Positions 1 to 64,000 of a stretch of DNA of 64,000 bases are shown piece after piece; the first letter of the stretch is position 1, and each line of letters begins with the position of its first letter. Position numbers and translations under genes: made by a program. The stretch is taken from assembly GCA_002457215.1 (NCBI GenBank), contig NTJZ01000003.1, positions 1-64,000 of the forward strand, written 5' to 3'. The notes beneath the pieces are model-generated. The model was not told where the DNA came from and made no database searches. It saw only the letters and a program-made list of their open reading frames with translations. This stretch comes from OM182 bacterium MED-G28 (GTDB lineage: Bacteria; Pseudomonadota; Gammaproteobacteria; Pseudomonadales; Pseudohongiellaceae).

Positions 1-114
1 TTGACGTTCTTCATACGCAGCGCGAATCATTGGCAATACCGCAGTCCCAATGAATATAACAGCAACTATGCCGGCGAGAGTTAATATGTTTCTTTCGCGC
101 GCTGATACTTGCAT
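1..114 (-). CDS. gspM: Type II secretion protein M-like (GspM), partial
   Basis: This gene is not in the ORF track because the window edge cuts it. The minus strand from 114 reads MQVSARERNILTLAGIVAVIF and stays open to base 1, giving 38 residues. A short basic cytoplasmic start containing 'ARER' followed by one hydrophobic helix is typical of GspM-type inner-membrane proteins, which partner GspL in the type II secretion platform. It starts 18 bp after the gspL-like stop codon on the same strand, so the two are probably co-transcribed. The name rests on the N-terminus and the neighbour only; a PilO-like protein is the alternative. Confidence 0.6.
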   Translation of the reverse strand, partial: MQVSARERNILTLAGIVAVIFIGTAVLPMIRAAYEERQ

Positions 115-132
115 TAGGCTTTGCCCTTATGA

Positions 133-1416
133 CTAATCATCTGGAAAATGTCTCACCATATAGGCTTCGAAGTTGACTGGGCTTAGCCGTAAATCTATGT
201 AGTACCTCGTGTTATTTGTCGCACGGGAAAAAATCACTTCGGTGAAAAGCGGATCTTGTTCTAAGCGCTGCAGTATTGCCTGTGGATCAGAGCTGGTCCC
301 TTGAATTTTGACCAACCCTTCAGAGATTTCTAAAGAAGTTAATCTTTCCGGGCTGAGTACATTTTGCAATGTAAACATGGCTTCACGTATGCGCTGATCT
401 GGAAAGTCACTCAGTGCCCCCCACTCATTTTCAAAATTCACCACCATTTGTTGATCTTGGCGGGCATCAGTAGACATTAATCTGTTTGATTCTAGAGTTG
501 CGGCAGCACTGCGAAACTCTAATGACTGTTGCAGGAACGGAATTACTGAGACAAAGAGTAATACTGCTAGCACGATTACGCCTGCTAATACTTTTCTGCT
601 ATTCTCTATTTTTTTTCGCGCATTCAATGCATCAATTGGGAAAAAGTTGTACTCGCTATTTATACTTTTATTTAAAGGCGCTAAATAGTGTTGGAAATTA
701 CTATATTCCTTAACTACGCCAGTTGAATTTTTTTTTACTGCGCTTTCCCACTGCTCAGAAAAGTCTTGTTGTTTAAAATCTTGTTTATTGACTTGCTGCC
801 AAGATCTTAGGAATCCATCTTTAAAAGTAACGAACGAAACATCGGTCGAATCTTCGTCCAGTACACACTCATCGAGATTATCGATGGTGGCATTGAGTAT
901 TCTCGGTTTTATTGCCGCGAGAAAAAGGTTTTCTGCGTTAAAGGCTTCGAACAATGCGTTGAGCTTTGATTGCGGCATCCACAAGGCTATGGACTCCATG
1001 CCTCCATCGCTGCTATTTGCATCTATGGCTAAAGAAAGACTCTTACCATAGGAAGGTAGAATGGTTTCGGTTTGCAATCGTAGCGCCGAAATCAAATTCT
1101 CCTTTGATAGACCCGGGAACGCATGAGCCGAAGAAATAAACTCGGGCGAAGGAAGAAGCAACAACACCGCAATTTCGTCTGCAGCGGTTACGATAAGCTG
1201 CTTGGCAGCTGTAGCAATAGCATCTGCATTTTTAGATTCCAGGCTTGCGACATTACCAGATTCAACATGCACTAACTCATCGTCGAACACCATTAAAGTG
1301 GTATTGATTGCGTTTAGGAGTTCTTTGCGCGAGCTGCCCTCCAAAGCTTTTTTGATTGGAGCAGTTACGCGGTCGAAAAGCTGTTGTTGAAAGCTGCCCA
1401 TGGCTTCGTCTAGCAA
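133..1416 (-). CDS. gspL: GspL/PilN-like type II secretion inner-membrane protein
   Basis: A protein of about 427 residues with a cytoplasmic N-terminal part, one membrane helix around residues 275-297 (VLAGVIVLAVLLFVSVIPF), and a periplasmic C-terminal part with the PilN/GspL-like stretch 'LTSLEISEGLVKIQGTSSD'. In the type II secretion platform GspL recruits the GspE ATPase and binds GspM, and a gspM-like start follows 18 bp downstream. The track start is a TTG. An ATG lies five codons later (MGSFQQQL), and the frame stays open about 38 codons upstream without an ATG, so the true start is uncertain. The family call is good; the exact subfamily (GspL against a PilM-PilN fusion) is less sure. 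Confidence 0.65.
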   Translation of the reverse strand: MLDEAMGSFQQQLFDRVTAPIKKALEGSSRKELLNAINTTLMVFDDELVHVESGNVASLESKNADAIATAAKQLIVTAADEIAVLLLLPSPEFISSAHAFPGLSKENLISALRLQTETILPSYGKSLSLAIDANSSDGGMESIALWMPQSKLNALFEAFNAENLFLAAIKPRILNATIDNLDECVLDEDSTDVSFVTFKDGFLRSWQQVNKQDFKQQDFSEQWESAVKKNSTGVVKEYSNFQHYLAPLNKSINSEYNFFPIDALNARKKIENSRKVLAGVIVLAVLLFVSVIPFLQQSLEFRSAAATLESNRLMSTDARQDQQMVVNFENEWGALSDFPDQRIREAMFTLQNVLSPERLTSLEISEGLVKIQGTSSDPQAILQRLEQDPLFTEVIFSRATNNTRYYIDLRLSPVNFEAYMVRHFPDD

Positions 1417-1570
1417 ATTGGAATCTCTTACTTCACTGATTCCTAATTTGCGCGCTAAGTTCCTGAATAATTGATTAATTCTGAAGTTTAAGACTGATAT
1501 GAGAGAAAAATAGTTCTAAATAAAAACAAAAATTTTACGGATAGCTAATTATCGAGCCTCCTGAACGACG

Positions 1571-1598
1571 TCGCCCCAGGTTTTAAGGCCCGGGGCGA
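1571..1598 (-). terminator. Strong hairpin downstream of dsbA, no U-tract
   Basis: The arms TCGCCCCAGG and CCCGGGGCGA pair over 10 positions, one being a mismatch or G-U depending on strand, around an 8-base loop. The hairpin lies between the end of dsbA and the start of gspL on the minus strand. No T-run follows on either strand, so it is not a classical intrinsic terminator. It may stabilise the dsbA mRNA 3' end or partly terminate. Confidence 0.45.
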
Positions 1599-1624
1599 GA
1601 GTTTATAGAGTTTTAGAGGAAGAC

Positions 1625-2296
1625 TTAATCGCCAGAACCACGGATAGCTTGCCTTTCTTTTTCTACAAGAAAATCAACAACATCCAGCATTTCTTGCTGA
1701 GTACGTACGTTGTCATTGGTAGCGATCAGGTACTTCCCGTTAACGATCATGTTTGGGGTTGACCGAATTCCATAATCATCCATTCTTTTTTCAGCCTGAT
1801 TTACTTTGGTGCGTACTGAGAAAGAATTAAAGGTCCTTTCAAAATCTTCTTGGCTGACCCCATGAGTCTCAAACAATTCACCAATTGCCCGCTCATCTTG
1901 CAGAATATTGCGCTCAACATTGATCGCATTAAAGATTTGCTCATGCAGAACCTCGAGGGCACCAAGAGCCTCTGCGGTGTAGTAGACCTGAGCATGAGTT
2001 TTCATTAAACCGTTCCACATCGCGGGGAAACGCATAAACTCAACATCCGCAGGCGCATTTTCTTCCCAATTAACGATTAGTGGCTCAAAACGAAAACAAT
2101 GCGAACAGCCGTACCAAAACGCCTCAATCACTTCCACTTTAGAAGTATCGTTGGTGTTAACGGGGTTGGGAAGTTCGGCATAATGAGTGCCAGCGACGAA
2201 GCGCTCTATCTGTCCATAACTTGACAGCGCGAAAGGCAACAATAGCAGTATTACCAAGGTCTTTAGCGTTCTTTTGATCAATGTATTCTTGGTCAT
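1625..2296 (-). CDS. dsbA: Thiol:disulfide interchange protein DsbA
   Basis: DsbA oxidises cysteine pairs of exported proteins in the periplasm and is re-oxidised by DsbB. The 223-residue protein starts with a signal peptide (MTKNTLIKRTLKTLVILLLLPFALSSYGQ). It has the thioredoxin-fold active site C-S-H-C in 'WYGCSHCFRFEP' and a cis-proline loop 'RSTPNMIVNG'. The family usually has C-P-H-C, so Ser replaces Pro inside the motif, which may tune the redox potential. I chose the ATG at 2296 rather than the track start 20 codons upstream, because AAGGTGGAG lies just before it and the signal peptide then begins normally. It is followed by a strong hairpin and gspL. Confidence 0.9.
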   Translation of the reverse strand: MTKNTLIKRTLKTLVILLLLPFALSSYGQIERFVAGTHYAELPNPVNTNDTSKVEVIEAFWYGCSHCFRFEPLIVNWEENAPADVEFMRFPAMWNGLMKTHAQVYYTAEALGALEVLHEQIFNAINVERNILQDERAIGELFETHGVSQEDFERTFNSFSVRTKVNQAEKRMDDYGIRSTPNMIVNGKYLIATNDNVRTQQEMLDVVDFLVEKERQAIRGSGD

Positions 2297-2493
2297 CTTT
2301 TGGACTCCACCTTCTTTAATCCAGTTTAGCAGGACAATGGCGAAAAACGTTACCACAGGGAATTGCGGCTTGCCATCTTAGCGCGCAAAAAATTAGGTCT
2401 AAACAAATCAAGCTGGCTGGTTTTCGAGTTAGTTTTTCTCTGCTGGTCTCAGATTGGAAATTTTGCACTTAGGGTGCGTTAGTGATTCAGTGA

Positions 2494-3105
2494 CTAATTT
2501 AATCCAGAAACATAACTAGCCAACGCTTCTAATTCTTTGTCCGTAAGTCGCTCAACAACTGAGCGCATCATTGCACTCGAGTCGTTCTGGCGCTCACCGG
2601 CGCGAAAAGCCTTTAGTTGAAGCAGTGTGTATTCGGAGTGCTGACCGCTCAAAGAAGGGAATCCAGCAGGCCCATTGCCATTCCCGGTAGGTGAATGACA
2701 TGCTGAGCAGGCTGCAACCGATAAGTCTTTAATGCCGGCTCTATAGAGAGTTTCGCCCAATTCCAAAGTTTCCGGGTCAGCACCCAGCAAGCTCACTTGC
2801 TGAGAAGAATACCAGGCAGCTATATCGAGTACGTCTTGATCAGTCAGTGCGGCAACCATGGCCGTCATAGTCGGGTTTACTCGCGCACCTGACTTGTAGT
2901 CCTTTAATTGTTTTACAAGGTAACTGGCATTTTGGCCGGCCAATTTCGGGTTGATAGAAAGTTGGCTATTGCCGTCGGCTCCATGACAGGTTGCACAGAG
3001 CGCTGACTTTGCCTGACCTGCAGCAGCATCACCTTGGGCAAATAGGAGTTGAGGCGCAATGCTACTAAGGAAAATGGGTAAAATGACGCTGGCTAGTTTC
3101 TTCAT
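2494..3105 (-). CDS. Di-heme cytochrome c4
   Basis: A periplasmic electron carrier of 203 residues with a cleavable signal peptide ending near 'LLFAQ' and two tandem cytochrome c domains. Heme motifs are C-A-T-C-H in the first half and C-S-A-C-H in the second. Likely axial methionines are in 'NPTMTAMV' and 'SSAMMRSV'. Cytochrome c4 delivers electrons to terminal oxidases, so it could feed the caa3-type oxidase encoded about 9 kb away. It is divergent from engB, an arrangement seen in pseudomonads. Length and layout match the family. Confidence 0.93.
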   Translation of the reverse strand: MKKLASVILPIFLSSIAPQLLFAQGDAAAGQAKSALCATCHGADGNSQLSINPKLAGQNASYLVKQLKDYKSGARVNPTMTAMVAALTDQDVLDIAAWYSSQQVSLLGADPETLELGETLYRAGIKDLSVAACSACHSPTGNGNGPAGFPSLSGQHSEYTLLQLKAFRAGERQNDSSAMMRSVVERLTDKELEALASYVSGLN

Positions 3106-3402
3106 GAAATTTCCTGGGGTTACTTCTTCAATAATGACTAACTTAAAACGAATTCTTTTGCTTTTGAAAAATTCCTAGCGGTTTCTTGGCTCGCTATCTC
3201 GTACAATAGACACTTCTAACTTGGTTTCTAATCGAAATTCTAAACTTCCTTAGGGCAGCAATGATACCAGCACCACACAAAGGTTTAGTTTTCAAGAAAT
3301 CGCGGCCGCATATTATAGCGTAAATCCGACAGCGACCCTAATGCACTATTGACTCCAATAACCAGCACCAACAATCAGACTCACGAATTTTCAGGCTAAT
3401 TC
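3106..3402. other. Divergent promoter region between cytochrome c4 and engB
   Basis: About 297 bp with no convincing coding sequence. It must hold the outward promoters of the cytochrome c4 gene (minus) and engB (plus). I saw AT-rich stretches (for example TATTATAG near 3312) but no pair of -35 and -10 boxes with good spacing. In enterobacteria the Spot 42 RNA lies near engB and polA; I see no such RNA here. Confidence 0.4.
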
Positions 3403-4044
3403 ATGGATTTCAATCAAACTCACTTTGTTACTAGCGCAGCAACGCTAGCTGCCTGCCCCCAGGACAGTTCAGCCGAGATTGCCTTTGCCGGGCGTTCAAA
3501 CGCGGGAAAATCCAGTGCCATTAATACGCTGTGCAATCAAACGCGTTTAGCCAGGATCAGTAAGACTCCCGGAAGGACGCAACTTATCAATTTTTTCCAA
3601 CTTGTTGATAAAAAATACCTAGTCGATTTACCCGGTTATGGCTTTGCAAAAGTTCCATTAGCGGTCAAAAACAAATGGCAGTTTGAGTTGGAGCAGTATT
3701 TAAGAAAGCGCGAATCTCTAGTGGGCCTTATATTGCTTAGCGATGTACGCCACCCTTTAAAAGACTTTGACAGGATGATGATTGAATGGGCTATCCAATC
3801 AGAACTACCTTTACATCTACTGTTAACAAAATCAGACAAACTAAAACGAGGTGCAGCACAAAATACCTTGCTCAAAATCAGCAGAGAGCTGGAAGTATTG
3901 CCTAATGTTTCCTTGCAGTTATTTTCTTCACTAAAAAATTCTGGGGTTGATGAAGCTCGTAACAAAATTTCTTCGTGGCTGTCAGTCGATGAAACTGTCG
4001 ATATTGAGATTAATGAGGCGAGAGGATCAAAAGATGCTGGCTAG
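3403..4044 (+). CDS. engB: Ribosome-biogenesis GTPase EngB (YihA/YsxC)
   Basis: A 213-residue TRAFAC-class GTPase needed for late assembly of the large ribosomal subunit. G1 is 'GRSNAGKSS', the switch region '[11 protein letters not shown]', G3 'DLPGYGFAK', and G4 'LLTKSDKL'. The length matches the family. It converges on polA and its stop codon overlaps the polA stop by 4 bp, leaving no room for a terminator between them. The ATG at 3403 begins the conserved N-terminus ([15 protein letters not shown]). Confidence 0.95.
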
Positions 4045-6797
4045 TGGGCTTGATCCCAATTGCTGCCAGTGCCTATATCGACGACGAGAGGTACATCTAG
4101 TGATGCCGCCGTCATCATCCGAAACCTCACTCCTTCGGCGAGCAGTTCGATGTCTTCTTCTTTAACTTCAAATACTAATTCATCATGAACCTGCAGCAAC
4201 ATCCGTGCATCAATGTCTCCCAACGCTAACCAGTGATCAATGTCTATCATTGCCCGCTTAATAATATCTGCGGCTGACCCCTGCATAGGCGCGTTAATCG
4301 CTGTGCGTTGCGCGGCTTTTCTAATCATCGCGTTGCCTGCATGGATATCAGGTAAATACAGCCTCCGCCCAAAAATAGTTTCAACGAAACCTTTCTCATC
4401 CGCGAGTGCCTGGGTTTCGTCCATGTAATTTCTGACACCAGGATACTTCTCAAAATATCGATCTACATACTGCTGAGCATCACTGCGACTCACATTAAGT
4501 TGGTTCGCCAATCCAAAAGCACTCATTCCATAAATGAGGCCAAAATTAATTGCTTTGGCACTGCGTCGCTGATCAGCAGATACTTCATCAAGTGATGTAT
4601 TAAAGACATCGGCGGCGGTCGCCTTGTGCACATCCTGGTCACTGGAAAATGCGGTCAGGAGCCCTGGGTCACCCGACAAGTGCGCCATAATGCGAAGCTC
4701 AACTTGAGAATAGTCTGCCGCCATTAATTTGTAGCCCTTCTCAGAAACAAAAGCTTTGCGTATTTTTCTTCCCTCTGCAGTTCGAATCGGGATATTTTGC
4801 AAGTTAGGTTCCGTTGAGGAAAGACGGCCAGTTGCCGCAACGGCTTGCTGAAAAGAAGAATGAATACGAGCAGTGCCGTTGTTTACCTCTATGGGAAGTT
4901 TGTCGGTATACGTGGATTTTAGTTTCGATAAGGATCGCTGTTCTAAGATAAGTTTAGGAATTTCGTAATCTTGGGCTAGTTCTTGTAATACCGGTTCAGC
5001 CGTTGACGGTTGGCCCGTTGGTGTTTTTTTTATGACTGGCAATTTGAGCTTTTCAAAAAAGATGCTTTGCAGTTGTTTTGGAGAGCCAATGTTAAACTCT
5101 TCGCCAGCGATCTCGTAGATTTCATTTTGTAGCTCTTCTAGCTTGTTACCCAACTCCCCACTCTGCTGTGATAAGGCCTTTTTATCAAGACGAATTCCAT
5201 TTCTTTCTACGTGTTTCAACACCTCCACTAGCGGTAATTCATAATACTTATATAGCCCAAGTAAGTGGCCGTGTGCCGCAAGCTCGTTTTCAAGAAAAAT
5301 AGCTAAGCGATGAATGTAGTCAATTTGCTCATTTGCATAACCAGAAAACTTTTCGATTTGTACTTGTTTCATTATCAACTTGTTACGGCCTTTGCCTAAC
5401 AAGCTTTCTAATTCAATCAAACTCGTATCGAGATAGTGTTTGGCGATATTGCCTAATTGGTGTTTAGTCGCCACTGAATTGAGTACATAGGAAGCGAGCA
5501 GAACGTCGGACTTTATCGGTGCGAGGCTTATGTCATTATTTTGTAAAACATGACTTAAGCGTTTTAGATCATAACCTAACTTATTGATATTAGGATTTTC
5601 TAACAAGGGCTTTAATTGACCCAAGGCCTCCTCAATGGCTAACTGGCCAGGTGCGCCTTCATAATCATGTGCGAGTGGGACATAGTAAGCCTTTCCCAAA
5701 TCTGGGCTTAGGCTGATGCCAATGATATTGGCTTCGAGGAAATGTGCTTCTTCAAGTTCAAGATTGAAAGCGAATGCATCTAGGGAGCCCAAGGATTTAA
5801 CCAAGGCTTCTAACTCTTCACTCCTGGTAACAGTTTCGTAGCTGACACTTTCTGGAATTAGGGAGAGTATATCCTCCTCTTCATTATAACTGCTTACCTC
5901 GTCGCTCTTTGACCCAGATTTTTTAAAGGTTCCGTTTATCCCTTTTTCTTCTAATTCTCGAACCCAGGTCTTAAACTCTAAGTCTGAATATAAATCATAA
6001 AGTGCTTTTTGGTCATCGTCCTGTTTCGTTAAGTCTTTTAGCGAGACGTCCAATGCAACGTCTAGCTTTATAGTTGCCAAGTCATAAGATAGCCGAAGTA
6101 GATCGATATTTTCTCTCAGTCGTTCACCAACCTTACCGCCAATAGCCTTTGCGTTTTCAATGATGCCTTCCATAGAATCATATTCCGACAACCATTTGAC
6201 TGCGGTCTTTGGCCCAACGTTAGGCACGCCTGGAATGTTGTCTGATTTATCTCCCATGAGGGCAAGATAATCAATAATTCTGTTCGGACCAATGCCAAAC
6301 TTGTTGGAAACTCCAACAGTGTCCAATATTTCGTTTGTCATTGTGTTTAACAAAGTGACTTTATCATTAACCAGCTGAGCGAGGTCCTTATCTCCAGTAG
6401 AAATAAGTGTGCTTATGCCGTCTTCACTTGCTTGGTTTGAAAGTGTGCCGATCACATCGTCAGCTTCCACTCCCTCTATTATTAGGAGAGGCAGCCCCAT
6501 CGCTTGAATTATGTCGTGTATAGGTTGAATTTGGCTGCGGAGGTCATCGGGCATTGGCGGGCGATGTGCTTTGTATTCTTTGTAAACATCATTGCGAAAG
6601 GTTTTACCCTTGGCATCGAAAACGATGGCAATGTTAGAGTGATCATGGCTTTTTAGCAGAGCCCGTATCATATTTATTACACCCTTAATTGCGCCAGTAG
6701 GTTGTTGCTTACTGTTTACCAAGGGAGGTAATGCGTGAAAAGCCCTAAACAAATAAGAGGAGCCGTCTACGAGTAAAAGTTCTTTAACGTTTGCCAA
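4041..6797 (-). CDS. polA: DNA polymerase I, proofreading site degenerate
   Basis: Pol I removes RNA primers and fills gaps. The 918 residues hold an N-terminal 5' nuclease domain (about 1-290), a 3'-5' exonuclease-like domain (about 325-510) and an A-family polymerase domain. Polymerase motif A is '[18 protein letters not shown]', the O-helix '[14 protein letters not shown]', and motif C '[12 protein letters not shown]'; all are intact. In the exonuclease domain, an ungapped alignment recalled from E. coli Pol I puts Asn345 at D355, Glu347 at E357, Leu414 at D424 and Gln491 at D501, so the metal-binding site is largely lost. The start is TTG, because an in-frame stop lies two codons upstream. 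Confidence 0.96.
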
Positions 6798-6813
6798 AGT
6801 TTATGTCCAATCT

Positions 6814-7689
6814 TTAGTAGTTGAAGCAGCTCGTAAATGAGTTGGCGACACTTAATATAAGTCTTCTATATCCGCGAGTTCCATCGTCAATTTCATATCC
6901 AAATAAGTCAACTACTTCACTTTTAATCGCCTGATTTTCGAGCGCTGTGTTCACCAGTTCTTCATCGCTGTCGGCCTCTAGCAGAATACAGGAAGGTGAT
7001 CTCACCTGGAGTTTGTTTCTTAACGCAAGCAAATCACGCATACTCGGTTGAACTTCTGGGTCATGAACAAGTGCAAGCCCGCCTGGTAAGCCAAACTGAC
7101 GCTCAAAATACTGGTAGGCATCATGATAAACCAGATAATCAGGCTGCTGGTATTGGGAAAGTCTGTTTTGCAGAGATCGATTTAATAGGGCTACATCAGA
7201 CTCAAATTGGTTTAAAGCTTCTTGATACTCTTTTTCGTTCTCCGGGTCTAACCCGATTAGGCTGATAGCTAGCTGTTGAGCTATAGAAATAGCATTTTCT
7301 GTGTTTAGCCAAAGATGCAGATCAGCATTGCCGTCATCCAAGTTGTGTAAGCTAATCCCAGAAATACTGGCGGCTGTGATTAATGGCTTCGAACGCGACT
7401 GTGAAGCGAAGATATCCGCCAGGAAAATTTCAAATTCGGGACTCACCCTTAACAACAAATCTGCCTGCTGCATGTTAATCCGATCTGTCGGTGTTAATGA
7501 ATAGTTGTGAGGTGAACCCTGGAAATCAACAATCGAATGAACAGTACCGCGATCTTCGACAATGGCTTGGGCGATCAATCGCAAAGGGCGAATAGAGACC
7601 GTAACAGAAACTTCCCCATAAGATCTTTCGATCCCTACTAGAGAAATTGATAGGGAGATTATAAGAACCAATGAAGTGTATAAGCGCAT
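6814..7689 (-). CDS. znuA: Zinc ABC transporter substrate-binding protein ZnuA
   Basis: A periplasmic metal-binding receptor (cluster A-I) that hands Zn2+ to ZnuBC. The 291 residues begin with a signal peptide (MRLYTSLVLIISLSISLVG). Candidate metal ligands are the histidines in 'GSPHNYSL', 'DLHLWL' and 'VYHDAYQYFERQF'. The usual His/Asp-rich loop is short here. I prefer the ATG at 7689 to the track start 16 codons upstream, because the signal peptide then begins normally and the upstream start would lie almost on the palindrome at 7722-7736. It is divergent from znuCB. Mn2+ specificity is less likely given the whole znuABC set. Confidence 0.88.
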   Translation of the reverse strand: MRLYTSLVLIISLSISLVGIERSYGEVSVTVSIRPLRLIAQAIVEDRGTVHSIVDFQGSPHNYSLTPTDRINMQQADLLLRVSPEFEIFLADIFASQSRSKPLITAASISGISLHNLDDGNADLHLWLNTENAISIAQQLAISLIGLDPENEKEYQEALNQFESDVALLNRSLQNRLSQYQQPDYLVYHDAYQYFERQFGLPGGLALVHDPEVQPSMRDLLALRNKLQVRSPSCILLEADSDEELVNTALENQAIKSEVVDLFGYEIDDGTRGYRRLILSVANSFTSCFNY

Positions 7690-7721
7690 GATGCTGAAAA
7701 GCGAACGAACTATGGCAACGG

Positions 7722-7740
7722 TGGTATGATATACCATTGG
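7722..7740. promoter_or_regulatory. Candidate Zur operator between znuA and znuCB
   Basis: The palindrome TGGTAT-GAT-ATACCA has 6-bp arms and lies in the 120-bp gap between znuA (minus) and znuC (plus). Its core (ATGATATA then CAT) resembles gammaproteobacterial Zur boxes as I remember them. Position and partial consensus support zinc-responsive repression of both transcripts. No zur gene is in the window. Confidence 0.5.
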
Positions 7741-7809
7741 CCTGCAGGCAGATACTTATGCTCAAGATTTGGCTTCTACTAATTTTTTAGAACAGGGTCT
7801 ATTGTCACT

Positions 7810-8586
7810 GTGGAAGCTTCGAGTGCTATCAGAACTAACAGCGGGAAATTACTGCTTTCTGCAAAGGGAATAAGTAAAACTTTAGCTGATCGTCATATCC
7901 TGCAAAACATCGATCTAGAAATCCAAGAAGGGCAAATTATAAGTTTAATTGGGCCCAATGGAGCCGGAAAAACAACTCTTGTGAGAGTATTGTTGGGGCT
8001 ACTCACTGCAGATTTAGGGAACATCTACCATCGGCCTAAGTTGCGCATAGGCTACATGCCCCAACGACTCATGATTGAGAGCACACTGCCAATTACTGTC
8101 CGCCGTTTTCTGCGGCTAGCAACCCCCTCGTTTAACGATCGAATTGACGCGACGTTACAACAGCTGGAAATCAGTCAACTTGCCGAGCAACAACTGATTT
8201 CTGTTTCTGGAGGCGAACTACAGCGAGTGCTTCTCGCCAGGGCATTGCTTAGAAACCCCCATCTATTAATTCTGGACGAACCTGCTCAAGGGGTCGATAT
8301 TGCCGGCCAAGCAAAACTCTACGCATTAATTGGCAAGATTCGCAATCAGAATGGCTGCGGGGTTCTAATGATATCTCATGACTTGCACCTGGTAATGTCG
8401 TCAACTGATGAAGTAGTTTGTCTGAACCATCATGTTTGCTGCCATGGAAAGCCTGATCAAGTTAGTACTGATCCTGCTTTTCTCGAATTATTTGGCGCTC
8501 ATGTTTCAACCAATCTCGCAGTCTATACTCATCACCATAATCATGAACATGACATAACTGGCGAAGTAAAAACTTCTGAATCATGA
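7810..8586 (+). CDS. znuC: Zinc ABC transporter ATP-binding protein ZnuC
   Basis: The 258-residue ATPase of the zinc importer. Walker A is 'GPNGAGKTTL', the signature 'VSGGELQRVLLARALL', and Walker B 'LLILDEPAQG', with the switch histidine in 'MISHDLHLV'. The C-terminus is histidine-rich (THHHNHEHD), common in zinc-transport ATPases and possibly a metal sensor or buffer. The start is GTG. The stop overlaps znuB by 4 bp (ATGA), indicating translational coupling. Confidence 0.93.
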   Translation: MEASSAIRTNSGKLLLSAKGISKTLADRHILQNIDLEIQEGQIISLIGPNGAGKTTLVRVLLGLLTADLGNIYHRPKLRIGYMPQRLMIESTLPITVRRFLRLATPSFNDRIDATLQQLEISQLAEQQLISVSGGELQRVLLARALLRNPHLLILDEPAQGVDIAGQAKLYALIGKIRNQNGCGVLMISHDLHLVMSSTDEVVCLNHHVCCHGKPDQVSTDPAFLELFGAHVSTNLAVYTHHHNHEHDITGEVKTSES

Positions 8587-9398
8587 TCACAATAACTGAG
8601 CTTGTTACAACAGATTTTTTCTTATTCGCCTTGGTGGCTGGCCTGAGTCTTGCGCTTATCGCAGGGCCACTTGGCTCATTAATCGTATGGCGCCGCATGT
8701 CTTATTTTGGCGATACTTTAGCACACTCGGCATTATTAGGGATCGCTGTTGGCCTGATTACCAATAGCAACCCACAAATGGCTATTATCATTAGTTGTTT
8801 ACTGGTTGGGGTTTTATTAGTCTATCTAGACAAAAATCCCAAAATTTCCACCGACACAGTTCTTGGAATTTTAGCCCATAGTACATTAGCTATAGGCGTT
8901 GTCATTTTGGCGCTAACAGAATCAGTGAGGATAAATTTAGAAGCCTACTTATTCGGCGCTCTGCTAACTATCAATGTAATCGACCTAATTTGGGTAATTG
9001 CGATTATGTTGATTGTGATCTCTACACTTTATTACTTTTGGAATGACTTTCTGTCGGTCACTGTGCATGCGGAGTTAGCAAAAACTGAAGGCATTAACGT
9101 TGAGAGAATGCATTTATTTCTAGTGTTGCTAATAGCGCTAACAATTGCGGTTTCAATGAAAATAGTTGGTGTTTTATTAATAACCTCACTGCTGATTATT
9201 CCGCCTGCTGCAGCAAGAAAGTTCGCCCAAAGCCCAGAGAAAATGGCTATTCTGGCAAGTTTGATCGGTTCGGCTGCTGTCGTACTTGGGCTCTTGTTGG
9301 CCTTTTATGTTGATGCCCCGGTAGGGCCTACGATCGTGGTTGTTGCGACAATTTTCTTCCTCGTATTATCTGTTTTTACTCGCGCGCAAAAAGAATAA
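8583..9398 (+). CDS. znuB: Zinc ABC transporter permease ZnuB
   Basis: A 271-residue polytopic membrane protein of the ABC-3 permease family, with about seven or eight hydrophobic helices. The conserved start 'VWRRMSYFGDTLAHSALLGIA' is characteristic of ZnuB/MntB permeases. It overlaps znuC by 4 bp and completes ZnuABC. It converges on the SCO gene, with only a small AT-rich inverted repeat between them. Confidence 0.94.
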   Translation: MITITELVTTDFFLFALVAGLSLALIAGPLGSLIVWRRMSYFGDTLAHSALLGIAVGLITNSNPQMAIIISCLLVGVLLVYLDKNPKISTDTVLGILAHSTLAIGVVILALTESVRINLEAYLFGALLTINVIDLIWVIAIMLIVISTLYYFWNDFLSVTVHAELAKTEGINVERMHLFLVLLIALTIAVSMKIVGVLLITSLLIIPPAAARKFAQSPEKMAILASLIGSAAVVLGLLLAFYVDAPVGPTIVVVATIFFLVLSVFTRAQKE

Positions 9399-9414
9399 TC
9401 GAAACGAATTATTC
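9393..9414. terminator. Weak bidirectional hairpin between znuB and SCO genes
   Basis: GAATAAT and ATTATTC form a 7-bp stem around CGAAACGA, spanning the stop codons of the two convergent genes. The stem is AT-rich and no long T-run follows, so termination here would be weak. Confidence 0.35.
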
Positions 9415-10092
9415 GCTAATAATTTTCATTGCGTCTACCAAGTCTCTAGCACGATGTGGTGGCCTAATCACGGCAAACAAATCTCCATTTGGATCAATTA
9501 CTGAAATATGGCTGCTGTGGTCAATTGCAAAGTCATCTGGATTAATTCGCGATTCGTGATTATTGTGCCCTGATGGTTGTACTCCCTCGGTAGTAGGTTC
9601 ACCATATGCAACAAATAAGTTTTCTGCCAATGCCGTCAGGTCATTTGGCTCGCCAGTTAATCCGAAAAATTCAGAATTAAACCTTGCTAGGTAATCTTTT
9701 AGTTGGTCTGGTGTGTCTTTAGTGGGATCGACTGTTGCTAAAATTATTTGTGGTGGTGGTTTCCTTGTTTCTTCCCGCCACAAATTTGTAAAGCGACCTA
9801 GCTCTGCCATTGTAATTGGGCATATGTCTGGGCAAGAAGTGAAACCAAAAAATAGTAAATTCCAATTCTCTAATAGATTTTCATCACTAAATTCATCACC
9901 ATTTTGATCGGTCAGATCAAAACCCGAAATCTCGAAAGGCTGCGGGAAGATCGTGGCGCCTATTTCTCGAAGTTCTGCTTCGGTAGAGCGATCTGATCGC
10001 AGCAAATACAGAGATACAAAAATTACTGCAAGTGCAACATCGACTGCAAGGAATGCAATGAGGCCTAATTTGGTTGATGAGGATAATTGCAC
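9409..10092 (-). CDS. SCO1/SenC-family copper chaperone
   Basis: SCO proteins help load copper into the CuA centre of oxidase subunit II. The 227 residues have one N-terminal membrane anchor (about 10-30) and a thioredoxin-like domain. The copper motif C-x3-C is in 'TSCPDICP' and the third ligand is the histidine in 'DHSSHISVIDP'. It lies 40 bp downstream of the heme O synthase gene on the same strand, beside the caa3 oxidase operon. No ctaG/cox11 (CuB chaperone) is present in the window. Confidence 0.92.
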   Translation of the reverse strand: MQLSSSTKLGLIAFLAVDVALAVIFVSLYLLRSDRSTEAELREIGATIFPQPFEISGFDLTDQNGDEFSDENLLENWNLLFFGFTSCPDICPITMAELGRFTNLWREETRKPPPQIILATVDPTKDTPDQLKDYLARFNSEFFGLTGEPNDLTALAENLFVAYGEPTTEGVQPSGHNNHESRINPDDFAIDHSSHISVIDPNGDLFAVIRPPHRARDLVDAMKIISE

Positions 10093-10132
10093 AGTTCTTT
10101 AGTTTCAATAAAAACGCAGCAAGACAGAAGAA

Positions 10133-11017
10133 TCAGAATAGATAATGATCTGCTACCAGAGCTACAAATAAGACTGTCAAATACACAATAGAGTATTTGA
10201 AAGTATCCATGGCCGTCGTTGCTTTCGGTTTAAACATAAGAAGTCCGGACCAAATTAAAAAGCCAAAACCTAGAACAAGTGCCGAGGCAAGGTAGAGTAA
10301 ACCACTCATACCAGAAAAATAGGGAAATACGCTCACGATGACCAACACTACCGTGTAAACGATGATATGGACTTTGGTAACAAACTCACCGTGAGTTACT
10401 GGCAGCATTGGCACTCCACTTTTGGCGTACTCATCTTTTCTATGAATGGCCAACGCCCAAAAATGCGGAGGCGTCCAAGCGAAGATGATCAATACCAAAA
10501 CCAATGCGTCAGGCTCTATTGTGCCGGTTACGGCCGACCATCCAAGTAGCGGAGGCATAGCGCCTGATAGGCCCCCGATCACAATATTCTGGGGAGTTGC
10601 ATGCTTTAAATAACCGGTATAGATAAACGCATAACCGACGAATGAGGCTAGCGTTAGCCAGGCGCTTATGGGATTAACCCAATAAAGCAAAATGCCCATA
10701 CCGGTAACGCCGAGAGCAATTGCGAAAACAATAGTTTGCCTTGCATCAACGCGGCCTTGTGGTAACGGTCGATTATGGGTCCGTTTCATCATGATATCGA
10801 TCTTGCGATCGATAAGATGATTCACTACGGCTCCGGAGGCTGCAACCAAAGCAATGCCTAAATTCCCCAGTATTAAGATGTCGATTGGCACCATGCCTGG
10901 CACAGCCAAGAACATGCCAACCAGTGAAGTGAGTATCATCAGCATCACAACGCGCGGTTTGCACATCTCATAAAAATCTCGCCAACTGGCCGCGATATTT
11001 GAGGTTATTTCAGTCAC
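10133..11017 (-). CDS. cyoE: Protoheme IX farnesyltransferase (heme O synthase)
   Basis: This membrane prenyltransferase converts heme B to heme O, the first step toward heme A for aa3/caa3 oxidases. The 294 residues have about eight or nine membrane helices. The UbiA-type diphosphate-binding motif is 'NHLIDRKIDIMMKRTHNRPL', and a second conserved loop is 'AWTPPHFWALAIHRKDEY'. In oxidase contexts it is also called ctaB. It is co-oriented with the SCO gene and divergent from the oxidase operon across a 620-bp gap. Confidence 0.95.
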   Translation of the reverse strand: MTEITSNIAASWRDFYEMCKPRVVMLMILTSLVGMFLAVPGMVPIDILILGNLGIALVAASGAVVNHLIDRKIDIMMKRTHNRPLPQGRVDARQTIVFAIALGVTGMGILLYWVNPISAWLTLASFVGYAFIYTGYLKHATPQNIVIGGLSGAMPPLLGWSAVTGTIEPDALVLVLIIFAWTPPHFWALAIHRKDEYAKSGVPMLPVTHGEFVTKVHIIVYTVVLVIVSVFPYFSGMSGLLYLASALVLGFGFLIWSGLLMFKPKATTAMDTFKYSIVYLTVLFVALVADHYLF

Positions 11018-11637
11018 AGGTATTTAGTATTGAGCCTATTGAAGAGCCTAATTTTTAAAAGGCTCTCGAAAATGAGTAAGAATCACAAATCCAGCTAACA
11101 TCGGCGGGCTACTTTCGAGCGCGGGCATTCAACCATGTTTCCTTTTGAATCTCAAGGTGATTGCTAAAGTGCTTGAGTCCATTTTTACACTTTTTCTGAG
11201 CGAATGTTAGCGATTATCTACGCACTATTTTTAAGCTGACAAAAGGCTGTCAAAAATGCTTATTTAGCGCAGGAAACTGGGCGTTTCTCGACTAGAATCA
11301 CTTGCGATAGAAAGCGATTTTCTATAGCATTCCGTTGCGCATGAGGGGTGCGAAGAATTCTTGATTATTATGGAGAAATTCAAATACTTGAGGAAACGAA
11401 ACAGCCCCTTTTAGACTAAAATAATTACTAGGGAACTAACTGGGGCAATAGCATTTAATTTGAGTGATTCATTGAGCTCACTCACTATCGAAAGTGCAGC
11501 GTCTGAAATCGCGAGATCCTGGCTCCCTGGAACATAATGAGCAAAACAAGACTAATTTTTCTAGCATGGCGTGATGACACTTAAAGTCCTCAAGCCAGCT
11601 GAAATACGTTTGTAATTTTTAAAAGGAATTCGGGTAT
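11018..11637. other. Long intergenic region upstream of the caa3 oxidase operon
   Basis: 620 bp with no supported gene. It contains a 7-bp inverted repeat (AGAGCCT/AGGCTCT, 11043-11066) close to the heme O synthase start. A 14-codon ATG reading frame near 11370 is too short to support. The promoter of the oxidase operon should lie here, but I could not pick a convincing -35/-10 pair. The length suggests regulated expression. Confidence 0.4.
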
Positions 11638-13005
11638 ATGGCTTTAGCGGTCGTTGTTGTTCTCCTAGTCGTTGGTTCAGTAATTTTCCATTTTACCCAG
11701 TTATATGGCGGTCCTTGGTATTTCACTGACATCGCCGCGGATTGGGGAACTATTGATCTCACCATAAATATAACCTTCTGGGTCACAGGTTTCGTCTTTG
11801 TTGTCGTGAATCTATTTATGGCTTGGTGTGTCTATAAATATCGTCAGAAAGATGGCCACAAAGCGGTATATGAGCCTGAAAATCACAAGCTCGAGGTTGG
11901 CTTGACAGCTTTTACTACCATTGGAGTTATCGCGATGTTGGCACCGGGTCTATTCGTTTGGGCCCAATTTGTTACAGTTCCGGAAGAGGCTATTGAATAC
12001 GAAGTGCTAGGCCAACAATGGCAGTGGCAATTCCGATACCCTGGAGCAGATGGCCAGCTGGGTTTTGCTGACGTATCACATGTCTCAGAATCTAACCCTT
12101 TCGGTATTAACCCCGAAGACCCTGCTGGCCAGGATGATGTCGTGGTTAATGACCCAAACATGCATCTTGCAGTTAACCAGCCAGTTCATGCTCTACTACG
12201 TTCAAATGATGTGCTGCATAACTACACAGTGCCTCAATTTCGGGTAAAGATGGATTTGGTCCCTGGACTTGTTTCCTATCTCTGGTTCGACCCCACTAAA
12301 GAAGGGACTTACGATATTCTGTGTGAAGAGCTCTGTGGAATCGGGCATTTCATTATGCGCGGCTCTGTAAAAGTTGAATCACAAGCAGAATTTGATGCCT
12401 GGATTTCATCACAGCCTACTTTTGCTGAAACCCAATCCATGGCAGCGCCAAATATTGCTGCGGGGCAAACCGCGTACGCAATCTGTGCAACCTGCCATGG
12501 TGCGCAAGGCGAGGGTAATTCAGCGCTAAATGGCCCGAAGCTTGCTGGCCAAGACGCCTGGTATCTTGAACGACAACTTAAGTATTTTAAAGAAGGGGTT
12601 CGTGGTGGTGAAGGGGATACTATCGGCTCTGCTATGGTACCGATGGCTATGACGCTGGCCGACGATAATGCAATTAGAAACGTAGCGGCTTATATCGAAA
12701 CATTTACCGATACGCCAGCACCCACAACAATTGCAGGAGATATCGAAAATGGTGCGGATATATACGACCGAAACTGCGCCGCGTGTCACTTAGATGATGG
12801 CGCTGGCACGTGGTACACCGATGCTCCTGCTCTCGCCGGTATGAGTGATTGGTATTTCGTTAGGCAGATTAGCAATTTCGGTGCGGGTATCCGCGGGCTT
12901 CATCCCAATGATAATTTTGGGGAGCAAATGGTCGCGATGGCCACAGCGATGGATAGCGTCGAAGAAATCAATGATGTCGCTGCCTATATCAACACGCTGC
13001 GATAA
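11638..13005 (+). CDS. coxM: caa3-type cytochrome oxidase subunit II fused to two cytochrome c domains
   Basis: Subunit II accepts electrons at CuA and passes them to heme a. The 455 residues have hydrophobic helices near residues 3-20, 42-64 and 82-105, then a cupredoxin domain. The CuA motif is C229-EEL-C233-GIG-H237-FI-M240. Two C-terminal cytochrome c domains carry C-A-T-C-H from Cys283 and C-A-A-C-H from Cys380, each c4-like ('GPKLAGQDAWYLERQL' type). Ordinary caa3 enzymes have one such domain. The start ATG follows AAAAGGAATTCG. The symbol follows the Bradyrhizobium coxMNOP naming and is tentative. Confidence 0.9.
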   Translation: MALAVVVVLLVVGSVIFHFTQLYGGPWYFTDIAADWGTIDLTINITFWVTGFVFVVVNLFMAWCVYKYRQKDGHKAVYEPENHKLEVGLTAFTTIGVIAMLAPGLFVWAQFVTVPEEAIEYEVLGQQWQWQFRYPGADGQLGFADVSHVSESNPFGINPEDPAGQDDVVVNDPNMHLAVNQPVHALLRSNDVLHNYTVPQFRVKMDLVPGLVSYLWFDPTKEGTYDILCEELCGIGHFIMRGSVKVESQAEFDAWISSQPTFAETQSMAAPNIAAGQTAYAICATCHGAQGEGNSALNGPKLAGQDAWYLERQLKYFKEGVRGGEGDTIGSAMVPMAMTLADDNAIRNVAAYIETFTDTPAPTTIAGDIENGADIYDRNCAACHLDDGAGTWYTDAPALAGMSDWYFVRQISNFGAGIRGLHPNDNFGEQMVAMATAMDSVEEINDVAAYINTLR

Positions 13006-13085
13006 CAGAATTTAACTAACAGTAAATAAGAATTTGTTTAGGCCGCTCACTGGCCGCAATGAAACAGAAATTTTAGGAGGAATTA

Positions 13086-14876
13086 ATGGCTTACGTACCA
13101 TTAGCGGATCGCGATCACGAAATGGAGATGCACCATCCACACAGCTGGGTGGAAAAGTATGTATGGAGCCAAGACCATAAGGTCATTGCAATCCAATATG
13201 GCAGCATCGCTGTTTTTACAGGTATTGTAGGATTAGCTTTGTCTTTGCTTTTTCGTATGCAGCTTGGTTTTCCAGATACCGCCACCTTTATAGATCCTAG
13301 TTTCTACTATCAGGCAGTGACCATGCACGGCATGATCATGGTGGTATACCTTCTTACAGCTCTATTTCTTGGCGGCTTCGGAAACTATTTAATTCCACTG
13401 ATGTGCGGCGCACGAGATATGGTGTTTCCATTTATGAATATGCTGTCGGTCTGGGTGTTCCTGGTCTCAGTGATTATTCTAATGGCCAGCTTTTTCGTAG
13501 GCGGCGGCCCTACCGGAGGCGGCTGGACGCTTTATCCGCCGCAGACAAATTTAGCCGGTACACCGGGGCATGACATGGGCATTGTATTAATGCTTATCTC
13601 GCTGGGGGTGTTCATCGTTGCGACTACTATGGGTGGCTTGAACTATGTTGTTACCGTTCTTCAGTATCGTTGTCGCGGTTTAACCATGATGCGACTGCCT
13701 CTGTCTGTGTGGGGTATTTTCGTTGCAACTATTTTGGCCCTTTTTGCTTTCCCAGCACTATTAGTCGCAGCAATCATGATGCTATTTGATATTTTGGCAG
13801 GCACGAGTTTCTTTATGCCCGCAATTATCGAATCTGGGACTCCGCTAGATCACAATGGCGGTTCACCTGTTTTATTCCAGCACTTGTTCTGGTTCTTTGG
13901 CCACCCGGAAGTCTATATCGTTGCATTGCCAGCATTCGGATTGGTATCAGATGTATTAAGTGTGCATGCACGGAAAAACATCTTTGGTTATCGCATGATG
14001 GTTTGGGCAATTATAGCCATTGGTGGTTTGAGCTTTATTGTCTGGGCTCACCACATGTATGTCAGTGGCATGCATCCGTATTTCGGGTTCTTCTTTGCCA
14101 CTACTACTTTAATTATTGCGGTACCGACAGCACTCAAGGTCTACAACTGGGTACTAACTTTATGGGAAGGCGATATTCGATTAAATGCGCCAATGTATTT
14201 TGCTATCGGTTTTATCTTTACCTTTATCCATGGCGGAATCACCGGATTATTTTTAGGTAACGTAGTCATCGATTTGCCGTTATCAGATACTTATTTTGTA
14301 GTTGCTCACTTCCACATGGTGATGGGTGTTTCTCCCGTACTCGTAGTGTTTGCCGCAATTTACCACTGGTATCCCAAGATGTCTGGTCGTATGTTTCATT
14401 CGGGTATGGCTAAACTTCACTTCTGGTGCACATTCCTTGGTACCTATGCGATCTACCTACCAATGCATTACCTGGGATTCTTGGGTGTTCCACGTCGTTA
14501 TTACGCGCTCGGTACGACAGATTTCATTCCGCAATCTGCCCAAGACTTAAATACTACGATTACAATCGCGGCTCTTTTTGTTGGTGCTTCGCAGCTATTG
14601 TTTTTTATCAATATAATTTGGAGTCTGCGCTATGGCCCTAAGGCTGACCCAAATCCTTGGGGGGCGGCGTCTTTAGAATGGCATACGCCAGACACACCGC
14701 CATCGCATGGGAACTGGGGTGATTCATTACCAACAGTTTATCGCTGGGCTTATGACTACAGTGTACCTGGCGCCCGAGAAGACTTTATTGCTCAAAATAC
14801 TCCTGAGACCGAAGAACCAACTGTGGATGAGCAGCACTTCGACCCTGATCAAGATAAATCGCTGGCTGACGCATGA
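13086..14876 (+). CDS. coxN: Cytochrome c oxidase subunit I
   Basis: The catalytic subunit of 596 residues with about 12-13 membrane helices; it reduces O2 at the heme a3-CuB site and pumps protons. The D-channel entry is in 'GNYLIPLMCGARDMVFPFMN', the glutamate and cross-linked tyrosine motif is 'FFGHPEVYIVALP', CuB histidines are in 'VWAHHMYVSG', and the K-channel lysine is in 'PTALKVYNW'. 'DTYFVVAHFHMVMG' carries the heme ligands. It therefore looks like an A1-type oxidase. A strong ribosome site (TTTTAGGAGG) precedes the ATG. The stop overlaps the next gene by 4 bp. Confidence 0.95.
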   Translation: MAYVPLADRDHEMEMHHPHSWVEKYVWSQDHKVIAIQYGSIAVFTGIVGLALSLLFRMQLGFPDTATFIDPSFYYQAVTMHGMIMVVYLLTALFLGGFGNYLIPLMCGARDMVFPFMNMLSVWVFLVSVIILMASFFVGGGPTGGGWTLYPPQTNLAGTPGHDMGIVLMLISLGVFIVATTMGGLNYVVTVLQYRCRGLTMMRLPLSVWGIFVATILALFAFPALLVAAIMMLFDILAGTSFFMPAIIESGTPLDHNGGSPVLFQHLFWFFGHPEVYIVALPAFGLVSDVLSVHARKNIFGYRMMVWAIIAIGGLSFIVWAHHMYVSGMHPYFGFFFATTTLIIAVPTALKVYNWVLTLWEGDIRLNAPMYFAIGFIFTFIHGGITGLFLGNVVIDLPLSDTYFVVAHFHMVMGVSPVLVVFAAIYHWYPKMSGRMFHSGMAKLHFWCTFLGTYAIYLPMHYLGFLGVPRRYYALGTTDFIPQSAQDLNTTITIAALFVGASQLLFFINIIWSLRYGPKADPNPWGAASLEWHTPDTPPSHGNWGDSLPTVYRWAYDYSVPGAREDFIAQNTPETEEPTVDEQHFDPDQDKSLADA

Positions 14877-15487
14877 GTTTATTTAAAACGATAACCGACA
14901 AACCCTGGGAGCGTAAGGGGATAATCGGCGGATTAAAGCCCGAAGGCGCCTTCGATGCACCTTCCGAAAAAATTGCGCTGTCAGTTTTCCTAGTGGTTGC
15001 CTCGGTGGTTTTTTCTCTATTTACCGTTGGCTACTTTGTTCGCATGGAATTGCCAGATTGGCAGCCATTATCTGAGCCGGCCCAACTTTGGTTTAACACC
15101 GGTTTGCTTATTATCAGTAGTGTGCTGTTTCAATGGGCACGAAATATTGCCAACAGCGCTAATGATAAACATCTCACTGCTGTCTTTATCGGCGGTGGTA
15201 TTTTCGCCATTTTGTTCATAGCTGGACAACTAGTAACATGGGATAGTTTGCAAGATGCAGGGTTTTACATGACGTCAAACCCTGCAAATGCCTTCTATTA
15301 TTTAATGACTGGCTTGCATGCTGCGCATCTACTTGGCGGTCTCTGGGTTTGGAGCAAGAGCTCAATTCGTTTGCTAGCGGGTAGAGAAAAGAGTGATGTT
15401 AAGTTGAGCATCGAACTTTGCACTCTTTATTGGCACTTCCTGTTGGTAGTTTGGCTAGTGCTATTTGCAATTTTATCGAATACCTAA
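14873..15487 (+). CDS. coxO: Cytochrome c oxidase subunit III family protein (first copy)
   Basis: A 204-residue membrane protein with five predicted helices, related to heme-copper oxidase subunit III. Family features are 'YYLMTGLHAAHLLGGLWVW' and the C-terminal 'LCTLYWHFLLVVWLVLF'. It overlaps subunit I by 4 bp, so the two are translationally coupled. It lacks the first two helices of a seven-helix subunit III, as usual for short bacterial forms. A second paralogue follows directly. Confidence 0.87.
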   Translation: MSLFKTITDKPWERKGIIGGLKPEGAFDAPSEKIALSVFLVVASVVFSLFTVGYFVRMELPDWQPLSEPAQLWFNTGLLIISSVLFQWARNIANSANDKHLTAVFIGGGIFAILFIAGQLVTWDSLQDAGFYMTSNPANAFYYLMTGLHAAHLLGGLWVWSKSSIRLLAGREKSDVKLSIELCTLYWHFLLVVWLVLFAILSNT

Positions 15488-15524
15488 AAAATTAAGATTA
15501 CGTGAAATTTAGTGAGAGATATTA

Positions 15525-16205
15525 ATGAGTGAAGCAACAGTAAATGAGGTGGGACCTCACGATGGGGTAACTGGCCTAGTGGATGACTGGGCTGCTGACA
15601 AGCAGGCTTATCATGTGCCCTGGGGTAAGGCCATGATGTGGATCTTCCTTGTAAGTGATACTTTCATCTTCTCTTGCTTTTTGATTGGCTATCTCAATGT
15701 CCGCATCACAACCACAGAGCCGTGGCCAGTGCAGAGTGAGATTTTCGCACTTTCTTTCGGTGGCGATCCGATTCCACTGATTTTGATTGCGATCATGACC
15801 TTTATCTTGATTACCAGCTCCGGAACTATGGCTCTCGCAGTCAATTTCGGTTATCGAAAAGATAAAGCGAAGACTTTTTGGCTAATATGCGCTACTGCTG
15901 CATTTGGTGCTTCATTCGTTGGAATGCAGGCGTTCGAGTGGTCAAAACTAATTATTGATGAGGGTGTTCGGCCTTGGGGTAATCCATTTGGTGCGCCACA
16001 ATTTGGATCGGTCTTTTTTATGGTAACGGGCTTTCACGGACTTCACGTGTCGGCTGGAGTAATTTATTTGCTCTGGGTAGCCTTTCGCGTGAAAAAAGGA
16101 TATTACGACGAAAAGGGTTTCGAGATCGTAGAAATTGCCGGTCTTTACTGGCACTTTGTTGACCTCGTTTGGGTATTTATCTTCGCATTTTTCTATTTAT
16201 TGTAA
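15525..16205 (+). CDS. coxP: Cytochrome c oxidase subunit III family protein (second copy)
   Basis: 226 residues with five membrane helices. Conserved subunit III features are 'GSVFFMVTGFHGLHVSAGVIYLL' and 'IVEIAGLYWHFVDLVWVFIF'. It differs from the first copy in its N-terminal extension and in many loop residues, so this is not a recent duplication. Two adjacent subunit III genes match the Bradyrhizobium coxMNOP type of alternative oxidase. Whether both proteins enter one complex cannot be told from sequence. Confidence 0.9.
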   Translation: MSEATVNEVGPHDGVTGLVDDWAADKQAYHVPWGKAMMWIFLVSDTFIFSCFLIGYLNVRITTTEPWPVQSEIFALSFGGDPIPLILIAIMTFILITSSGTMALAVNFGYRKDKAKTFWLICATAAFGASFVGMQAFEWSKLIIDEGVRPWGNPFGAPQFGSVFFMVTGFHGLHVSAGVIYLLWVAFRVKKGYYDEKGFEIVEIAGLYWHFVDLVWVFIFAFFYLL

Positions 16206-16217
16206 GGACAGACATCA

Positions 16218-16610
16218 ATGGCTTCTGCTGAAGGACAACAACATCCCTTAGGGATTTATTACAAAATCTGGATACTGCTATTCGTACTCAGTGGTTTCTC
16301 TTATGCGGTTGATTATTACAACGTACAAGGGGCAATGCGCTGGACCTTAGTGATTACTTTTATGTTTTTAAAGGCCGGCTTCATTGTTGCTATTTTCATG
16401 CACGCAGTATGGGAACGAATGGCTCTAGTATTAACGATACTTGGCCCGCCCACTGTTCTTTTGCTTTTTATCGGACTAATGTCGATTGAAGGAATATATA
16501 CCGAAGAGTTGCGTTTTGCTTATATGGGTCATGACCGCGACGCGGTAGCATTAACACCCGCAGACTTGCATGGCGAAGAGGGCGGCCACGGAGGTGAAGA
16601 AGAGCATTAG
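16218..16610 (+). CDS. Cytochrome c oxidase subunit IV-type protein
   Basis: 130 residues with three membrane helices, of the prokaryotic COX4/CyoD-like family ('TFMFLKAGFIVAIFMHAVWE'). It probably stabilises the oxidase. The C-terminal tail is acidic and rich in Gly and His (HGEEGGHGGEEEH). It starts 12 bp after the second subunit III gene and is the last gene of the operon before a bidirectional terminator. Confidence 0.88.
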   Translation: MASAEGQQHPLGIYYKIWILLFVLSGFSYAVDYYNVQGAMRWTLVITFMFLKAGFIVAIFMHAVWERMALVLTILGPPTVLLLFIGLMSIEGIYTEELRFAYMGHDRDAVALTPADLHGEEGGHGGEEEH

Positions 16611-16634
16611 TTTTTCTTCTCGTACCTGGAAAAA

Positions 16635-16662
16635 GGGCTATAGTTAATTCAATAGCCTGTTT
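16635..16662. terminator. Bidirectional terminator between the oxidase operon and aroE
   Basis: GGCTAT and ATAGCC form a stem around a 10-base loop. On the minus strand it is followed by CTTTTTCC, giving a normal intrinsic terminator for aroE. On the plus strand TGTTTTC follows, so it can also end the oxidase transcript. It overlaps the last codons of aroE. Confidence 0.65.
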
Positions 16663-17504
16663 TCTGAACCTCCAATTGGCAAATAGGGTTCTTTCTGATT
16701 TTTAAGATGCGTAATTACTGAACCCGTTTCTGGTCTAACGCCTCGCCAACAGAAAAATGATTCTGCCGCCTGCTCAACTAACATGCCAAGGCCATCGACA
16801 GCCAGTATGGCTCCATTTTTTTTTGCCCATTGAACAAAGCTGGTGTCTTCATTTTTATACATCATGTCATAACAACAGCAACTTTTACTCAGATGGCTTG
16901 ATGAAAGCGCAGGAATCTCATTATCTAAACTCAATGAAGTGCCATTAATTATAAGATCGAAATTCCCTTCTAGCTTATCGAACTCAGCAACTGAGATATC
17001 AAACTCATTTACAAAAGTTTGCTGTAAAAGCTTGGCATTATTCAGCGTTCGGTTCACTATCGTTATAGCGCCCGGTTTGGCTTCAACTAGAGAAGCGAGT
17101 GCTCCTCTTGCAGCACCCCCAGCTCCAACAATAAGCACATTTTTCCCTAGGATGTTTATGCCGTGATTGGCTTTTAGATCTCTTACTAAGCCAGGCCCGT
17201 CGGTGTTGTCGCCACATAATTCTTTAGCGTTGTTTTGAAATAGGGTATTAACGGCACCCGCACGCGCCGCTCTTGGCTCCAGCTTGCTAGCCAATGCGAA
17301 TGCGCGCTCCTTGTGGGGCACAGTTATGTTAAGACCCTGGCCGCCGCCAGCAAAGAATTTGAGAACAAAAGAATCAAATTCATTTGCTTCGACTTGAATC
17401 GCTTCATACTGAACATCTTGCTCAGTTTGCTTTGCAAACATTGAATGTATTATTGGCGATTTACTGTGGGCAACGGGCGAGCCCAATACCGCGTAACGTG
17501 ACAT
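16644..17504 (-). CDS. aroE: Shikimate dehydrogenase
   Basis: It reduces 3-dehydroshikimate to shikimate with NADPH in the aromatic amino acid pathway. The 286 residues show the substrate motif 'GSPVAHSKSPIIHSMF', the catalytic lysine in 'NITVPHKERAF', the aspartate in 'GDNTDGPGL', and the nucleotide fold 'VLIVGAGGAARGAL'. It lies 14 bp downstream of hemF on the same strand; the hemF-aroE pairing is also seen in pseudomonads. Confidence 0.95.
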   Translation of the reverse strand: MSRYAVLGSPVAHSKSPIIHSMFAKQTEQDVQYEAIQVEANEFDSFVLKFFAGGGQGLNITVPHKERAFALASKLEPRAARAGAVNTLFQNNAKELCGDNTDGPGLVRDLKANHGINILGKNVLIVGAGGAARGALASLVEAKPGAITIVNRTLNNAKLLQQTFVNEFDISVAEFDKLEGNFDLIINGTSLSLDNEIPALSSSHLSKSCCCYDMMYKNEDTSFVQWAKKNGAILAVDGLGMLVEQAAESFFCWRGVRPETGSVITHLKNQKEPYLPIGGSENRLLN

Positions 17505-17518
17505 TTTTTATCCTTTGA

Positions 17519-18430
17519 TTAAACCCAATCCTTGGGTTTCAAAAAGTGCGTGTAAAGTTTTTCTTCTTCACTGCCAGGGTTGGGGTGCCAATCATAAGTC
17601 CACCTAACTGTCGGAGGGAGTGACATAAGTATTGATTCTATTCTGCCTACACCAGATTGTAAGCCAAATAGTGTTCCTCTATCATAAACCAAATTGAATT
17701 CTGCATAACGACCACGGCGATATTCCTGAAATTCTTTTTGGCTATCTGTAAAAGCTAGAAATCGCCGCTTTTTAACAATGGGCAGGTAAGCGAGTAAGTA
17801 ACTATTCGCCAGCGCTTGAACGAATTGGAATGAGTTATCGAAACCCAGCTCATTAAAATCGTCAAAAAATAATCCACCGATTCCGCGTGGTTCATCTCGA
17901 TGTTTTATATAAAAATACTCATCACACTGCTGTTTAAATAGGGGGTAGTAGTTTTCACCAAATGCGTCACAGGCCCCTTTGGCCGTCTCGTGCCAATGAA
18001 TACAATCTTCGTCATTTCCATAATAAGGCGTTAAGTCATAACCCCCGCCAAACCACCAAACGCTGTCTTCGTTTTCTTTTTCTGCTACAAACATTCTAAA
18101 GTTTGCATGGGAGGTTGGAGCATGAGGATTAAGAGGATGAATAACCAAGGAAACGCCCATGGCTTGGAAAGCCCTGCCTGCCAACTCTGGCCGAAGTGCA
18201 GTAGCAGAAGCGGGCATGGATTTACCAAACACATGCGAGAAATTTACACCTCCCTTCTCGATCACATCTCCATTGCTGATAACACGTGATATACCGGTGC
18301 CTCCCTCTTCTCTATCCCATTGGTCTGTTTTAAATTGGGCTTGGGAATCCAAACTCTCGATACCCATGCAAATAGCCTGTTGTAATTGCAGCAAAAATTC
18401 TTTTACTAGTTGCGTATCAGCGGAATTCAA
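17519..18430 (-). CDS. hemF: Oxygen-dependent coproporphyrinogen III oxidase
   Basis: This cytoplasmic enzyme oxidatively decarboxylates coproporphyrinogen III to protoporphyrinogen IX in heme synthesis and needs O2. The 303 residues include the family signature '[14 protein letters not shown]' and '[19 protein letters not shown]'. Full length matches the family. It fits an aerobic organism with high heme demand, beside cytochrome and heme O genes. Confidence 0.96.
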
Positions 18431-18524
18431 GCAGTAATCTCCAATATCCGTTCTTTTTTCTTAAGCGCGTTTCAAAGGGGTTTTTAAAACCAAAGGTATT
18501 ACAGAATCTAGCCCCATTCTAATA

Positions 18525-19079
18525 TTAGCGCAGAATGTCTCCACTTATTAAATCTCTTATTTGCGATGGAGATCTTTGTTCACCAATGTGCCCTGGGAGT
18601 ATGTAATCAATATTATCTGCAAATTGTTGTTCAACCATTGATTGAGATCTAATTTCTGTTTGACCGCTAGCATTCGCAGATGTCGAAACTATTGGCCTAC
18701 CAAAACGCTCACACAAGGACTGAATCAAGGGGTGGGCGCTTACTCGAATTGCTATTGATGCGTGCTCTCCTTTTACCCAGGCTGGATAGAGGTCCCGCTC
18801 ATCAGGAATCAACCAAGTCGTTGGTCCGGGCCAAGTTGAATTTAATAGCTCCATTTGGGCTAACGTCAAACTGCTGACCAGGTCGGATATTTGAGAGATA
18901 TCCGCAGCAACCAGAATAAGGCCTTTCTTTGCCGGTCTTTGTTTGATTGCTAATATTTTTCGCACTGCGGATTGATTGAATGGGTCGCATCCAATACCCC
19001 AGACTGCTTCAGTCGGGTAGGCAACAAGCTTTCCCTGGTTCAGAAAATCAATCGCAGTGTTAAGTTCGAGATTGCCCAT
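18525..19079 (-). CDS. tsaC: Threonylcarbamoyl-AMP synthase TsaC (YrdC type)
   Basis: It makes threonylcarbamoyl-AMP from Thr, bicarbonate and ATP for the t6A modification at position 37 of ANN-decoding tRNAs. The 184 residues are the short YrdC form without the Sua5 extension. Motifs are 'AYPTEAVWGIGCDP', the basic 'IKQRPAKKGLILVA' and 'PIVSTSANASG'. It lies 21 bp after purE. In Pseudomonas a dprA gene would stand on its upstream side; here purE does. Confidence 0.95.
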   Translation of the reverse strand: MGNLELNTAIDFLNQGKLVAYPTEAVWGIGCDPFNQSAVRKILAIKQRPAKKGLILVAADISQISDLVSSLTLAQMELLNSTWPGPTTWLIPDERDLYPAWVKGEHASIAIRVSAHPLIQSLCERFGRPIVSTSANASGQTEIRSQSMVEQQFADNIDYILPGHIGEQRSPSQIRDLISGDILR

Positions 19080-19100
19080 TGGGCGACCCTATTTGAAAGA

Positions 19101-19601
19101 CTAGAGAGAATCCTGCAATGCTTGATCCTGTGCCTGCACCTTTTCAGCATTCGCCACTCTTTCTGACTTCACCCGCTCAGCTAGATCAGGATCAGCTAAG
19201 GATAAAATTTGCGCAGCTAGATAAGCGGCATTCTTAGCACCAGCCTTTCCGATAGCAACAGTAGCAACTGGGATACCGCCTGGCATCTGCACTGTTGAGA
19301 GTAGAGCATCAAGCCCACTTAAAGGACCCGCATCAATAGGAACTCCAATGACGGGCTTTGTTGTCTGGGCGGCAGTCGCACCGGCGAGATGAGCCGCTAA
19401 CCCAGCTCCTGCAATAAATACCTGACAGCCCCGCGCTTCTGCTTCGCTAATAAACTGTTGGGTAATGGACGGTGTTCTGTGCGCTGAGGTAATCTTTATC
19501 TCATGCTTAATCTCTAGTAGACGCAAGATATCAGCACCAGCTTGCATGATGGGCAGGTCAGATTCTGATCCCATTAAAATCGCAACAAATGGTTCACTCA
19601 T
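19101..19601 (-). CDS. purE: N5-carboxyaminoimidazole ribonucleotide mutase PurE
   Basis: A class I PurE of 166 residues that converts N5-CAIR to CAIR in purine synthesis. Motifs are '[12 protein letters not shown]', the catalytic-site stretch 'TSAHRTPSI', and '[17 protein letters not shown]'. purK, its usual partner, is not next to it. The gene leads a minus-strand run purE-tsaC-hemF-aroE, and its start faces a gene-free gap. Confidence 0.95.
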
Positions 19602-20124
19602 TGATTAAATTTCCAGCTTAAAAATGCGAAACGGGGAAATTACCGTAGACCTGATTTTGATGCAAGCTTCCTTCGAAAAACTGGTTTAAATTTCTAACCA
19701 ATTTATGAAATGCTTCCGCCTGATCTATTTTTGGTTTTAGAAATTCCAAATCTAAATTGTTGCAGCGTTACCCATCTTGGTAAACGCAATATAATAGTAA
19801 AATCTAGTTCAGTCTTTGTCTTGCTCGAATACTAGTTCCCAGACCTCCAGCTAAAATACGCGAAATTTCGAGAAATAATTGATAATGTTCGATATTGTGG
19901 CGCCATTAACTGCGGTGTGGCTAACCAGCATACCCTGTTTTAATAATAGTTCCGGGATTAATACCACTGACCAAGGAAGCATAGCTACGAAGATATGACC
20001 TTTTCATTGGTAATTCGACACTTAGAGAGCGTGGTTATCTTATCAATACGATATAATTATCTAGATAGGTAGGTTGTAGACTGCTTCTTTCGCTAAAATT
20101 GGTTTTTTAGGACTCTTCAATACA
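19602..20124. other. Gene-free gap where lysM/dprA would be expected
   Basis: About 520 bp with no supported gene on either strand. In Pseudomonas a LysM-domain gene and dprA lie between def and tsaC. Here only short open stretches remain, for example a 40-odd-codon minus-strand frame ending at about 19622 without a start codon, and 'MKRSYLRSYASLVSGINPGT' on the minus strand near 20005. I recognise no protein family in them. The def promoter must lie at the right end. Confidence 0.45.
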
Positions 20125-20631
20125 ATGGCAATTTTACAAATTCTGGAATTCCCCGATCCCAGACTGCGAAAAATAGCAGCCCCGGTAACTATTTTCGACG
20201 ATAAACTAGGAGCCTTGATAGAAGATTTGCTTGCGACCATGTATGAAGCACAGGGAATAGGGCTCGCTGCTACACAAGTCAATATTCACCAACGTTTTTT
20301 GGTTATAGATGTATCAGAAGAGAGAGACAACCCTCAAGTTTTCATTAATCCAAGTTTTGAAGTAATTGAGAACGAACTGTCAGAATACGACGAAGGCTGC
20401 CTCTCGGTTCCGGGGTTTTATGAGACTGTCTCACGACCAAGAGTAATAAAAGTCGTTGCACAAGATAAGGCGGGCGAAAAGTTCGAAATAGAGGCAGAGG
20501 GGTTAATGTCCACCTGTATTCAACATGAGATAGATCATCTGAATGGCAAATTATTTGTCGATTATATCAGCACATTAAAACGCGATCGAATTCGCAGTAA
20601 GCTCGAGAAAGAGCATAAGCAGTCTGCATAG
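20125..20631 (+). CDS. def: Peptide deformylase
   Basis: It removes the formyl group from the N-terminal Met of new proteins. The 168 residues carry the three metal-site motifs 'GIGLAATQV', 'EGCLSVPG' and 'HEIDHLNG', giving the Cys and two His ligands and the catalytic Glu. It leads the def-fmt-rsmB-trkA-trkH run and ends 8 bp before fmt. Confidence 0.97.
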
Positions 20632-20639
20632 CCCAAATC

Positions 20640-21605
20640 ATGACCGAAAAACGAATCGTATTCGCGGGCACACCCACATTTGCAGCTGCCCACTTATCAG
20701 CAATTTTAAAATCACAACATGAAGTGGTTGCTGTCTACTCGCAGCCTGATAGACGAGCTGGGCGAGGGAAAAAAGTATTGCCTAGTCCGGTAAAAGAATT
20801 AGCACTCGCGGAGAAGCTAACCATTTGTCAGCCCGCATCCTTAAGAAATAGTGAAGCACAAAATAGGCTGAAAGAATTTGGTGCTGATGTTTTAGTAGTT
20901 GTAGCGTATGGTTTGATTCTCCCTAAAGAGATTTTAGATATTCCAAAATATGGTTGCATCAACGCTCATGCCTCCTTGTTGCCACGTTGGCGAGGTGCGG
21001 CACCGATTGAGCGCGCATTACTTGCGGGCGACAAGGTATCAGGTATCACTATTATGCAAATGGATGAGGGTCTTGATACCGGGTGTATGTTACTTAAATC
21101 AGAGATCATGATTGAAGAGACTGATTCGAGAGATGATCTCGAAAATAATTTGTCTCTGGCAGGACAACATTCATTAATTGCGGTGCTAGATAACTTACAA
21201 GAATTCCAAAAAAACTGCGAAAAACAAGATAATTACCAAGCCTGCTACGCTGAAAAACTGCACAAATCAGAGGCGCTGATCAATTGGGAAGCGAGTGCTG
21301 AAACAATAAATTGTCAGCTCAGAGCTGGTATAGGAAGGTTCCCAGCTTATTCTTTTTTAAATGGTCAACGCGTGCGCTTGCTCTCAGGGATTCCGCTGAA
21401 CAGTAAAGACTCTCTTCAAGCCGGCACGATAGTAGAAAGTACAAAAGAGTCTTTTGTTGTCGCTTGCAAAGATTCATTGCTCGAGGTTTTACAAATACAA
21501 TTTCCTGGAAAAAAACCAACGTTAGTTCGAGATGCACAGAATTCTCAATCTCGTACCTTTGCAATTGGTCAGCGATTCTCGACAACTGAACACTCTAACG
21601 TATGA
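20640..21605 (+). CDS. fmt: Methionyl-tRNA formyltransferase
   Basis: It formylates initiator Met-tRNA using 10-formyl-THF. The 321 residues hold the formyltransferase domain ('VFAGTPTFAAAHL', catalytic region 'NAHASLLPRWRGAAPIERA') and the C-terminal tRNA-binding domain. It functionally pairs with def, which removes the same formyl group later. The stop overlaps rsmB by 4 bp. Confidence 0.97.
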   Translation: MTEKRIVFAGTPTFAAAHLSAILKSQHEVVAVYSQPDRRAGRGKKVLPSPVKELALAEKLTICQPASLRNSEAQNRLKEFGADVLVVVAYGLILPKEILDIPKYGCINAHASLLPRWRGAAPIERALLAGDKVSGITIMQMDEGLDTGCMLLKSEIMIEETDSRDDLENNLSLAGQHSLIAVLDNLQEFQKNCEKQDNYQACYAEKLHKSEALINWEASAETINCQLRAGIGRFPAYSFLNGQRVRLLSGIPLNSKDSLQAGTIVESTKESFVVACKDSLLEVLQIQFPGKKPTLVRDAQNSQSRTFAIGQRFSTTEHSNV

Positions 21606-22915
21606 AGTCTAGAAACGTTCGAGCCTTAGCGGCTCAGATTCTTGTCAAACTTCTTGAAAGACAAGGATCTCTCTCTACTTGTCTCGCAGACCATAAAGAA
21701 ATTAAAGAATATGCCCTACTGCAAGAGCTTTGTTTTGGCACTTGCCGTTGGTTTTTTTATCTTGACTACGTATTAAATTATTTACTAGAGAAGCCTTTAA
21801 AGAGCAAAGACAAAGACATACATTGTTTATTGTTAATCGGACTCTATCAACTGTGTGAATTATCAATTCCTGATCATGCAGTGCTAAACGAATCTGTTAC
21901 GGCCGCTAAAGATTTAAAAAAGCCCTGGGCAAAGCCGTTGGTAAATGCAATTTTGCGTAACTTTCAGCGCAGCTATCAGCAAAATCACGATGACTTAACT
22001 GAATTGATGAATTCTGCTCCTTTACATGTTCAATACGCGTTTCCTGAATGGCTTTACCATCAGCTATGTGAGGCCTGGCCAGCAAATACAAAGGAAATTT
22101 TAGATAACAGCAATCGACGGCCACCGATGACTCTGCGCGTTAATGGATTAAAAACCAACAACAAGGATCAGCTCGCTAAAATGCAACTTTCTGATGTTAT
22201 CGCCAAACCATCAGAGCTGTCTAAACAAGCACTCTATTTGGAGCAGCCCAAACCTATTATAGATATCCCCGGATTCATAGAAGGCATGGTGAGTGTGCAA
22301 GACGAAGCTTCTCAACTAGTTCCTGAATTGCTGCAGCTGGAATCTGGGCAACGAGTTCTAGATGCTTGCGCTGCTCCCGGGGGGAAAACCTGTCACATAC
22401 TTGAAAGTGAGCACTCACTATCGGAATTAGTATCAGTAGACATAGCCGAGAAACGAGTCGTTCAAATTAAAGAGAACCTTGAAAGGCTGGGCCTAGACGC
22501 CTCCTTGTGCTGCGCTGACATCTTGGATTTACCTAATTGGTGGGATGGAAATCCGTTTGATCGAATTCTCCTAGACGCTCCCTGTTCCGCGACGGGGGTG
22601 ATTCGACGGCACCCAGACATCAAATTATTGCGTTCCGCTGATGAAGTGCGGCGTTTAGTGGTTTTGCAGCAGCAGATGCTTATGTCTTTATGGCCCTGTT
22701 TAAAATCGGATGGTTTTTTGTTGTATACGACTTGTTCACTACTGCCCCAGGAAAATGATCTCCAAATCCACAACTTTCTCAACCGGATGGATAACGCTAA
22801 ATATGAGGGCATAGTGGCCGATTGGGGAGTAGAATGTCGCTACGGAAGACAGCTCCTCACTGGCGCTGACAATGGCCCTGATGGATTCTTTTACTCTTTA
22901 CTTCGAAAAATTTAG
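21602..22915 (+). CDS. rsmB: 16S rRNA m5C967 methyltransferase RsmB
   Basis: A SAM-dependent RNA cytosine-5 methyltransferase. The 437 residues have an N-terminal NusB-like domain (about 1-140) and a C-terminal Rossmann domain with 'LDACAAPGGKTCH', the catalytic cysteine in 'LLDAPCSATGVIRRHPD' and the second cysteine in 'TTCSLLPQEN'. It overlaps fmt by 4 bp. The length is standard. Confidence 0.96.
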   Translation: MKSRNVRALAAQILVKLLERQGSLSTCLADHKEIKEYALLQELCFGTCRWFFYLDYVLNYLLEKPLKSKDKDIHCLLLIGLYQLCELSIPDHAVLNESVTAAKDLKKPWAKPLVNAILRNFQRSYQQNHDDLTELMNSAPLHVQYAFPEWLYHQLCEAWPANTKEILDNSNRRPPMTLRVNGLKTNNKDQLAKMQLSDVIAKPSELSKQALYLEQPKPIIDIPGFIEGMVSVQDEASQLVPELLQLESGQRVLDACAAPGGKTCHILESEHSLSELVSVDIAEKRVVQIKENLERLGLDASLCCADILDLPNWWDGNPFDRILLDAPCSATGVIRRHPDIKLLRSADEVRRLVVLQQQMLMSLWPCLKSDGFLLYTTCSLLPQENDLQIHNFLNRMDNAKYEGIVADWGVECRYGRQLLTGADNGPDGFFYSLLRKI

Positions 22916-22951
22916 TACGTTGTTTAGCAACGGCTTTAGAGTAGTCGCGTC

Positions 22952-24334
22952 ATGAAAATAATTATACTCGGAGCGAATCAAGTCGGCAGCGCATTGGCAG
23001 AGACCTTGGCTAACGAGGCTAATGACATCACCGTTGTCGATGCCGATAACGAGCGCCTACGAGTCCTCAAAGATCACATTGATATCGGCACAATCACTGG
23101 CCAAGCTTCTCATCCAGATGTATTGATACGAGCCGGTGGCGAAGATGCCGACATGATTATCGCTGTCACAGAGAACGATGAAGTAAACATGGTGGCGTGC
23201 CGGGTCGCCTATTCTCTTTTTCAGACGCAGACAAAAATCTGCCGTATTCGTTCATCCTCCTATTTAAGTAGTGACAAATTATTAAGCAAAAAGCATGGCA
23301 TTGCGGTGGACGATCTCGTTAGTCCAGAGTTAATTGTTTCTTCTTATATTTCTCAGTTAATTGACTTACCGGGTTCTTTGCAGGTTTTAGATTTTGCTGA
23401 TGGTCGCGTTCAACTTGTTGCAGTGAAAGCATTCTATGGCGGCCCATTAGTAGGACAAGAGATAAGGCTTCTGCGCCAACACATGCCTAATGTAGAAACT
23501 CGCGTTGCAGCAATCTTTCGAAAAGACAGACCCATAATCCCAGAAGGCTCGACCGTGATTGAGGCAGACGATGAAGTTTTTTTCGTAGCTGCGCGGGAAA
23601 ATATTCGAGCATGCATGGGTGAATTAAGGCGTCTTGATAAGCCTTATAAAAGATTGATCATAGCCGGTGGCGGCAACATTGGGATGAGGTTGGCAGAGAA
23701 ACTCGAAGGACGCTATCAAATAAAAGTTATCGAACACAATCCAGATCGCTGCACCTACTTATCTGAAAATTTGAATAATGCAATTGTTCTAAACGGTGAG
23801 GCGTCCCATCAGGAATTACTGCTGGACGAAAATATTGAAGATACCGATGTTTTCCTGGCGCTTACCAATGATGATGAAGCAAACATTATGTCATCTTTGT
23901 TAGCAAAACGACTCGGCGCTAAAAAAGTAATGGCGATCATAAATAATCCGGCCTATGTCGACCTCGTGCAAGGTCAAGGCACAGAAATTGATATTGCGAT
24001 TTCTCCACAGCAAGCAACCATAGGCAGCGTTTTAGCTCATGTGCGTCGAGGTGATGTGGTCAAGGTCCACTCACTAAGAAGGGGCGCAGCAGAAGCAATG
24101 GAGGCAGTTGCGCGTGGTGACCAGGCCTCCTCAAAAGTTGTTGGAAAGGCGATCGAAGACATCGAATTGCCAGAGGGCACTACTATTGGAGCGATTGTCC
24201 GCAACAATGAAGTATTGATTGCACATGATGACATTGTAGTCGAATCTGACGATCACGTTATTCTGTTTCTTGTCAATCGAAGAAATATTCCTGAGGTAGA
24301 ACGATTGTTCCAAGTAGGGTTCAGTTTTTTCTAG
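22952..24334 (+). CDS. trkA: Trk potassium transport NAD-binding protein TrkA
   Basis: The cytoplasmic regulatory subunit of the Trk K+ uptake system. The 460 residues contain two tandem RCK modules, each with an NAD-binding start: 'IILGANQVGSALAETLA' near residue 3 and 'LIIAGGGNIGMRLAEKL' near residue 234. Both are followed by RCK_C domains. It is followed after 6 bp by trkH, its membrane partner. Confidence 0.96.
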   Translation: MKIIILGANQVGSALAETLANEANDITVVDADNERLRVLKDHIDIGTITGQASHPDVLIRAGGEDADMIIAVTENDEVNMVACRVAYSLFQTQTKICRIRSSSYLSSDKLLSKKHGIAVDDLVSPELIVSSYISQLIDLPGSLQVLDFADGRVQLVAVKAFYGGPLVGQEIRLLRQHMPNVETRVAAIFRKDRPIIPEGSTVIEADDEVFFVAARENIRACMGELRRLDKPYKRLIIAGGGNIGMRLAEKLEGRYQIKVIEHNPDRCTYLSENLNNAIVLNGEASHQELLLDENIEDTDVFLALTNDDEANIMSSLLAKRLGAKKVMAIINNPAYVDLVQGQGTEIDIAISPQQATIGSVLAHVRRGDVVKVHSLRRGAAEAMEAVARGDQASSKVVGKAIEDIELPEGTTIGAIVRNNEVLIAHDDIVVESDDHVILFLVNRRNIPEVERLFQVGFSFF

Positions 24335-24340
24335 ACACTA

Positions 24341-25795
24341 ATGCATACATCCATAATTATTAAAATTCTAGGCAGCTTACTTATGCTGTTTAGTGTATTG
24401 GGCAACCTTCCTCCCATGTTGGTGTCGTTAATTTATGATGATGGCTCATTCTCTGCGTTTCTCTATTCCTTGTTGATTATTTTCATCCTTGGAATGCTGA
24501 TGTTCTTATCAACTTCACGTACTAAAAAGGATCTGGGCACGCGAGACGGCTTTCTCATTGTGACTCTTTTTTGGGCGGTATTAGGAACTGCGGGCTGCCT
24601 TCCTTTTATTTTCTCCTCGGCTCTTGATTTATCAATTACTGATGCCATTTTTGAATCGCTCTCTGGACTCACAACTACGGGTGCAACAGTAATCTCTGGG
24701 CTTGATGGCCTGCCTAAATCCATTTTGTTTTATCGCCAAGAATTGCAGTGGCTGGGTGGCATGGGAATTATTGTTTTAGCGATTTCTTTGTTACCAATGC
24801 TAGGCATCGGAGGCATGCAACTCTACAGAGCCGAAAGTCCTGGGCCAGTTAAGGACAATAAATTAGTGCCTAGGTTGGCAGAAACCGCTAAAGCGCTTTG
24901 GTTTATCTACTTGTCATTAACAATCGCTTGCGCCTTAGCCTACTGGGTTTTTGGCATGGATCCTTTTGATGCTATAAGTCATAGCTTTTCTACTATAGCC
25001 ATTGGCGGCTTTTCAACTCATGATGCAAGCCTGGGCTACTTTGATAATCCCGCCATTGATATTGTCGCAATTGTTTTTATGTTCATTGCCGGTATTAATT
25101 TCGCGCTGCATTTCACTGCTTGGCAACGGCGGAGTATTCGTCATTATGTATTGGACCCAGAGTTTCTTTTCTATGCATTTATTCTTTTAGTTATTTCTTT
25201 GGTAACAATCAGTGTGCTCTATTTCTCAGATATTTACTCAGGTGTGTTTGAATCCACTATCAAGGGTGTTTTTCAGGTTGTCTCATTTGCAACTACAACC
25301 GGCTTTACAACTGCTGATTTCAATTCTTGGCCGCTTTTTCTCCCCTATATATTATTGTACGCAGCGATCATAGGGGCTTGCGCAGGTTCTACCGGCGGCG
25401 GTATGAAGGTCATACGTATTTTATTAATCTTTAAACAAGGATTTAGAGAAGTTCAACGCCTGATTCATCCGAAAGCAGTCATTCCAGTCAAACTTGGTCG
25501 CAACCCTGTGCCAGACCGTATCATTGAATCGGTCTGGGGGTTTTTCGCGGTTTACGTAATGGCATTTATGTTGATGTTGCTGGCATTACTTGCGTCCGGC
25601 TTAGACATCATCACTGCTTTCAGCGCCGTAGGTGCTTGTATAAATAACCTGGGACCTGGCCTCGCCAATGTTGCTGAAAATTATGGGCACTTACCAAGCG
25701 CTGCGAAATGGATTCTCTGTGTAGCGATGCTCTTAGGTCGTTTGGAGGTGTTTACATTGTTGGTGTTGTTCACGCCGATGTTTTGGCGGCGCTAG
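24341..25795 (+). CDS. trkH: Trk potassium transporter membrane subunit TrkH/TrkG
   Basis: A K+ channel-like uptake protein of 484 residues with about ten or more membrane helices and four selectivity-filter loops, such as 'SGLTTTGATVISGL', 'TIAIGGFSTHD', 'FATTTGFTTADFN' and 'ACINNLGPGLANV'. It follows trkA directly. In Pseudomonas trkH is usually elsewhere on the chromosome, so the trkA-trkH pairing is a small difference. It converges on the lipid A acyltransferase gene. Confidence 0.95.
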   Translation: MHTSIIIKILGSLLMLFSVLGNLPPMLVSLIYDDGSFSAFLYSLLIIFILGMLMFLSTSRTKKDLGTRDGFLIVTLFWAVLGTAGCLPFIFSSALDLSITDAIFESLSGLTTTGATVISGLDGLPKSILFYRQELQWLGGMGIIVLAISLLPMLGIGGMQLYRAESPGPVKDNKLVPRLAETAKALWFIYLSLTIACALAYWVFGMDPFDAISHSFSTIAIGGFSTHDASLGYFDNPAIDIVAIVFMFIAGINFALHFTAWQRRSIRHYVLDPEFLFYAFILLVISLVTISVLYFSDIYSGVFESTIKGVFQVVSFATTTGFTTADFNSWPLFLPYILLYAAIIGACAGSTGGGMKVIRILLIFKQGFREVQRLIHPKAVIPVKLGRNPVPDRIIESVWGFFAVYVMAFMLMLLALLASGLDIITAFSAVGACINNLGPGLANVAENYGHLPSAAKWILCVAMLLGRLEVFTLLVLFTPMFWRR

Positions 25796-25820
25796 CGCAA
25801 GCAATATTTAATCTTTCGTT

Positions 25821-26765
25821 CTAGTAAAATTTTTTCCCATCTGGCCGCTTGCGAAAACGTTTGTACTCCCATTGATACTGTTCTACTGCCTTGTTAACGC
25901 TATTTTCAACAGTCCGGTTTAATGCAGCCACCGATTCATCAATATTTTCACTGTAGATTTGCTTATCTGCAGCCTCGACTATAATTTGATAGCCCTTGTT
26001 TTTTGATAACCTTTTGGCAAATCCACAAAACACTTTTGCGTCAGTTTTTTGCAATAGTTTGCTAACCAAAGTCATGGTGAGTGCTTGTTCGGTGTAAAAA
26101 GGTGCAAAGGTTCCTCCTCCCTCGGGGGGTACCTGGTCCGGTAACACACCTACAATTTTACCTTGCTTAAGAGACTTCAAGACCTTTGAAACACCTGAGT
26201 GGTTAGCTGGTACCATTTTTATGCCACTACGGGATCGTGTTCGAGTAATTAGTCGATCTAAAGCAGGCAAGTTGGGTCGCTGATAGAGCCAAGTGGAATC
26301 AAGACCATGACACACATAGAACCCGAAGATTTCCCAGTTACCGAGATGAGGAGCTAGTAAAATTATTCCTCTCCCCGAATTTTGCGCTTCTATGATTAGT
26401 TCTTTGCCCCGACATTCTGCCACCATTGACAAGCTTTTTTCCATAGGTGGGAGCCAAGTCTTACCCATTTCTAAAGCTGTTCTAGCCGTGTTAACTAGGC
26501 TGCATTTCGTAAGTTGTGTGATTTCCGACTCTGTCTTCTCCGGAAAGCAGGTTCTTAAATTTTTGTCTGTCGTGCTTCTACTTCTATTCGGCAAGTGATA
26601 GAGCAGATAGCCCCATGCCTCTCCCATTAAATTCAGAACAGACAGAGGAAGCCAGGCGGTGATTGAAAGAAAGCTCCTGAAGATTAAGTAGCTAAGAGTT
26701 TGAATCTTGATGATCCCGCGCGTTGATAGAAGGCCATATTGTAGAGACACAATATGGAAAGGCAA
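25821..26765 (-). CDS. LpxL/LpxM-family lipid A acyltransferase
   Basis: An inner-membrane acyltransferase that adds a secondary acyl chain to Kdo2-lipid A or a similar intermediate. The 314 residues have an N-terminal hydrophobic anchor and the H-x4-E catalytic motif in 'LLAPHLGNWEIFGF', followed by 'VGVLPDQVPPEGGG'. Pseudomonas has a homologue at the same place near glyQ. The track start is TTG, with AGAAG a few bases before it; no better start is obvious. The exact position and chain specificity cannot be told. Confidence 0.87.
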   Translation of the reverse strand: MPFHIVSLQYGLLSTRGIIKIQTLSYLIFRSFLSITAWLPLSVLNLMGEAWGYLLYHLPNRSRSTTDKNLRTCFPEKTESEITQLTKCSLVNTARTALEMGKTWLPPMEKSLSMVAECRGKELIIEAQNSGRGIILLAPHLGNWEIFGFYVCHGLDSTWLYQRPNLPALDRLITRTRSRSGIKMVPANHSGVSKVLKSLKQGKIVGVLPDQVPPEGGGTFAPFYTEQALTMTLVSKLLQKTDAKVFCGFAKRLSKNKGYQIIVEAADKQIYSENIDESVAALNRTVENSVNKAVEQYQWEYKRFRKRPDGKKFY

Positions 26766-26819
26766 TTTAACTTCTGCATTGAATTTCTAGTCCGGGGAAA
26801 TATAATTCCGGACATTGCC
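26761..26819. repeat. Nested inverted repeats between the acyltransferase gene and glyQ
   Basis: GTCCGG (26790) pairs with CCGGAC (26808), and outside them GGCAAT (26761) pairs with ATTGCC (26814). The two stems are contiguous on the right side and separated by 23 bases on the left. They lie in the gap between divergent genes and overlap the proposed TTG start of the acyltransferase gene. Function unknown. Confidence 0.35.
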
Positions 26820-26900
26820 GAGTTTTGAGGGCTATAGATTACTGACATAGAATCAAGGATAATTGTAGCCCTTTGATTTTCAGGGAAATTCGGCAAAATT

Positions 26901-27830
26901 GTGAGCCAGAATTACGATCTCAAAACATTCCAAGGTTTAGTATTTGCGTTGCAACAATTCTGGGCCGACAGAGGGTGTGTTGTCTTGCAGCCTTTAGATT
27001 TGGAGGTTGGTGCGGGAACATTCCATCCCGCTACTTTTCTACGAGCGATTGGCCCTGAAAGCTGGAATACAGCCTATGTTCAGCCCTGTCGAAGACCAAC
27101 AGATGGCCGTTACGGCGAGAACCCAAACCGCTTACAGCATTATTATCAGTTCCAGGTGATCTTGAAGCCATCACCAAAAGACATCCAATCAATTTACCTA
27201 GAATCCCTGGAAAGTCTCGGTATCGATATGACCGTGCATGATATTCGCTTCGTTGAAGATAACTGGGAATCGCCTACTTTAGGTGCATGGGGCCTAGGCT
27301 GGGAAGTTTGGTTGAATGGCATGGAGGTGACCCAATTTACCTACTTTCAGCAAGTTGGCGGGCTCGAATGTCATCCGGTAAGCGGTGAGATTACCTATGG
27401 CATTGAAAGAATCGCAATGTATTTGCAAGGCGTCGACAGTATCTATGACATTGTTTGGACAAACGGTGCCAACGATGTGGTGACTTATGGAGACGTGTTT
27501 AAGCAAAACGAAGTTGAAATGTCCGCCTATAATTTTGAACACGCAGATACAGGGCTTCTATTCTCCTATTTTGATGACTGTGAAGCTCAATGTAACAAAC
27601 TGATTAATGAGAGCCTTGCCCTTCCTGCTTACGAACAAGTATTGAAAGCATCCCACTATTTTAATCTGCTCGATGCACGCAAGGCCATCTCGGTCACTGA
27701 ACGACAACGATTTATTCTTCGTGTTAGAACCCTTGCCCGGCTTGTCGCTGAAGTCTATTTCGAGAGCCGAAAACAACTGGGTTTTCCATTGGCGACCGAG
27801 GAATTGCGAAAGGAATTTTTAGAAAGTTAA
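26901..27830 (+). CDS. glyQ: Glycyl-tRNA synthetase alpha subunit
   Basis: The catalytic alpha subunit of the tetrameric bacterial GlyRS. The 309 residues begin with '[20 protein letters not shown]' and include '[19 protein letters not shown]', both hallmarks of the family. The start is GTG. It lies 5 bp upstream of glyS, and the products assemble as alpha2beta2. Confidence 0.97.
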
Positions 27831-27835
27831 TCACA

Positions 27836-29914
27836 ATGTCAACTCAAGATCTTTTAATAGAAATTGGTACCGAGGAGCTTCCGCCGAAAGCGTTAAGCTT
27901 TTTGTCACATGCGCTTGAAGAGCTAATTAAAAATAGCCTGAAAAGTGCTGGCTTACATTCAAAGTCTGTAAAACGATTTGCGACACCAAGACGCCTAGCG
28001 TTGCTCGTTACCGAATTAGATGTTGCCCAGAAAGATAAACAGATAAAAAGAATAGGGCCCGCGCTATCAGCTGCTTTCGAAACTAATGGCGAGGCCACCC
28101 CCGCTGCTTTAGGCTTCGCTAGATCTTGTGGTGTAGAAGTTAACCAACTTGGTAAAACCAAAAAAGAGGGTGTTGAAAAGCTCTCATTTTTATCTTCTGA
28201 AAAAGGCAGCGAAACAAAAGACCTAATTCCTGACATTGTGACTCAAGCAATGAATAAACTACCGGTACCAAAACGCATGCGGTGGGGTGAATCTCGAGAA
28301 GAGTTTGTGCGCCCCGTCCATTGGATAATCATATTGTTTGGAAATAAGGTGCTTAATCTCTCTGCTTATGGGGTCTGCAGCAGCAATAAAACATTTGGGC
28401 ATCGGTTCCACCATAATTTTGAAATTCCCATTGACGATGCTGCGGATTACGAAAACCGACTGGAAGTAACCGGTCACGTTATTCCAAATTTTGAAAAACG
28501 CAAAGAACTTATTCGAACATTGTTACGAGAAGAGGGCGTTAAAGCGAATGCAACAACCATTATCGATGAAGAATTGCTTGAAGAAGTATCAAGCCTTATT
28601 GAATATCCTGTAGCTCTAACCGGAAACTTTGATCCAGAATTTCTCGAAGTTCCTGCAGAGGCCCTAATTCTAGCGATGAAGTCCCATCAGAAATGCTTTT
28701 ATTTGGTTGATGCCAATAACAAACTTTTACCTAAGTTTGTCGCTATTAGCAATATCATCTCTAAAGACCCGGCCCAGGTCATTAAAGGCAATGAAAGGGT
28801 AATTAGACCGAGACTAGCTGACGCCAGATTCTTCTTTGAGAAAGACAAAGAATCGACTCTTGCTTCACGAATGGAGCCTCTTGGGGCGATCGTGTTTCAG
28901 GATAAATTAGGCTCTGTTTTCGATAAGTCAAAAAGAGTGGCATCTCTTGCTAAAGAGATTGCTATTGAATTAGATGCTGAAGAAGCACTGTGTGAACGCG
29001 CTGCTTTACTTTCGAAATGCGATTTAATTACCAATATGGTTGGTGAGTTTGCCGACCTTCAAGGTCTTATGGGCGCTTACTATGCCAGAAACGATGGCGA
29101 GCCAATTGAAGTATGTGAAGCTCTTCATGAGCAATATCTACCCAGATTTGCCGGAGATAAGTTACCAGAATCCACTACAGGCGCTATCCTCGCTATTGCA
29201 GACAAGCTGGATACGATGGTGGGTCTGTTTGGCATCGGGCAACCGCCTACTGGCTCAAAAGACCCTTTTGCATTGCGGCGTTCGGCTATCGGAATCTTAA
29301 GAATACTTGTCGAGAGAGAGCTTGATCTAAATATCATGAAAGCCATTAGCGCATCTATTTCAGCTCATGGAGATACTGACTTTCAGGTCGATACTGACGA
29401 GCTTGTATTTGATTTCTTATTAGAGAGGTTTAGAGCCTGGTACCAGGAATCAGGAATCAGCAGTGGCGTTTTTCAATCTGTATTTGTCATTAAGCCGCAG
29501 CGGCCCTTGGATTTTTATCATCGCATTCAAGCCGTTAATAGCTTTAACAAATTATCAGAAGCAGTTGCATTATCGGCTGCAAATAAACGCGTATCAAACT
29601 TGTTGTCAAAACAGGAAAGAGTTTCGGAGTCTGGAATCTGTAACGTGGATTTATTGGTAGAGCCTTCTGAAAAGGTTCTGTATGAAGCCATACAAGATAA
29701 AATACTAGAGGTGGCTCCGATGTTTGAGGAAGGGAATTACACTGCTGGGCTCCAATCTCTTTCTACGTTAAAACAAGCTGTTGATGTGTTTTTTGATAAT
29801 GTTCTTGTTATGCATGAAGACGAGAGAATCCGAGCAAACAGGCTGGCTTTACTGCAAGAATTAAGAGCCTTGTTTTTGCGTACTGCTGATATTTCTTATT
29901 TACATAGTAACTGA
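27836..29914 (+). CDS. glyS: Glycyl-tRNA synthetase beta subunit
   Basis: The beta subunit recognises tRNA-Gly and contributes an HD-like and an anticodon-binding region. The 692 residues start with the conserved 'DLLIEIGTEELPPKAL' and include 'MRWGESREEFVRPVHWI' and 'ADKLDTMVGLFGIGQPPTGS'. Full length matches the family. It is co-transcribed with glyQ and followed after 10 bp by gmhB. Confidence 0.97.
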   Translation: MSTQDLLIEIGTEELPPKALSFLSHALEELIKNSLKSAGLHSKSVKRFATPRRLALLVTELDVAQKDKQIKRIGPALSAAFETNGEATPAALGFARSCGVEVNQLGKTKKEGVEKLSFLSSEKGSETKDLIPDIVTQAMNKLPVPKRMRWGESREEFVRPVHWIIILFGNKVLNLSAYGVCSSNKTFGHRFHHNFEIPIDDAADYENRLEVTGHVIPNFEKRKELIRTLLREEGVKANATTIIDEELLEEVSSLIEYPVALTGNFDPEFLEVPAEALILAMKSHQKCFYLVDANNKLLPKFVAISNIISKDPAQVIKGNERVIRPRLADARFFFEKDKESTLASRMEPLGAIVFQDKLGSVFDKSKRVASLAKEIAIELDAEEALCERAALLSKCDLITNMVGEFADLQGLMGAYYARNDGEPIEVCEALHEQYLPRFAGDKLPESTTGAILAIADKLDTMVGLFGIGQPPTGSKDPFALRRSAIGILRILVERELDLNIMKAISASISAHGDTDFQVDTDELVFDFLLERFRAWYQESGISSGVFQSVFVIKPQRPLDFYHRIQAVNSFNKLSEAVALSAANKRVSNLLSKQERVSESGICNVDLLVEPSEKVLYEAIQDKILEVAPMFEEGNYTAGLQSLSTLKQAVDVFFDNVLVMHEDERIRANRLALLQELRALFLRTADISYLHSN

Positions 29915-29924
29915 GTTTTAGAGG

Positions 29925-30488
29925 ATGGCTTTGGCGCCTTTAAAAACAATCGTGCTTGATAGAGATGGAGTTATAAATCAGGATTCAGTTAAATATGTTA
30001 AGTCTTATGAAGAATGGATTCCCATAGCTGGGAGCATTGAAGCTATAGTCTCATTGCATTTGGCAGGCTACAGAGTGCTTATTGCTACTAATCAATCTGG
30101 CCTCGCCAGACGGCTATTTGATGAATACAGTCTGGCAAAAATTCATCAGAAGCTTTGCACTATTGTTGAAGAGGCCGGTGGTTTTGTATCCGGTATTTTC
30201 TATTGCCCCCATTCGCCTGATGATAACTGTGATTGTAGAAAACCCAGAACAGGATTGCTCGCGCAGGCAGAAAAAGAATTCGGCTGTTCTTTAACAGGCT
30301 CTTATTTTATAGGTGATAGTTTAAGGGACCTTTTGGCTGGCAAGGCGTTTGGTATGAGGCCTGTGCTTGTTCGTACTGGAAATGGGCTTGCTACAATAAG
30401 GGAGTTAAAAGGAACAGACTTAGAGGATGTCCCGATTTTTGACGATTTATCTAGTGCAACTCAAAATATACTCTCTATCATCGAATAA
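29925..30488 (+). CDS. gmhB: D-glycero-beta-D-manno-heptose-1,7-bisphosphate phosphatase
   Basis: A HAD-superfamily phosphatase in ADP-heptose synthesis for the LPS inner core. The 187 residues show the nucleophile motif 'VLDRDGVINQD' and the Cys/His zinc loop 'CPHSPDDNCDCRKP' typical of GmhB, plus 'FIGDSLRDLLAG'. The Pseudomonas gene order glyS-gmhB-plsC is kept. The histidinol-phosphatase relatives share these motifs, but context favours GmhB. Confidence 0.93.
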   Translation: MALAPLKTIVLDRDGVINQDSVKYVKSYEEWIPIAGSIEAIVSLHLAGYRVLIATNQSGLARRLFDEYSLAKIHQKLCTIVEEAGGFVSGIFYCPHSPDDNCDCRKPRTGLLAQAEKEFGCSLTGSYFIGDSLRDLLAGKAFGMRPVLVRTGNGLATIRELKGTDLEDVPIFDDLSSATQNILSIIE

Positions 30489-30492
30489 CCAA

Positions 30493-33668
<3,176 letters not shown>

Positions 33669-33708
33669 CTAATTTATCCACCAGAATATCGGATAAATTA
33701 ACTAAATA

Positions 33709-34791
33709 TCAATCCGTTATTGTACCACGTTCCACGTGGAACGTGCTCATTTCAGGAGGGCATTGGAGGCAACTTTCGACGGAAGACCTTTCCACACAAG
33801 TTACAAATAATTGACCATCCAGACTTATTAAGAGATCAAGAATTTTAGCGCGATTATCACAATCAAGCTCAGCCGGAAGATCATCTACAAGGTAAATACA
33901 CTGCTCACCTATCGCTGACGCAAAGAGCATGCCTTGAGTAATCTTCAATGCGCTTACAAGTACTTTTTGCTGGCCTCGGGAAAGCAGATCTATTGCTGGG
34001 ACAGAACCGGCCTTGACGACTATATCAGCCCGATGTGGCCCAATTTGGGTTGAGCCATATTTTAAATCTTGCTGCCGGCCGGCAGCGAGCAAATCAGTGA
34101 GCTCCAAATCTAAGTCCCAGCCTCTGTGATATTCTAGATCTACTGCTAATCCGTCTTGGCCAACGAGGGAGCCATAGACTTTTTTAAAGGCGGGAATAAA
34201 CTGCTGAAAATAATGCTTTCTTGCGTCATCAACCGCTTGCGCCGCTTCGCATAGCTCACTGTCCCAAGCGCGCATTTGAGATTCATCCGGGCTCTTCTCT
34301 TTCAGAAGCAAATTTCTATTGGCAATACATTTTCGGCTTCTTCGCCATTCATTAAGGAAACTATGTTCCACGTGAAACACACCCCAATCTAAAAATCGTC
34401 TTCTCGCTTTTGGCCCGCCCTCAAGGAGTAAAAAAGAGCTGGAATCCAAAACCTGGATCGGGAGGCGTCTTGCCACGCTATCCCAGTTTTTTTGGTTTTC
34501 AGCGTCTAGTTTAAGTTTATAGTTTTGTCGCCTTGATTTAACTAATCCTACCCGGTTACCTGCCTGTGTTTCTGCATAGATCGAGAGCTCTTGCTTGCCT
34601 TGTGAAGTTACAGTCCCAGTTTTACTACTCCGAAAGGATCGGCCCATTGCTAGTAAATTAATCGCTTCAAGGATGCTGGTCTTGCCGCTGCCGTTTTCCC
34701 CATAGATTAAATTCAATTTTGGACCCAAGCATAGCTCCGCATACTCGATGTTTCGGATTGAACATATTCTGAGCATTGTTAGAGAGCTCAT
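33709..34791 (-). CDS. recF: DNA replication and repair protein RecF
   Basis: RecF loads RecA at gapped DNA through RecFOR. The 360 residues are SMC-like with Walker A 'IYGENGSGKTSILEAI', signature 'LLSRGQQKVLVSALKI' and Walker B 'CIYLVDDLPAELD'. It lies 29 bp downstream of dnaN and 76 bp upstream of gyrB. Two parS sites lie inside the coding sequence, one near each end; the one at 33728 covers the last few codons. Confidence 0.96.
   Translation of the reverse strand: MSSLTMLRICSIRNIEYAELCLGPKLNLIYGENGSGKTSILEAINLLAMGRSFRSSKTGTVTSQGKQELSIYAETQAGNRVGLVKSRRQNYKLKLDAENQKNWDSVARRLPIQVLDSSSFLLLEGGPKARRRFLDWGVFHVEHSFLNEWRRSRKCIANRNLLLKEKSPDESQMRAWDSELCEAAQAVDDARKHYFQQFIPAFKKVYGSLVGQDGLAVDLEYHRGWDLDLELTDLLAAGRQQDLKYGSTQIGPHRADIVVKAGSVPAIDLLSRGQQKVLVSALKITQGMLFASAIGEQCIYLVDDLPAELDCDNRAKILDLLISLDGQLFVTCVERSSVESCLQCPPEMSTFHVERGTITD
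33726..33745. promoter_or_regulatory. parS centromere site 1 (inside recF 3' end)
   Basis: CACGTTCCACGTGGAACGTG is a perfect 20-bp palindrome whose core GTTCCACGTGGAAC matches the ParB-binding parS consensus (TGTTCCACGTGGAACA) except for the outermost base on each side. parA and parB are encoded about 11 kb away, so this is a likely ParB loading site. Confidence 0.85.
34364..34379. promoter_or_regulatory. parS centromere site 2 (inside recF)
   Basis: TGTTCCACGTGAAACA combines the left half of one accepted parS form and the right half of the other (TGTTTCACGTGAAACA). It lies 635 bp from site 1, in the same gene. Two sites this close to oriC support a functional chromosomal centromere. Confidence 0.88.
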
Positions 34792-34820
34792 GGAAGAAGA
34801 GCGGCGTTGGACAGATGAAA

Positions 34821-35924
34821 CTACAGGCGCATAGGCATTACTACGTAAAGGGCTTCACTTCCCTCTTCCGCCTCAAGTAATGCACTACTATTGGGGTCTG
34901 AAAGAGTGATTTTTACTCTTTCGCTCGTGAGCGTAGAAAGTACATCAATGAGATAGCTGACATTGAATCCTATTTCCAATGCTTCTGAGTCATAATCTAC
35001 AGAAACTAGCTCTTCGGCTTCTTCCTGCTCGGGGTTATTGGCAAAGATTCGCATTTCGCCATCCGACAGCATTACTCTGACACCGCGGTATTTTTCATTA
35101 GATAAGATCGACGCCCTGGAAAATGCCTGGCGAAGTTCTTGGCATGCTCCAGACAATACCCTATCACCACCTTTAGGTAACACACGGTTGTAATCAGGAA
35201 ACTTTCCATCGACTAGTTTGGACGTAAAGGTAAATTCAGGAATTGCTGCTCTTATGTGGTTCTGGCCAAAGGTCAGCTCGATATCTCCACCTTCATCAGA
35301 CAACAGCCGCGCCAATTCCATAATGCCCTTTCTTGGCAAAATAAGTTGTTGAGTATCTTTCGCAGAGGATGCAATTTTTAGAGTTTCCATTGCTAAGCGA
35401 TGGCCATCTGTAGCGACTACTCGCAAATAATCAGCACCTACCTCAAAAAGCATTCCATTCAAGTAATAGCGAACATCTTGCTGAGCCATCGCAAAACTAG
35501 TTGCTTCTAAGAGTTCGCGAAGCCGAACCTGGGTTATGACCAATGAAAATGTATCAGGTTCTTCGTCGACGTCTGGAAACTCGGCAGCGGGCAGAGTCGC
35601 AAGCGAGAACCGGCTGCGACCGGATTTCAACTTCAGTTTATTATCAACTACGGAGATTTCTATTGAAGAGTCGTCGGATAAGGACTTGCAGATATCCAAT
35701 AACTTTCGGGCAGGGACAGTAATCTCTCCAGCTTCGGAGGGCCCGTGAACTTGAACTCGACCAATAAGTTCGACTTCAAGGTCCGTTCCTGTTAGTGAAA
35801 GCTCACTCTCCTTTAAGACTAGAAGAACATTGGAGAGCACTGGCAATGTCTGACGCCTCTCTACAACGCCGCTTACCATTTGTAGTGGTTTTAAAAGCGC
35901 TTCTCGAGAAATTGAAAATTGCAT
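34821..35924 (-). CDS. dnaN: DNA polymerase III sliding clamp, beta subunit
   Basis: The ring-shaped clamp that tethers Pol III to DNA. The 367 residues contain three repeated clamp folds, starting with 'MQFSISREALLKPLQMVSG' and ending with the family tail 'YVVMPMRL'. It sits between dnaA and recF in the conserved order dnaA-dnaN-recF-gyrB, 38 bp after dnaA. Confidence 0.97.
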   Translation of the reverse strand: MQFSISREALLKPLQMVSGVVERRQTLPVLSNVLLVLKESELSLTGTDLEVELIGRVQVHGPSEAGEITVPARKLLDICKSLSDDSSIEISVVDNKLKLKSGRSRFSLATLPAAEFPDVDEEPDTFSLVITQVRLRELLEATSFAMAQQDVRYYLNGMLFEVGADYLRVVATDGHRLAMETLKIASSAKDTQQLILPRKGIMELARLLSDEGGDIELTFGQNHIRAAIPEFTFTSKLVDGKFPDYNRVLPKGGDRVLSGACQELRQAFSRASILSNEKYRGVRVMLSDGEMRIFANNPEQEEAEELVSVDYDSEALEIGFNVSYLIDVLSTLTSERVKITLSDPNSSALLEAEEGSEALYVVMPMRL

Positions 35925-35962
35925 TGATTAAATTTTCCCTTTAATTATCAATATGTTACTTC

Positions 35963-37429
35963 TTAGCTGGATAATGAGCGTAGAAGGTTATTGTAATCTT
36001 CCTGAATATCGATGGAGCTATGTCGCAATTTCTTGATTTGCTTACAGGCATGCAAAACGGTTGTGTGGTCCCTGCCGCCGAAAGCATCACCGATTTCCGG
36101 CAGGCTGTGGTTAGTCAGCTCTTTAGACAAGGTCATTGCCACTTGTCTCGGCCTAGCCACGGATCTATTCCTACGTTTCGAAAGCATGTCTGCCATCTTA
36201 ATTTTGTAGTACTCAGCAACTGAACGTTGAATATTATCAATGGTGACTAGCTTGTCTTGCAGCGCAAACAGATCTCGCAATGCTTCTTTTATGAGCTCTA
36301 AATTAATCGGCTCACCCTTAAAATTTGAGTGGGCGATTACGCGCTTTAACGCACCTTCCAATTCTCGAACATTTGATCGGAGACGCTGCGCTATAAAAAG
36401 TGCTGCATCATACGGAAGCTCAATATTAGAAAGCTCAGCCTTGTTCATCAAAATCGCAGCTCGGGTTTCCAATTCAGGCGGTTCAACGGCGACCGTTAGG
36501 CCCCAGCCAAAGCGAGATTTAAGGCGTTCTTCAAGGCCCTTGATCTCTTTATGGTAACGATCACAAGTCAATATGATCTGCTGCCCACCTTCAAGTAAAG
36601 CATTAAAAGTATGGAAAAACTCTTCTTGGGAACGCTCTTTGCCGGCGAAAAACTGAATATCATCAATTAATAGCGCATCCACAGAACGATAGAATCGTTT
36701 GAACTCACTTATAGCATTAAGTTGCAATGCTGAAACCATAGTAGCGACAAACGTCTCTGAGTGCAGATAAACCACTTTAGCGCCCGGCTTTTTGTCTACT
36801 AAATAGTTACCAATCGCATGCATTAGGTGAGTCTTTCCTAACCCTACACCCCCATAAATAAAGAGCGGATTGTAGGCATAGCCAGGGTTCTCAGCGACTT
36901 GCATCGCTGCCGCACGCGCTAGTTGATTGGATTTTCCAACAACAAAATTTTCGAAATTGTTCTCTGTATTTAAGGCGCCCCGGTGCCTGAGTTTTCCTTC
37001 AATCACAATTCCCATATTGCGCCGCTCTTGCTGACCATTTTTTTGAATTTTTTCAAGCAGGGGCTGCTGTTCCTCCAAACCCCCAGTTTCAGTAGCTGTT
37101 TTTACTATTTGCTTTGCCAGGGGTTGGACTGAAGATTGTTGAATTGCTGATTGTGCTCTAGTGGGTGGGGTCGCGACTTCTTGTTGCCTTAGGTCGAATA
37201 CTTCCAAGTTGATTTGCAGTGGTTCGCCACTTGACTCGGTCACAAGCTCTTCGATGCGGCGAAGAAACTTGCCTTTAACCCAATCCAGGATAAAACGATT
37301 AGGCGCAGAAATTTGTAACACATCTGCGTCGATATTTGCCTTCAAAGGCCTGATCCAGGTGTTATATTGTTGAGCGGGAAGCTCTACTTTTAAACAATCA
37401 ATGCAATGTTGCCAACTTGTTGATACCAC
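35963..37429 (-). CDS. dnaA: Chromosomal replication initiator DnaA
   Basis: DnaA binds 9-bp boxes at oriC and melts the origin. The 488 residues have domain I (DnaB/DnaN interaction, about 1-85), a Gln-rich linker, the AAA+ domain ('[19 protein letters not shown]', '[20 protein letters not shown]') and the C-terminal helix-turn-helix ('[20 protein letters not shown]'). The start faces the 404-bp oriC region. Confidence 0.97.
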
Positions 37430-37642
37430 TTTTACTGTCCGAGGGGGGTAGGTTTTAATTCAATGCTTCGATTCTAGCGATTGGCTAGCAAGTTATCCAC
37501 TGCCTTGAAAGCAGAAAAGTGGTTTTTTCAGTGCCTTTTTTATCCATATTTTTCAATTACCTACCTCTTTTTTGCTGATAATTATCGAGTCGAAATTAGA
37601 CACAAATAAACAAAAATTCAACAAGGCTGTTGATAATTATTC

Positions 37643-37651
37643 TGTGGATAA
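37643..37651 (-). promoter_or_regulatory. Perfect DnaA box
   Basis: TGTGGATAA is the exact complement of the consensus DnaA box TTATCCACA. Imperfect boxes of the same orientation lie within 20 bp on either side (TGTTGATAA and TGTGGCTAA), forming a three-box cluster in the oriC region. Confidence 0.85.
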
Positions 37652-37786
37652 CTTGTGGCTAAGTTTTATATTGACGGCTGCCCAGTTTAAACTCGGGCTA
37701 GTCTTTCAATTTCAAGAAAACTAATCAGTGGGCTTGGTTTTTACATTGAAATTTTGCAGCAAAAGCTCTAGAATTCGCCCTCTTTT

Positions 37787-37806
37787 TTGAGCCTACACAG
37801 GCTCAA
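37787..37806. repeat. Hairpin in the rpmH leader
   Basis: TTGAGCC and GGCTCAA form a perfect 7-bp stem around TACACA, 27 bp upstream of the rpmH start. T-rich sequence precedes rather than follows it on the plus strand, so it is not an intrinsic terminator for dnaA-side transcripts. It may lie in the rpmH mRNA leader. Confidence 0.45.
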
Positions 37807-37833
37807 TTGTTATGCCAAACTGGAATTCCTGTT

Positions 37834-37968
37834 ATGAAAAGAACTTTTCAACCAAGCGTCTTGAAACGGGCTCGTACCCATGGCTTTAGAGCGCGCATGG
37901 CAACTAAAGGCGGGCGCCTTGTTCTTAAAAGAAGGCGCGCAAAAGGACGCGCTAAACTCTCCGCTTAA
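37834..37968 (+). CDS. rpmH: 50S ribosomal protein L34
   Basis: Too short for the ORF track. It translates to a 44-residue, highly basic protein beginning [20 protein letters not shown] and ending in KGRAKLSA, which is L34 over its entire length. It lies directly right of oriC and 36 bp upstream of rnpA, the universal rpmH-rnpA arrangement. Confidence 0.98.
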
Positions 37969-38004
37969 TTCGCTTTTCTCCCTTTTTAACAATAGAGAAC
38001 TAGT

Positions 38005-38370
38005 GTGGCTGAGTTTAGCTTTCCTAAAGAATCTCGGCTACTGACTGCCGCCGACTATAAGGTTGTATTCGACAATTCTCAGTACAAAGTTTCCTGCCGC
38101 CACTTCTTAATGTTAGCCACTCTGAGCCAACACCAAACGAAACGACTAGGTATGGTGTTGGCCAAGAAAAACATTGGGAAGGCTGCCCAACGCAATAGAA
38201 TTAAACGCCAAATTCGAGAGACCTTTCGGCATACAAACGCGCAATTTCCATCCCTGGATGTAGTGGTGCTGGCTCGAAGAGATGCTGCTAAACTGAGCAA
38301 GGCACAGCTATCGAAATTTTTGAATGGGTTGTGGGTAGATTTAGAAAACAAATGGGTTGTAAAAAAATAA
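38005..38370 (+). CDS. rnpA: Ribonuclease P protein component
   Basis: The protein subunit that helps the RNase P RNA bind pre-tRNA. The 121 residues contain the basic signature 'AAQRNRIKRQIRETFR' and the conserved 'LVLARRDA'-like strand (VVVLARRDAAKLS). The start is GTG. It sits between rpmH and yidD as usual. Confidence 0.95.
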   Translation: MAEFSFPKESRLLTAADYKVVFDNSQYKVSCRHFLMLATLSQHQTKRLGMVLAKKNIGKAAQRNRIKRQIRETFRHTNAQFPSLDVVVLARRDAAKLSKAQLSKFLNGLWVDLENKWVVKK

Positions 38371-38397
38371 TCATCAGATAACCAGGACAGCCGAGCA

Positions 38398-38646
38398 ATG
38401 ATAAAAGTACTATTAATCCGTCTGATTACCCTCTATCAATTTAGCTTAAGCTTTCTAATCGGAAATCAGTGCCGTTTTTATCCAACTTGTTCTCAGTACA
38501 CCAAAGAAGCAATCGAAAAACATGGCAGTGCAAAAGGCTCGCTGCTTGGAATACGTCGTATCTGCAACTGTCACCCATGGCATGAGGGTGGCTACGACCC
38601 CATACCAGAAACCAAGGAAATTTCTTCCTGCCTCTCGGAAAAATAG
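38398..38646 (+). CDS. yidD: Membrane protein insertion efficiency factor YidD
   Basis: A small 82-residue membrane-associated protein that assists YidC-dependent insertion. The hallmark 'CRFYPTCSQYTKEAIEKHG' and the C-terminal 'CNCHPWHEGGYDPIPE' are both present. It lies 3 bp before yidC. Confidence 0.95.
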   Translation: MIKVLLIRLITLYQFSLSFLIGNQCRFYPTCSQYTKEAIEKHGSAKGSLLGIRRICNCHPWHEGGYDPIPETKEISSCLSEK

Positions 38647-38649
38647 ATA

Positions 38650-40347
38650 ATGGATTTAACTAAATTTTTCTTATACACCTCTCTAGCAGCCATTACCTAT
38701 TTGATGTTGTTGGCTTGGCAAGATGATTATCCTCCACTGGTTGATAACAGTCCCACTCCGGAGCCTTCAGGTTTACAGATTCCAGAAACTGCTGCAACTT
38801 CGGCTACAGATATCCCGACGGAAGTTCCCTCATCAGCACCAAGTAATGGCGATAGCCTAACGGTCAGCCAGACCTCTAGCTCTCAAAACAATGCGCCAGA
38901 CCCATCCAGGTTGATTTTAATTGAAACAGACACACTTGAGCTGAATATTGATTTAAGCGGTGGAGATATAGTGCAACTTGCGCTTCCAAAATATTTAAAA
39001 CAAATAAATGTGACAGATGATCCCTTTTTGGTTTTAGAGATGTCTCAGGGTAGAAATTATGTTGCTCAAAGCGGGTTAATTGGAACGAACGGAATAGACA
39101 ACGCTGGAAGAGCAGACTATCAAACCAGCGCATCTTATTATCAAATGGAAGATGGAGAGAATACGCTTACCGTGGACCTAGTTACATCAACCGCGGTTCC
39201 AGGGGTAACTGTTACTAAGCGTTTTTCCTTTACCCGAAATAGTTACTTAATAGATGTAAGCTTCATCGTAGACAATCGGTCTTCGCAAACTTGGCAAGCG
39301 AATGCCTTTGGTCAAATCAAAAGGGATGGATTTGATGATCCAAGCAATGCTGGCGGTTTTACTAGAACATTTTTAGGATTTGTCACCACCTCCGATGATG
39401 ACCCTTATATAAAAGTTGACTTCGGTGATATTGAGGACGGAACAGAAACATTTGATATGAATGGTGGGTGGATCGGTTTCAGCCAACATTATTTTCTGTC
39501 TGCTTGGATCCCGGTTCCTGATTCTCCAAACAGATTTACAACTCGGCGCAATGACATCAATCAGTATTTTGGTGAATTCACTAGTACCGCCTTTTCAGTA
39601 GCTCCAGGAACTCAGGCTAGTCACAACCTCCAGTTTTATGCGGGCCCCAAAGACCAATATGCGCTGGCTGAAATATCTCCAAACCTTGAACTTACCATCG
39701 ACTACGGTTTCCTTTATTTTCTAGCTGCTCCAATTTTCTGGTTACTAAATCTCATAGACTCTTCCATTGGCAATTTCGGTGTCTCAATTATTTTGCTTAC
39801 CGTCGTGATAAAGGGCCTGTTTTATAAATTGTCAGAATCTCAATATAAATCGATGGCGGGCATGCGGCGTGCAGCGCCAAAGATGCAACAACTAAAAGAT
39901 CGTTATGGCGATGACAAAATGGGTATGCAGAAAGCCATGATGGAATTATACAAAAAGGAAAAGGTTAACCCCCTCGGCGGTTGTCTTCCTATGTTGGCAC
40001 AAATGCCAATTTTCATTGGTATCTATTGGGTGCTTCTTGAAAGTGTTGAACTGCGACATGCTCCTTTTATGCTTTGGTTAACGGACCTCTCTGTTCGAGA
40101 CCCTTTTTTCATTCTTCCATTGCTCATGGGCGCCACTATGTTTCTGCAAATGAAACTTAGTCCAGCGCCACCTGATCCAATGCAGGCTAAAGTAATGCAA
40201 ATTATGCCTATTATGATGACTGGGTTATTTTTGTTTTTTCCTGCGGGGCTTGTGCTTTATTGGTTAACTAATGCTGTGCTAGGTATCCTTCAACAGTGGT
40301 ATATTACTCGGAAAATTGAAGCAGCTTACGAGGCTGGAAAAAGATAA
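38650..40347 (+). CDS. yidC: Membrane protein insertase YidC
   Basis: YidC inserts membrane proteins alone or with SecYEG. The 565 residues have an N-terminal helix, a Ser/Pro/Thr-rich linker (about 30-90), the large periplasmic beta domain, and the conserved C-terminal five-helix core with 'YKSMAGMRRAAPKMQQLKDR', 'NPLGGCLPMLAQMPIFIGIY' and 'WLTNAVLGILQQWYI'. The positively charged residue of the groove lies within the first core helix. Length matches Gram-negative YidC. Confidence 0.96.
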   Translation: MDLTKFFLYTSLAAITYLMLLAWQDDYPPLVDNSPTPEPSGLQIPETAATSATDIPTEVPSSAPSNGDSLTVSQTSSSQNNAPDPSRLILIETDTLELNIDLSGGDIVQLALPKYLKQINVTDDPFLVLEMSQGRNYVAQSGLIGTNGIDNAGRADYQTSASYYQMEDGENTLTVDLVTSTAVPGVTVTKRFSFTRNSYLIDVSFIVDNRSSQTWQANAFGQIKRDGFDDPSNAGGFTRTFLGFVTTSDDDPYIKVDFGDIEDGTETFDMNGGWIGFSQHYFLSAWIPVPDSPNRFTTRRNDINQYFGEFTSTAFSVAPGTQASHNLQFYAGPKDQYALAEISPNLELTIDYGFLYFLAAPIFWLLNLIDSSIGNFGVSIILLTVVIKGLFYKLSESQYKSMAGMRRAAPKMQQLKDRYGDDKMGMQKAMMELYKKEKVNPLGGCLPMLAQMPIFIGIYWVLLESVELRHAPFMLWLTDLSVRDPFFILPLLMGATMFLQMKLSPAPPDPMQAKVMQIMPIMMTGLFLFFPAGLVLYWLTNAVLGILQQWYITRKIEAAYEAGKR

Positions 40348-40399
40348 GATTACGATAAACCATATTGCATCCTAGCCAAAACTCTAGGCTATCCAATAA

Positions 40400-41800
40400 A
40401 TGCCTATAGAAGCCTCTGAAACAATATGCTCTATCGCCACTTCAACAGGTCGAGGCGGTATTGGCATAATTCGAGTATCTGGCCCTAAAACCAAGCGTAT
40501 AGCACTAAAAGTACTAGGTTTCGAGCCAACTCCAAGACACGCTTACTCAAGCAATTTTCTCAATAATGACAAGAGTATCATTGATAGTGGGGTCGCAATC
40601 TATTATGCCGGGCCCAATTCCTTTACCGGCGAAGATATATTGGAACTCCAGGGTCATGGTGGCTCCCAAATCATGCGAGCAGTTCTTGATCGCGTCATCA
40701 GCCTTGGTGCGCGTCAATCTCGCCCGGGAGAATTTTCTGAACGAGCATTCTTAAATAACAAAATAGATTTGGTGCAAGCTGAAGCTATCGCCGATTTAAT
40801 CGACGCGAGTTCCAAGCAAGCTGCTCGTTCTGCTGTGCGGACGTTACAAGGTGAATTCTCCAAACGAGTTGTTGAATTACAAAATCAACTAACAGCGGCA
40901 CGAGTGAATGTAGAAGCGGCTATCGATTTTTCAGACGAAGATATTGATATTCTCTCAGACACAGGGGTCAGTACTGCGGTTGATAATATCCTCGCTGAAC
41001 TAAATAGAGTATTTGCTGAGGCAGAGCAGGGTGTCATCCTTAGAGAAGGGATGAATGTAGTTATTGCTGGTAAACCCAACGCTGGAAAATCTAGCTTGTT
41101 GAATGCGCTCGCTGGGGAAGAAAGCGCAATTGTCAGCGATATTCCTGGCACAACCAGGGACTTGCTACGTATCGAAATTACAGTAGAGGGCATGCCTGTT
41201 CATGTCATAGATACCGCTGGGCTTAGAGACAGTGACGATATAATAGAAAAAGAGGGCATAAAACGTGCCCGACAGGCTATTGAGAATGCGGATCAGGTTC
41301 TTTTAGTCATTGACACAGCACAAAGAGAACAGGATGTTAATAGTCTGTTAGCAGAATTCCAAAACCAAGTAAGTGAGTTGTCACTAACCCAAAATCTACT
41401 GAAAAAAGTGACGATGGTTTTTAACAAGATAGACCTTTTAAAGGATACGTTTCCAAGCCACTCAACACTAGCCTCAGATAATAACGAATTTGAAAAAATC
41501 TCGTTGTCTGCGAAAACGGGTGAGGGTATTGGATTACTACGTACTCACTTAACGCAAATTATTGGGTATCAACCTTCTAACAACGGTAGTTTTGTGGCAA
41601 GAGCACGACATATACATTCTTTAGAAGAATCAAAAAAGGCTATAATTTCAGCGTCTGAGAACCTAAGTAAGCACTCACAATTAGAAATAATTGCTGAAGA
41701 TCTTCGCCTTGCCCAGCAATGCCTTGGCGCTATAACTGGCGAATTCACCAGTGATGATTTATTAGGAGAGATTTTTTCAAGTTTCTGTGTCGGAAAATAG
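40400..41800 (+). CDS. mnmE: tRNA modification GTPase MnmE
   Basis: With MnmG it installs (carboxymethyl)aminomethyl groups at U34 of certain tRNAs. The 466 residues have an N-terminal folate-binding domain, a helical domain split around the G domain, G1 'AGKPNAGKSSLLNALAG', G3 'DTAGLRDSDD', G4 'VFNKIDLL', and the C-terminal C-V-G-K needed for catalysis. mnmG follows after a 441-bp gap rather than directly. Confidence 0.97.
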   Translation: MPIEASETICSIATSTGRGGIGIIRVSGPKTKRIALKVLGFEPTPRHAYSSNFLNNDKSIIDSGVAIYYAGPNSFTGEDILELQGHGGSQIMRAVLDRVISLGARQSRPGEFSERAFLNNKIDLVQAEAIADLIDASSKQAARSAVRTLQGEFSKRVVELQNQLTAARVNVEAAIDFSDEDIDILSDTGVSTAVDNILAELNRVFAEAEQGVILREGMNVVIAGKPNAGKSSLLNALAGEESAIVSDIPGTTRDLLRIEITVEGMPVHVIDTAGLRDSDDIIEKEGIKRARQAIENADQVLLVIDTAQREQDVNSLLAEFQNQVSELSLTQNLLKKVTMVFNKIDLLKDTFPSHSTLASDNNEFEKISLSAKTGEGIGLLRTHLTQIIGYQPSNNGSFVARARHIHSLEESKKAIISASENLSKHSQLEIIAEDLRLAQQCLGAITGEFTSDDLLGEIFSSFCVGK

Positions 41801-42241
41801 GGGCATCGTTTTGCTCTAAGAACCTTCTTTTCAAATATGACATTGTATTGTCAATATTGGTGCATTTGTATAAATTCTGTATAAAAAAGGGATAAAAGAG
41901 CCTCTAATTAGCAAACCGTATTAGGCGGAATTTATATCAAAAATTAGTCTACAGACACTACACCTGTTGTGAGCGTTATAATCAGTGCTTACTAACCGAG
42001 TTATAAACTCATAACCATCTGATCTATATGGCTAAAAGTCGCTTATAAACAGATTTTTCCTTCCCCTATAACAACAACATTAATACTTTTTATATACATA
42101 TATATAATAAAACATTAAATAAATGTTATTAAATCCTGTCATACACATTTATTGAGATCCCTATATACTGCTCTCCCTCTGAGCTAAAGGCTAAAACCAT
42201 TTAAGTCAGATGAGTAACAACAACGAATCAATAGAGCAACT
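41801..42241. other. AT-rich gap between mnmE and mnmG
   Basis: 441 bp without a supported gene. It is strikingly AT-rich around 42065-42135 (runs such as TATATACATATATATAATAAAAC), and contains a small inverted repeat (AACATT/AATGTT) and weak DnaA-box-like sequences such as TTATAAACA but no consensus box. The E. coli origin lies beside mnmG, so this could be an accessory origin element, or simply the mnmG promoter region. Confidence 0.45.
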
Positions 42242-44149
42242 ATGGACCATCAATCACAATATGAAGTCATCGTAGTCGGCGGCGGCCATGCCGGTACCGA
42301 GGCAGCACTTGCTGCTGCTCGCCAAGGGGTAAAAACCTTGTTGATTACTCACAGTATTGAAACTTTGGGGCAGATGTCTTGTAATCCAGCCATAGGAGGA
42401 ATTGGTAAAAGTCACTTGGTAAAAGAAATAGATGCACTGGGTGGCGCTATGGCTCAGGCTGTAGATTACGCGGGGATTCAATTTCGCATTTTAAATGCAA
42501 GCAAAGGGCCGGCAGTGCGAGCAACTCGCGCTCAGGCTGACAGAGTTCTCTATAAAGCTGCCATTCGCAAAGTTTTGGAACAGCAAAACAACCTAAGCAT
42601 ATTCCAACAGGCAGTTGATGATTTAATAATTGAGTCGGGAAGCGTTTGTGGTGTTAAAACACAAATGGGCCTTGAGGTAAGAGCATCTAAAGTTGTTTTA
42701 ACCACTGGTACATTTCTTGGTGGTAAAATTCACATTGGCATGAAAAACAGTGCCGGCGGCAGGGCGGGTGATCCACCTTCAATCGCACTTGCTAACCGAT
42801 TGCGAGAATTACCTTTTCGAGTTGATCGACTAAAAACTGGAACACCGCCGCGTATTGATGCGAGATCAGTTGATTTTTCTGTAATGCAAACACAAGCGGG
42901 AGATACTCCTGTCCCAGTGATGTCGTTTTTAGGTTCTCAATCTGATCACCCCAAGCAAATAAATTGTCATATCACTTCAACCAATGAGAGATGCCACGAC
43001 ATCATTCGTCGTGGCCTGGATCGTTCGCCAATGTACACCGGGGTGATCGAAGGAATGGGCCCACGGTATTGTCCTTCTATAGAGGATAAGGTGATGCGCT
43101 TTGCAGACAAAAAATCGCACCAAATTTTTGTTGAACCGGAAGGGCTTGAAACGAATGAGCTTTACCCAAACGGTATATCAACCAGCTTACCTTACGATAC
43201 GCAGATCGATATGGTCCGTCATATCAAGGGTTTTGAAAATGCTCACATTACTAGGCCAGGCTATGCGATCGAATATGATTTCTTCGACCCAAGAGACCTG
43301 CACTATTCTCTAGAAACTAAATTTGTAAATGGCCTTTACTTCGCTGGGCAAATTAATGGCACTACAGGCTATGAAGAAGCGGCGGCTCAGGGTTTATTGG
43401 CAGGCTTAAACGCTGGCCTATCGGTTCAAGGAAAAGATTCGTGGTGCCCTCGCAGAGATCAAGCCTACCTAGGTGTTTTGGTTGATGACCTAATTACGTC
43501 AGGGACAAATGAACCCTACCGTATGTTTACTTCTCGAGCTGAATATCGACTTACCTTACGAGAGGACAATGCAGACTTGCGACTAACCGAAATAGGATAT
43601 GGCTTAGGATTGGTGTGTGAAAAAAGGTGGCGCCAACATTGTGAGAAACGAGAACGCATTGAAAAAGAACTAAACGTGCTCAGAACCCAATGGATACAAC
43701 CAAATACATCTGAAGCAGAGCGGGTGAACCGGTTGTTAGAAAAACCTATATCTCGCGAATACTCTCTTGCTGATTTATTAGCCAGACCAGGGGTCAGTTA
43801 TAAACCATTGATGCAAGCAACGAAGAAAACAGCAACTGATGTTGAAATAAACTCTGTGGAATATCAGGCAAAACAACAAGTTGAAATCCAATTAAAATAC
43901 CAAGGCTATATTGATCGCCAGGAAGAAGAGATACAGCGTCTCAAGAAGCAAGAAAACACGGCACTTCCAGAAGGTTTCGATTATTCAGAAATGCCAGGAT
44001 TGTCGAATGAGTTGCGTCAAAAACTCAATGCAGCAAGACCGGAAAACATAGGCAGGGCATCGCGTATACCCGGCATGACTCCTGCCGCTATCTCCTTGCT
44101 ACTAATTTATCTTAAAAAACACCAGGTCCTTAAGAGAAAAGCTAGCTAG
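42242..44149 (+). CDS. mnmG: tRNA uridine-5-carboxymethylaminomethyl modification protein MnmG (GidA)
   Basis: The FAD-dependent partner of MnmE. The 635 residues begin with the dinucleotide fold '[19 protein letters not shown]', and include '[23 protein letters not shown]' and '[20 protein letters not shown]'. Full length matches the family. It is followed 16 bp later by rsmG, the usual gidA-gidB order. Confidence 0.97.
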
Positions 44150-44165
44150 CGTTCTTTTTTCTAAT

Positions 44166-44807
44166 TTGACCATCGTGGACTCCGACTACCTAAACATCCT
44201 GCAGCGCGGCTTAGATAAATTAGAAATCGAGTATCAATCTTCTCAACTTGAAAAAACTAAGATTTATCTGGGTCTCTTAAAAAAATGGAATCAAAAATAC
44301 AATTTAGTTGCTGATTCGGATATTGATGTTTTAGTTGAAAAACATGTCCTTGATAGCCTGTTAATTTTCAATTTTGTTAACCTAAAACAAACTTTAGATA
44401 TTGGGACCGGTGCAGGATTTCCCGGCATACCACTCGCAATTTTCAAGCCTCATCAAAAATTCACATTACTTGACAGTAATGGCAAGAAAACTAGGTTTTT
44501 GTTCCAGGTAAAAACCAAGCTCGACTTGAATAACGTAGTGATTGAAAATTGTCGCATAGAGAACTACCAAAGCCCCTACCGAATTGATATGGTGACTTGC
44601 AGAGCTTTTGGTTCTTTAGAAGATATTGTAATCAAATCTCAGCATTTACTATCACAAGAGTGTAAACTCTTAGCTATGAAGGGAAAGTTTCCTGACGAAG
44701 AAATTAGCCGTTTACCAGAAGAATTTATCGTGTTGGATAGTGTTAAACTTCCTGTACCTGGCGAGAGTTCCGAACGCCACCTCATTCAAGTGGGTCGGAA
44801 AAAGTAA
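44166..44807 (+). CDS. rsmG: 16S rRNA m7G527 methyltransferase RsmG (GidB)
   Basis: A SAM-dependent methyltransferase of 213 residues. The SAM motif is 'LDIGTGAGFPGIPLAIF' and the N-terminal signature 'WNQKYNLVA' is present. The start is a TTG in the track; a GTG three codons later is an alternative. It lies between mnmG and parA as in many gammaproteobacteria. Confidence 0.95.
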   Translation: MTIVDSDYLNILQRGLDKLEIEYQSSQLEKTKIYLGLLKKWNQKYNLVADSDIDVLVEKHVLDSLLIFNFVNLKQTLDIGTGAGFPGIPLAIFKPHQKFTLLDSNGKKTRFLFQVKTKLDLNNVVIENCRIENYQSPYRIDMVTCRAFGSLEDIVIKSQHLLSQECKLLAMKGKFPDEEISRLPEEFIVLDSVKLPVPGESSERHLIQVGRKK

Positions 44808-44870
44808 CGCAAAAGCTGATCAACAATGATAGGTCTTTTTGAAGTCAACTCAAATTAGTGGATTAACGCC

Positions 44871-45656
44871 GTGGGCAAAGTATTAGCAATTGCCAATCAA
44901 AAAGGAGGAGTGGGAAAAACTACCACCTCCGTCAACCTAGCTGCATCGTTAAACGTCACACGAAAGAATGTCTTGTTGATCGATTTAGATCCACAGGGAA
45001 ATGCGACTACAGGATCAGGTGTTGATAAATCGAACTTGTCGCTCTCCGTCTATGATTTGCTTTCAGAGAGTGAAAAAATAGAGAACGTTCTATTACGTCC
45101 AGATGCTGGGTATGACTTATTGCCTGCTAACGGCGATTTAGTAGCGGCTGAAATTGACCTGATGACCGGGGATGACCGCGAAGTACGACTACGATCTATT
45201 ATCGACAGTGTTAGAGACACCTATGATTATATTGTAGTGGATTGCCCGCCCTCACTGAACATGCTCACAGTTAATGCCCTCGTGGCTGCTGATGGTGTAG
45301 TGATTCCTATGCAATGCGAGTATTACGCCTTAGAAGGATTGTCCGCTTTAATGGACACCATTAGTGCAATTAGAGACCGTCTAAACCCAAGCCTAAAAAT
45401 TGAGGGTATATTGCGCACCATGTACGATCCTCGTAGCAAGCTTACAAGCGAAGTGAATGGTCAGCTTTTTAACTATTTCGGTGATATTGTTTATCGAACG
45501 GTAGTACCTCGCAACATTCGCCTTGCAGAAGCACCCAGTTATGGAAAGCCTGCGATTAAATACGATAAACAGTCACGCGGTGCAATTGCCTATCTAGCAT
45601 TGGCTGGTGAGCTATTGAGAAGACACGACGAAGCTGCTGCTGCGGTATCGAGTTAA
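44871..45656 (+). CDS. parA: Chromosome partitioning ATPase ParA (Soj)
   Basis: A deviant-Walker ATPase that moves ParB-parS complexes over the nucleoid. The 261 residues begin MGKVLAIANQKGGVGKTTT with the signature lysine, and include 'VLLIDLDPQGNATTG' and 'YIVVDCPPSLNMLTVNAL'. The start is GTG. parB follows 39 bp later; two parS sites lie 10-11 kb away in recF. Confidence 0.97.
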   Translation: MGKVLAIANQKGGVGKTTTSVNLAASLNVTRKNVLLIDLDPQGNATTGSGVDKSNLSLSVYDLLSESEKIENVLLRPDAGYDLLPANGDLVAAEIDLMTGDDREVRLRSIIDSVRDTYDYIVVDCPPSLNMLTVNALVAADGVVIPMQCEYYALEGLSALMDTISAIRDRLNPSLKIEGILRTMYDPRSKLTSEVNGQLFNYFGDIVYRTVVPRNIRLAEAPSYGKPAIKYDKQSRGAIAYLALAGELLRRHDEAAAAVSS

Positions 45657-45695
45657 AACCAAACAGGCATCGCAGGATTAGAGCTCAGGTGAAAA

Positions 45696-46601
45696 ATGAA
45701 CGATAAAAAGAAGCTAGGCAAAGGCCTAGATGCGCTTTTATCCACTGGCAGTACCCAGGCAATGGCCAATTTGCTGGGAAAGCAGACCGAACACCAGCAG
45801 TCAGCGCCAGCGTCAGAAGATAAAGACGGCGACCTTAAAAATATTCCAATTGACCTTATCCAGCGCGGTAAATACCAGCCTCGAACTGATATGCATGAGG
45901 AAGCGCTCCAAGAACTTGCAGCATCAATTAAGAGCCAAGGCGTTATGCAACCAATTGTCATTCGCCCTCTTTCTTCGGATAAATACGAAATAATAGCTGG
46001 CGAACGACGTTGGAGGGCAAGCCAAATAGCTGGGCTTGATAAAATTCCGGCCATTATTAAGCCGGTTGGCGATGAAGCGGCTATCGCCATGTCGTTGATT
46101 GAAAATATCCAGCGGGAGAACCTAAACCCAATTGAAGAGGCCATGGCGTTGAAGCGTCTGCAGGATGAGTTTGAACTTACCCAGCAAGAGGTTGCTGATG
46201 CGGTAGGTAAGTCTCGCGCTACGGTTACAAACTTGCTTAGACTTATTGGGCTGCATATTGACGCACGGAGAATGCTGGAGCATGGCGACCTTGAAATGGG
46301 ACATGCTAGAGCTTTATTGTCATTGCCAGACCTACAACAAGCAGCTGCTGCCCGGACAGTTGTTGGACGTGGTTTATCTGTGCGGCAGACAGAGTCGCTA
46401 GTTCGGCGCTTGGTCGCTGGTGGTGGGACTACAAATAAGGGCGGGGCTATCGACGCAGACATCAAAAACCTTGAAGAAAATCTCGAGGGAAAGCTCGGCA
46501 CGAAAGTAATGATTCAGCATACGGCCAAGGGCAAAGGCAAATTGGTGGTTAAATATAATAGCCTGGATGAGCTAGATGGAATTTTATCCCATATAAAGTA
46601 A
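45696..46601 (+). CDS. parB: Chromosome partitioning protein ParB (Spo0J)
   Basis: A CTP-dependent clamp that loads at parS. The 301 residues have the N-terminal ParA-activating stretch ('KKLGKGLDALL'), the ParB/Srx CTPase motif 'IIAGERRWRASQIAG', the 'LIENIQRENLNPIEEAMAL' region and the parS-binding helix-turn-helix ('TQQEVADAVGKSRATVTNLLRL'). The C-terminal dimer domain is present. The long antisense frame opposite it is a shadow. Confidence 0.97.
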   Translation: MNDKKKLGKGLDALLSTGSTQAMANLLGKQTEHQQSAPASEDKDGDLKNIPIDLIQRGKYQPRTDMHEEALQELAASIKSQGVMQPIVIRPLSSDKYEIIAGERRWRASQIAGLDKIPAIIKPVGDEAAIAMSLIENIQRENLNPIEEAMALKRLQDEFELTQQEVADAVGKSRATVTNLLRLIGLHIDARRMLEHGDLEMGHARALLSLPDLQQAAAARTVVGRGLSVRQTESLVRRLVAGGGTTNKGGAIDADIKNLEENLEGKLGTKVMIQHTAKGKGKLVVKYNSLDELDGILSHIK

Positions 46602-46682
46602 GCCAAATCAGTGGAAGCTATTCGACTTCCCCTCGAGAATTTTTCCTCTTTTCGCTCTGTTTTAATTGTTATTGAAGGGCGG

Positions 46683-46711
46683 TTGATCCAGCCTTGCAAA
46701 GCCCCTATAAT
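46683..46711 (+). promoter_or_regulatory. Sigma-70 promoter of the atp operon
   Basis: A -35 box TTGATC (46683-46688) and a perfect -10 box TATAAT (46706-46711) are separated by exactly 17 bp. The pair lies about 100 bp upstream of atpI, in the 210-bp gap after parB. A second TATAAT near 46752 lacks a matching -35. Confidence 0.75.
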
Positions 46712-46811
46712 GCGCGTGCTTTGGTGATCACCGCCATAACAACAGAAGTTTATAATGGGTGTTTTTAGGGTTCTGGGCTGGAACGAGAAGCTAATTTAGA
46801 AAGCGATCTTC

Positions 46812-47228
46812 GTGAATAATCTAAGACCCCCTCCAGTTTATAAAGTTATAGTCGCACAGTTAATCGCGACAGCCTTTATTACCGCCATTTCTCTGTTGTT
46901 TTCAGGCAGCGTCACGGCCTATTCAGCTTTGCTGGGGGGTCTGATAAGTGCTTTGCCTAACAGCTATTTTGTATTACAAGCATTCAAGTATCAGGGTGCC
47001 CGGAATGCAGATAAGGTTGTAAAGAGTTTTATAAAAGGGGAGCTCGGCAAGATTGCAATAACCATTGTGCTTTTTGCCCTAAGCTTCACATTGATTACTA
47101 ATTTAAGTGAACTCGCACTGATACTTGGGTTTATTACAACCCACTTTGTCGGCGTGATGATGTCTGGACTTATTAGCTATAGTCCAACCAGTGAAAAAAG
47201 CAACGAAAAATCAGTAGAACTGAAGTAA
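46812..47228 (+). CDS. atpI: ATP synthase assembly protein I
   Basis: A 138-residue four-helix membrane protein that assists assembly of the c-ring. It shows the family's 'GLISALPNSYFVLQAFKY' and basic 'KGELGKIAITIVLF' segments. The start is GTG. It is the first gene of the atp operon, 100 bp after the predicted promoter, and is followed by atpB. Confidence 0.9.
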   Translation: MNNLRPPPVYKVIVAQLIATAFITAISLLFSGSVTAYSALLGGLISALPNSYFVLQAFKYQGARNADKVVKSFIKGELGKIAITIVLFALSFTLITNLSELALILGFITTHFVGVMMSGLISYSPTSEKSNEKSVELK

Positions 47229-47270
47229 GTTTACTGATTAGTTTATAACGCGAGTTAGAGCGAATATTAA

Positions 47271-48122
<852 letters not shown>

Positions 48123-48140
48123 TTTTGCTAAACACTCTGA

Positions 48141-48422
<282 letters not shown>

Positions 48423-48448
48423 AGAATGCTTAAGAGGGAGAGAACAAC

Positions 48449-48919
48449 GTGAATTTTAATGCTACATTCATTGGCCAAATTATCGCAATGGGCTTCTTCC
48501 TTTGGTTCTGTAAGAACTACGTTTGGCCTCTATTTGCTAATGTGCTCGAAGAGCGCAAAAAGAAAATAGCCGATGGTCTTGAAGCTGCAAATCGAGCACA
48601 AAAAGATTTAGAGTCAGCTCAAGCAAAATCTGCGGAACAGCTTACCGAAGCAAAAGGTGACGCTGCGTCGATTATCGATCAAGCCAACAAACGTGCTGCT
48701 CAAATTGTTGATGAGGCAAAAGTGCAAGCGCGTGAAGAAGGCCAGCGCATCATTGCCGGTGCTAACGCAGAAATCGAGCAAGAAGTTAATAGAGCAAAAG
48801 AGGCCTTACGTGCTCAAGTTTCTGCGATTGCTATCGCTGGCGCAGAGAAAATTCTTGAAGGCTCTATAGATCAGGCGGCAAACGAAGAGATGTTAAACAA
48901 ACTTGCTTCCGAGCTTTAA
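48449..48919 (+). CDS. atpF: F0F1 ATP synthase subunit b
   Basis: The peripheral stalk protein, 156 residues: one N-terminal membrane helix ('[20 protein letters not shown]') followed by a long charged coiled coil rich in Ala, Glu and Lys. Length matches E. coli AtpF (156). The start is GTG. Confidence 0.96.
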
Positions 48920-48941
48920 TAACCACTAACCAAGAATTGTT

Positions 48942-49478
48942 ATGGCCGAATCAACCACACTAGCTAGACCTTATGCCAAAGCTGCTTTCCAAACGGCTCG
49001 TCAGGACAGCGCTTTAGAAGAATGGTCGGCAATGCTTGGCTTATCAGCTGCAGTTGCAGGGCAAGCGTCAGTGAGCTCAGTGTTATCTGACCCCTCTCTC
49101 TCTAATGAGCAAATAGCTAAAGCCTTGATCGAAGTTTGTGGTGATGATTTAAACAGCAAGGGACAAAATTTTATTCGATTATTGGCAGAAAACAAGCGCT
49201 TAGTTTTGCTTCCAGAGATCGCTGCACTTTATGAAATCCTGAAAGCCAATCAGGAAAAATCAGTAGACGTCGAGATCACGACAGCTTTCGAGATCAGTTC
49301 AGACATTGCAGAAAAGCTGGCGAATTCTCTTCGGTCAAGATTAGAGCGCGAAATAAATCTGGCAACAAAAGTCGATCAGTCATTACTGGGCGGCGCAGTT
49401 ATAAGAGCCGGTGACACAGTAATAGATAGTTCTGTGCGCGGGAAGTTGACCAAGTTAGCAGAATCAATTAATTCCTGA
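48942..49478 (+). CDS. atpH: F0F1 ATP synthase subunit delta
   Basis: It joins the peripheral stalk to the top of F1. The 178 residues start with the conserved 'TLARPYAKAAFQTA' and end with 'VIDSSVRGKLTKLAESI', both typical of delta/OSCP. It stands between atpF and atpA. Confidence 0.95.
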   Translation: MAESTTLARPYAKAAFQTARQDSALEEWSAMLGLSAAVAGQASVSSVLSDPSLSNEQIAKALIEVCGDDLNSKGQNFIRLLAENKRLVLLPEIAALYEILKANQEKSVDVEITTAFEISSDIAEKLANSLRSRLEREINLATKVDQSLLGGAVIRAGDTVIDSSVRGKLTKLAESINS

Positions 49479-49525
49479 ACGGGTCAGGAAGCAGTCCTGA
49501 ACTGCTGGGAGAATAGGAAATAAAG

Positions 49526-51070
49526 ATGCAACAACTGAACCCATCTGAAATCAGTGAAATCATTAAACAGCGTATCGAGAGTCTCGATGTGTCTGTTCAA
49601 GCAAAAAACGAAGGCACTATCGTCAGTGTTATGGACGGAATTATCCGAATTCATGGACTCGCTGACGTAATGTATGGCGAGATGATTGAGTTCGAGGGCG
49701 GGATTTATGGGATGGCCTTGAACCTTGAAAGAGATTCCGTTGGTGCTGTAGTGCTTGGCGACTACCTGGCATTAAAGGAAGGACAATCTTGTAAATGTAC
49801 TGGCAGAATCTTGGAAGTGCCAGTTGGACCAGAATTAGAAGGCAGGGTTGTCGATGCCCTCGGCAAACCAATCGATGGAAAAGGACCAGTTGAAGCTAAA
49901 CTAACGGACGCTGTAGAAAAAGTGGCACCTGGCGTAATTGCTAGGCAGGGTGTGGCGGAGCCTGTGCAAACGGGACTAAAGTCTATCGATTCCATGACGC
50001 CAATCGGGCGTGGCCAGAGAGAATTAATTATTGGTGACCGAGAAGTTGGTAAAACAGCCGTCGCCATCGATACCATCATTAACCAAAAAGGCAAGGGCGT
50101 TAAATGTGTTTATGTCGCTGTAGGGCAAAAAGCCAGCTCCATTGCCAACGTTGTGCAGAAGCTGGAAGAACATGGTGCGATGGAATACACAATTGTGGTT
50201 GCAGCGTCAGCATCTGACCCAGCTTCTATGCAATTCATTGCGCCTTATTCCGGCTGTTCCATGGGTGAGTATTATCGTGATCGCGGCGAGGATGCCTTGA
50301 TTATCTATGACGACTTAACCAAACAGGCTTGGGCCTATCGCCAAATCTCTCTTTTACTTCGTAGGCCCCCAGGCCGTGAAGCTTATCCAGGAGATGTTTT
50401 CTACTTGCACTCCCGTCTTTTAGAGCGCTCCGCGAGAGTGAGCGCTGACTACGTAGAAAAATTTACTGAAGGTAAAGTTAAAGGAAAGACCGGATCTCTA
50501 ACTGCTTTGCCAGTCATTGAAACCCAGGCCGGTGATGTTTCGGCGTTCGTACCGACTAACGTAATTTCCATTACTGACGGGCAAATATTCCTCGAAACTG
50601 ATTTATTCAATTCAGGCATCCGCCCTGCTATGAACCCGGGTATCTCAGTATCTAGGGTAGGTGGTGCAGCGCAGACCAAGATTATTAAGAAGCTAGGTGG
50701 CGGGATTCGTATAGCACTAGCGAGCTATCGGGAGCTAGCAGCGTTTGCGGCATTTGCTTCTGATCTTGATGATGCCACTCGCGCGCAGTTAGAGCACGGC
50801 CAACGAGTTACAGAATTAATGAAGCAAAAGCAGTATGCACCGCTTTCTATTGCGGAGATGGGAGTTTCTCTTTATGCGGCTAACGAAGGCTATTTAGAAG
50901 ATATCGAACTCAACAAAGTACTCGATTTTGAGGCTGCTTTACTCGCGTATATGAACAGCGAGCACGGAGACCTATTGGCTAAGATTAACGATACTGGCGG
51001 ATACGATGATGAGATCGAAGCTGAATTCAAATCTTCGTTAGAGGAATTTAAGGCGACGCAGACTTGGTAG
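49526..51070 (+). CDS. atpA: F0F1 ATP synthase subunit alpha
   Basis: A regulatory nucleotide-binding subunit of F1. The 514 residues start '[17 protein letters not shown]', with the P-loop '[15 protein letters not shown]' and '[12 protein letters not shown]' containing the arginine finger region. It is the usual length and position. Confidence 0.97.
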
Positions 51071-51128
51071 GTGCCGGATAGCACTTTTAAGTATGCTAAT
51101 TAATTCAGAGATTAAAGAGAGCTAGTAT

Positions 51129-51989
51129 ATGGCTGGTGGAAAAGAAATACGCACCAAGATCGCGAGTATTAAAAATACTCAGAAGATCACTAAAGCCATG
51201 GAAATGGTTTCGGCGAGCAAGATGCGTAAAGCCCAGGACAGAATGAAACTGGGTAAACCTTATGCCCATCGGATTCGTTCCGTTATTGGCCACATTGCGA
51301 ATTCATCGCCTGAATACCGTCACCAATACTTTAATACTCGTGACGTCAAAAGAGTAGGCTACATCGTTATTTCAACTGACCGTGGCTTATGTGGTGGCCT
51401 CAACATTAACGCATTTAAAACAACTGTGGCATCGATGCGGGAATGGTCAGAGAAAAATGTTGAGATTGATATTTGCTCAATTGGTGCGCGAGCGGCAACA
51501 TTTTTTAATAACTTTGGTGGCAATGTAGTCGCGTCAGTGCGAGACATAGGTGATTCTGCTGAAGTTGAAGATGTAATTGGCGCGGTGAAAATCATGCTAG
51601 ACAAGTTTGATAACGGCGACATTGATCAGCTGATGATAGTTAGTAATGATTTCGTAAACACTATGACGCATACGCCGGTCGTCAATCAGTTATTGCCCTT
51701 GCAGGCATCGGAAGATGAAGGTTTGCATCATCATTGGGATTACCTTTATGAGCCCGACGCAAAAGAACTGCTGGACGGTCTATTGCTCCGCTTTATTGAA
51801 TCCCAGGTTTATCAGGCAGTAGTTGAAAATAATGCCTGTGAGCAAGCGGCAAGAATGATCGCTATGAAGAGCGCATCAGATAATGCTGGTGATCTTATTG
51901 AAGAGCTTGGGCTTGTTTATAACAAAGCTAGACAGGCAGCGATTACTCAGGAGCTTTCTGAAATTGCTGGTGGTGCAGCGGCAGTTTAA
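51129..51989 (+). CDS. atpG: F0F1 ATP synthase subunit gamma
   Basis: The central shaft of F1. The 286 residues have N- and C-terminal helices that form the coiled coil ('[20 protein letters not shown]' and '[15 protein letters not shown]') and the strand '[12 protein letters not shown]'. It is the usual length. Confidence 0.97.
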
Positions 51990-52020
51990 CGAACTTAGTT
52001 TTATAACATTGAACATTTGA

Positions 52021-53436
<1,416 letters not shown>

Positions 53437-53472
53437 TAATGAAAGAGTCATAGGTTAACGAGGCAAACAAAC

Positions 53473-53886
53473 ATGGCCACAACAATGCACTGCGACATCG
53501 TAAGCGCTGAAAAGAGTATCTTCTCTGGCCGGGTGCAAATGGTTATCGCTGCTGGCTCCTTAGGGGATCTTGGAATTGCTCCAGGCCATGCACCCCTACT
53601 CACTGCAATTATTCCTGGTCCAGTAAAGCTGATACTGGAAAGCGGCGAAGAGGAAGTCTTCTATGTTTCTGGAGGCTTTCTGGAAATACAGCGCGAAGTT
53701 GTAACCTTATTATCTGATACTGCTATTCGTGCAGATGACGTAGATGAAGTCGCTGCAGTTAAAGCTGTAGAGGACGCAGAGAAGGCCATTGCAAATCAGG
53801 GTGCAGAGTTTGAATACAGCGCTGCCGCAGCACAGTTAGCCGAAGCAGCAGCTCAATTACGAGCGCTGCGACAAATAAAGAAGTAG
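53473..53886 (+). CDS. atpC: F0F1 ATP synthase subunit epsilon
   Basis: A 137-residue subunit with an N-terminal beta barrel ('[20 protein letters not shown]', '[16 protein letters not shown]') and a C-terminal helical hairpin that can inhibit F1. It is the last gene of the operon; a strong intrinsic terminator follows 38 bp later. Confidence 0.96.
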
Positions 53887-53923
53887 CAATACGACATCCG
53901 CTAAGCAGAATGCACAGATTTCG

Positions 53924-53953
53924 AAAAAGGTAGCACTTGCTACCTTTTTTTTT
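53924..53953 (+). terminator. Intrinsic terminator of the atp operon
   Basis: AAAAAGGTAGC-ACTT-GCTACCTTTTTTTTT forms a perfect stem with a 4-base loop and a nine-T run. It lies between atpC and glmU on the plus strand. Confidence 0.93.
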
Positions 53954-53998
53954 GGTAATCTTTTCACCAACTGACTCTTCAACAAAAAGGGAATATTC

Positions 53999-55378
53999 AT
54001 GGAAGTCGTAATTCTGGCAGCCGGTAAAGGCACTAGAATGTTTTCCACCAAACCCAAAGTAATGCATACCCTTGGCGGAAGACCTATGCTGCATCGAGTT
54101 GTTGAAGCAGCTAGAGCTGTCAATGCAGATGGCGTGCACGTTGTGATTGGCTATGGCGCTGAACAAATAAAAACAGAATTTCCAATAGATTCAAGCGAAA
54201 CACCAATTAACTGGGTCTTGCAGGAAGAGCAATTAGGCACTGGCCATGCTGTTCAGAAGGCCATTTCATCGCTCAATACTGAGGATCCGAATAATACGGT
54301 AATGGTTTTGTATGGCGATGTACCTCTAATTACACCAGAAACATTAACAAAACTGCTAGATCGCGCTGACAAGAGCAGCTTGTCATTGCTGACCCTTTTG
54401 ACTGCCAACAACCGTGGCCTGGGTAGAATCATCCGAAATGAATTGAATAGTGTTATCGCTATAGTCGAAGAGAGGGATGCCACCGAACAACAAAAACAAA
54501 TAACTGAAGTGAATAGCGGCATAATGGCGGTACCTGCTCTTAAACTTAAAGAATGGTTACAGAACCTAAATAAAGCAAATAATCAATCAGAATATTATTT
54601 AACAGATATCGTTGCTCTTGCTGCTAAAGAAGGATGTAGAATAAATCCGCTGGCTATTGACGATGAATTCGAAGTGCAGGGAGTTAATGATAAAACTCAG
54701 TTGGCCCTATTGGAAAGGCATTTACAGATGACAAATAATGCAAAACTGTTGGAACAGGGCGTTACGCTGCGAGATCCAGCTCGAGTAGACGTTCGTGGCG
54801 AACTAAGCTGCGGCAAAGATGTCGTAATTGATGTTAATGTTATTTTTGAAGGCCGTGTTTTCATTGGCGATAACGTCTCGATCGGTGCGAATGTGATAGT
54901 CAAAGATAGCTCTATTGGCGACGGCTCTAAAATACTTGCAGGCACTAATATTGATGGCGCAGAAATTAAAAAAAGCACTTTAATTGGTCCTAGTGCAAGA
55001 ATTAGACCTGGCACAGTATTAAATAATAATGTGAAGATAGGAAATTTTGTTGAAACTAAAAATGCGTTAATCGGCGAAGGTTCTAAAGCAAATCATCTCG
55101 CCTATATTGGAGATGCTGAAATTGGTGAAGGCTGTAACATTGGGGCGGGCACAATATTTTGTAACTATGATGGCGCAAATAAACATAAAACAATTCTAGG
55201 CAATAATGTTTTTATAGGCTCTAACACTGTTTTGGTGGCTCCATTAAATATCGCAGATAATGCTTTTGTCGCAGCAGGATCAGCAATTAATTGTGATGTA
55301 CCAAATGATAGCTTAGCGCTAGCCCGTGGCAAACAACGCAACATCGCCGGTTGGAAAAGACCAACGAAGAAAAACTAA
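53999..55378 (+). CDS. glmU: Bifunctional GlmU: GlcN-1-P acetyltransferase / GlcNAc-1-P uridyltransferase
   Basis: It makes UDP-GlcNAc for peptidoglycan and LPS. The 459 residues have an N-terminal nucleotidyltransferase ('VILAAGKGTRMFSTKPKVMH', 'LYGDVPLI') and a C-terminal left-handed beta-helix of hexapeptide repeats with the active-site stretch 'GNFVETKNALIGEGSKANHL'. It lies beside glmS, which makes its precursor. Confidence 0.97.
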   Translation: MEVVILAAGKGTRMFSTKPKVMHTLGGRPMLHRVVEAARAVNADGVHVVIGYGAEQIKTEFPIDSSETPINWVLQEEQLGTGHAVQKAISSLNTEDPNNTVMVLYGDVPLITPETLTKLLDRADKSSLSLLTLLTANNRGLGRIIRNELNSVIAIVEERDATEQQKQITEVNSGIMAVPALKLKEWLQNLNKANNQSEYYLTDIVALAAKEGCRINPLAIDDEFEVQGVNDKTQLALLERHLQMTNNAKLLEQGVTLRDPARVDVRGELSCGKDVVIDVNVIFEGRVFIGDNVSIGANVIVKDSSIGDGSKILAGTNIDGAEIKKSTLIGPSARIRPGTVLNNNVKIGNFVETKNALIGEGSKANHLAYIGDAEIGEGCNIGAGTIFCNYDGANKHKTILGNNVFIGSNTVLVAPLNIADNAFVAAGSAINCDVPNDSLALARGKQRNIAGWKRPTKKN

Positions 55379-55406
55379 CTACTACTAATTAATTCAGAAC
55401 AACATT

Positions 55407-57242
55407 ATGTGTGGAATCGTAGGTGCAATCGCAGAAAGGAATGTGTCAGACATTTTGCTTGAAGGTCTGAAGCGTCTTGAATATCGCGGCTACGATTCGG
55501 CGGGTATCGCTTTGCTAAATAGCAATAGTGAGAAACTGAGTGATTTAAAAACTGTTGGAAAAGTTGAGAAGCTTGTTAAGTCTGCGACTAAAGCAAAGCT
55601 GAGAGGCAATCTAGGCATCGCACATACTCGTTGGGCCACTCATGGCAAACCAACGGTCGCGAACGCCCATCCTCACAATTCAGCAAAAGAATTATTCATT
55701 GCCCATAACGGAATTATAGAGAACTATCAAAGACTTAGAGCTATATTAAAAAAAGACGGCTACAGCTTTAAAACGGAAACAGACAGCGAAACGGTTGCTC
55801 ATTTAATTCATAAAGAGCGCAAAGGCGGCAAGGTAAGTTTGGTAGATGCCACCAGAAAAACCATTAGAAAACTCGAGGGCGCCTATGGTCTGTGCGTCAT
55901 TGATAAAACTCTCCCAGACCAAATCGTTGTTGCGCGAAGCGGTTCGCCCTTGGTGATTGGTATCGGTATTGGAGAGAACTTTGTGGCATCCGATCCGTTG
56001 GCTCTAGGCCAGGTTACTGACAGATTTATTTATCTTGAAGAAGGAGACGTCGCTAAAGTTACCCTAGACAATATAGAAATTTGGCATGACGGTGAAAAAG
56101 TTTCACGCTCAGTTACAACTGTAAAGTCTCGTACTAAAGATGCAGAGAAGGGCGAGTATAAACATTTTATGCTCAAGGAAATTTACGAGCAGGGAAAAGT
56201 GATCAAAGACACTTTAGATGGCCGTGTAAGCAAAACTAAAGTTTTGGAGCAGGCATTTGGTGTAAATGCAGACGAAATATTTGATAATGTTAAGAATGTG
56301 CAAATAGTTGCCTGCGGTACAAGCTTTCATGCCGGTCAGATAGCTAAATATTGGCTAGAGACGATTGCTAAAATTCCTTGTGCAGTCGATATAGCAAGTG
56401 ACTATAGATATCGTAATATAATCGTTCAACCTGGCACCCTATTTGTCACAATTTCCCAGTCAGGTGAAACTGCTGATACTTTAGCTGCGTTGCGCTATGC
56501 TAAGAAGAAACAATATGTAGCCAATCTTGCTATCTGTAACGTCGCCACTAGCTCCCTAGTTAGAGAATCGAATTTCTGTTTACTCACTATGGCCGGCCGG
56601 GAAATTGGTGTTGCCTCAACTAAAGCATTTACCACCCAGCTTGCTCTTCTTTTAATACTAGCCATTGTATTGGCGCGCAGAACTGGGCTTAAGCCAAGCC
56701 ACGAAGCTAAGCTAGTTAAGGAATTAGGCAAGCTTCCAACTTTAATTGATAAGGCACTGAACCTTAACAAAGAAATCAAGAATATTGCTAAGCAATTTTC
56801 CAACAAGAGCCATAGCCTTTTTCTGGGCAGAGGTATTCAATACCCGGTAGCAAAAGAAGGTGCATTAAAGCTCAAAGAAATTTCTTATATTCACGCCGAA
56901 GCCTATCCTGCCGGAGAGCTTAAACATGGCCCCTTGGCTTTGGTGGACAGCAAAATGCCTGTTATTGCTGTTGCCCCTAACAATGATTTGCTGGGAAAGC
57001 TTAGAGCAAACCTCTCTGAGGTAAGTGCACGGGGTGGGAAGCTATATGTATTTGCGCATGAAAGTATTAGCTTTGAAAGCGATAAAAGCTGCAAAGTAAT
57101 AAATGTCCCAAATTGTCCTGAAATTCTGGCTCCCATTGTCTTTACCGTACCGTTACAGCTCTTGTCCTATCACGTGGCGATTACGAAGGGCACAGATGTC
57201 GACCATCCCCGAAACCTAGCCAAGTCGGTCACGGTGGAGTAA
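55407..57242 (+). CDS. glmS: Glutamine-fructose-6-phosphate aminotransferase (isomerizing)
   Basis: It forms glucosamine-6-phosphate from fructose-6-phosphate and glutamine. The 611 residues have the N-terminal glutaminase with the Cys nucleophile (M-C-G-I-V-G), and two SIS domains ('CGTSFHAGQIAKYW', 'TISQSGETADTLAALR', 'FLGRGIQYPVAKEGALKLKE'). The C-terminus is 'HPRNLAKSVTVE'. The 3' end of this gene is also the starting point of the repeat array that follows. Confidence 0.97.
   Translation: MCGIVGAIAERNVSDILLEGLKRLEYRGYDSAGIALLNSNSEKLSDLKTVGKVEKLVKSATKAKLRGNLGIAHTRWATHGKPTVANAHPHNSAKELFIAHNGIIENYQRLRAILKKDGYSFKTETDSETVAHLIHKERKGGKVSLVDATRKTIRKLEGAYGLCVIDKTLPDQIVVARSGSPLVIGIGIGENFVASDPLALGQVTDRFIYLEEGDVAKVTLDNIEIWHDGEKVSRSVTTVKSRTKDAEKGEYKHFMLKEIYEQGKVIKDTLDGRVSKTKVLEQAFGVNADEIFDNVKNVQIVACGTSFHAGQIAKYWLETIAKIPCAVDIASDYRYRNIIVQPGTLFVTISQSGETADTLAALRYAKKKQYVANLAICNVATSSLVRESNFCLLTMAGREIGVASTKAFTTQLALLLILAIVLARRTGLKPSHEAKLVKELGKLPTLIDKALNLNKEIKNIAKQFSNKSHSLFLGRGIQYPVAKEGALKLKEISYIHAEAYPAGELKHGPLALVDSKMPVIAVAPNNDLLGKLRANLSEVSARGGKLYVFAHESISFESDKSCKVINVPNCPEILAPIVFTVPLQLLSYHVAITKGTDVDHPRNLAKSVTVE
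57225..57242 (+). repeat. glmS-tail repeat R1 (native glmS end)
   Basis: TCGGTCACGGTGGAGTAA encodes S-V-T-V-E-stop, the true end of glmS. Similar 18-mers recur at 57646, 57928 and 58416 in the same orientation. Compared with R1, R2 matches 14 of 18 bases and R3 15 of 18. Confidence 0.85.
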
Positions 57243-57246
57243 TTCA

Positions 57247-57259
57247 GAACAGTGAATAA
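57247..57259 (+). repeat. Cassette 1 inverted repeat, left arm
   Basis: GAACAGTGAATAA is the exact reverse complement of TTATTCACTGTTC at 57625-57637. It begins 4 bp after the glmS stop and includes the GTG start codon of the GFA gene. Confidence 0.8.
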
Positions 57260-57617
57260 TATCGTAGATGGAGGTTGTTTCTGTGGCACAGTTCGTTACA
57301 GTTTTGAATCCAACAATTATCCTTCTTCAAATTGCCACTGTTCGATGTGCAGACGTACCTCAGGGGCTGCTTTTGTTTCTTGGATGGCTATTCCAGTAAC
57401 TAGCTTTAAATTCAATAAAGGAGAGCCTAAAAAACTAGTTTCCTCTGATCATGGAACCAGATACTTTTGTAAAGAATGTGGAACTCACTTAACTTGTCTT
57501 CTTGATGAGTACCCTAAGTATGTCTATATCACAATTTGTAGCCTAGATAAGCCACAAGATTTTGAACCAAAAGGAGATATGTACGTTGAAGATATGCTTG
57601 ATTGGGTTAAAAGATAA
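57252..57617 (+). CDS. GFA/CENP-V domain protein (glutathione-dependent formaldehyde-activating-like)
   Basis: A 121-residue zinc-binding protein of the GFA family. Zinc cysteines are in 'GGCFCGTVRYSF', 'CHCSMCRRTSGAAFVSWM' and 'FCKECGTHLT'. Members are linked to glutathione adducts, but most are uncharacterised, so substrate is unknown. The start is GTG at 57252, with no good ribosome site of its own; the nearest GGTGGAG is the glmS tail 12 bases upstream, so translation may be coupled to glmS. It sits between glmS-tail repeats R1 and R2 and inside a 13-bp inverted repeat, so it was probably acquired. Confidence 0.85.
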   Translation: MNNIVDGGCFCGTVRYSFESNNYPSSNCHCSMCRRTSGAAFVSWMAIPVTSFKFNKGEPKKLVSSDHGTRYFCKECGTHLTCLLDEYPKYVYITICSLDKPQDFEPKGDMYVEDMLDWVKR

Positions 57618-57624
57618 TGAAGTT

Positions 57625-57637
57625 TTATTCACTGTTC
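57625..57637 (-). repeat. Cassette 1 inverted repeat, right arm
   Basis: TTATTCACTGTTC pairs perfectly with 57247-57259. It lies 7 bp after the GFA stop codon and 8 bp before glmS-tail repeat R2. Confidence 0.8.
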
Positions 57638-57645
57638 CAAAATAC

Positions 57646-57663
57646 TCCGTTACGGTGGAATGA
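57646..57663 (+). repeat. glmS-tail repeat R2
   Basis: TCCGTTACGGTGGAATGA reads S-V-T-V-E-stop in the glmS frame. All four differences from R1 are at third or stop positions that keep the meaning (TCG/TCC, GTC/GTT, GAG/GAA, TAA/TGA). No glmS gene precedes it. Confidence 0.8.
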
Positions 57664-57675
57664 TTTTGTATGTAA
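57663..57675 (+). repeat. Cassette 2 inverted repeat, left arm
   Basis: ATTTTGTATGTAA is the exact reverse complement of TTACATACAAAAT at 57912-57924. It begins on the last base of repeat R2 and ends 6 bp before the ATG of the 73-residue gene. Confidence 0.8.
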
Positions 57676-57681
57676 AACTTT

Positions 57682-57903
57682 ATGAATAAATTGAGTAACC
57701 TTAATATTTTTTTAATTTGGGTTTTTGGTTTTTTTGTTCTCCTATCTTTTGATTTATTTGTAGAAGGTTTTGTATTTGAATGGTTGGAATGGAATGGTAC
57801 AAACAAGAATGACTGGTTTTTTGTTCTTTGGTGGGGTTTGGTTGTTGTTTGGTTTTTAAAAGGTTCAATATCTTTATATCAAAGACTAAAAAATGATGAA
57901 TAA
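57682..57903 (+). CDS. Small membrane protein of unknown function, 73 aa
   Basis: I do not recognise this protein. It has two hydrophobic segments (about 9-30, FLIWVFGFFVLLSFDLFVEGF, and about 45-60, WFFVLWWGLVVVWFL) separated by a polar loop with 'NGTNKNDW', and a short basic tail. It is very rich in Phe, Trp and Leu, and its DNA is T-rich compared with the housekeeping genes. It exactly fills cassette 2, between glmS-tail repeats R2 and R3 and inside a 13-bp inverted repeat, which supports it being a real unit. No clear ribosome site precedes it except GGTGGA in R2. Confidence 0.55.
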   Translation: MNKLSNLNIFLIWVFGFFVLLSFDLFVEGFVFEWLEWNGTNKNDWFFVLWWGLVVVWFLKGSISLYQRLKNDE

Positions 57904-57911
57904 GAAAACCG

Positions 57912-57924
57912 TTACATACAAAAT
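57912..57924 (-). repeat. Cassette 2 inverted repeat, right arm
   Basis: TTACATACAAAAT pairs perfectly with 57663-57675. It lies 8 bp after the stop of the 73-residue gene and 3 bp before repeat R3. Confidence 0.8.
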
Positions 57925-57927
57925 AAA

Positions 57928-57945
57928 TCCATCACGGTGGAATAA
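57928..57945 (+). repeat. glmS-tail repeat R3
   Basis: TCCATCACGGTGGAATAA reads S-I-T-V-E-stop, and the codon before it is AAA (Lys), matching K-S-V-T-V-E of GlmS. It matches R1 and R2 at 15 of 18 bases each. Confidence 0.8.
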
Positions 57946-58060
57946 AAAGACTTTATCTAAGCAAAGTTAATGCTATTGAATTAGCTTCAAACATAGTTTA
58001 CTTGCTAGATTCCAATATCAATGTAAACGATCATACAAATCCAATAAAGAAGGTGGAATT

Positions 58061-58390
58061 ATGACTAATATGGAAAAATTGCAGGCAGCGTGGGATGCCA
58101 AGGACTTAGATGGCGTGAAAGCCATGTTTACGGAAGACGCAGTAATGATAATGCTTCATGAGAACAGAACCTTAAGGGGAGTAGAAGTCGAGGAAGAGCT
58201 TACTGCAATGGTTCTCGATGAAGATACTGTATCGTCTGAATTCAGAATCATATACGAAAATGATGAATGCGCAGTAACTCGTGAAAGAATTGCTGGACAA
58301 TTCTTTGGCGGACAAGTCTCTATAGTGCAGCTCTGGCGCGATGGGCAGATTTATCATATGGAAACAAGTTTGATTAAAGACAATACATAA
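58061..58390 (+). CDS. NTF2-like (SnoaL-type) protein
   Basis: A 109-residue cone-shaped-fold protein of the NTF2-like superfamily: 'LQAAWDAKDLDGVKAMFTEDAVM' followed by alternating strands ('EFRIIYENDECAVTRERIAGQFFGG', 'IVQLWRDGQIYHMETSLI'). Members include ketosteroid isomerase-like enzymes and binding proteins; the role here is unknown. It has a good ribosome site (AAGGTGG). It lies in cassette 3, between repeats R3 and R4. Confidence 0.8.
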   Translation: MTNMEKLQAAWDAKDLDGVKAMFTEDAVMIMLHENRTLRGVEVEEELTAMVLDEDTVSSEFRIIYENDECAVTRERIAGQFFGGQVSIVQLWRDGQIYHMETSLIKDNT

Positions 58391-58403
58391 TTTTGCTTCT
58401 AAT

Positions 58404-58436
58404 GCCTTATTCCACTCCTTAACTTTGGAATAAGGC
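58404..58436. repeat. Perfect 11-bp hairpin enclosing glmS-tail-like repeat R4
   Basis: GCCTTATTCCA (58404-58414) and TGGAATAAGGC (58426-58436) pair perfectly around an 11-base loop. No T-run follows, so it is not a classical terminator. It contains R4, TCCTTAACTTTGGAATAA (58416-58433), reading S-L-T-L-E-stop, 14 of 18 bases like R3. Its left side (TTATTCCAC, 58407) also pairs with GTGGAATAA at the end of R3, giving cassette 3 a 9-bp inverted repeat. Confidence 0.6.
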
Positions 58437-58469
58437 CCATTACAAAAGCGATAAAGAAAATGGCAAATA

Positions 58470-58510
58470 GGCGCTAGACGACTTAAATTAAGTCACTGAT
58501 GTCTCGCGCC
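58470..58510. repeat. Compound palindrome downstream of the ABM gene
   Basis: The outer arms GGCGCTAGAC and GTCTCGCGCC pair at 9 of 10 positions. Inside lies a second perfect palindrome GACTTAA-A-TTAAGTC. On the minus strand it lies just after the ABM-domain gene, so it may end that transcript, but only a weak T-rich stretch follows. It could also be a structured recombination or REP-like element. Confidence 0.5.
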
Positions 58511-58536
58511 ACTGTAATCTAGAGTCAAAGCAAAAT

Positions 58537-58830
58537 CTAAAGTTCAAGATTCACAGAGAGAAACCTGAAGACTGGATCGGCGGCCAGAAAATCGCCTAAA
58601 GTAACTAAGTCTCCTGACTCATCCCTCCAATTCAAATAATCATCATAGTGAGACTTGCTCTCCCACTTACTTACGACTTCAATTGCATCAGCGTCTCCTT
58701 CTAATGAACAACAGTATAATCCTGAACAGCCTTGATATGAGCGAGTGTCGGGTAGAATAGAATGGAACCATTCTAGAAATTCTTTGTGAACTTCTGGTTT
58801 AATCTTTAACTGTAAATTAACAAGAATCAT
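58537..58830 (-). CDS. Antibiotic biosynthesis monooxygenase (ABM) domain protein
   Basis: A 97-residue ferredoxin-like alpha+beta barrel protein: 'VNLQLKIKPEVHKEFLEWFHSILPDTRSYQGCSGLYCC', then 'EVVSKWESKSHYDDYLNWR'. Family members are cofactor-free monooxygenases or heme/quinol-related proteins; the substrate is unknown. A ribosome site (TAGGAGATA) precedes the ATG. It is opposite in strand to the cassettes and has no detectable glmS-tail repeat beyond it. Confidence 0.82.
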   Translation of the reverse strand: MILVNLQLKIKPEVHKEFLEWFHSILPDTRSYQGCSGLYCCSLEGDADAIEVVSKWESKSHYDDYLNWRDESGDLVTLGDFLAADPVFRFLSVNLEL

Positions 58831-59071
58831 AAAAATATCTCCTAAGTTAGTTACGGAAACCCTGAGTACGCAACCATGTTATTGAAGGATTGTCAGTGTA
58901 CCACTTTTTAGTTTACGCGCTTGTTACAGCTGCTTTATGGGAGTTTACGCCATTTTTTTAGAGAAAAATTCTCTCAGTATAGTTGCATAATTTTTGAGCT
59001 TTTAGGAATTTGGATTAGAACCTTTCACGATCGGCCTGAGACTTATTAGCGACTGCCGATTATATAATAAT
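58831..59071. other. Intergenic region between the ABM gene and hexR
   Basis: About 240 bp with no supported gene. It contains a small hairpin AGAGAA-AAA-TTCTCT (about 58958-58975) and a T-rich tract. On the minus strand this is hexR downstream sequence followed by the ABM promoter. I found no further glmS-tail repeat here. Confidence 0.35.
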
Positions 59072-59929
59072 CTACTCGGCACCGGGCGTACGCAACGCTC
59101 TTTGACTTTTTTCTAAGCGCTTTAAATGCTCCTTCAATAAAGGCTTACGGTGTCTGGCAACTCCTGTTGCCAATACATCAATAACCACCAAATGTGCTAT
59201 ACGAGACGACACCGGCGTAAAGGACTGCAGATCTTCTTCCATATTTACATAGATGGGAATGCTGCACTGATGTGAAAGCGAAGTGTTTTGAGGTGCTACT
59301 CCAATTACCTTAGCGCCTGCTTCGCGGGCAAGGGTTACGCTTTGCAGCAAGGCTTGGGTTTCTCCTGATTGCGAAATTGCCACTACTACATCCTCGGTAC
59401 TCAAGGAAATTGCAGACATATGCTGAATATGAGGATCGGTGTAGGCAGCCGTAGAAAGTTGTAATCTAAAAAATTTGTGTTGGGCATCGGCAGCCACAGA
59501 CCCAGATGCGCCAAAGCCATAAAACTCAACACGACGTGCATTACTGATAGTGTTGATAGCCTGTTCTAATACCTCAGGGTTTAGTTCGTCTCTAACAGTA
59601 AGCAAGGACCCTATCGTAGTATCGAACACTTTGTTGCCAAGATCAGCAACGGTATCGTTATCATCCACCGCGAACTGAGTATAAACAGAACCTAATCCAA
59701 GTTGCTGTGCTAGTTGTAACTTAAAAGACTGGAAACCATCGAAGCCAAGTGCACGGCAGAATCTAATGACTGTAGGTTCACTTACTTCCGACTGTGCTGC
59801 TAAATCGACTATCCGCATTTTAATGACATCATTAGCATGAGCAAGCACATAAGTAGCTACTTTCGCTTCAGATTTACGAAGCGATTGTAGGTTATCTGCC
59901 ATACGTCGAATCAGATTAGGTGAATCCAT
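59072..59929 (-). CDS. hexR: RpiR/HexR-family transcriptional regulator
   Basis: 285 residues with an N-terminal helix-turn-helix ('DLAAQSEVSEPTVIRFCRALGFDGFQSFKL') and a C-terminal SIS sugar-phosphate domain ('EFYGFGASGSVAADAQHKFFRL', 'VVVAISQSGETQALLQSV'). It resembles Pseudomonas HexR, which senses KDPG and controls Entner-Doudoroff and glucose genes. Those genes (zwf, edd, eda) are not beside it. It is divergent from a FemAB-like gene across 70 bp. The family is certain; HexR orthology is likely but not proven. Confidence 0.82.
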   Translation of the reverse strand: MDSPNLIRRMADNLQSLRKSEAKVATYVLAHANDVIKMRIVDLAAQSEVSEPTVIRFCRALGFDGFQSFKLQLAQQLGLGSVYTQFAVDDNDTVADLGNKVFDTTIGSLLTVRDELNPEVLEQAINTISNARRVEFYGFGASGSVAADAQHKFFRLQLSTAAYTDPHIQHMSAISLSTEDVVVAISQSGETQALLQSVTLAREAGAKVIGVAPQNTSLSHQCSIPIYVNMEEDLQSFTPVSSRIAHLVVIDVLATGVARHRKPLLKEHLKRLEKSQRALRTPGAE

Positions 59930-59999
59930 TTGACACCTGTAACATTGATTGCAGATACCATGCTACTGAATTTAGCAAACCCAGGCCAATAGAAATCTA

Positions 60000-61175
60000 A
60001 TGCCAGAGTTAGAATTAGTTTTTGTCGACTCCATTGCTGAGATTGGAAACAAGGATTGGAATAGGCTTGCCGGCACCAAAAACCCTTTCATGCGTTATGA
60101 GTTTCTGTATGCGCTAGAGTCAACGGCATGCACTACCTTCGAAACGGGCTGGAAACCACAACATGTTTGCTTAAGGCAAAAATCCGAGAACAGGGGTTCG
60201 GATGGCGATGCAGTTAAAACTGTGGCTGTAATGGTGCTATACCTGAAGACCAATTCATGGGGTGAATATGTATTTGACTGGTCGTGGGCAAATGCTTACC
60301 AGAGCCACGGGCTAAACTACTATCCTAAATTCGTAACAGCCTCTCCATTCACACCTTCTGTTGGAAACAGGCTTTTTATCGAGCCAGATCTTGATCGCCA
60401 AGAAATCATTCGAATAATTATAGAAAAGATAAAAGAGAAAGCAGAAGCTATTGGCGCCTCTTCGTGGCATGTGCTTTTCCCAACGCAAAAAGAACATGAG
60501 GAATTATTGAAGCTAGGAGCACAAGCAAGAATAGGAACTCAGTTTCATTGGCATAACAGGAACTATACTGACTTCGATGATTTTCTTAGTACGTTTAATT
60601 CTCGTAAAAGGAAATCGATTCGAAAAGAACGCAAACATGTCATTGAGCAAGGGATCTCCTTTCGCATTACAGAGGGTGCAGAAATTTTAGAACAACAATG
60701 GGCAGATTTTTATTTATTTTACCAGTCTACTTATTTAATGAGGGGTATGGAGGCATACTTAGAAAGGGATTTTTTTGAAGCCATTGCTATTTCTATGCCA
60801 GAGCAACTGTTATTAGTTAACGCAGTGCAAGAGGGTCAAGATATTGCTGCTGCCTTGTTTTTTAAGAATGAAGAAAAACTTTTTGGGCGTTACTGGGGTA
60901 GTAGAAGGGATTATCAATTTCTACATTTTGAGACCTGCTACTACCAGGGCCAGGAATATGCTATTCGAAATAAATTGAAATCATTCGATTCCGGCGCTCA
61001 AGGAGAACACAAAATTCAAAGAGGCTTTGAGCCGATGTATACTTATTCGAATCACTGGATTGCGAATAAAAGTTTTTCTGAGGCTATCAAAAATTTCTTA
61101 ACCGATGAGCGCGGCCACATCGACCGGTATCGAGCAGAAGCTGAATCTTTATTGCCATTCAAAAAACAGGCTTAA
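60000..61175 (+). CDS. FemAB/GNAT-like protein of the DUF482 family
   Basis: 391 residues resembling the bacterial 'peptidoglycan biosynthesis/recognition' family (PF04339, GNAT fold). Conserved stretches are 'NPFMRYEFLYALESTACT', 'RKSIRKERKHVIEQGI', 'FYQSTYLMRGMEAYLERDFF', and 'FDSGAQGEHKIQRGFEP'. FemAB relatives transfer amino acids from aminoacyl-tRNA, but this family's reaction is not known to me. It stands alone on the plus strand beside hexR. Confidence 0.85.
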   Translation: MPELELVFVDSIAEIGNKDWNRLAGTKNPFMRYEFLYALESTACTTFETGWKPQHVCLRQKSENRGSDGDAVKTVAVMVLYLKTNSWGEYVFDWSWANAYQSHGLNYYPKFVTASPFTPSVGNRLFIEPDLDRQEIIRIIIEKIKEKAEAIGASSWHVLFPTQKEHEELLKLGAQARIGTQFHWHNRNYTDFDDFLSTFNSRKRKSIRKERKHVIEQGISFRITEGAEILEQQWADFYLFYQSTYLMRGMEAYLERDFFEAIAISMPEQLLLVNAVQEGQDIAAALFFKNEEKLFGRYWGSRRDYQFLHFETCYYQGQEYAIRNKLKSFDSGAQGEHKIQRGFEPMYTYSNHWIANKSFSEAIKNFLTDERGHIDRYRAEAESLLPFKKQA

Positions 61176-61264
61176 TCGAATATGCGCGCTTGGAATAAGA
61201 AAAGCCACTTTCAGATTTGAAGTTAACGCGAAGCCATATGATCAGCCACAAAGGAGACCCTACA

Positions 61265-61765
61265 ATGAAAAGGCTCATTAAATATTCAGTCGTTAGTATT
61301 GTCGTCATGGTCGTCATTAGCCTTGGCACCTTGCGCTTTTTTGGGCTCGAACCTAAAGATCAACGACCAGGACTTTGGTTGACTGGTGAGTTAGCCACGG
61401 AGCCTGTAAATGACTGGTCTTTCACAGATAATTATGGGGAGATTCATCTTCAAACCAAAACCCCTTACCTGATGCCCCATTCGGTGACTGTTTATTGTGC
61501 GAGCTATAATGGCGAACTGTACTTGTTGTCGGCCTATTACACGGGAGGCACCTACCCTGAGATGCGTTCCTGGAACCGCAATATAGTTCGAGACCCTAGG
61601 GTAAGGCTGAAGATAGGCGATCAACTTTTTGACCAAACTGTCAGCTACGTAGCAGATGAATCAATCAGAAAGCCGGTATATGAGACGTTGGGAGAGAAAT
61701 ACCCAGAATGGGAGAGGCCTACGTTCGAGAATATGCATATTTTGCTCGTAGAGCCGCCCGCCTAA
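61265..61765 (+). CDS. Membrane-anchored protein of unknown function, possibly a split-barrel flavin-binding fold
   Basis: 166 residues with one N-terminal hydrophobic segment (YSVVSIVVMVVISLGTL) that is a signal anchor, then a soluble domain. The pattern 'PHSVTVYCASYNGELYLLSAY' and 'SWNRNIVRDPRVRLKIGDQLF' is reminiscent of split-barrel F420/FMN-binding nitroreductase-like proteins, but I cannot assign it with confidence. I chose the ATG at 61265 because AAAGGAGA lies just before it; the track start is 16 codons upstream. It converges on the DUF938 gene with a 4-bp overlap. Confidence 0.7.
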   Translation: MKRLIKYSVVSIVVMVVISLGTLRFFGLEPKDQRPGLWLTGELATEPVNDWSFTDNYGEIHLQTKTPYLMPHSVTVYCASYNGELYLLSAYYTGGTYPEMRSWNRNIVRDPRVRLKIGDQLFDQTVSYVADESIRKPVYETLGEKYPEWERPTFENMHILLVEPPA

Positions 61766-62367
61766 AGCAACTTGAATAATAGAAGCTGGTTGTTTGCTGG
61801 CATGGGATTATCTTCTAAAAACATTAATCCGGCATCCGTAGCTAATTTCATAATAGTTTCAAAATCTCGAATTCCACTGAGTGGGTCTTTCTGTTTCAAC
61901 CAATCATCGAAATGAGCATTACTTTCGGTAGTGAATTCGCCACCATACTTAAATGGCCCGTAAAGAAACAACAAGCCATTTTTAGTCAAACACTGATAGA
62001 GGCCTCGAAAGAAGCTAGTCACAGAAATTTCTGACATTATGTGCAAACTGTTTGCACTAAACACGCAGTCATGAAAACCACAATTCCAGATTGGCTCATT
62101 CACATCGAGAGCAATAGCTTCAGGAAAGTTTGCTAAGCCTCGAGCTGTAATCCTTTGATTAGTAAGGCTTATATTGGAGGGAATGTCGGAACAGTTCCAA
62201 TTAAGTGCTGGGAACTGGTCTACAAAAAATTCCCCATGTTGTCCTGTTCCGCTGCCGATTTCTAGTACTGAGTGAACTTCGGTCAAATGGGGCCGCAAGA
62301 TTTCAAGAATTGGAAGCTTATTGTTTTCGCTGGCCTGGCTGAATGGGAGCGTACTACTTAATTGCAC
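61762..62367 (-). CDS. DUF938 SAM-dependent methyltransferase-like protein
   Basis: 201 residues with a class I methyltransferase fold. The N-terminal signature 'FSQASENNKLPILEIL' and the SAM motif 'VLEIGSGTGQHGEFF' are typical of the DUF938 family, followed by 'FSANSLHIMSE' and 'LFLYGPFKYGGEFTTESNAHFDDWL'. The substrate is unknown. It lies 7 bp after yaaA on the same strand. Confidence 0.88.
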   Translation of the reverse strand: MQLSSTLPFSQASENNKLPILEILRPHLTEVHSVLEIGSGTGQHGEFFVDQFPALNWNCSDIPSNISLTNQRITARGLANFPEAIALDVNEPIWNCGFHDCVFSANSLHIMSEISVTSFFRGLYQCLTKNGLLFLYGPFKYGGEFTTESNAHFDDWLKQKDPLSGIRDFETIMKLATDAGLMFLEDNPMPANNQLLLFKLL

Positions 62368-62374
62368 GAGTCAA

Positions 62375-63157
62375 CTACGCCGCTCGTTTGCGCTTAAAGA
62401 CTAACTTCGTGTCACTCGATTCTTCCTTGCTGAACCTATAGCCATCAATATTGAATTCTTTAAGCTTGCTTGGTGAATTAATTCTCTCTTTTATTATGAA
62501 AGCAGCCATTTCACCTCTGGCTTTTTTTGCAAAGAAACTTAGAACACGAAATTCACCTCTAGCCCAGTCTTTAAATTGCGGAGTAATTATTTCCGCATCG
62601 AGATTTTGGGATTGCACTGAGCTAAAGTACTCATTACTGGCGAGATTGATTAACACTTTCCGTTTATAGGCTTGACTATCAAGCTCATTATCAAGGGCTT
62701 TAGTGATCTTTGATCCCCAAAATTCATAAAGGTTTTTAGAGCCGTTTACACCAAACTGCCGCCCCATTTCCAAGCGATAGGCTTGCATCAGATCCAGCGG
62801 GCGCAGCAACCCATAAAGCCCAGATAGAATGCGCAGGTGCTTTTGGGCAAAATTTAAATCAGCCGCACCGAACTCTTCTGCTTTAAGCCCAAGGTATACG
62901 TCACCTTTGAAAGCGTAGATAGCTTGCCTGGCATTTTTTAAATTAAAAGGTCGCTCCCAATTCTCATAACGGTGAAAATTTTCTTGTGCCAAGGCATCAC
63001 TAATATTCATTAGTGAAGACAAGTCTGCCGGCTTGAGGGTTCGTAACTTACCAATAAGCTGCTCGGCCTCATTTAAGAAAGTTGGCTCAGTATGTTTTTT
63101 GGTTTTAACTGGACTTGAATAATCCAAAGATTTAGCAGGGGAAACAATGGTTAACAT
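62375..63157 (-). CDS. yaaA: Peroxide stress protein YaaA
   Basis: A 260-residue DUF328 protein that limits damage from hydrogen peroxide by lowering free iron and binds DNA in E. coli. It starts with the conserved 'MLTIVSPAKSLDYSSP' and contains 'YAFKGDVYLGLKAEEF', 'LRILSGLYGLLRPLDLMQ' and 'NLASNEYFSSV'. Length matches E. coli YaaA (258). Confidence 0.95.
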   Translation of the reverse strand: MLTIVSPAKSLDYSSPVKTKKHTEPTFLNEAEQLIGKLRTLKPADLSSLMNISDALAQENFHRYENWERPFNLKNARQAIYAFKGDVYLGLKAEEFGAADLNFAQKHLRILSGLYGLLRPLDLMQAYRLEMGRQFGVNGSKNLYEFWGSKITKALDNELDSQAYKRKVLINLASNEYFSSVQSQNLDAEIITPQFKDWARGEFRVLSFFAKKARGEMAAFIIKERINSPSKLKEFNIDGYRFSKEESSDTKLVFKRKRAA

Positions 63158-63195
63158 GCAGGGACACTTCTCTGATAATCAATTATTATAAAAAA

Positions 63196-63699
63196 TTATT
63201 TCTGTGGATCAAAATCTAGCCACCACTCCAAGGGTGTAATGCCGTCTTCAGGGTCATAGACATTGCCATAGTACCAAACAGTGTCAGGATTATCGCCACA
63301 GGCATCATTAAAGAGCTTTTCAATAGTTTGAAATCCAATTGAAACGTGAATACTGTAAACTAGCGCTCTTTCGGTTTGTAAATCTAGACTTCCACCGAGT
63401 TTTTCCAAATTTGAAGTCAGGTTTTGTTCCATTTCCAGTTTTTCTGTCGCGTCAAATACCCGAATACATAAATTTCCGCTCCGCGATATGATTTCGTACT
63501 CAGCGGTCTCGGGGTTTAAGACCTTCAAGGTATCGCCAGCAGCTAGGCTGCGCGTTAGTAGGGGGGACTTCATCAATCGAACGAGGTCTGGGTTATCCAG
63601 TAGAATTTCGACCTCCAGGCTTTCGAAGACTGGCTCGCCAGAACTACCGAGACCAGCCAAAAAGGGCAATTCTGTTTTTTGCGAGTTTTGCAACGACAA
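63196..63699 (-). CDS. DUF4265-like protein
   Basis: 167 residues without a signal peptide. The segment 'AAGDTLKVLNPETAEYEIISRSGNLCIRVF' resembles the DUF4265 pattern, and the C-terminus 'NVYDPEDGITPLEWWLDF' is distinctive. Function unknown. The start is a TTG because a stop lies three codons upstream in frame. It is divergent from the partial membrane protein at the window end and lies 38 bp upstream of yaaA. Confidence 0.65.
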   Translation of the reverse strand: MSLQNSQKTELPFLAGLGSSGEPVFESLEVEILLDNPDLVRLMKSPLLTRSLAAGDTLKVLNPETAEYEIISRSGNLCIRVFDATEKLEMEQNLTSNLEKLGGSLDLQTERALVYSIHVSIGFQTIEKLFNDACGDNPDTVWYYGNVYDPEDGITPLEWWLDFDPQK

Positions 63700-63776
63700 A
63701 CCTGATTAGTCTATGAGCCTTGGTAAAGGTTAAGCTTGGGCCAGACTCGAAAGAACCGGCTAATTTGAGAAACGTT

Positions 63777-64000
63777 ATGATAGAGCGCCTCCAGCGAATT
63801 GCTACTATTTTGCATCGATTTCGGGCGCTGATTACCTTTCTGGGGATCACTAGCTTTGGCGTTTTTTCCTTAAGCATGTTTAACAACCCTTGGATTGACG
63901 GCAATGTTTGGCTAATCCCCAGTTTATTATTGCTCTGTTGGTCCCTGGCTTTGTTTAGTTTGTTGAGCCTGTTTCAACGGATACCAGATAAAGTTGATAA
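63777..64000 (+). CDS. Membrane protein, N-terminal part (cut by window end)
   Basis: Not in the ORF track. The ATG at 63777 opens a frame that stays open to base 64000: MIERLQRIATILHRFRALIT, then two hydrophobic segments (about 18-34 and 45-68, 'LIPSLLLLCWSLALFSLL'). It is an integral membrane protein; the family is not recognised from this part. A ribosome site is not obvious. The frame is divergent from the DUF4265-like gene, which makes it plausible. Confidence 0.6.
   Translation, partial: MIERLQRIATILHRFRALITFLGITSFGVFSLSMFNNPWIDGNVWLIPSLLLLCWSLALFSLLSLFQRIPDKVD

What the first reader, a model, noticed from the sequence alone, without database searches (positions are those of the whole stretch)
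57247..57924. Each of the first two mini-cassettes has its own perfect 13-bp inverted repeat that would enclose the glmS tail in a circle
Seen: GAACAGTGAATAA (57247) with TTATTCACTGTTC (57625) around the GFA gene, and ATTTTGTATGTAA (57663) with TTACATACAAAAT (57912) around the 73-aa gene. The two repeats are unrelated in sequence but occupy the same relative place, 0-4 bp after one glmS tail and 3-8 bp before the next. Finding a 13-bp perfect pair by chance in such narrow windows is very unlikely, and here it happens twice in a row. Inference: if a cassette is excised by recombination between its two flanking tails, the circle junction becomes arm - tail - arm, a 13-bp stem with the glmS tail in the loop. 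A folded, structure-recognised site of this kind would be analogous to integron attC sites, but with variable stems and a conserved loop.
Basis: partly seen in the sequence, partly recalled or inferred. Interest (0 to 1): 0.88.

Follow-up and report, generated by a model that had tools for sequence, protein, structure and literature searches.

The report
Integron-like gene cassettes in glmS tail
Small foreign genes are stacked behind the essential gene glmS in this marine bacterium and many others, each inserted exactly into the last codons of glmS and each carrying its own matching pair of inverted arms, which looks like a gene-capture system similar to integrons but without the integron enzyme or its recombination site.

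Summary
The two perfect 13-bp inverted repeats are real and far beyond chance (expected about 8e-6 each). They belong to a mobile cassette system. Behind glmS, copies of its last codons (S-V-T-V-E-stop) alternate with mostly one-gene cassettes in at least 17 relatives and in about 30 further genomes, mainly marine SAR86, with up to seven tails per array. In 93 cassettes the two arms pair with each other far better than with other cassettes' arms (11.4 versus 7.6 +/- 0.24 of 17 pairs). All share one axis, inside the invariant AC of GTnACnGT. Arms fall into about ten unrelated families, one dominant. A filled/empty pair (G123/G063) and near-identical cassettes in different genomes place the exchange inside the 8-bp GTnACnGT. 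The arriving cassette therefore gives glmS its new stop codon. G113, almost the same species, has the same flanks but unrelated cassettes. No integron integrase, serine, Y1 or IS110 recombinase is shared by carriers; SAR86 carriers typically have only two full-length tyrosine recombinases, apparently XerC and XerD. attC boxes are absent. The recombinase and single-strand folding remain unproven. I found no prior description.

The parts
55407..57242 (+). glmS (611 aa); its last codons are the insertion site, and it is the likely source of read-through expression
   Evidence: ORF; best match to glmS of relatives; no promoter-like site downstream, 0 found against 4.8 expected
57225..57242 (+). 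Site 1: current glmS end TCGGTCACGGTGGAGTAA; exchange core GTCACGGT at 57228-57235
   Evidence: exchange region mapped
57232..57652 (+). Cassette 1 (421 bp, cut at the dyad axis between A and C), GFA-family gene
   Evidence: a 94%-identical cassette sits at the same position in G120/L064; absent from G113/L033
57247..57259 (+). Right arm of cassette 1, GAACAGTGAATAA
57625..57637 (+). Left arm of cassette 1, TTATTCACTGTTC, reverse complement of 57247-57259
   Evidence: dominant arm family
57252..57617 (+). 121-aa GFA-domain protein (PF04828)
   Evidence: E = 1e-25
57646..57663 (+). Site 2: TCCGTTACGGTGGAATGA; core GTTACGGT at 57649-57656
57653..57934 (+). Cassette 2 (282 bp), 73-aa membrane-type protein
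   Evidence: related gene with the same right-arm start in SAR86 locus L254 around 8165-8450
57663..57675 (+). Right arm of cassette 2, ATTTTGTATGTAA
57912..57924 (+). Left arm of cassette 2, TTACATACAAAAT
   Evidence: arm family shared with L242, L259 and L219
57682..57903 (+). 73-aa ORF, no Pfam match
57928..57945 (+). Site 3: TCCATCACGGTGGAATAA (S-I-T-V-E-stop), the oldest tail, joined to the native downstream sequence; core at 57931-57938
   Evidence: downstream is 95.2% identical to G113 over 2069 bp

Best explanation
The stretch is a short array of two mobile gene cassettes inserted site-specifically into the 3' end of glmS. Shown: arrays of this kind recur behind glmS; each cassette is a unit running from one glmS-like tail to the next, with its own complementary arms; units move between genomes; the exchange falls inside the 8-bp GTnACnGT; an arriving cassette enters next to glmS in the one filled/empty pair available, replaces the last two codons and stop with synonymous ones, and pushes the old glmS end downstream. 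Inferred: the mobile form is a circle whose joined ends form the site arm'-ANTCN-GTNACNGT-NGARTR-arm, a 56-60-nt imperfect palindrome that can fold into a hairpin with variable stem and constant tip; a recombinase with a 6-8-bp overlap (tyrosine-recombinase type), supplied in trans or by a host Xer enzyme, recognises the constant core and the folded or symmetric arms; cassettes are expressed by read-through from glmS.
For: Arrays. Arm pairing 11.40 of 17 against 7.56 +/- 0.24 for shuffled partners (2000 shuffles, maximum 8.31); only one register works (11.4 against 4.2-6.0); about ten arm families. Filled/empty pair G123/G063: a 210-bp cassette with flanks 93-96% identical. G000/G113: flanks 95% identical over 2069 bp, cassettes unrelated. 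Wobble positions in 8 near-identical cassettes from different genomes: differences 5' end -8:4, -5:5, -2:5, +2:4, +5:1, +8:0; 3' end -8:0, -5:1, -2:3, +2:5, +5:6, +8:5. Same strand as glmS: 89 of 101 ORFs. Window junctions as single-stranded DNA: z = -7.1 and -8.0 for cassette 1 (top, bottom), -4.8 and -4.1 for cassette 2.
Against: No recombinase is linked to any array. SAR86 carriers typically have only two full-length tyrosine recombinases, apparently XerC and XerD, with a serine recombinase in one and no Y1 or IS110. The carriers of the window's genus tested show no XerC/D-strength hit. No circle has been seen. 43 of 59 strong arms belong to one sequence family, so part of the conservation could be protein-DNA recognition. 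About a third of cassettes have weak arms. The exchange map rests on 8 pairs, three of which share one cassette. All data come from draft genomes, MAGs and single cells.
Confidence: 0.72

Rival explanations
1. Host Xer recombinases, XerC/XerD in SAR86 and a divergent XerC-like enzyme in the window's genus, move the cassettes by using the glmS tail as a pseudo-dif site.
For: XerC/D-like enzymes are essentially the only recombinases found in SAR86 carriers. The window's genus has a 416-aa XerC-like protein (64 bits to TIGR02224). The inferred overlap of up to 8 bp fits a tyrosine recombinase.
Against: From general knowledge the core does not resemble dif. The Xer enzymes of the two lineages are very different, yet cassettes are shared. 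Xer arms are sequence-specific, whereas these arms vary.
Confidence: 0.15
2. The array is an integron remnant (CALIN) whose cassettes are moved by an integron integrase IntI in trans.
For: Cassette size, one gene each, shared orientation and the kind of cargo (GFA, SnoaL, small membrane proteins, restriction systems) are integron-like. IntI genes lie about 2.3-3 kb beyond glmS in G057, G083, G087, G089 and, broken, in G071.
Against: IntI is not found in the own genome, and SAR86 carriers have no spare tyrosine recombinase. Only 1 of 93 junctions has RYYYAAC/GTTRRRY boxes. The exchange is at the dyad centre, not in an R box. No glmS-type site was found near the IntI loci examined. The four genomes with intact linked IntI show no glmS array.
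Confidence: 0.07
3. The units are small transposons with terminal inverted repeats, and the tails are target-site duplications.
For: Inverted ends flanked by direct repeats are transposon-like.
Against: The tails differ mainly at synonymous positions, not at random as ageing duplications would. End sequences differ among elements. Insertion is essentially only at glmS. No transposase was recognised in the cargo proteins examined (only the top Pfam families were shown).
Confidence: 0.03
4. The arms act in RNA: the two ends of each cassette's transcript pair to protect or insulate it, and cassettes move only by ordinary homologous recombination at glmS.
For: Arms would also pair in the sense RNA; homologous recombination can move cassettes within a species.
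Against: It does not explain the fixed axis inside the exchange core, sharing of cassettes between distant lineages, or why G-U pairs are not enriched on the sense strand (22 G-T against 46 A-C mismatches).
Confidence: 0.03

Closest known systems
Integrons (IntI / attI / attC), including CALINs
   Same: Arrays of promoterless one-gene cassettes, mostly in one orientation; each cassette carries its own imperfect-palindrome site, constant in architecture and variable in sequence; entry next to a fixed site under an upstream promoter; similar cargo.
   Different: No integron integrase; no R boxes of attC; the fixed site is the coding end of glmS, which is rebuilt at each insertion; the constant part is the tip and the variable part the stem; the exchange lies at the dyad centre.
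Tn7 family at attTn7 (TnsD reads the glmS 3' codons; PMC2918618)
   Same: Targets the same conserved glmS 3' coding end.
   Different: Tn7 inserts downstream of glmS with a short duplication and carries tnsABCDE. Here the exchange is inside the last codons, cassettes are mostly 0.15-2 kb and no Tns protein was noticed.
Genomic islands of tyrosine integrases at tRNA or gene ends, and tycheposons (recalled, not tested)
   Same: Site-specific insertion into a gene 3' end that restores the gene.
   Different: Those elements encode their integrase and have one attP sequence. Here units lack one and have many arm families.
Elements exploiting Xer, such as CTX phage with a folded single-stranded attP (recalled, not tested)
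   Same: Hairpin-forming attachment site and possible use of a host tyrosine recombinase.
   Different: The site is not dif-like and not at the replication terminus.

Membership tests
Integron | Integron integrase gene (TIGR02249) in the genome, linked to the array | tested here: not met
   None in G000; SAR86 carriers typically have only two full-length PF00589 genes, apparently XerC and XerD; IntI loci near glmS in other genomes lack these sites or arrays, except broken G071
Integron | attC site with R boxes RYYYAAC / GTTRRRY | tested here: not met
   1 of 93 junctions
Integron | Arrays of short, mostly single-gene cassettes in one orientation | tested here: met
   Median 486 bp; 89 of 101 ORFs on the glmS strand
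Integron | Each cassette carries a palindromic site conserved in structure, not in sequence | tested here: met
Integron | Recombination through one folded strand | tested here: inconclusive
   Wobble bias leans to the bottom strand (p 0.02-0.2), energies to the top (p 0.07)
Tn7 family | Insertion downstream of the glmS stop, leaving glmS unchanged | tested here: not met
   Exchange maps inside codons T-V of the tail
Tn7 family | tnsABCD transposition genes | not tested
   No search with Tns models; none noticed among cargo
Serine-recombinase islands | Serine recombinase present; 2-bp overlap | tested here: not met
   PF00239 found in only one of the SAR86 genomes searched; central exchange region wider than 2 bp
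IS110/IS1111 (bridge RNA) | DEDD transposase PF01548 | tested here: not met
   0 of 28 carriers
IS200/IS605 (Y1 HUH) | Y1 transposase PF01797 in carriers | tested here: not met
   Absent from all 19 carriers outside the window's genus that were tested
Xer-exploiting elements | Recombination by XerC/XerD at a dif-like core | not testable with these tools
   Enzymes present in SAR86; activity on the site needs an experiment

The most novel reading that the evidence does not exclude
A gene-capture system distinct from integrons, in which the end of the essential gene glmS serves as entry site, its operon serves as expression source, and circular cassettes carry structure-defined recombination sites with variable stems and a constant tip, moved by a recombinase not recognised so far; it is widespread in SAR86 and related marine bacteria.
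Probability: 0.6. Interest if true: 0.93.

Novelty: categorically new. Interest (0 to 1): 0.87.

Why it matters
Integrons are the only well-known bacterial platform that captures single-gene cassettes into ordered, co-oriented arrays through folded sites. A second platform with different sites, no integron enzyme and an essential housekeeping gene as entry point would show that cassette capture evolved more than once. It would also give a mechanism for fast gene turnover in some of the most abundant and streamlined ocean bacteria, which otherwise have few mobile elements, and would open a clear search for a new recombinase activity.

Tried and rejected
(1) IntI as the enzyme: rejected as resident enzyme. 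(2) A serine recombinase: the window's genus has a conserved 231-250 aa one with an odd active-site motif, but only one of the SAR86 genomes searched has any, and the exchange region is wider than a 2-bp overlap. (3) The 400-416 aa tyrosine recombinase next to prc: a syntenic gene, not linked to arrays; no PDB relative by sequence. (4) A P4-type integrase between glmS and rpiR in G101: no second tail there. (5) Y1 and IS110 transposases: absent from SAR86. (6) Recombinase among cargo: none recognised (only the top families are shown; one search failed on a wrong frame). (7) Viral carriage: the only viral hit is a capsid gene that encodes N-S-V-T-V-E-W by chance. (8) Fourth tail in the own genome (contig C18): chance, inside a coding gene. 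(9) Strand of folding: conflicting, left open. (10) Rfam: no match. (11) Literature: no paper found describing glmS cassettes.

Full report
What was checked. The sequence at 57200-57960 reads as the finding says. The last codons of glmS (TCG GTC ACG GTG GAG TAA at 57225-57242) are followed by GAACAGTGAATAA (57247), a GFA gene, TTATTCACTGTTC (57625), a second tail TCC GTT ACG GTG GAA TGA (57646-57663), ATTTTGTATGTAA (57663), a 73-aa gene, TTACATACAAAAT (57912) and a third tail TCC ATC ACG GTG GAA TAA (57928-57945). Each tail in the right frame encodes S-(V/I)-T-V-E-stop. A perfect 13-bp pair between two 25-nt windows of this composition is expected about 8e-6 times. The arms are hundreds of bases apart, no terminator-like hit falls on them, and no promoter-like site was found in 57000-58600 where 4.8 were expected by chance.

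Related loci in the window's genus. glmS was found in 133 of 137 genomes of the family, and the sequence behind it was fetched for about 80. Further copies of the tail, differing mostly at third codon positions, follow glmS in at least 17 genomes of the genus. A pattern of arm plus tail hits almost only behind glmS, and the reversed control pattern hits once in 137 genomes. Other genomes have a single tail and no cassette.

Wider distribution. A scan of the genome collection with CTGTT-N7-ACTC-nGTnACnGTn-GARTR, for which I estimated about two chance matches, gave 42 loci. They are mostly SAR86, with SAR92, Porticoccaceae, Pseudohongiella, a Woeseia bin and a few bins of other labels that may be mis-binned. 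Most carry several tails, and longer stretches show up to seven tails in a row behind atp-glmU-glmS. In an even sample of 369 Gammaproteobacteria only one other true case appeared, so the system is not general.

The cassettes. Lengths run from 73 to 2,318 bp in the first set, median 486. 89 of 101 ORFs in a wider set lie on the glmS strand. Cargo is very varied: GFA, beta-lactamase fold, HIT/HNH, type I and II restriction systems, acetyltransferase, short-chain dehydrogenase, unknown membrane proteins. I recognised no recombinase, but the tool lists only the 25 commonest of 82 families. The gene of window cassette 2 has a relative in SAR86 with the same right-arm start, and nearly identical cassettes sit in different genomes with different neighbours.

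The arms. Over 93 cassettes with distinct arms, the left arm pairs with the right arm of its own cassette at 11.40 of 17 positions, against 7.56 +/- 0.24 when partners are shuffled (2000 shuffles, maximum 8.31). Only one register works: 11.4 against 4.2-6.0 at neighbouring registers. All 62 strong cassettes use the same register, which puts the axis between A and C of GTnACnGT. Pairing is 66-95% from 12 to 28 nt out, low at 10-11 nt, and again high in the inner A-n-T-C / G-A-R-T, leaving a tip of about ten bases. The strong arms fall into about ten sequence families, of which one (CTGTT/AACAG) holds 43 of 59. Because cassettes are related and one family dominates, the shuffle value should not be read as a probability.

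Where the exchange happens. In G063 the glmS end reads AAATCAGTTAC|TGTGGAGTAATTCAGAATAG. In G123, with flanks 93-96% identical, a 210-bp cassette with its own small ORF lies exactly at the bar. For eight near-identical cassettes in different genomes, the wobble positions at +5, +8, -5 and -8 travel with the cassette (0-1 differences of 8). Those at +2 and -2 (4 and 3 of 8) behave more like the neighbouring sites outside the cassette (4-6 of 8). The exchange therefore falls within GTnACnGT, eight bases centred on the axis. A two-base overlap of serine recombinases would keep +2 and -2 with the cassette; an overlap of six to eight bases, as in tyrosine recombinases, fits. Three of the eight pairs involve one cassette, so this is good but not overwhelming. 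In the filled/empty pair the new cassette is the glmS-proximal one. Each insertion gives glmS a new V-E-stop, which explains why tails stay coding-compatible and differ mainly at synonymous positions.

Turnover. The window genome and G113 (glmS 99% identical) share 2069 bp downstream at 95.2% identity, including the SnoaL gene at 58061, but have unrelated cassettes at the tail.

The enzyme. No resident recombinase is shared by carriers. The own genome has no integron integrase. Its recombinases found with the tested families are a 416-aa XerC-like tyrosine recombinase next to prc and one serine recombinase, plus a Y1-type protein 28 kb from the array. SAR86 carriers typically have two full-length tyrosine recombinases of about 300 aa, apparently XerC and XerD; one carries a serine recombinase; none has Y1 or IS110. 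Ordinary integrons do occur about 2.3-3 kb beyond glmS in several relatives, but I found no glmS-type site near the IntI loci examined, and the genomes with intact linked IntI lack the arrays. Either a Xer enzyme is used or the recombinase arrives in trans.

Folding. Joined ends of both window cassettes fold well as single-stranded DNA (cassette 1: -15.7 and -17.0 kcal/mol, z -7.1 and -8.0; cassette 2: -12.8 and -11.1, z -4.8 and -4.1), as any inverted repeat must. Two tests for a preferred strand disagree: mismatches lean to pairs that would be G-T on the bottom strand (p 0.02-0.2 depending on redundancy filter), while energies lean to the top strand (p 0.07). Single-strand recognition is therefore a hypothesis; the variety of arm sequences is its best support.

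Comparison. It works like an integron (cassettes, one orientation, structured sites, entry beside a fixed site), but it fails the tests for membership: no integrase, no R boxes (1 of 93), exchange at the dyad centre. It uses the same glmS codons as Tn7 (PMC2918618) but inserts inside them. I found no paper that describes it in the held library; preprints and most subscription papers are not held.

Noticed in passing
L152, L156, L159, L147, L113 (G087, G089, G057, G083, G071): An integron integrase gene lies about 2.3-3 kb beyond glmS in several genomes of the genus (after rpiR and a FemAB-like gene in G071), pointing back at glmS; in G071 it is broken and next to a glmS-type array.
   Followed up: partly
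G000:C1:52704-53954 (L163:2205-3455): A 400-416 aa XerC-like tyrosine recombinase sits beside prc in many genomes of the window's genus, and the carriers tested show no XerC/XerD-strength hit, so it may be their chromosome dimer resolvase.
   Followed up: partly
L189:1480-2175 and G000:C1:148817-149278: A single-copy 231-250 aa serine recombinase occurs in most carriers of the genus and has KLERIVSS where active enzymes usually read K-DR--RS.
   Followed up: partly
L250, L254, L258, L259, L261, L263, L265 downstream of the last tail: In SAR86 many more small genes of cassette type, several shared between genomes and some with decayed tails, continue for 10 kb or more behind the recognisable array.
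   Followed up: partly
L258:7468-7870, L259:697-1087, L115:138-474 (all in glmS orientation): Larger cassettes, one with a restriction system, contain a short ORF with a recombinase-type helix-turn-helix (EGLGYRKIS-type motif) but no catalytic domain.
   Followed up: no
L036 (G088), tails at 196 and 410 in glmS orientation: The second tail is preceded by a copy of glmS codons for N-L-A-K rather than a cassette arm, as if a longer piece of glmS end had been carried along.
   Followed up: no
G164:C5 (L246, L248, L249): In MAG TMED44 a contig of 15.5 kb appears to be three tandem copies of a roughly 5-kb unit with a serine and a tyrosine recombinase, possibly a small circular element.
   Followed up: no
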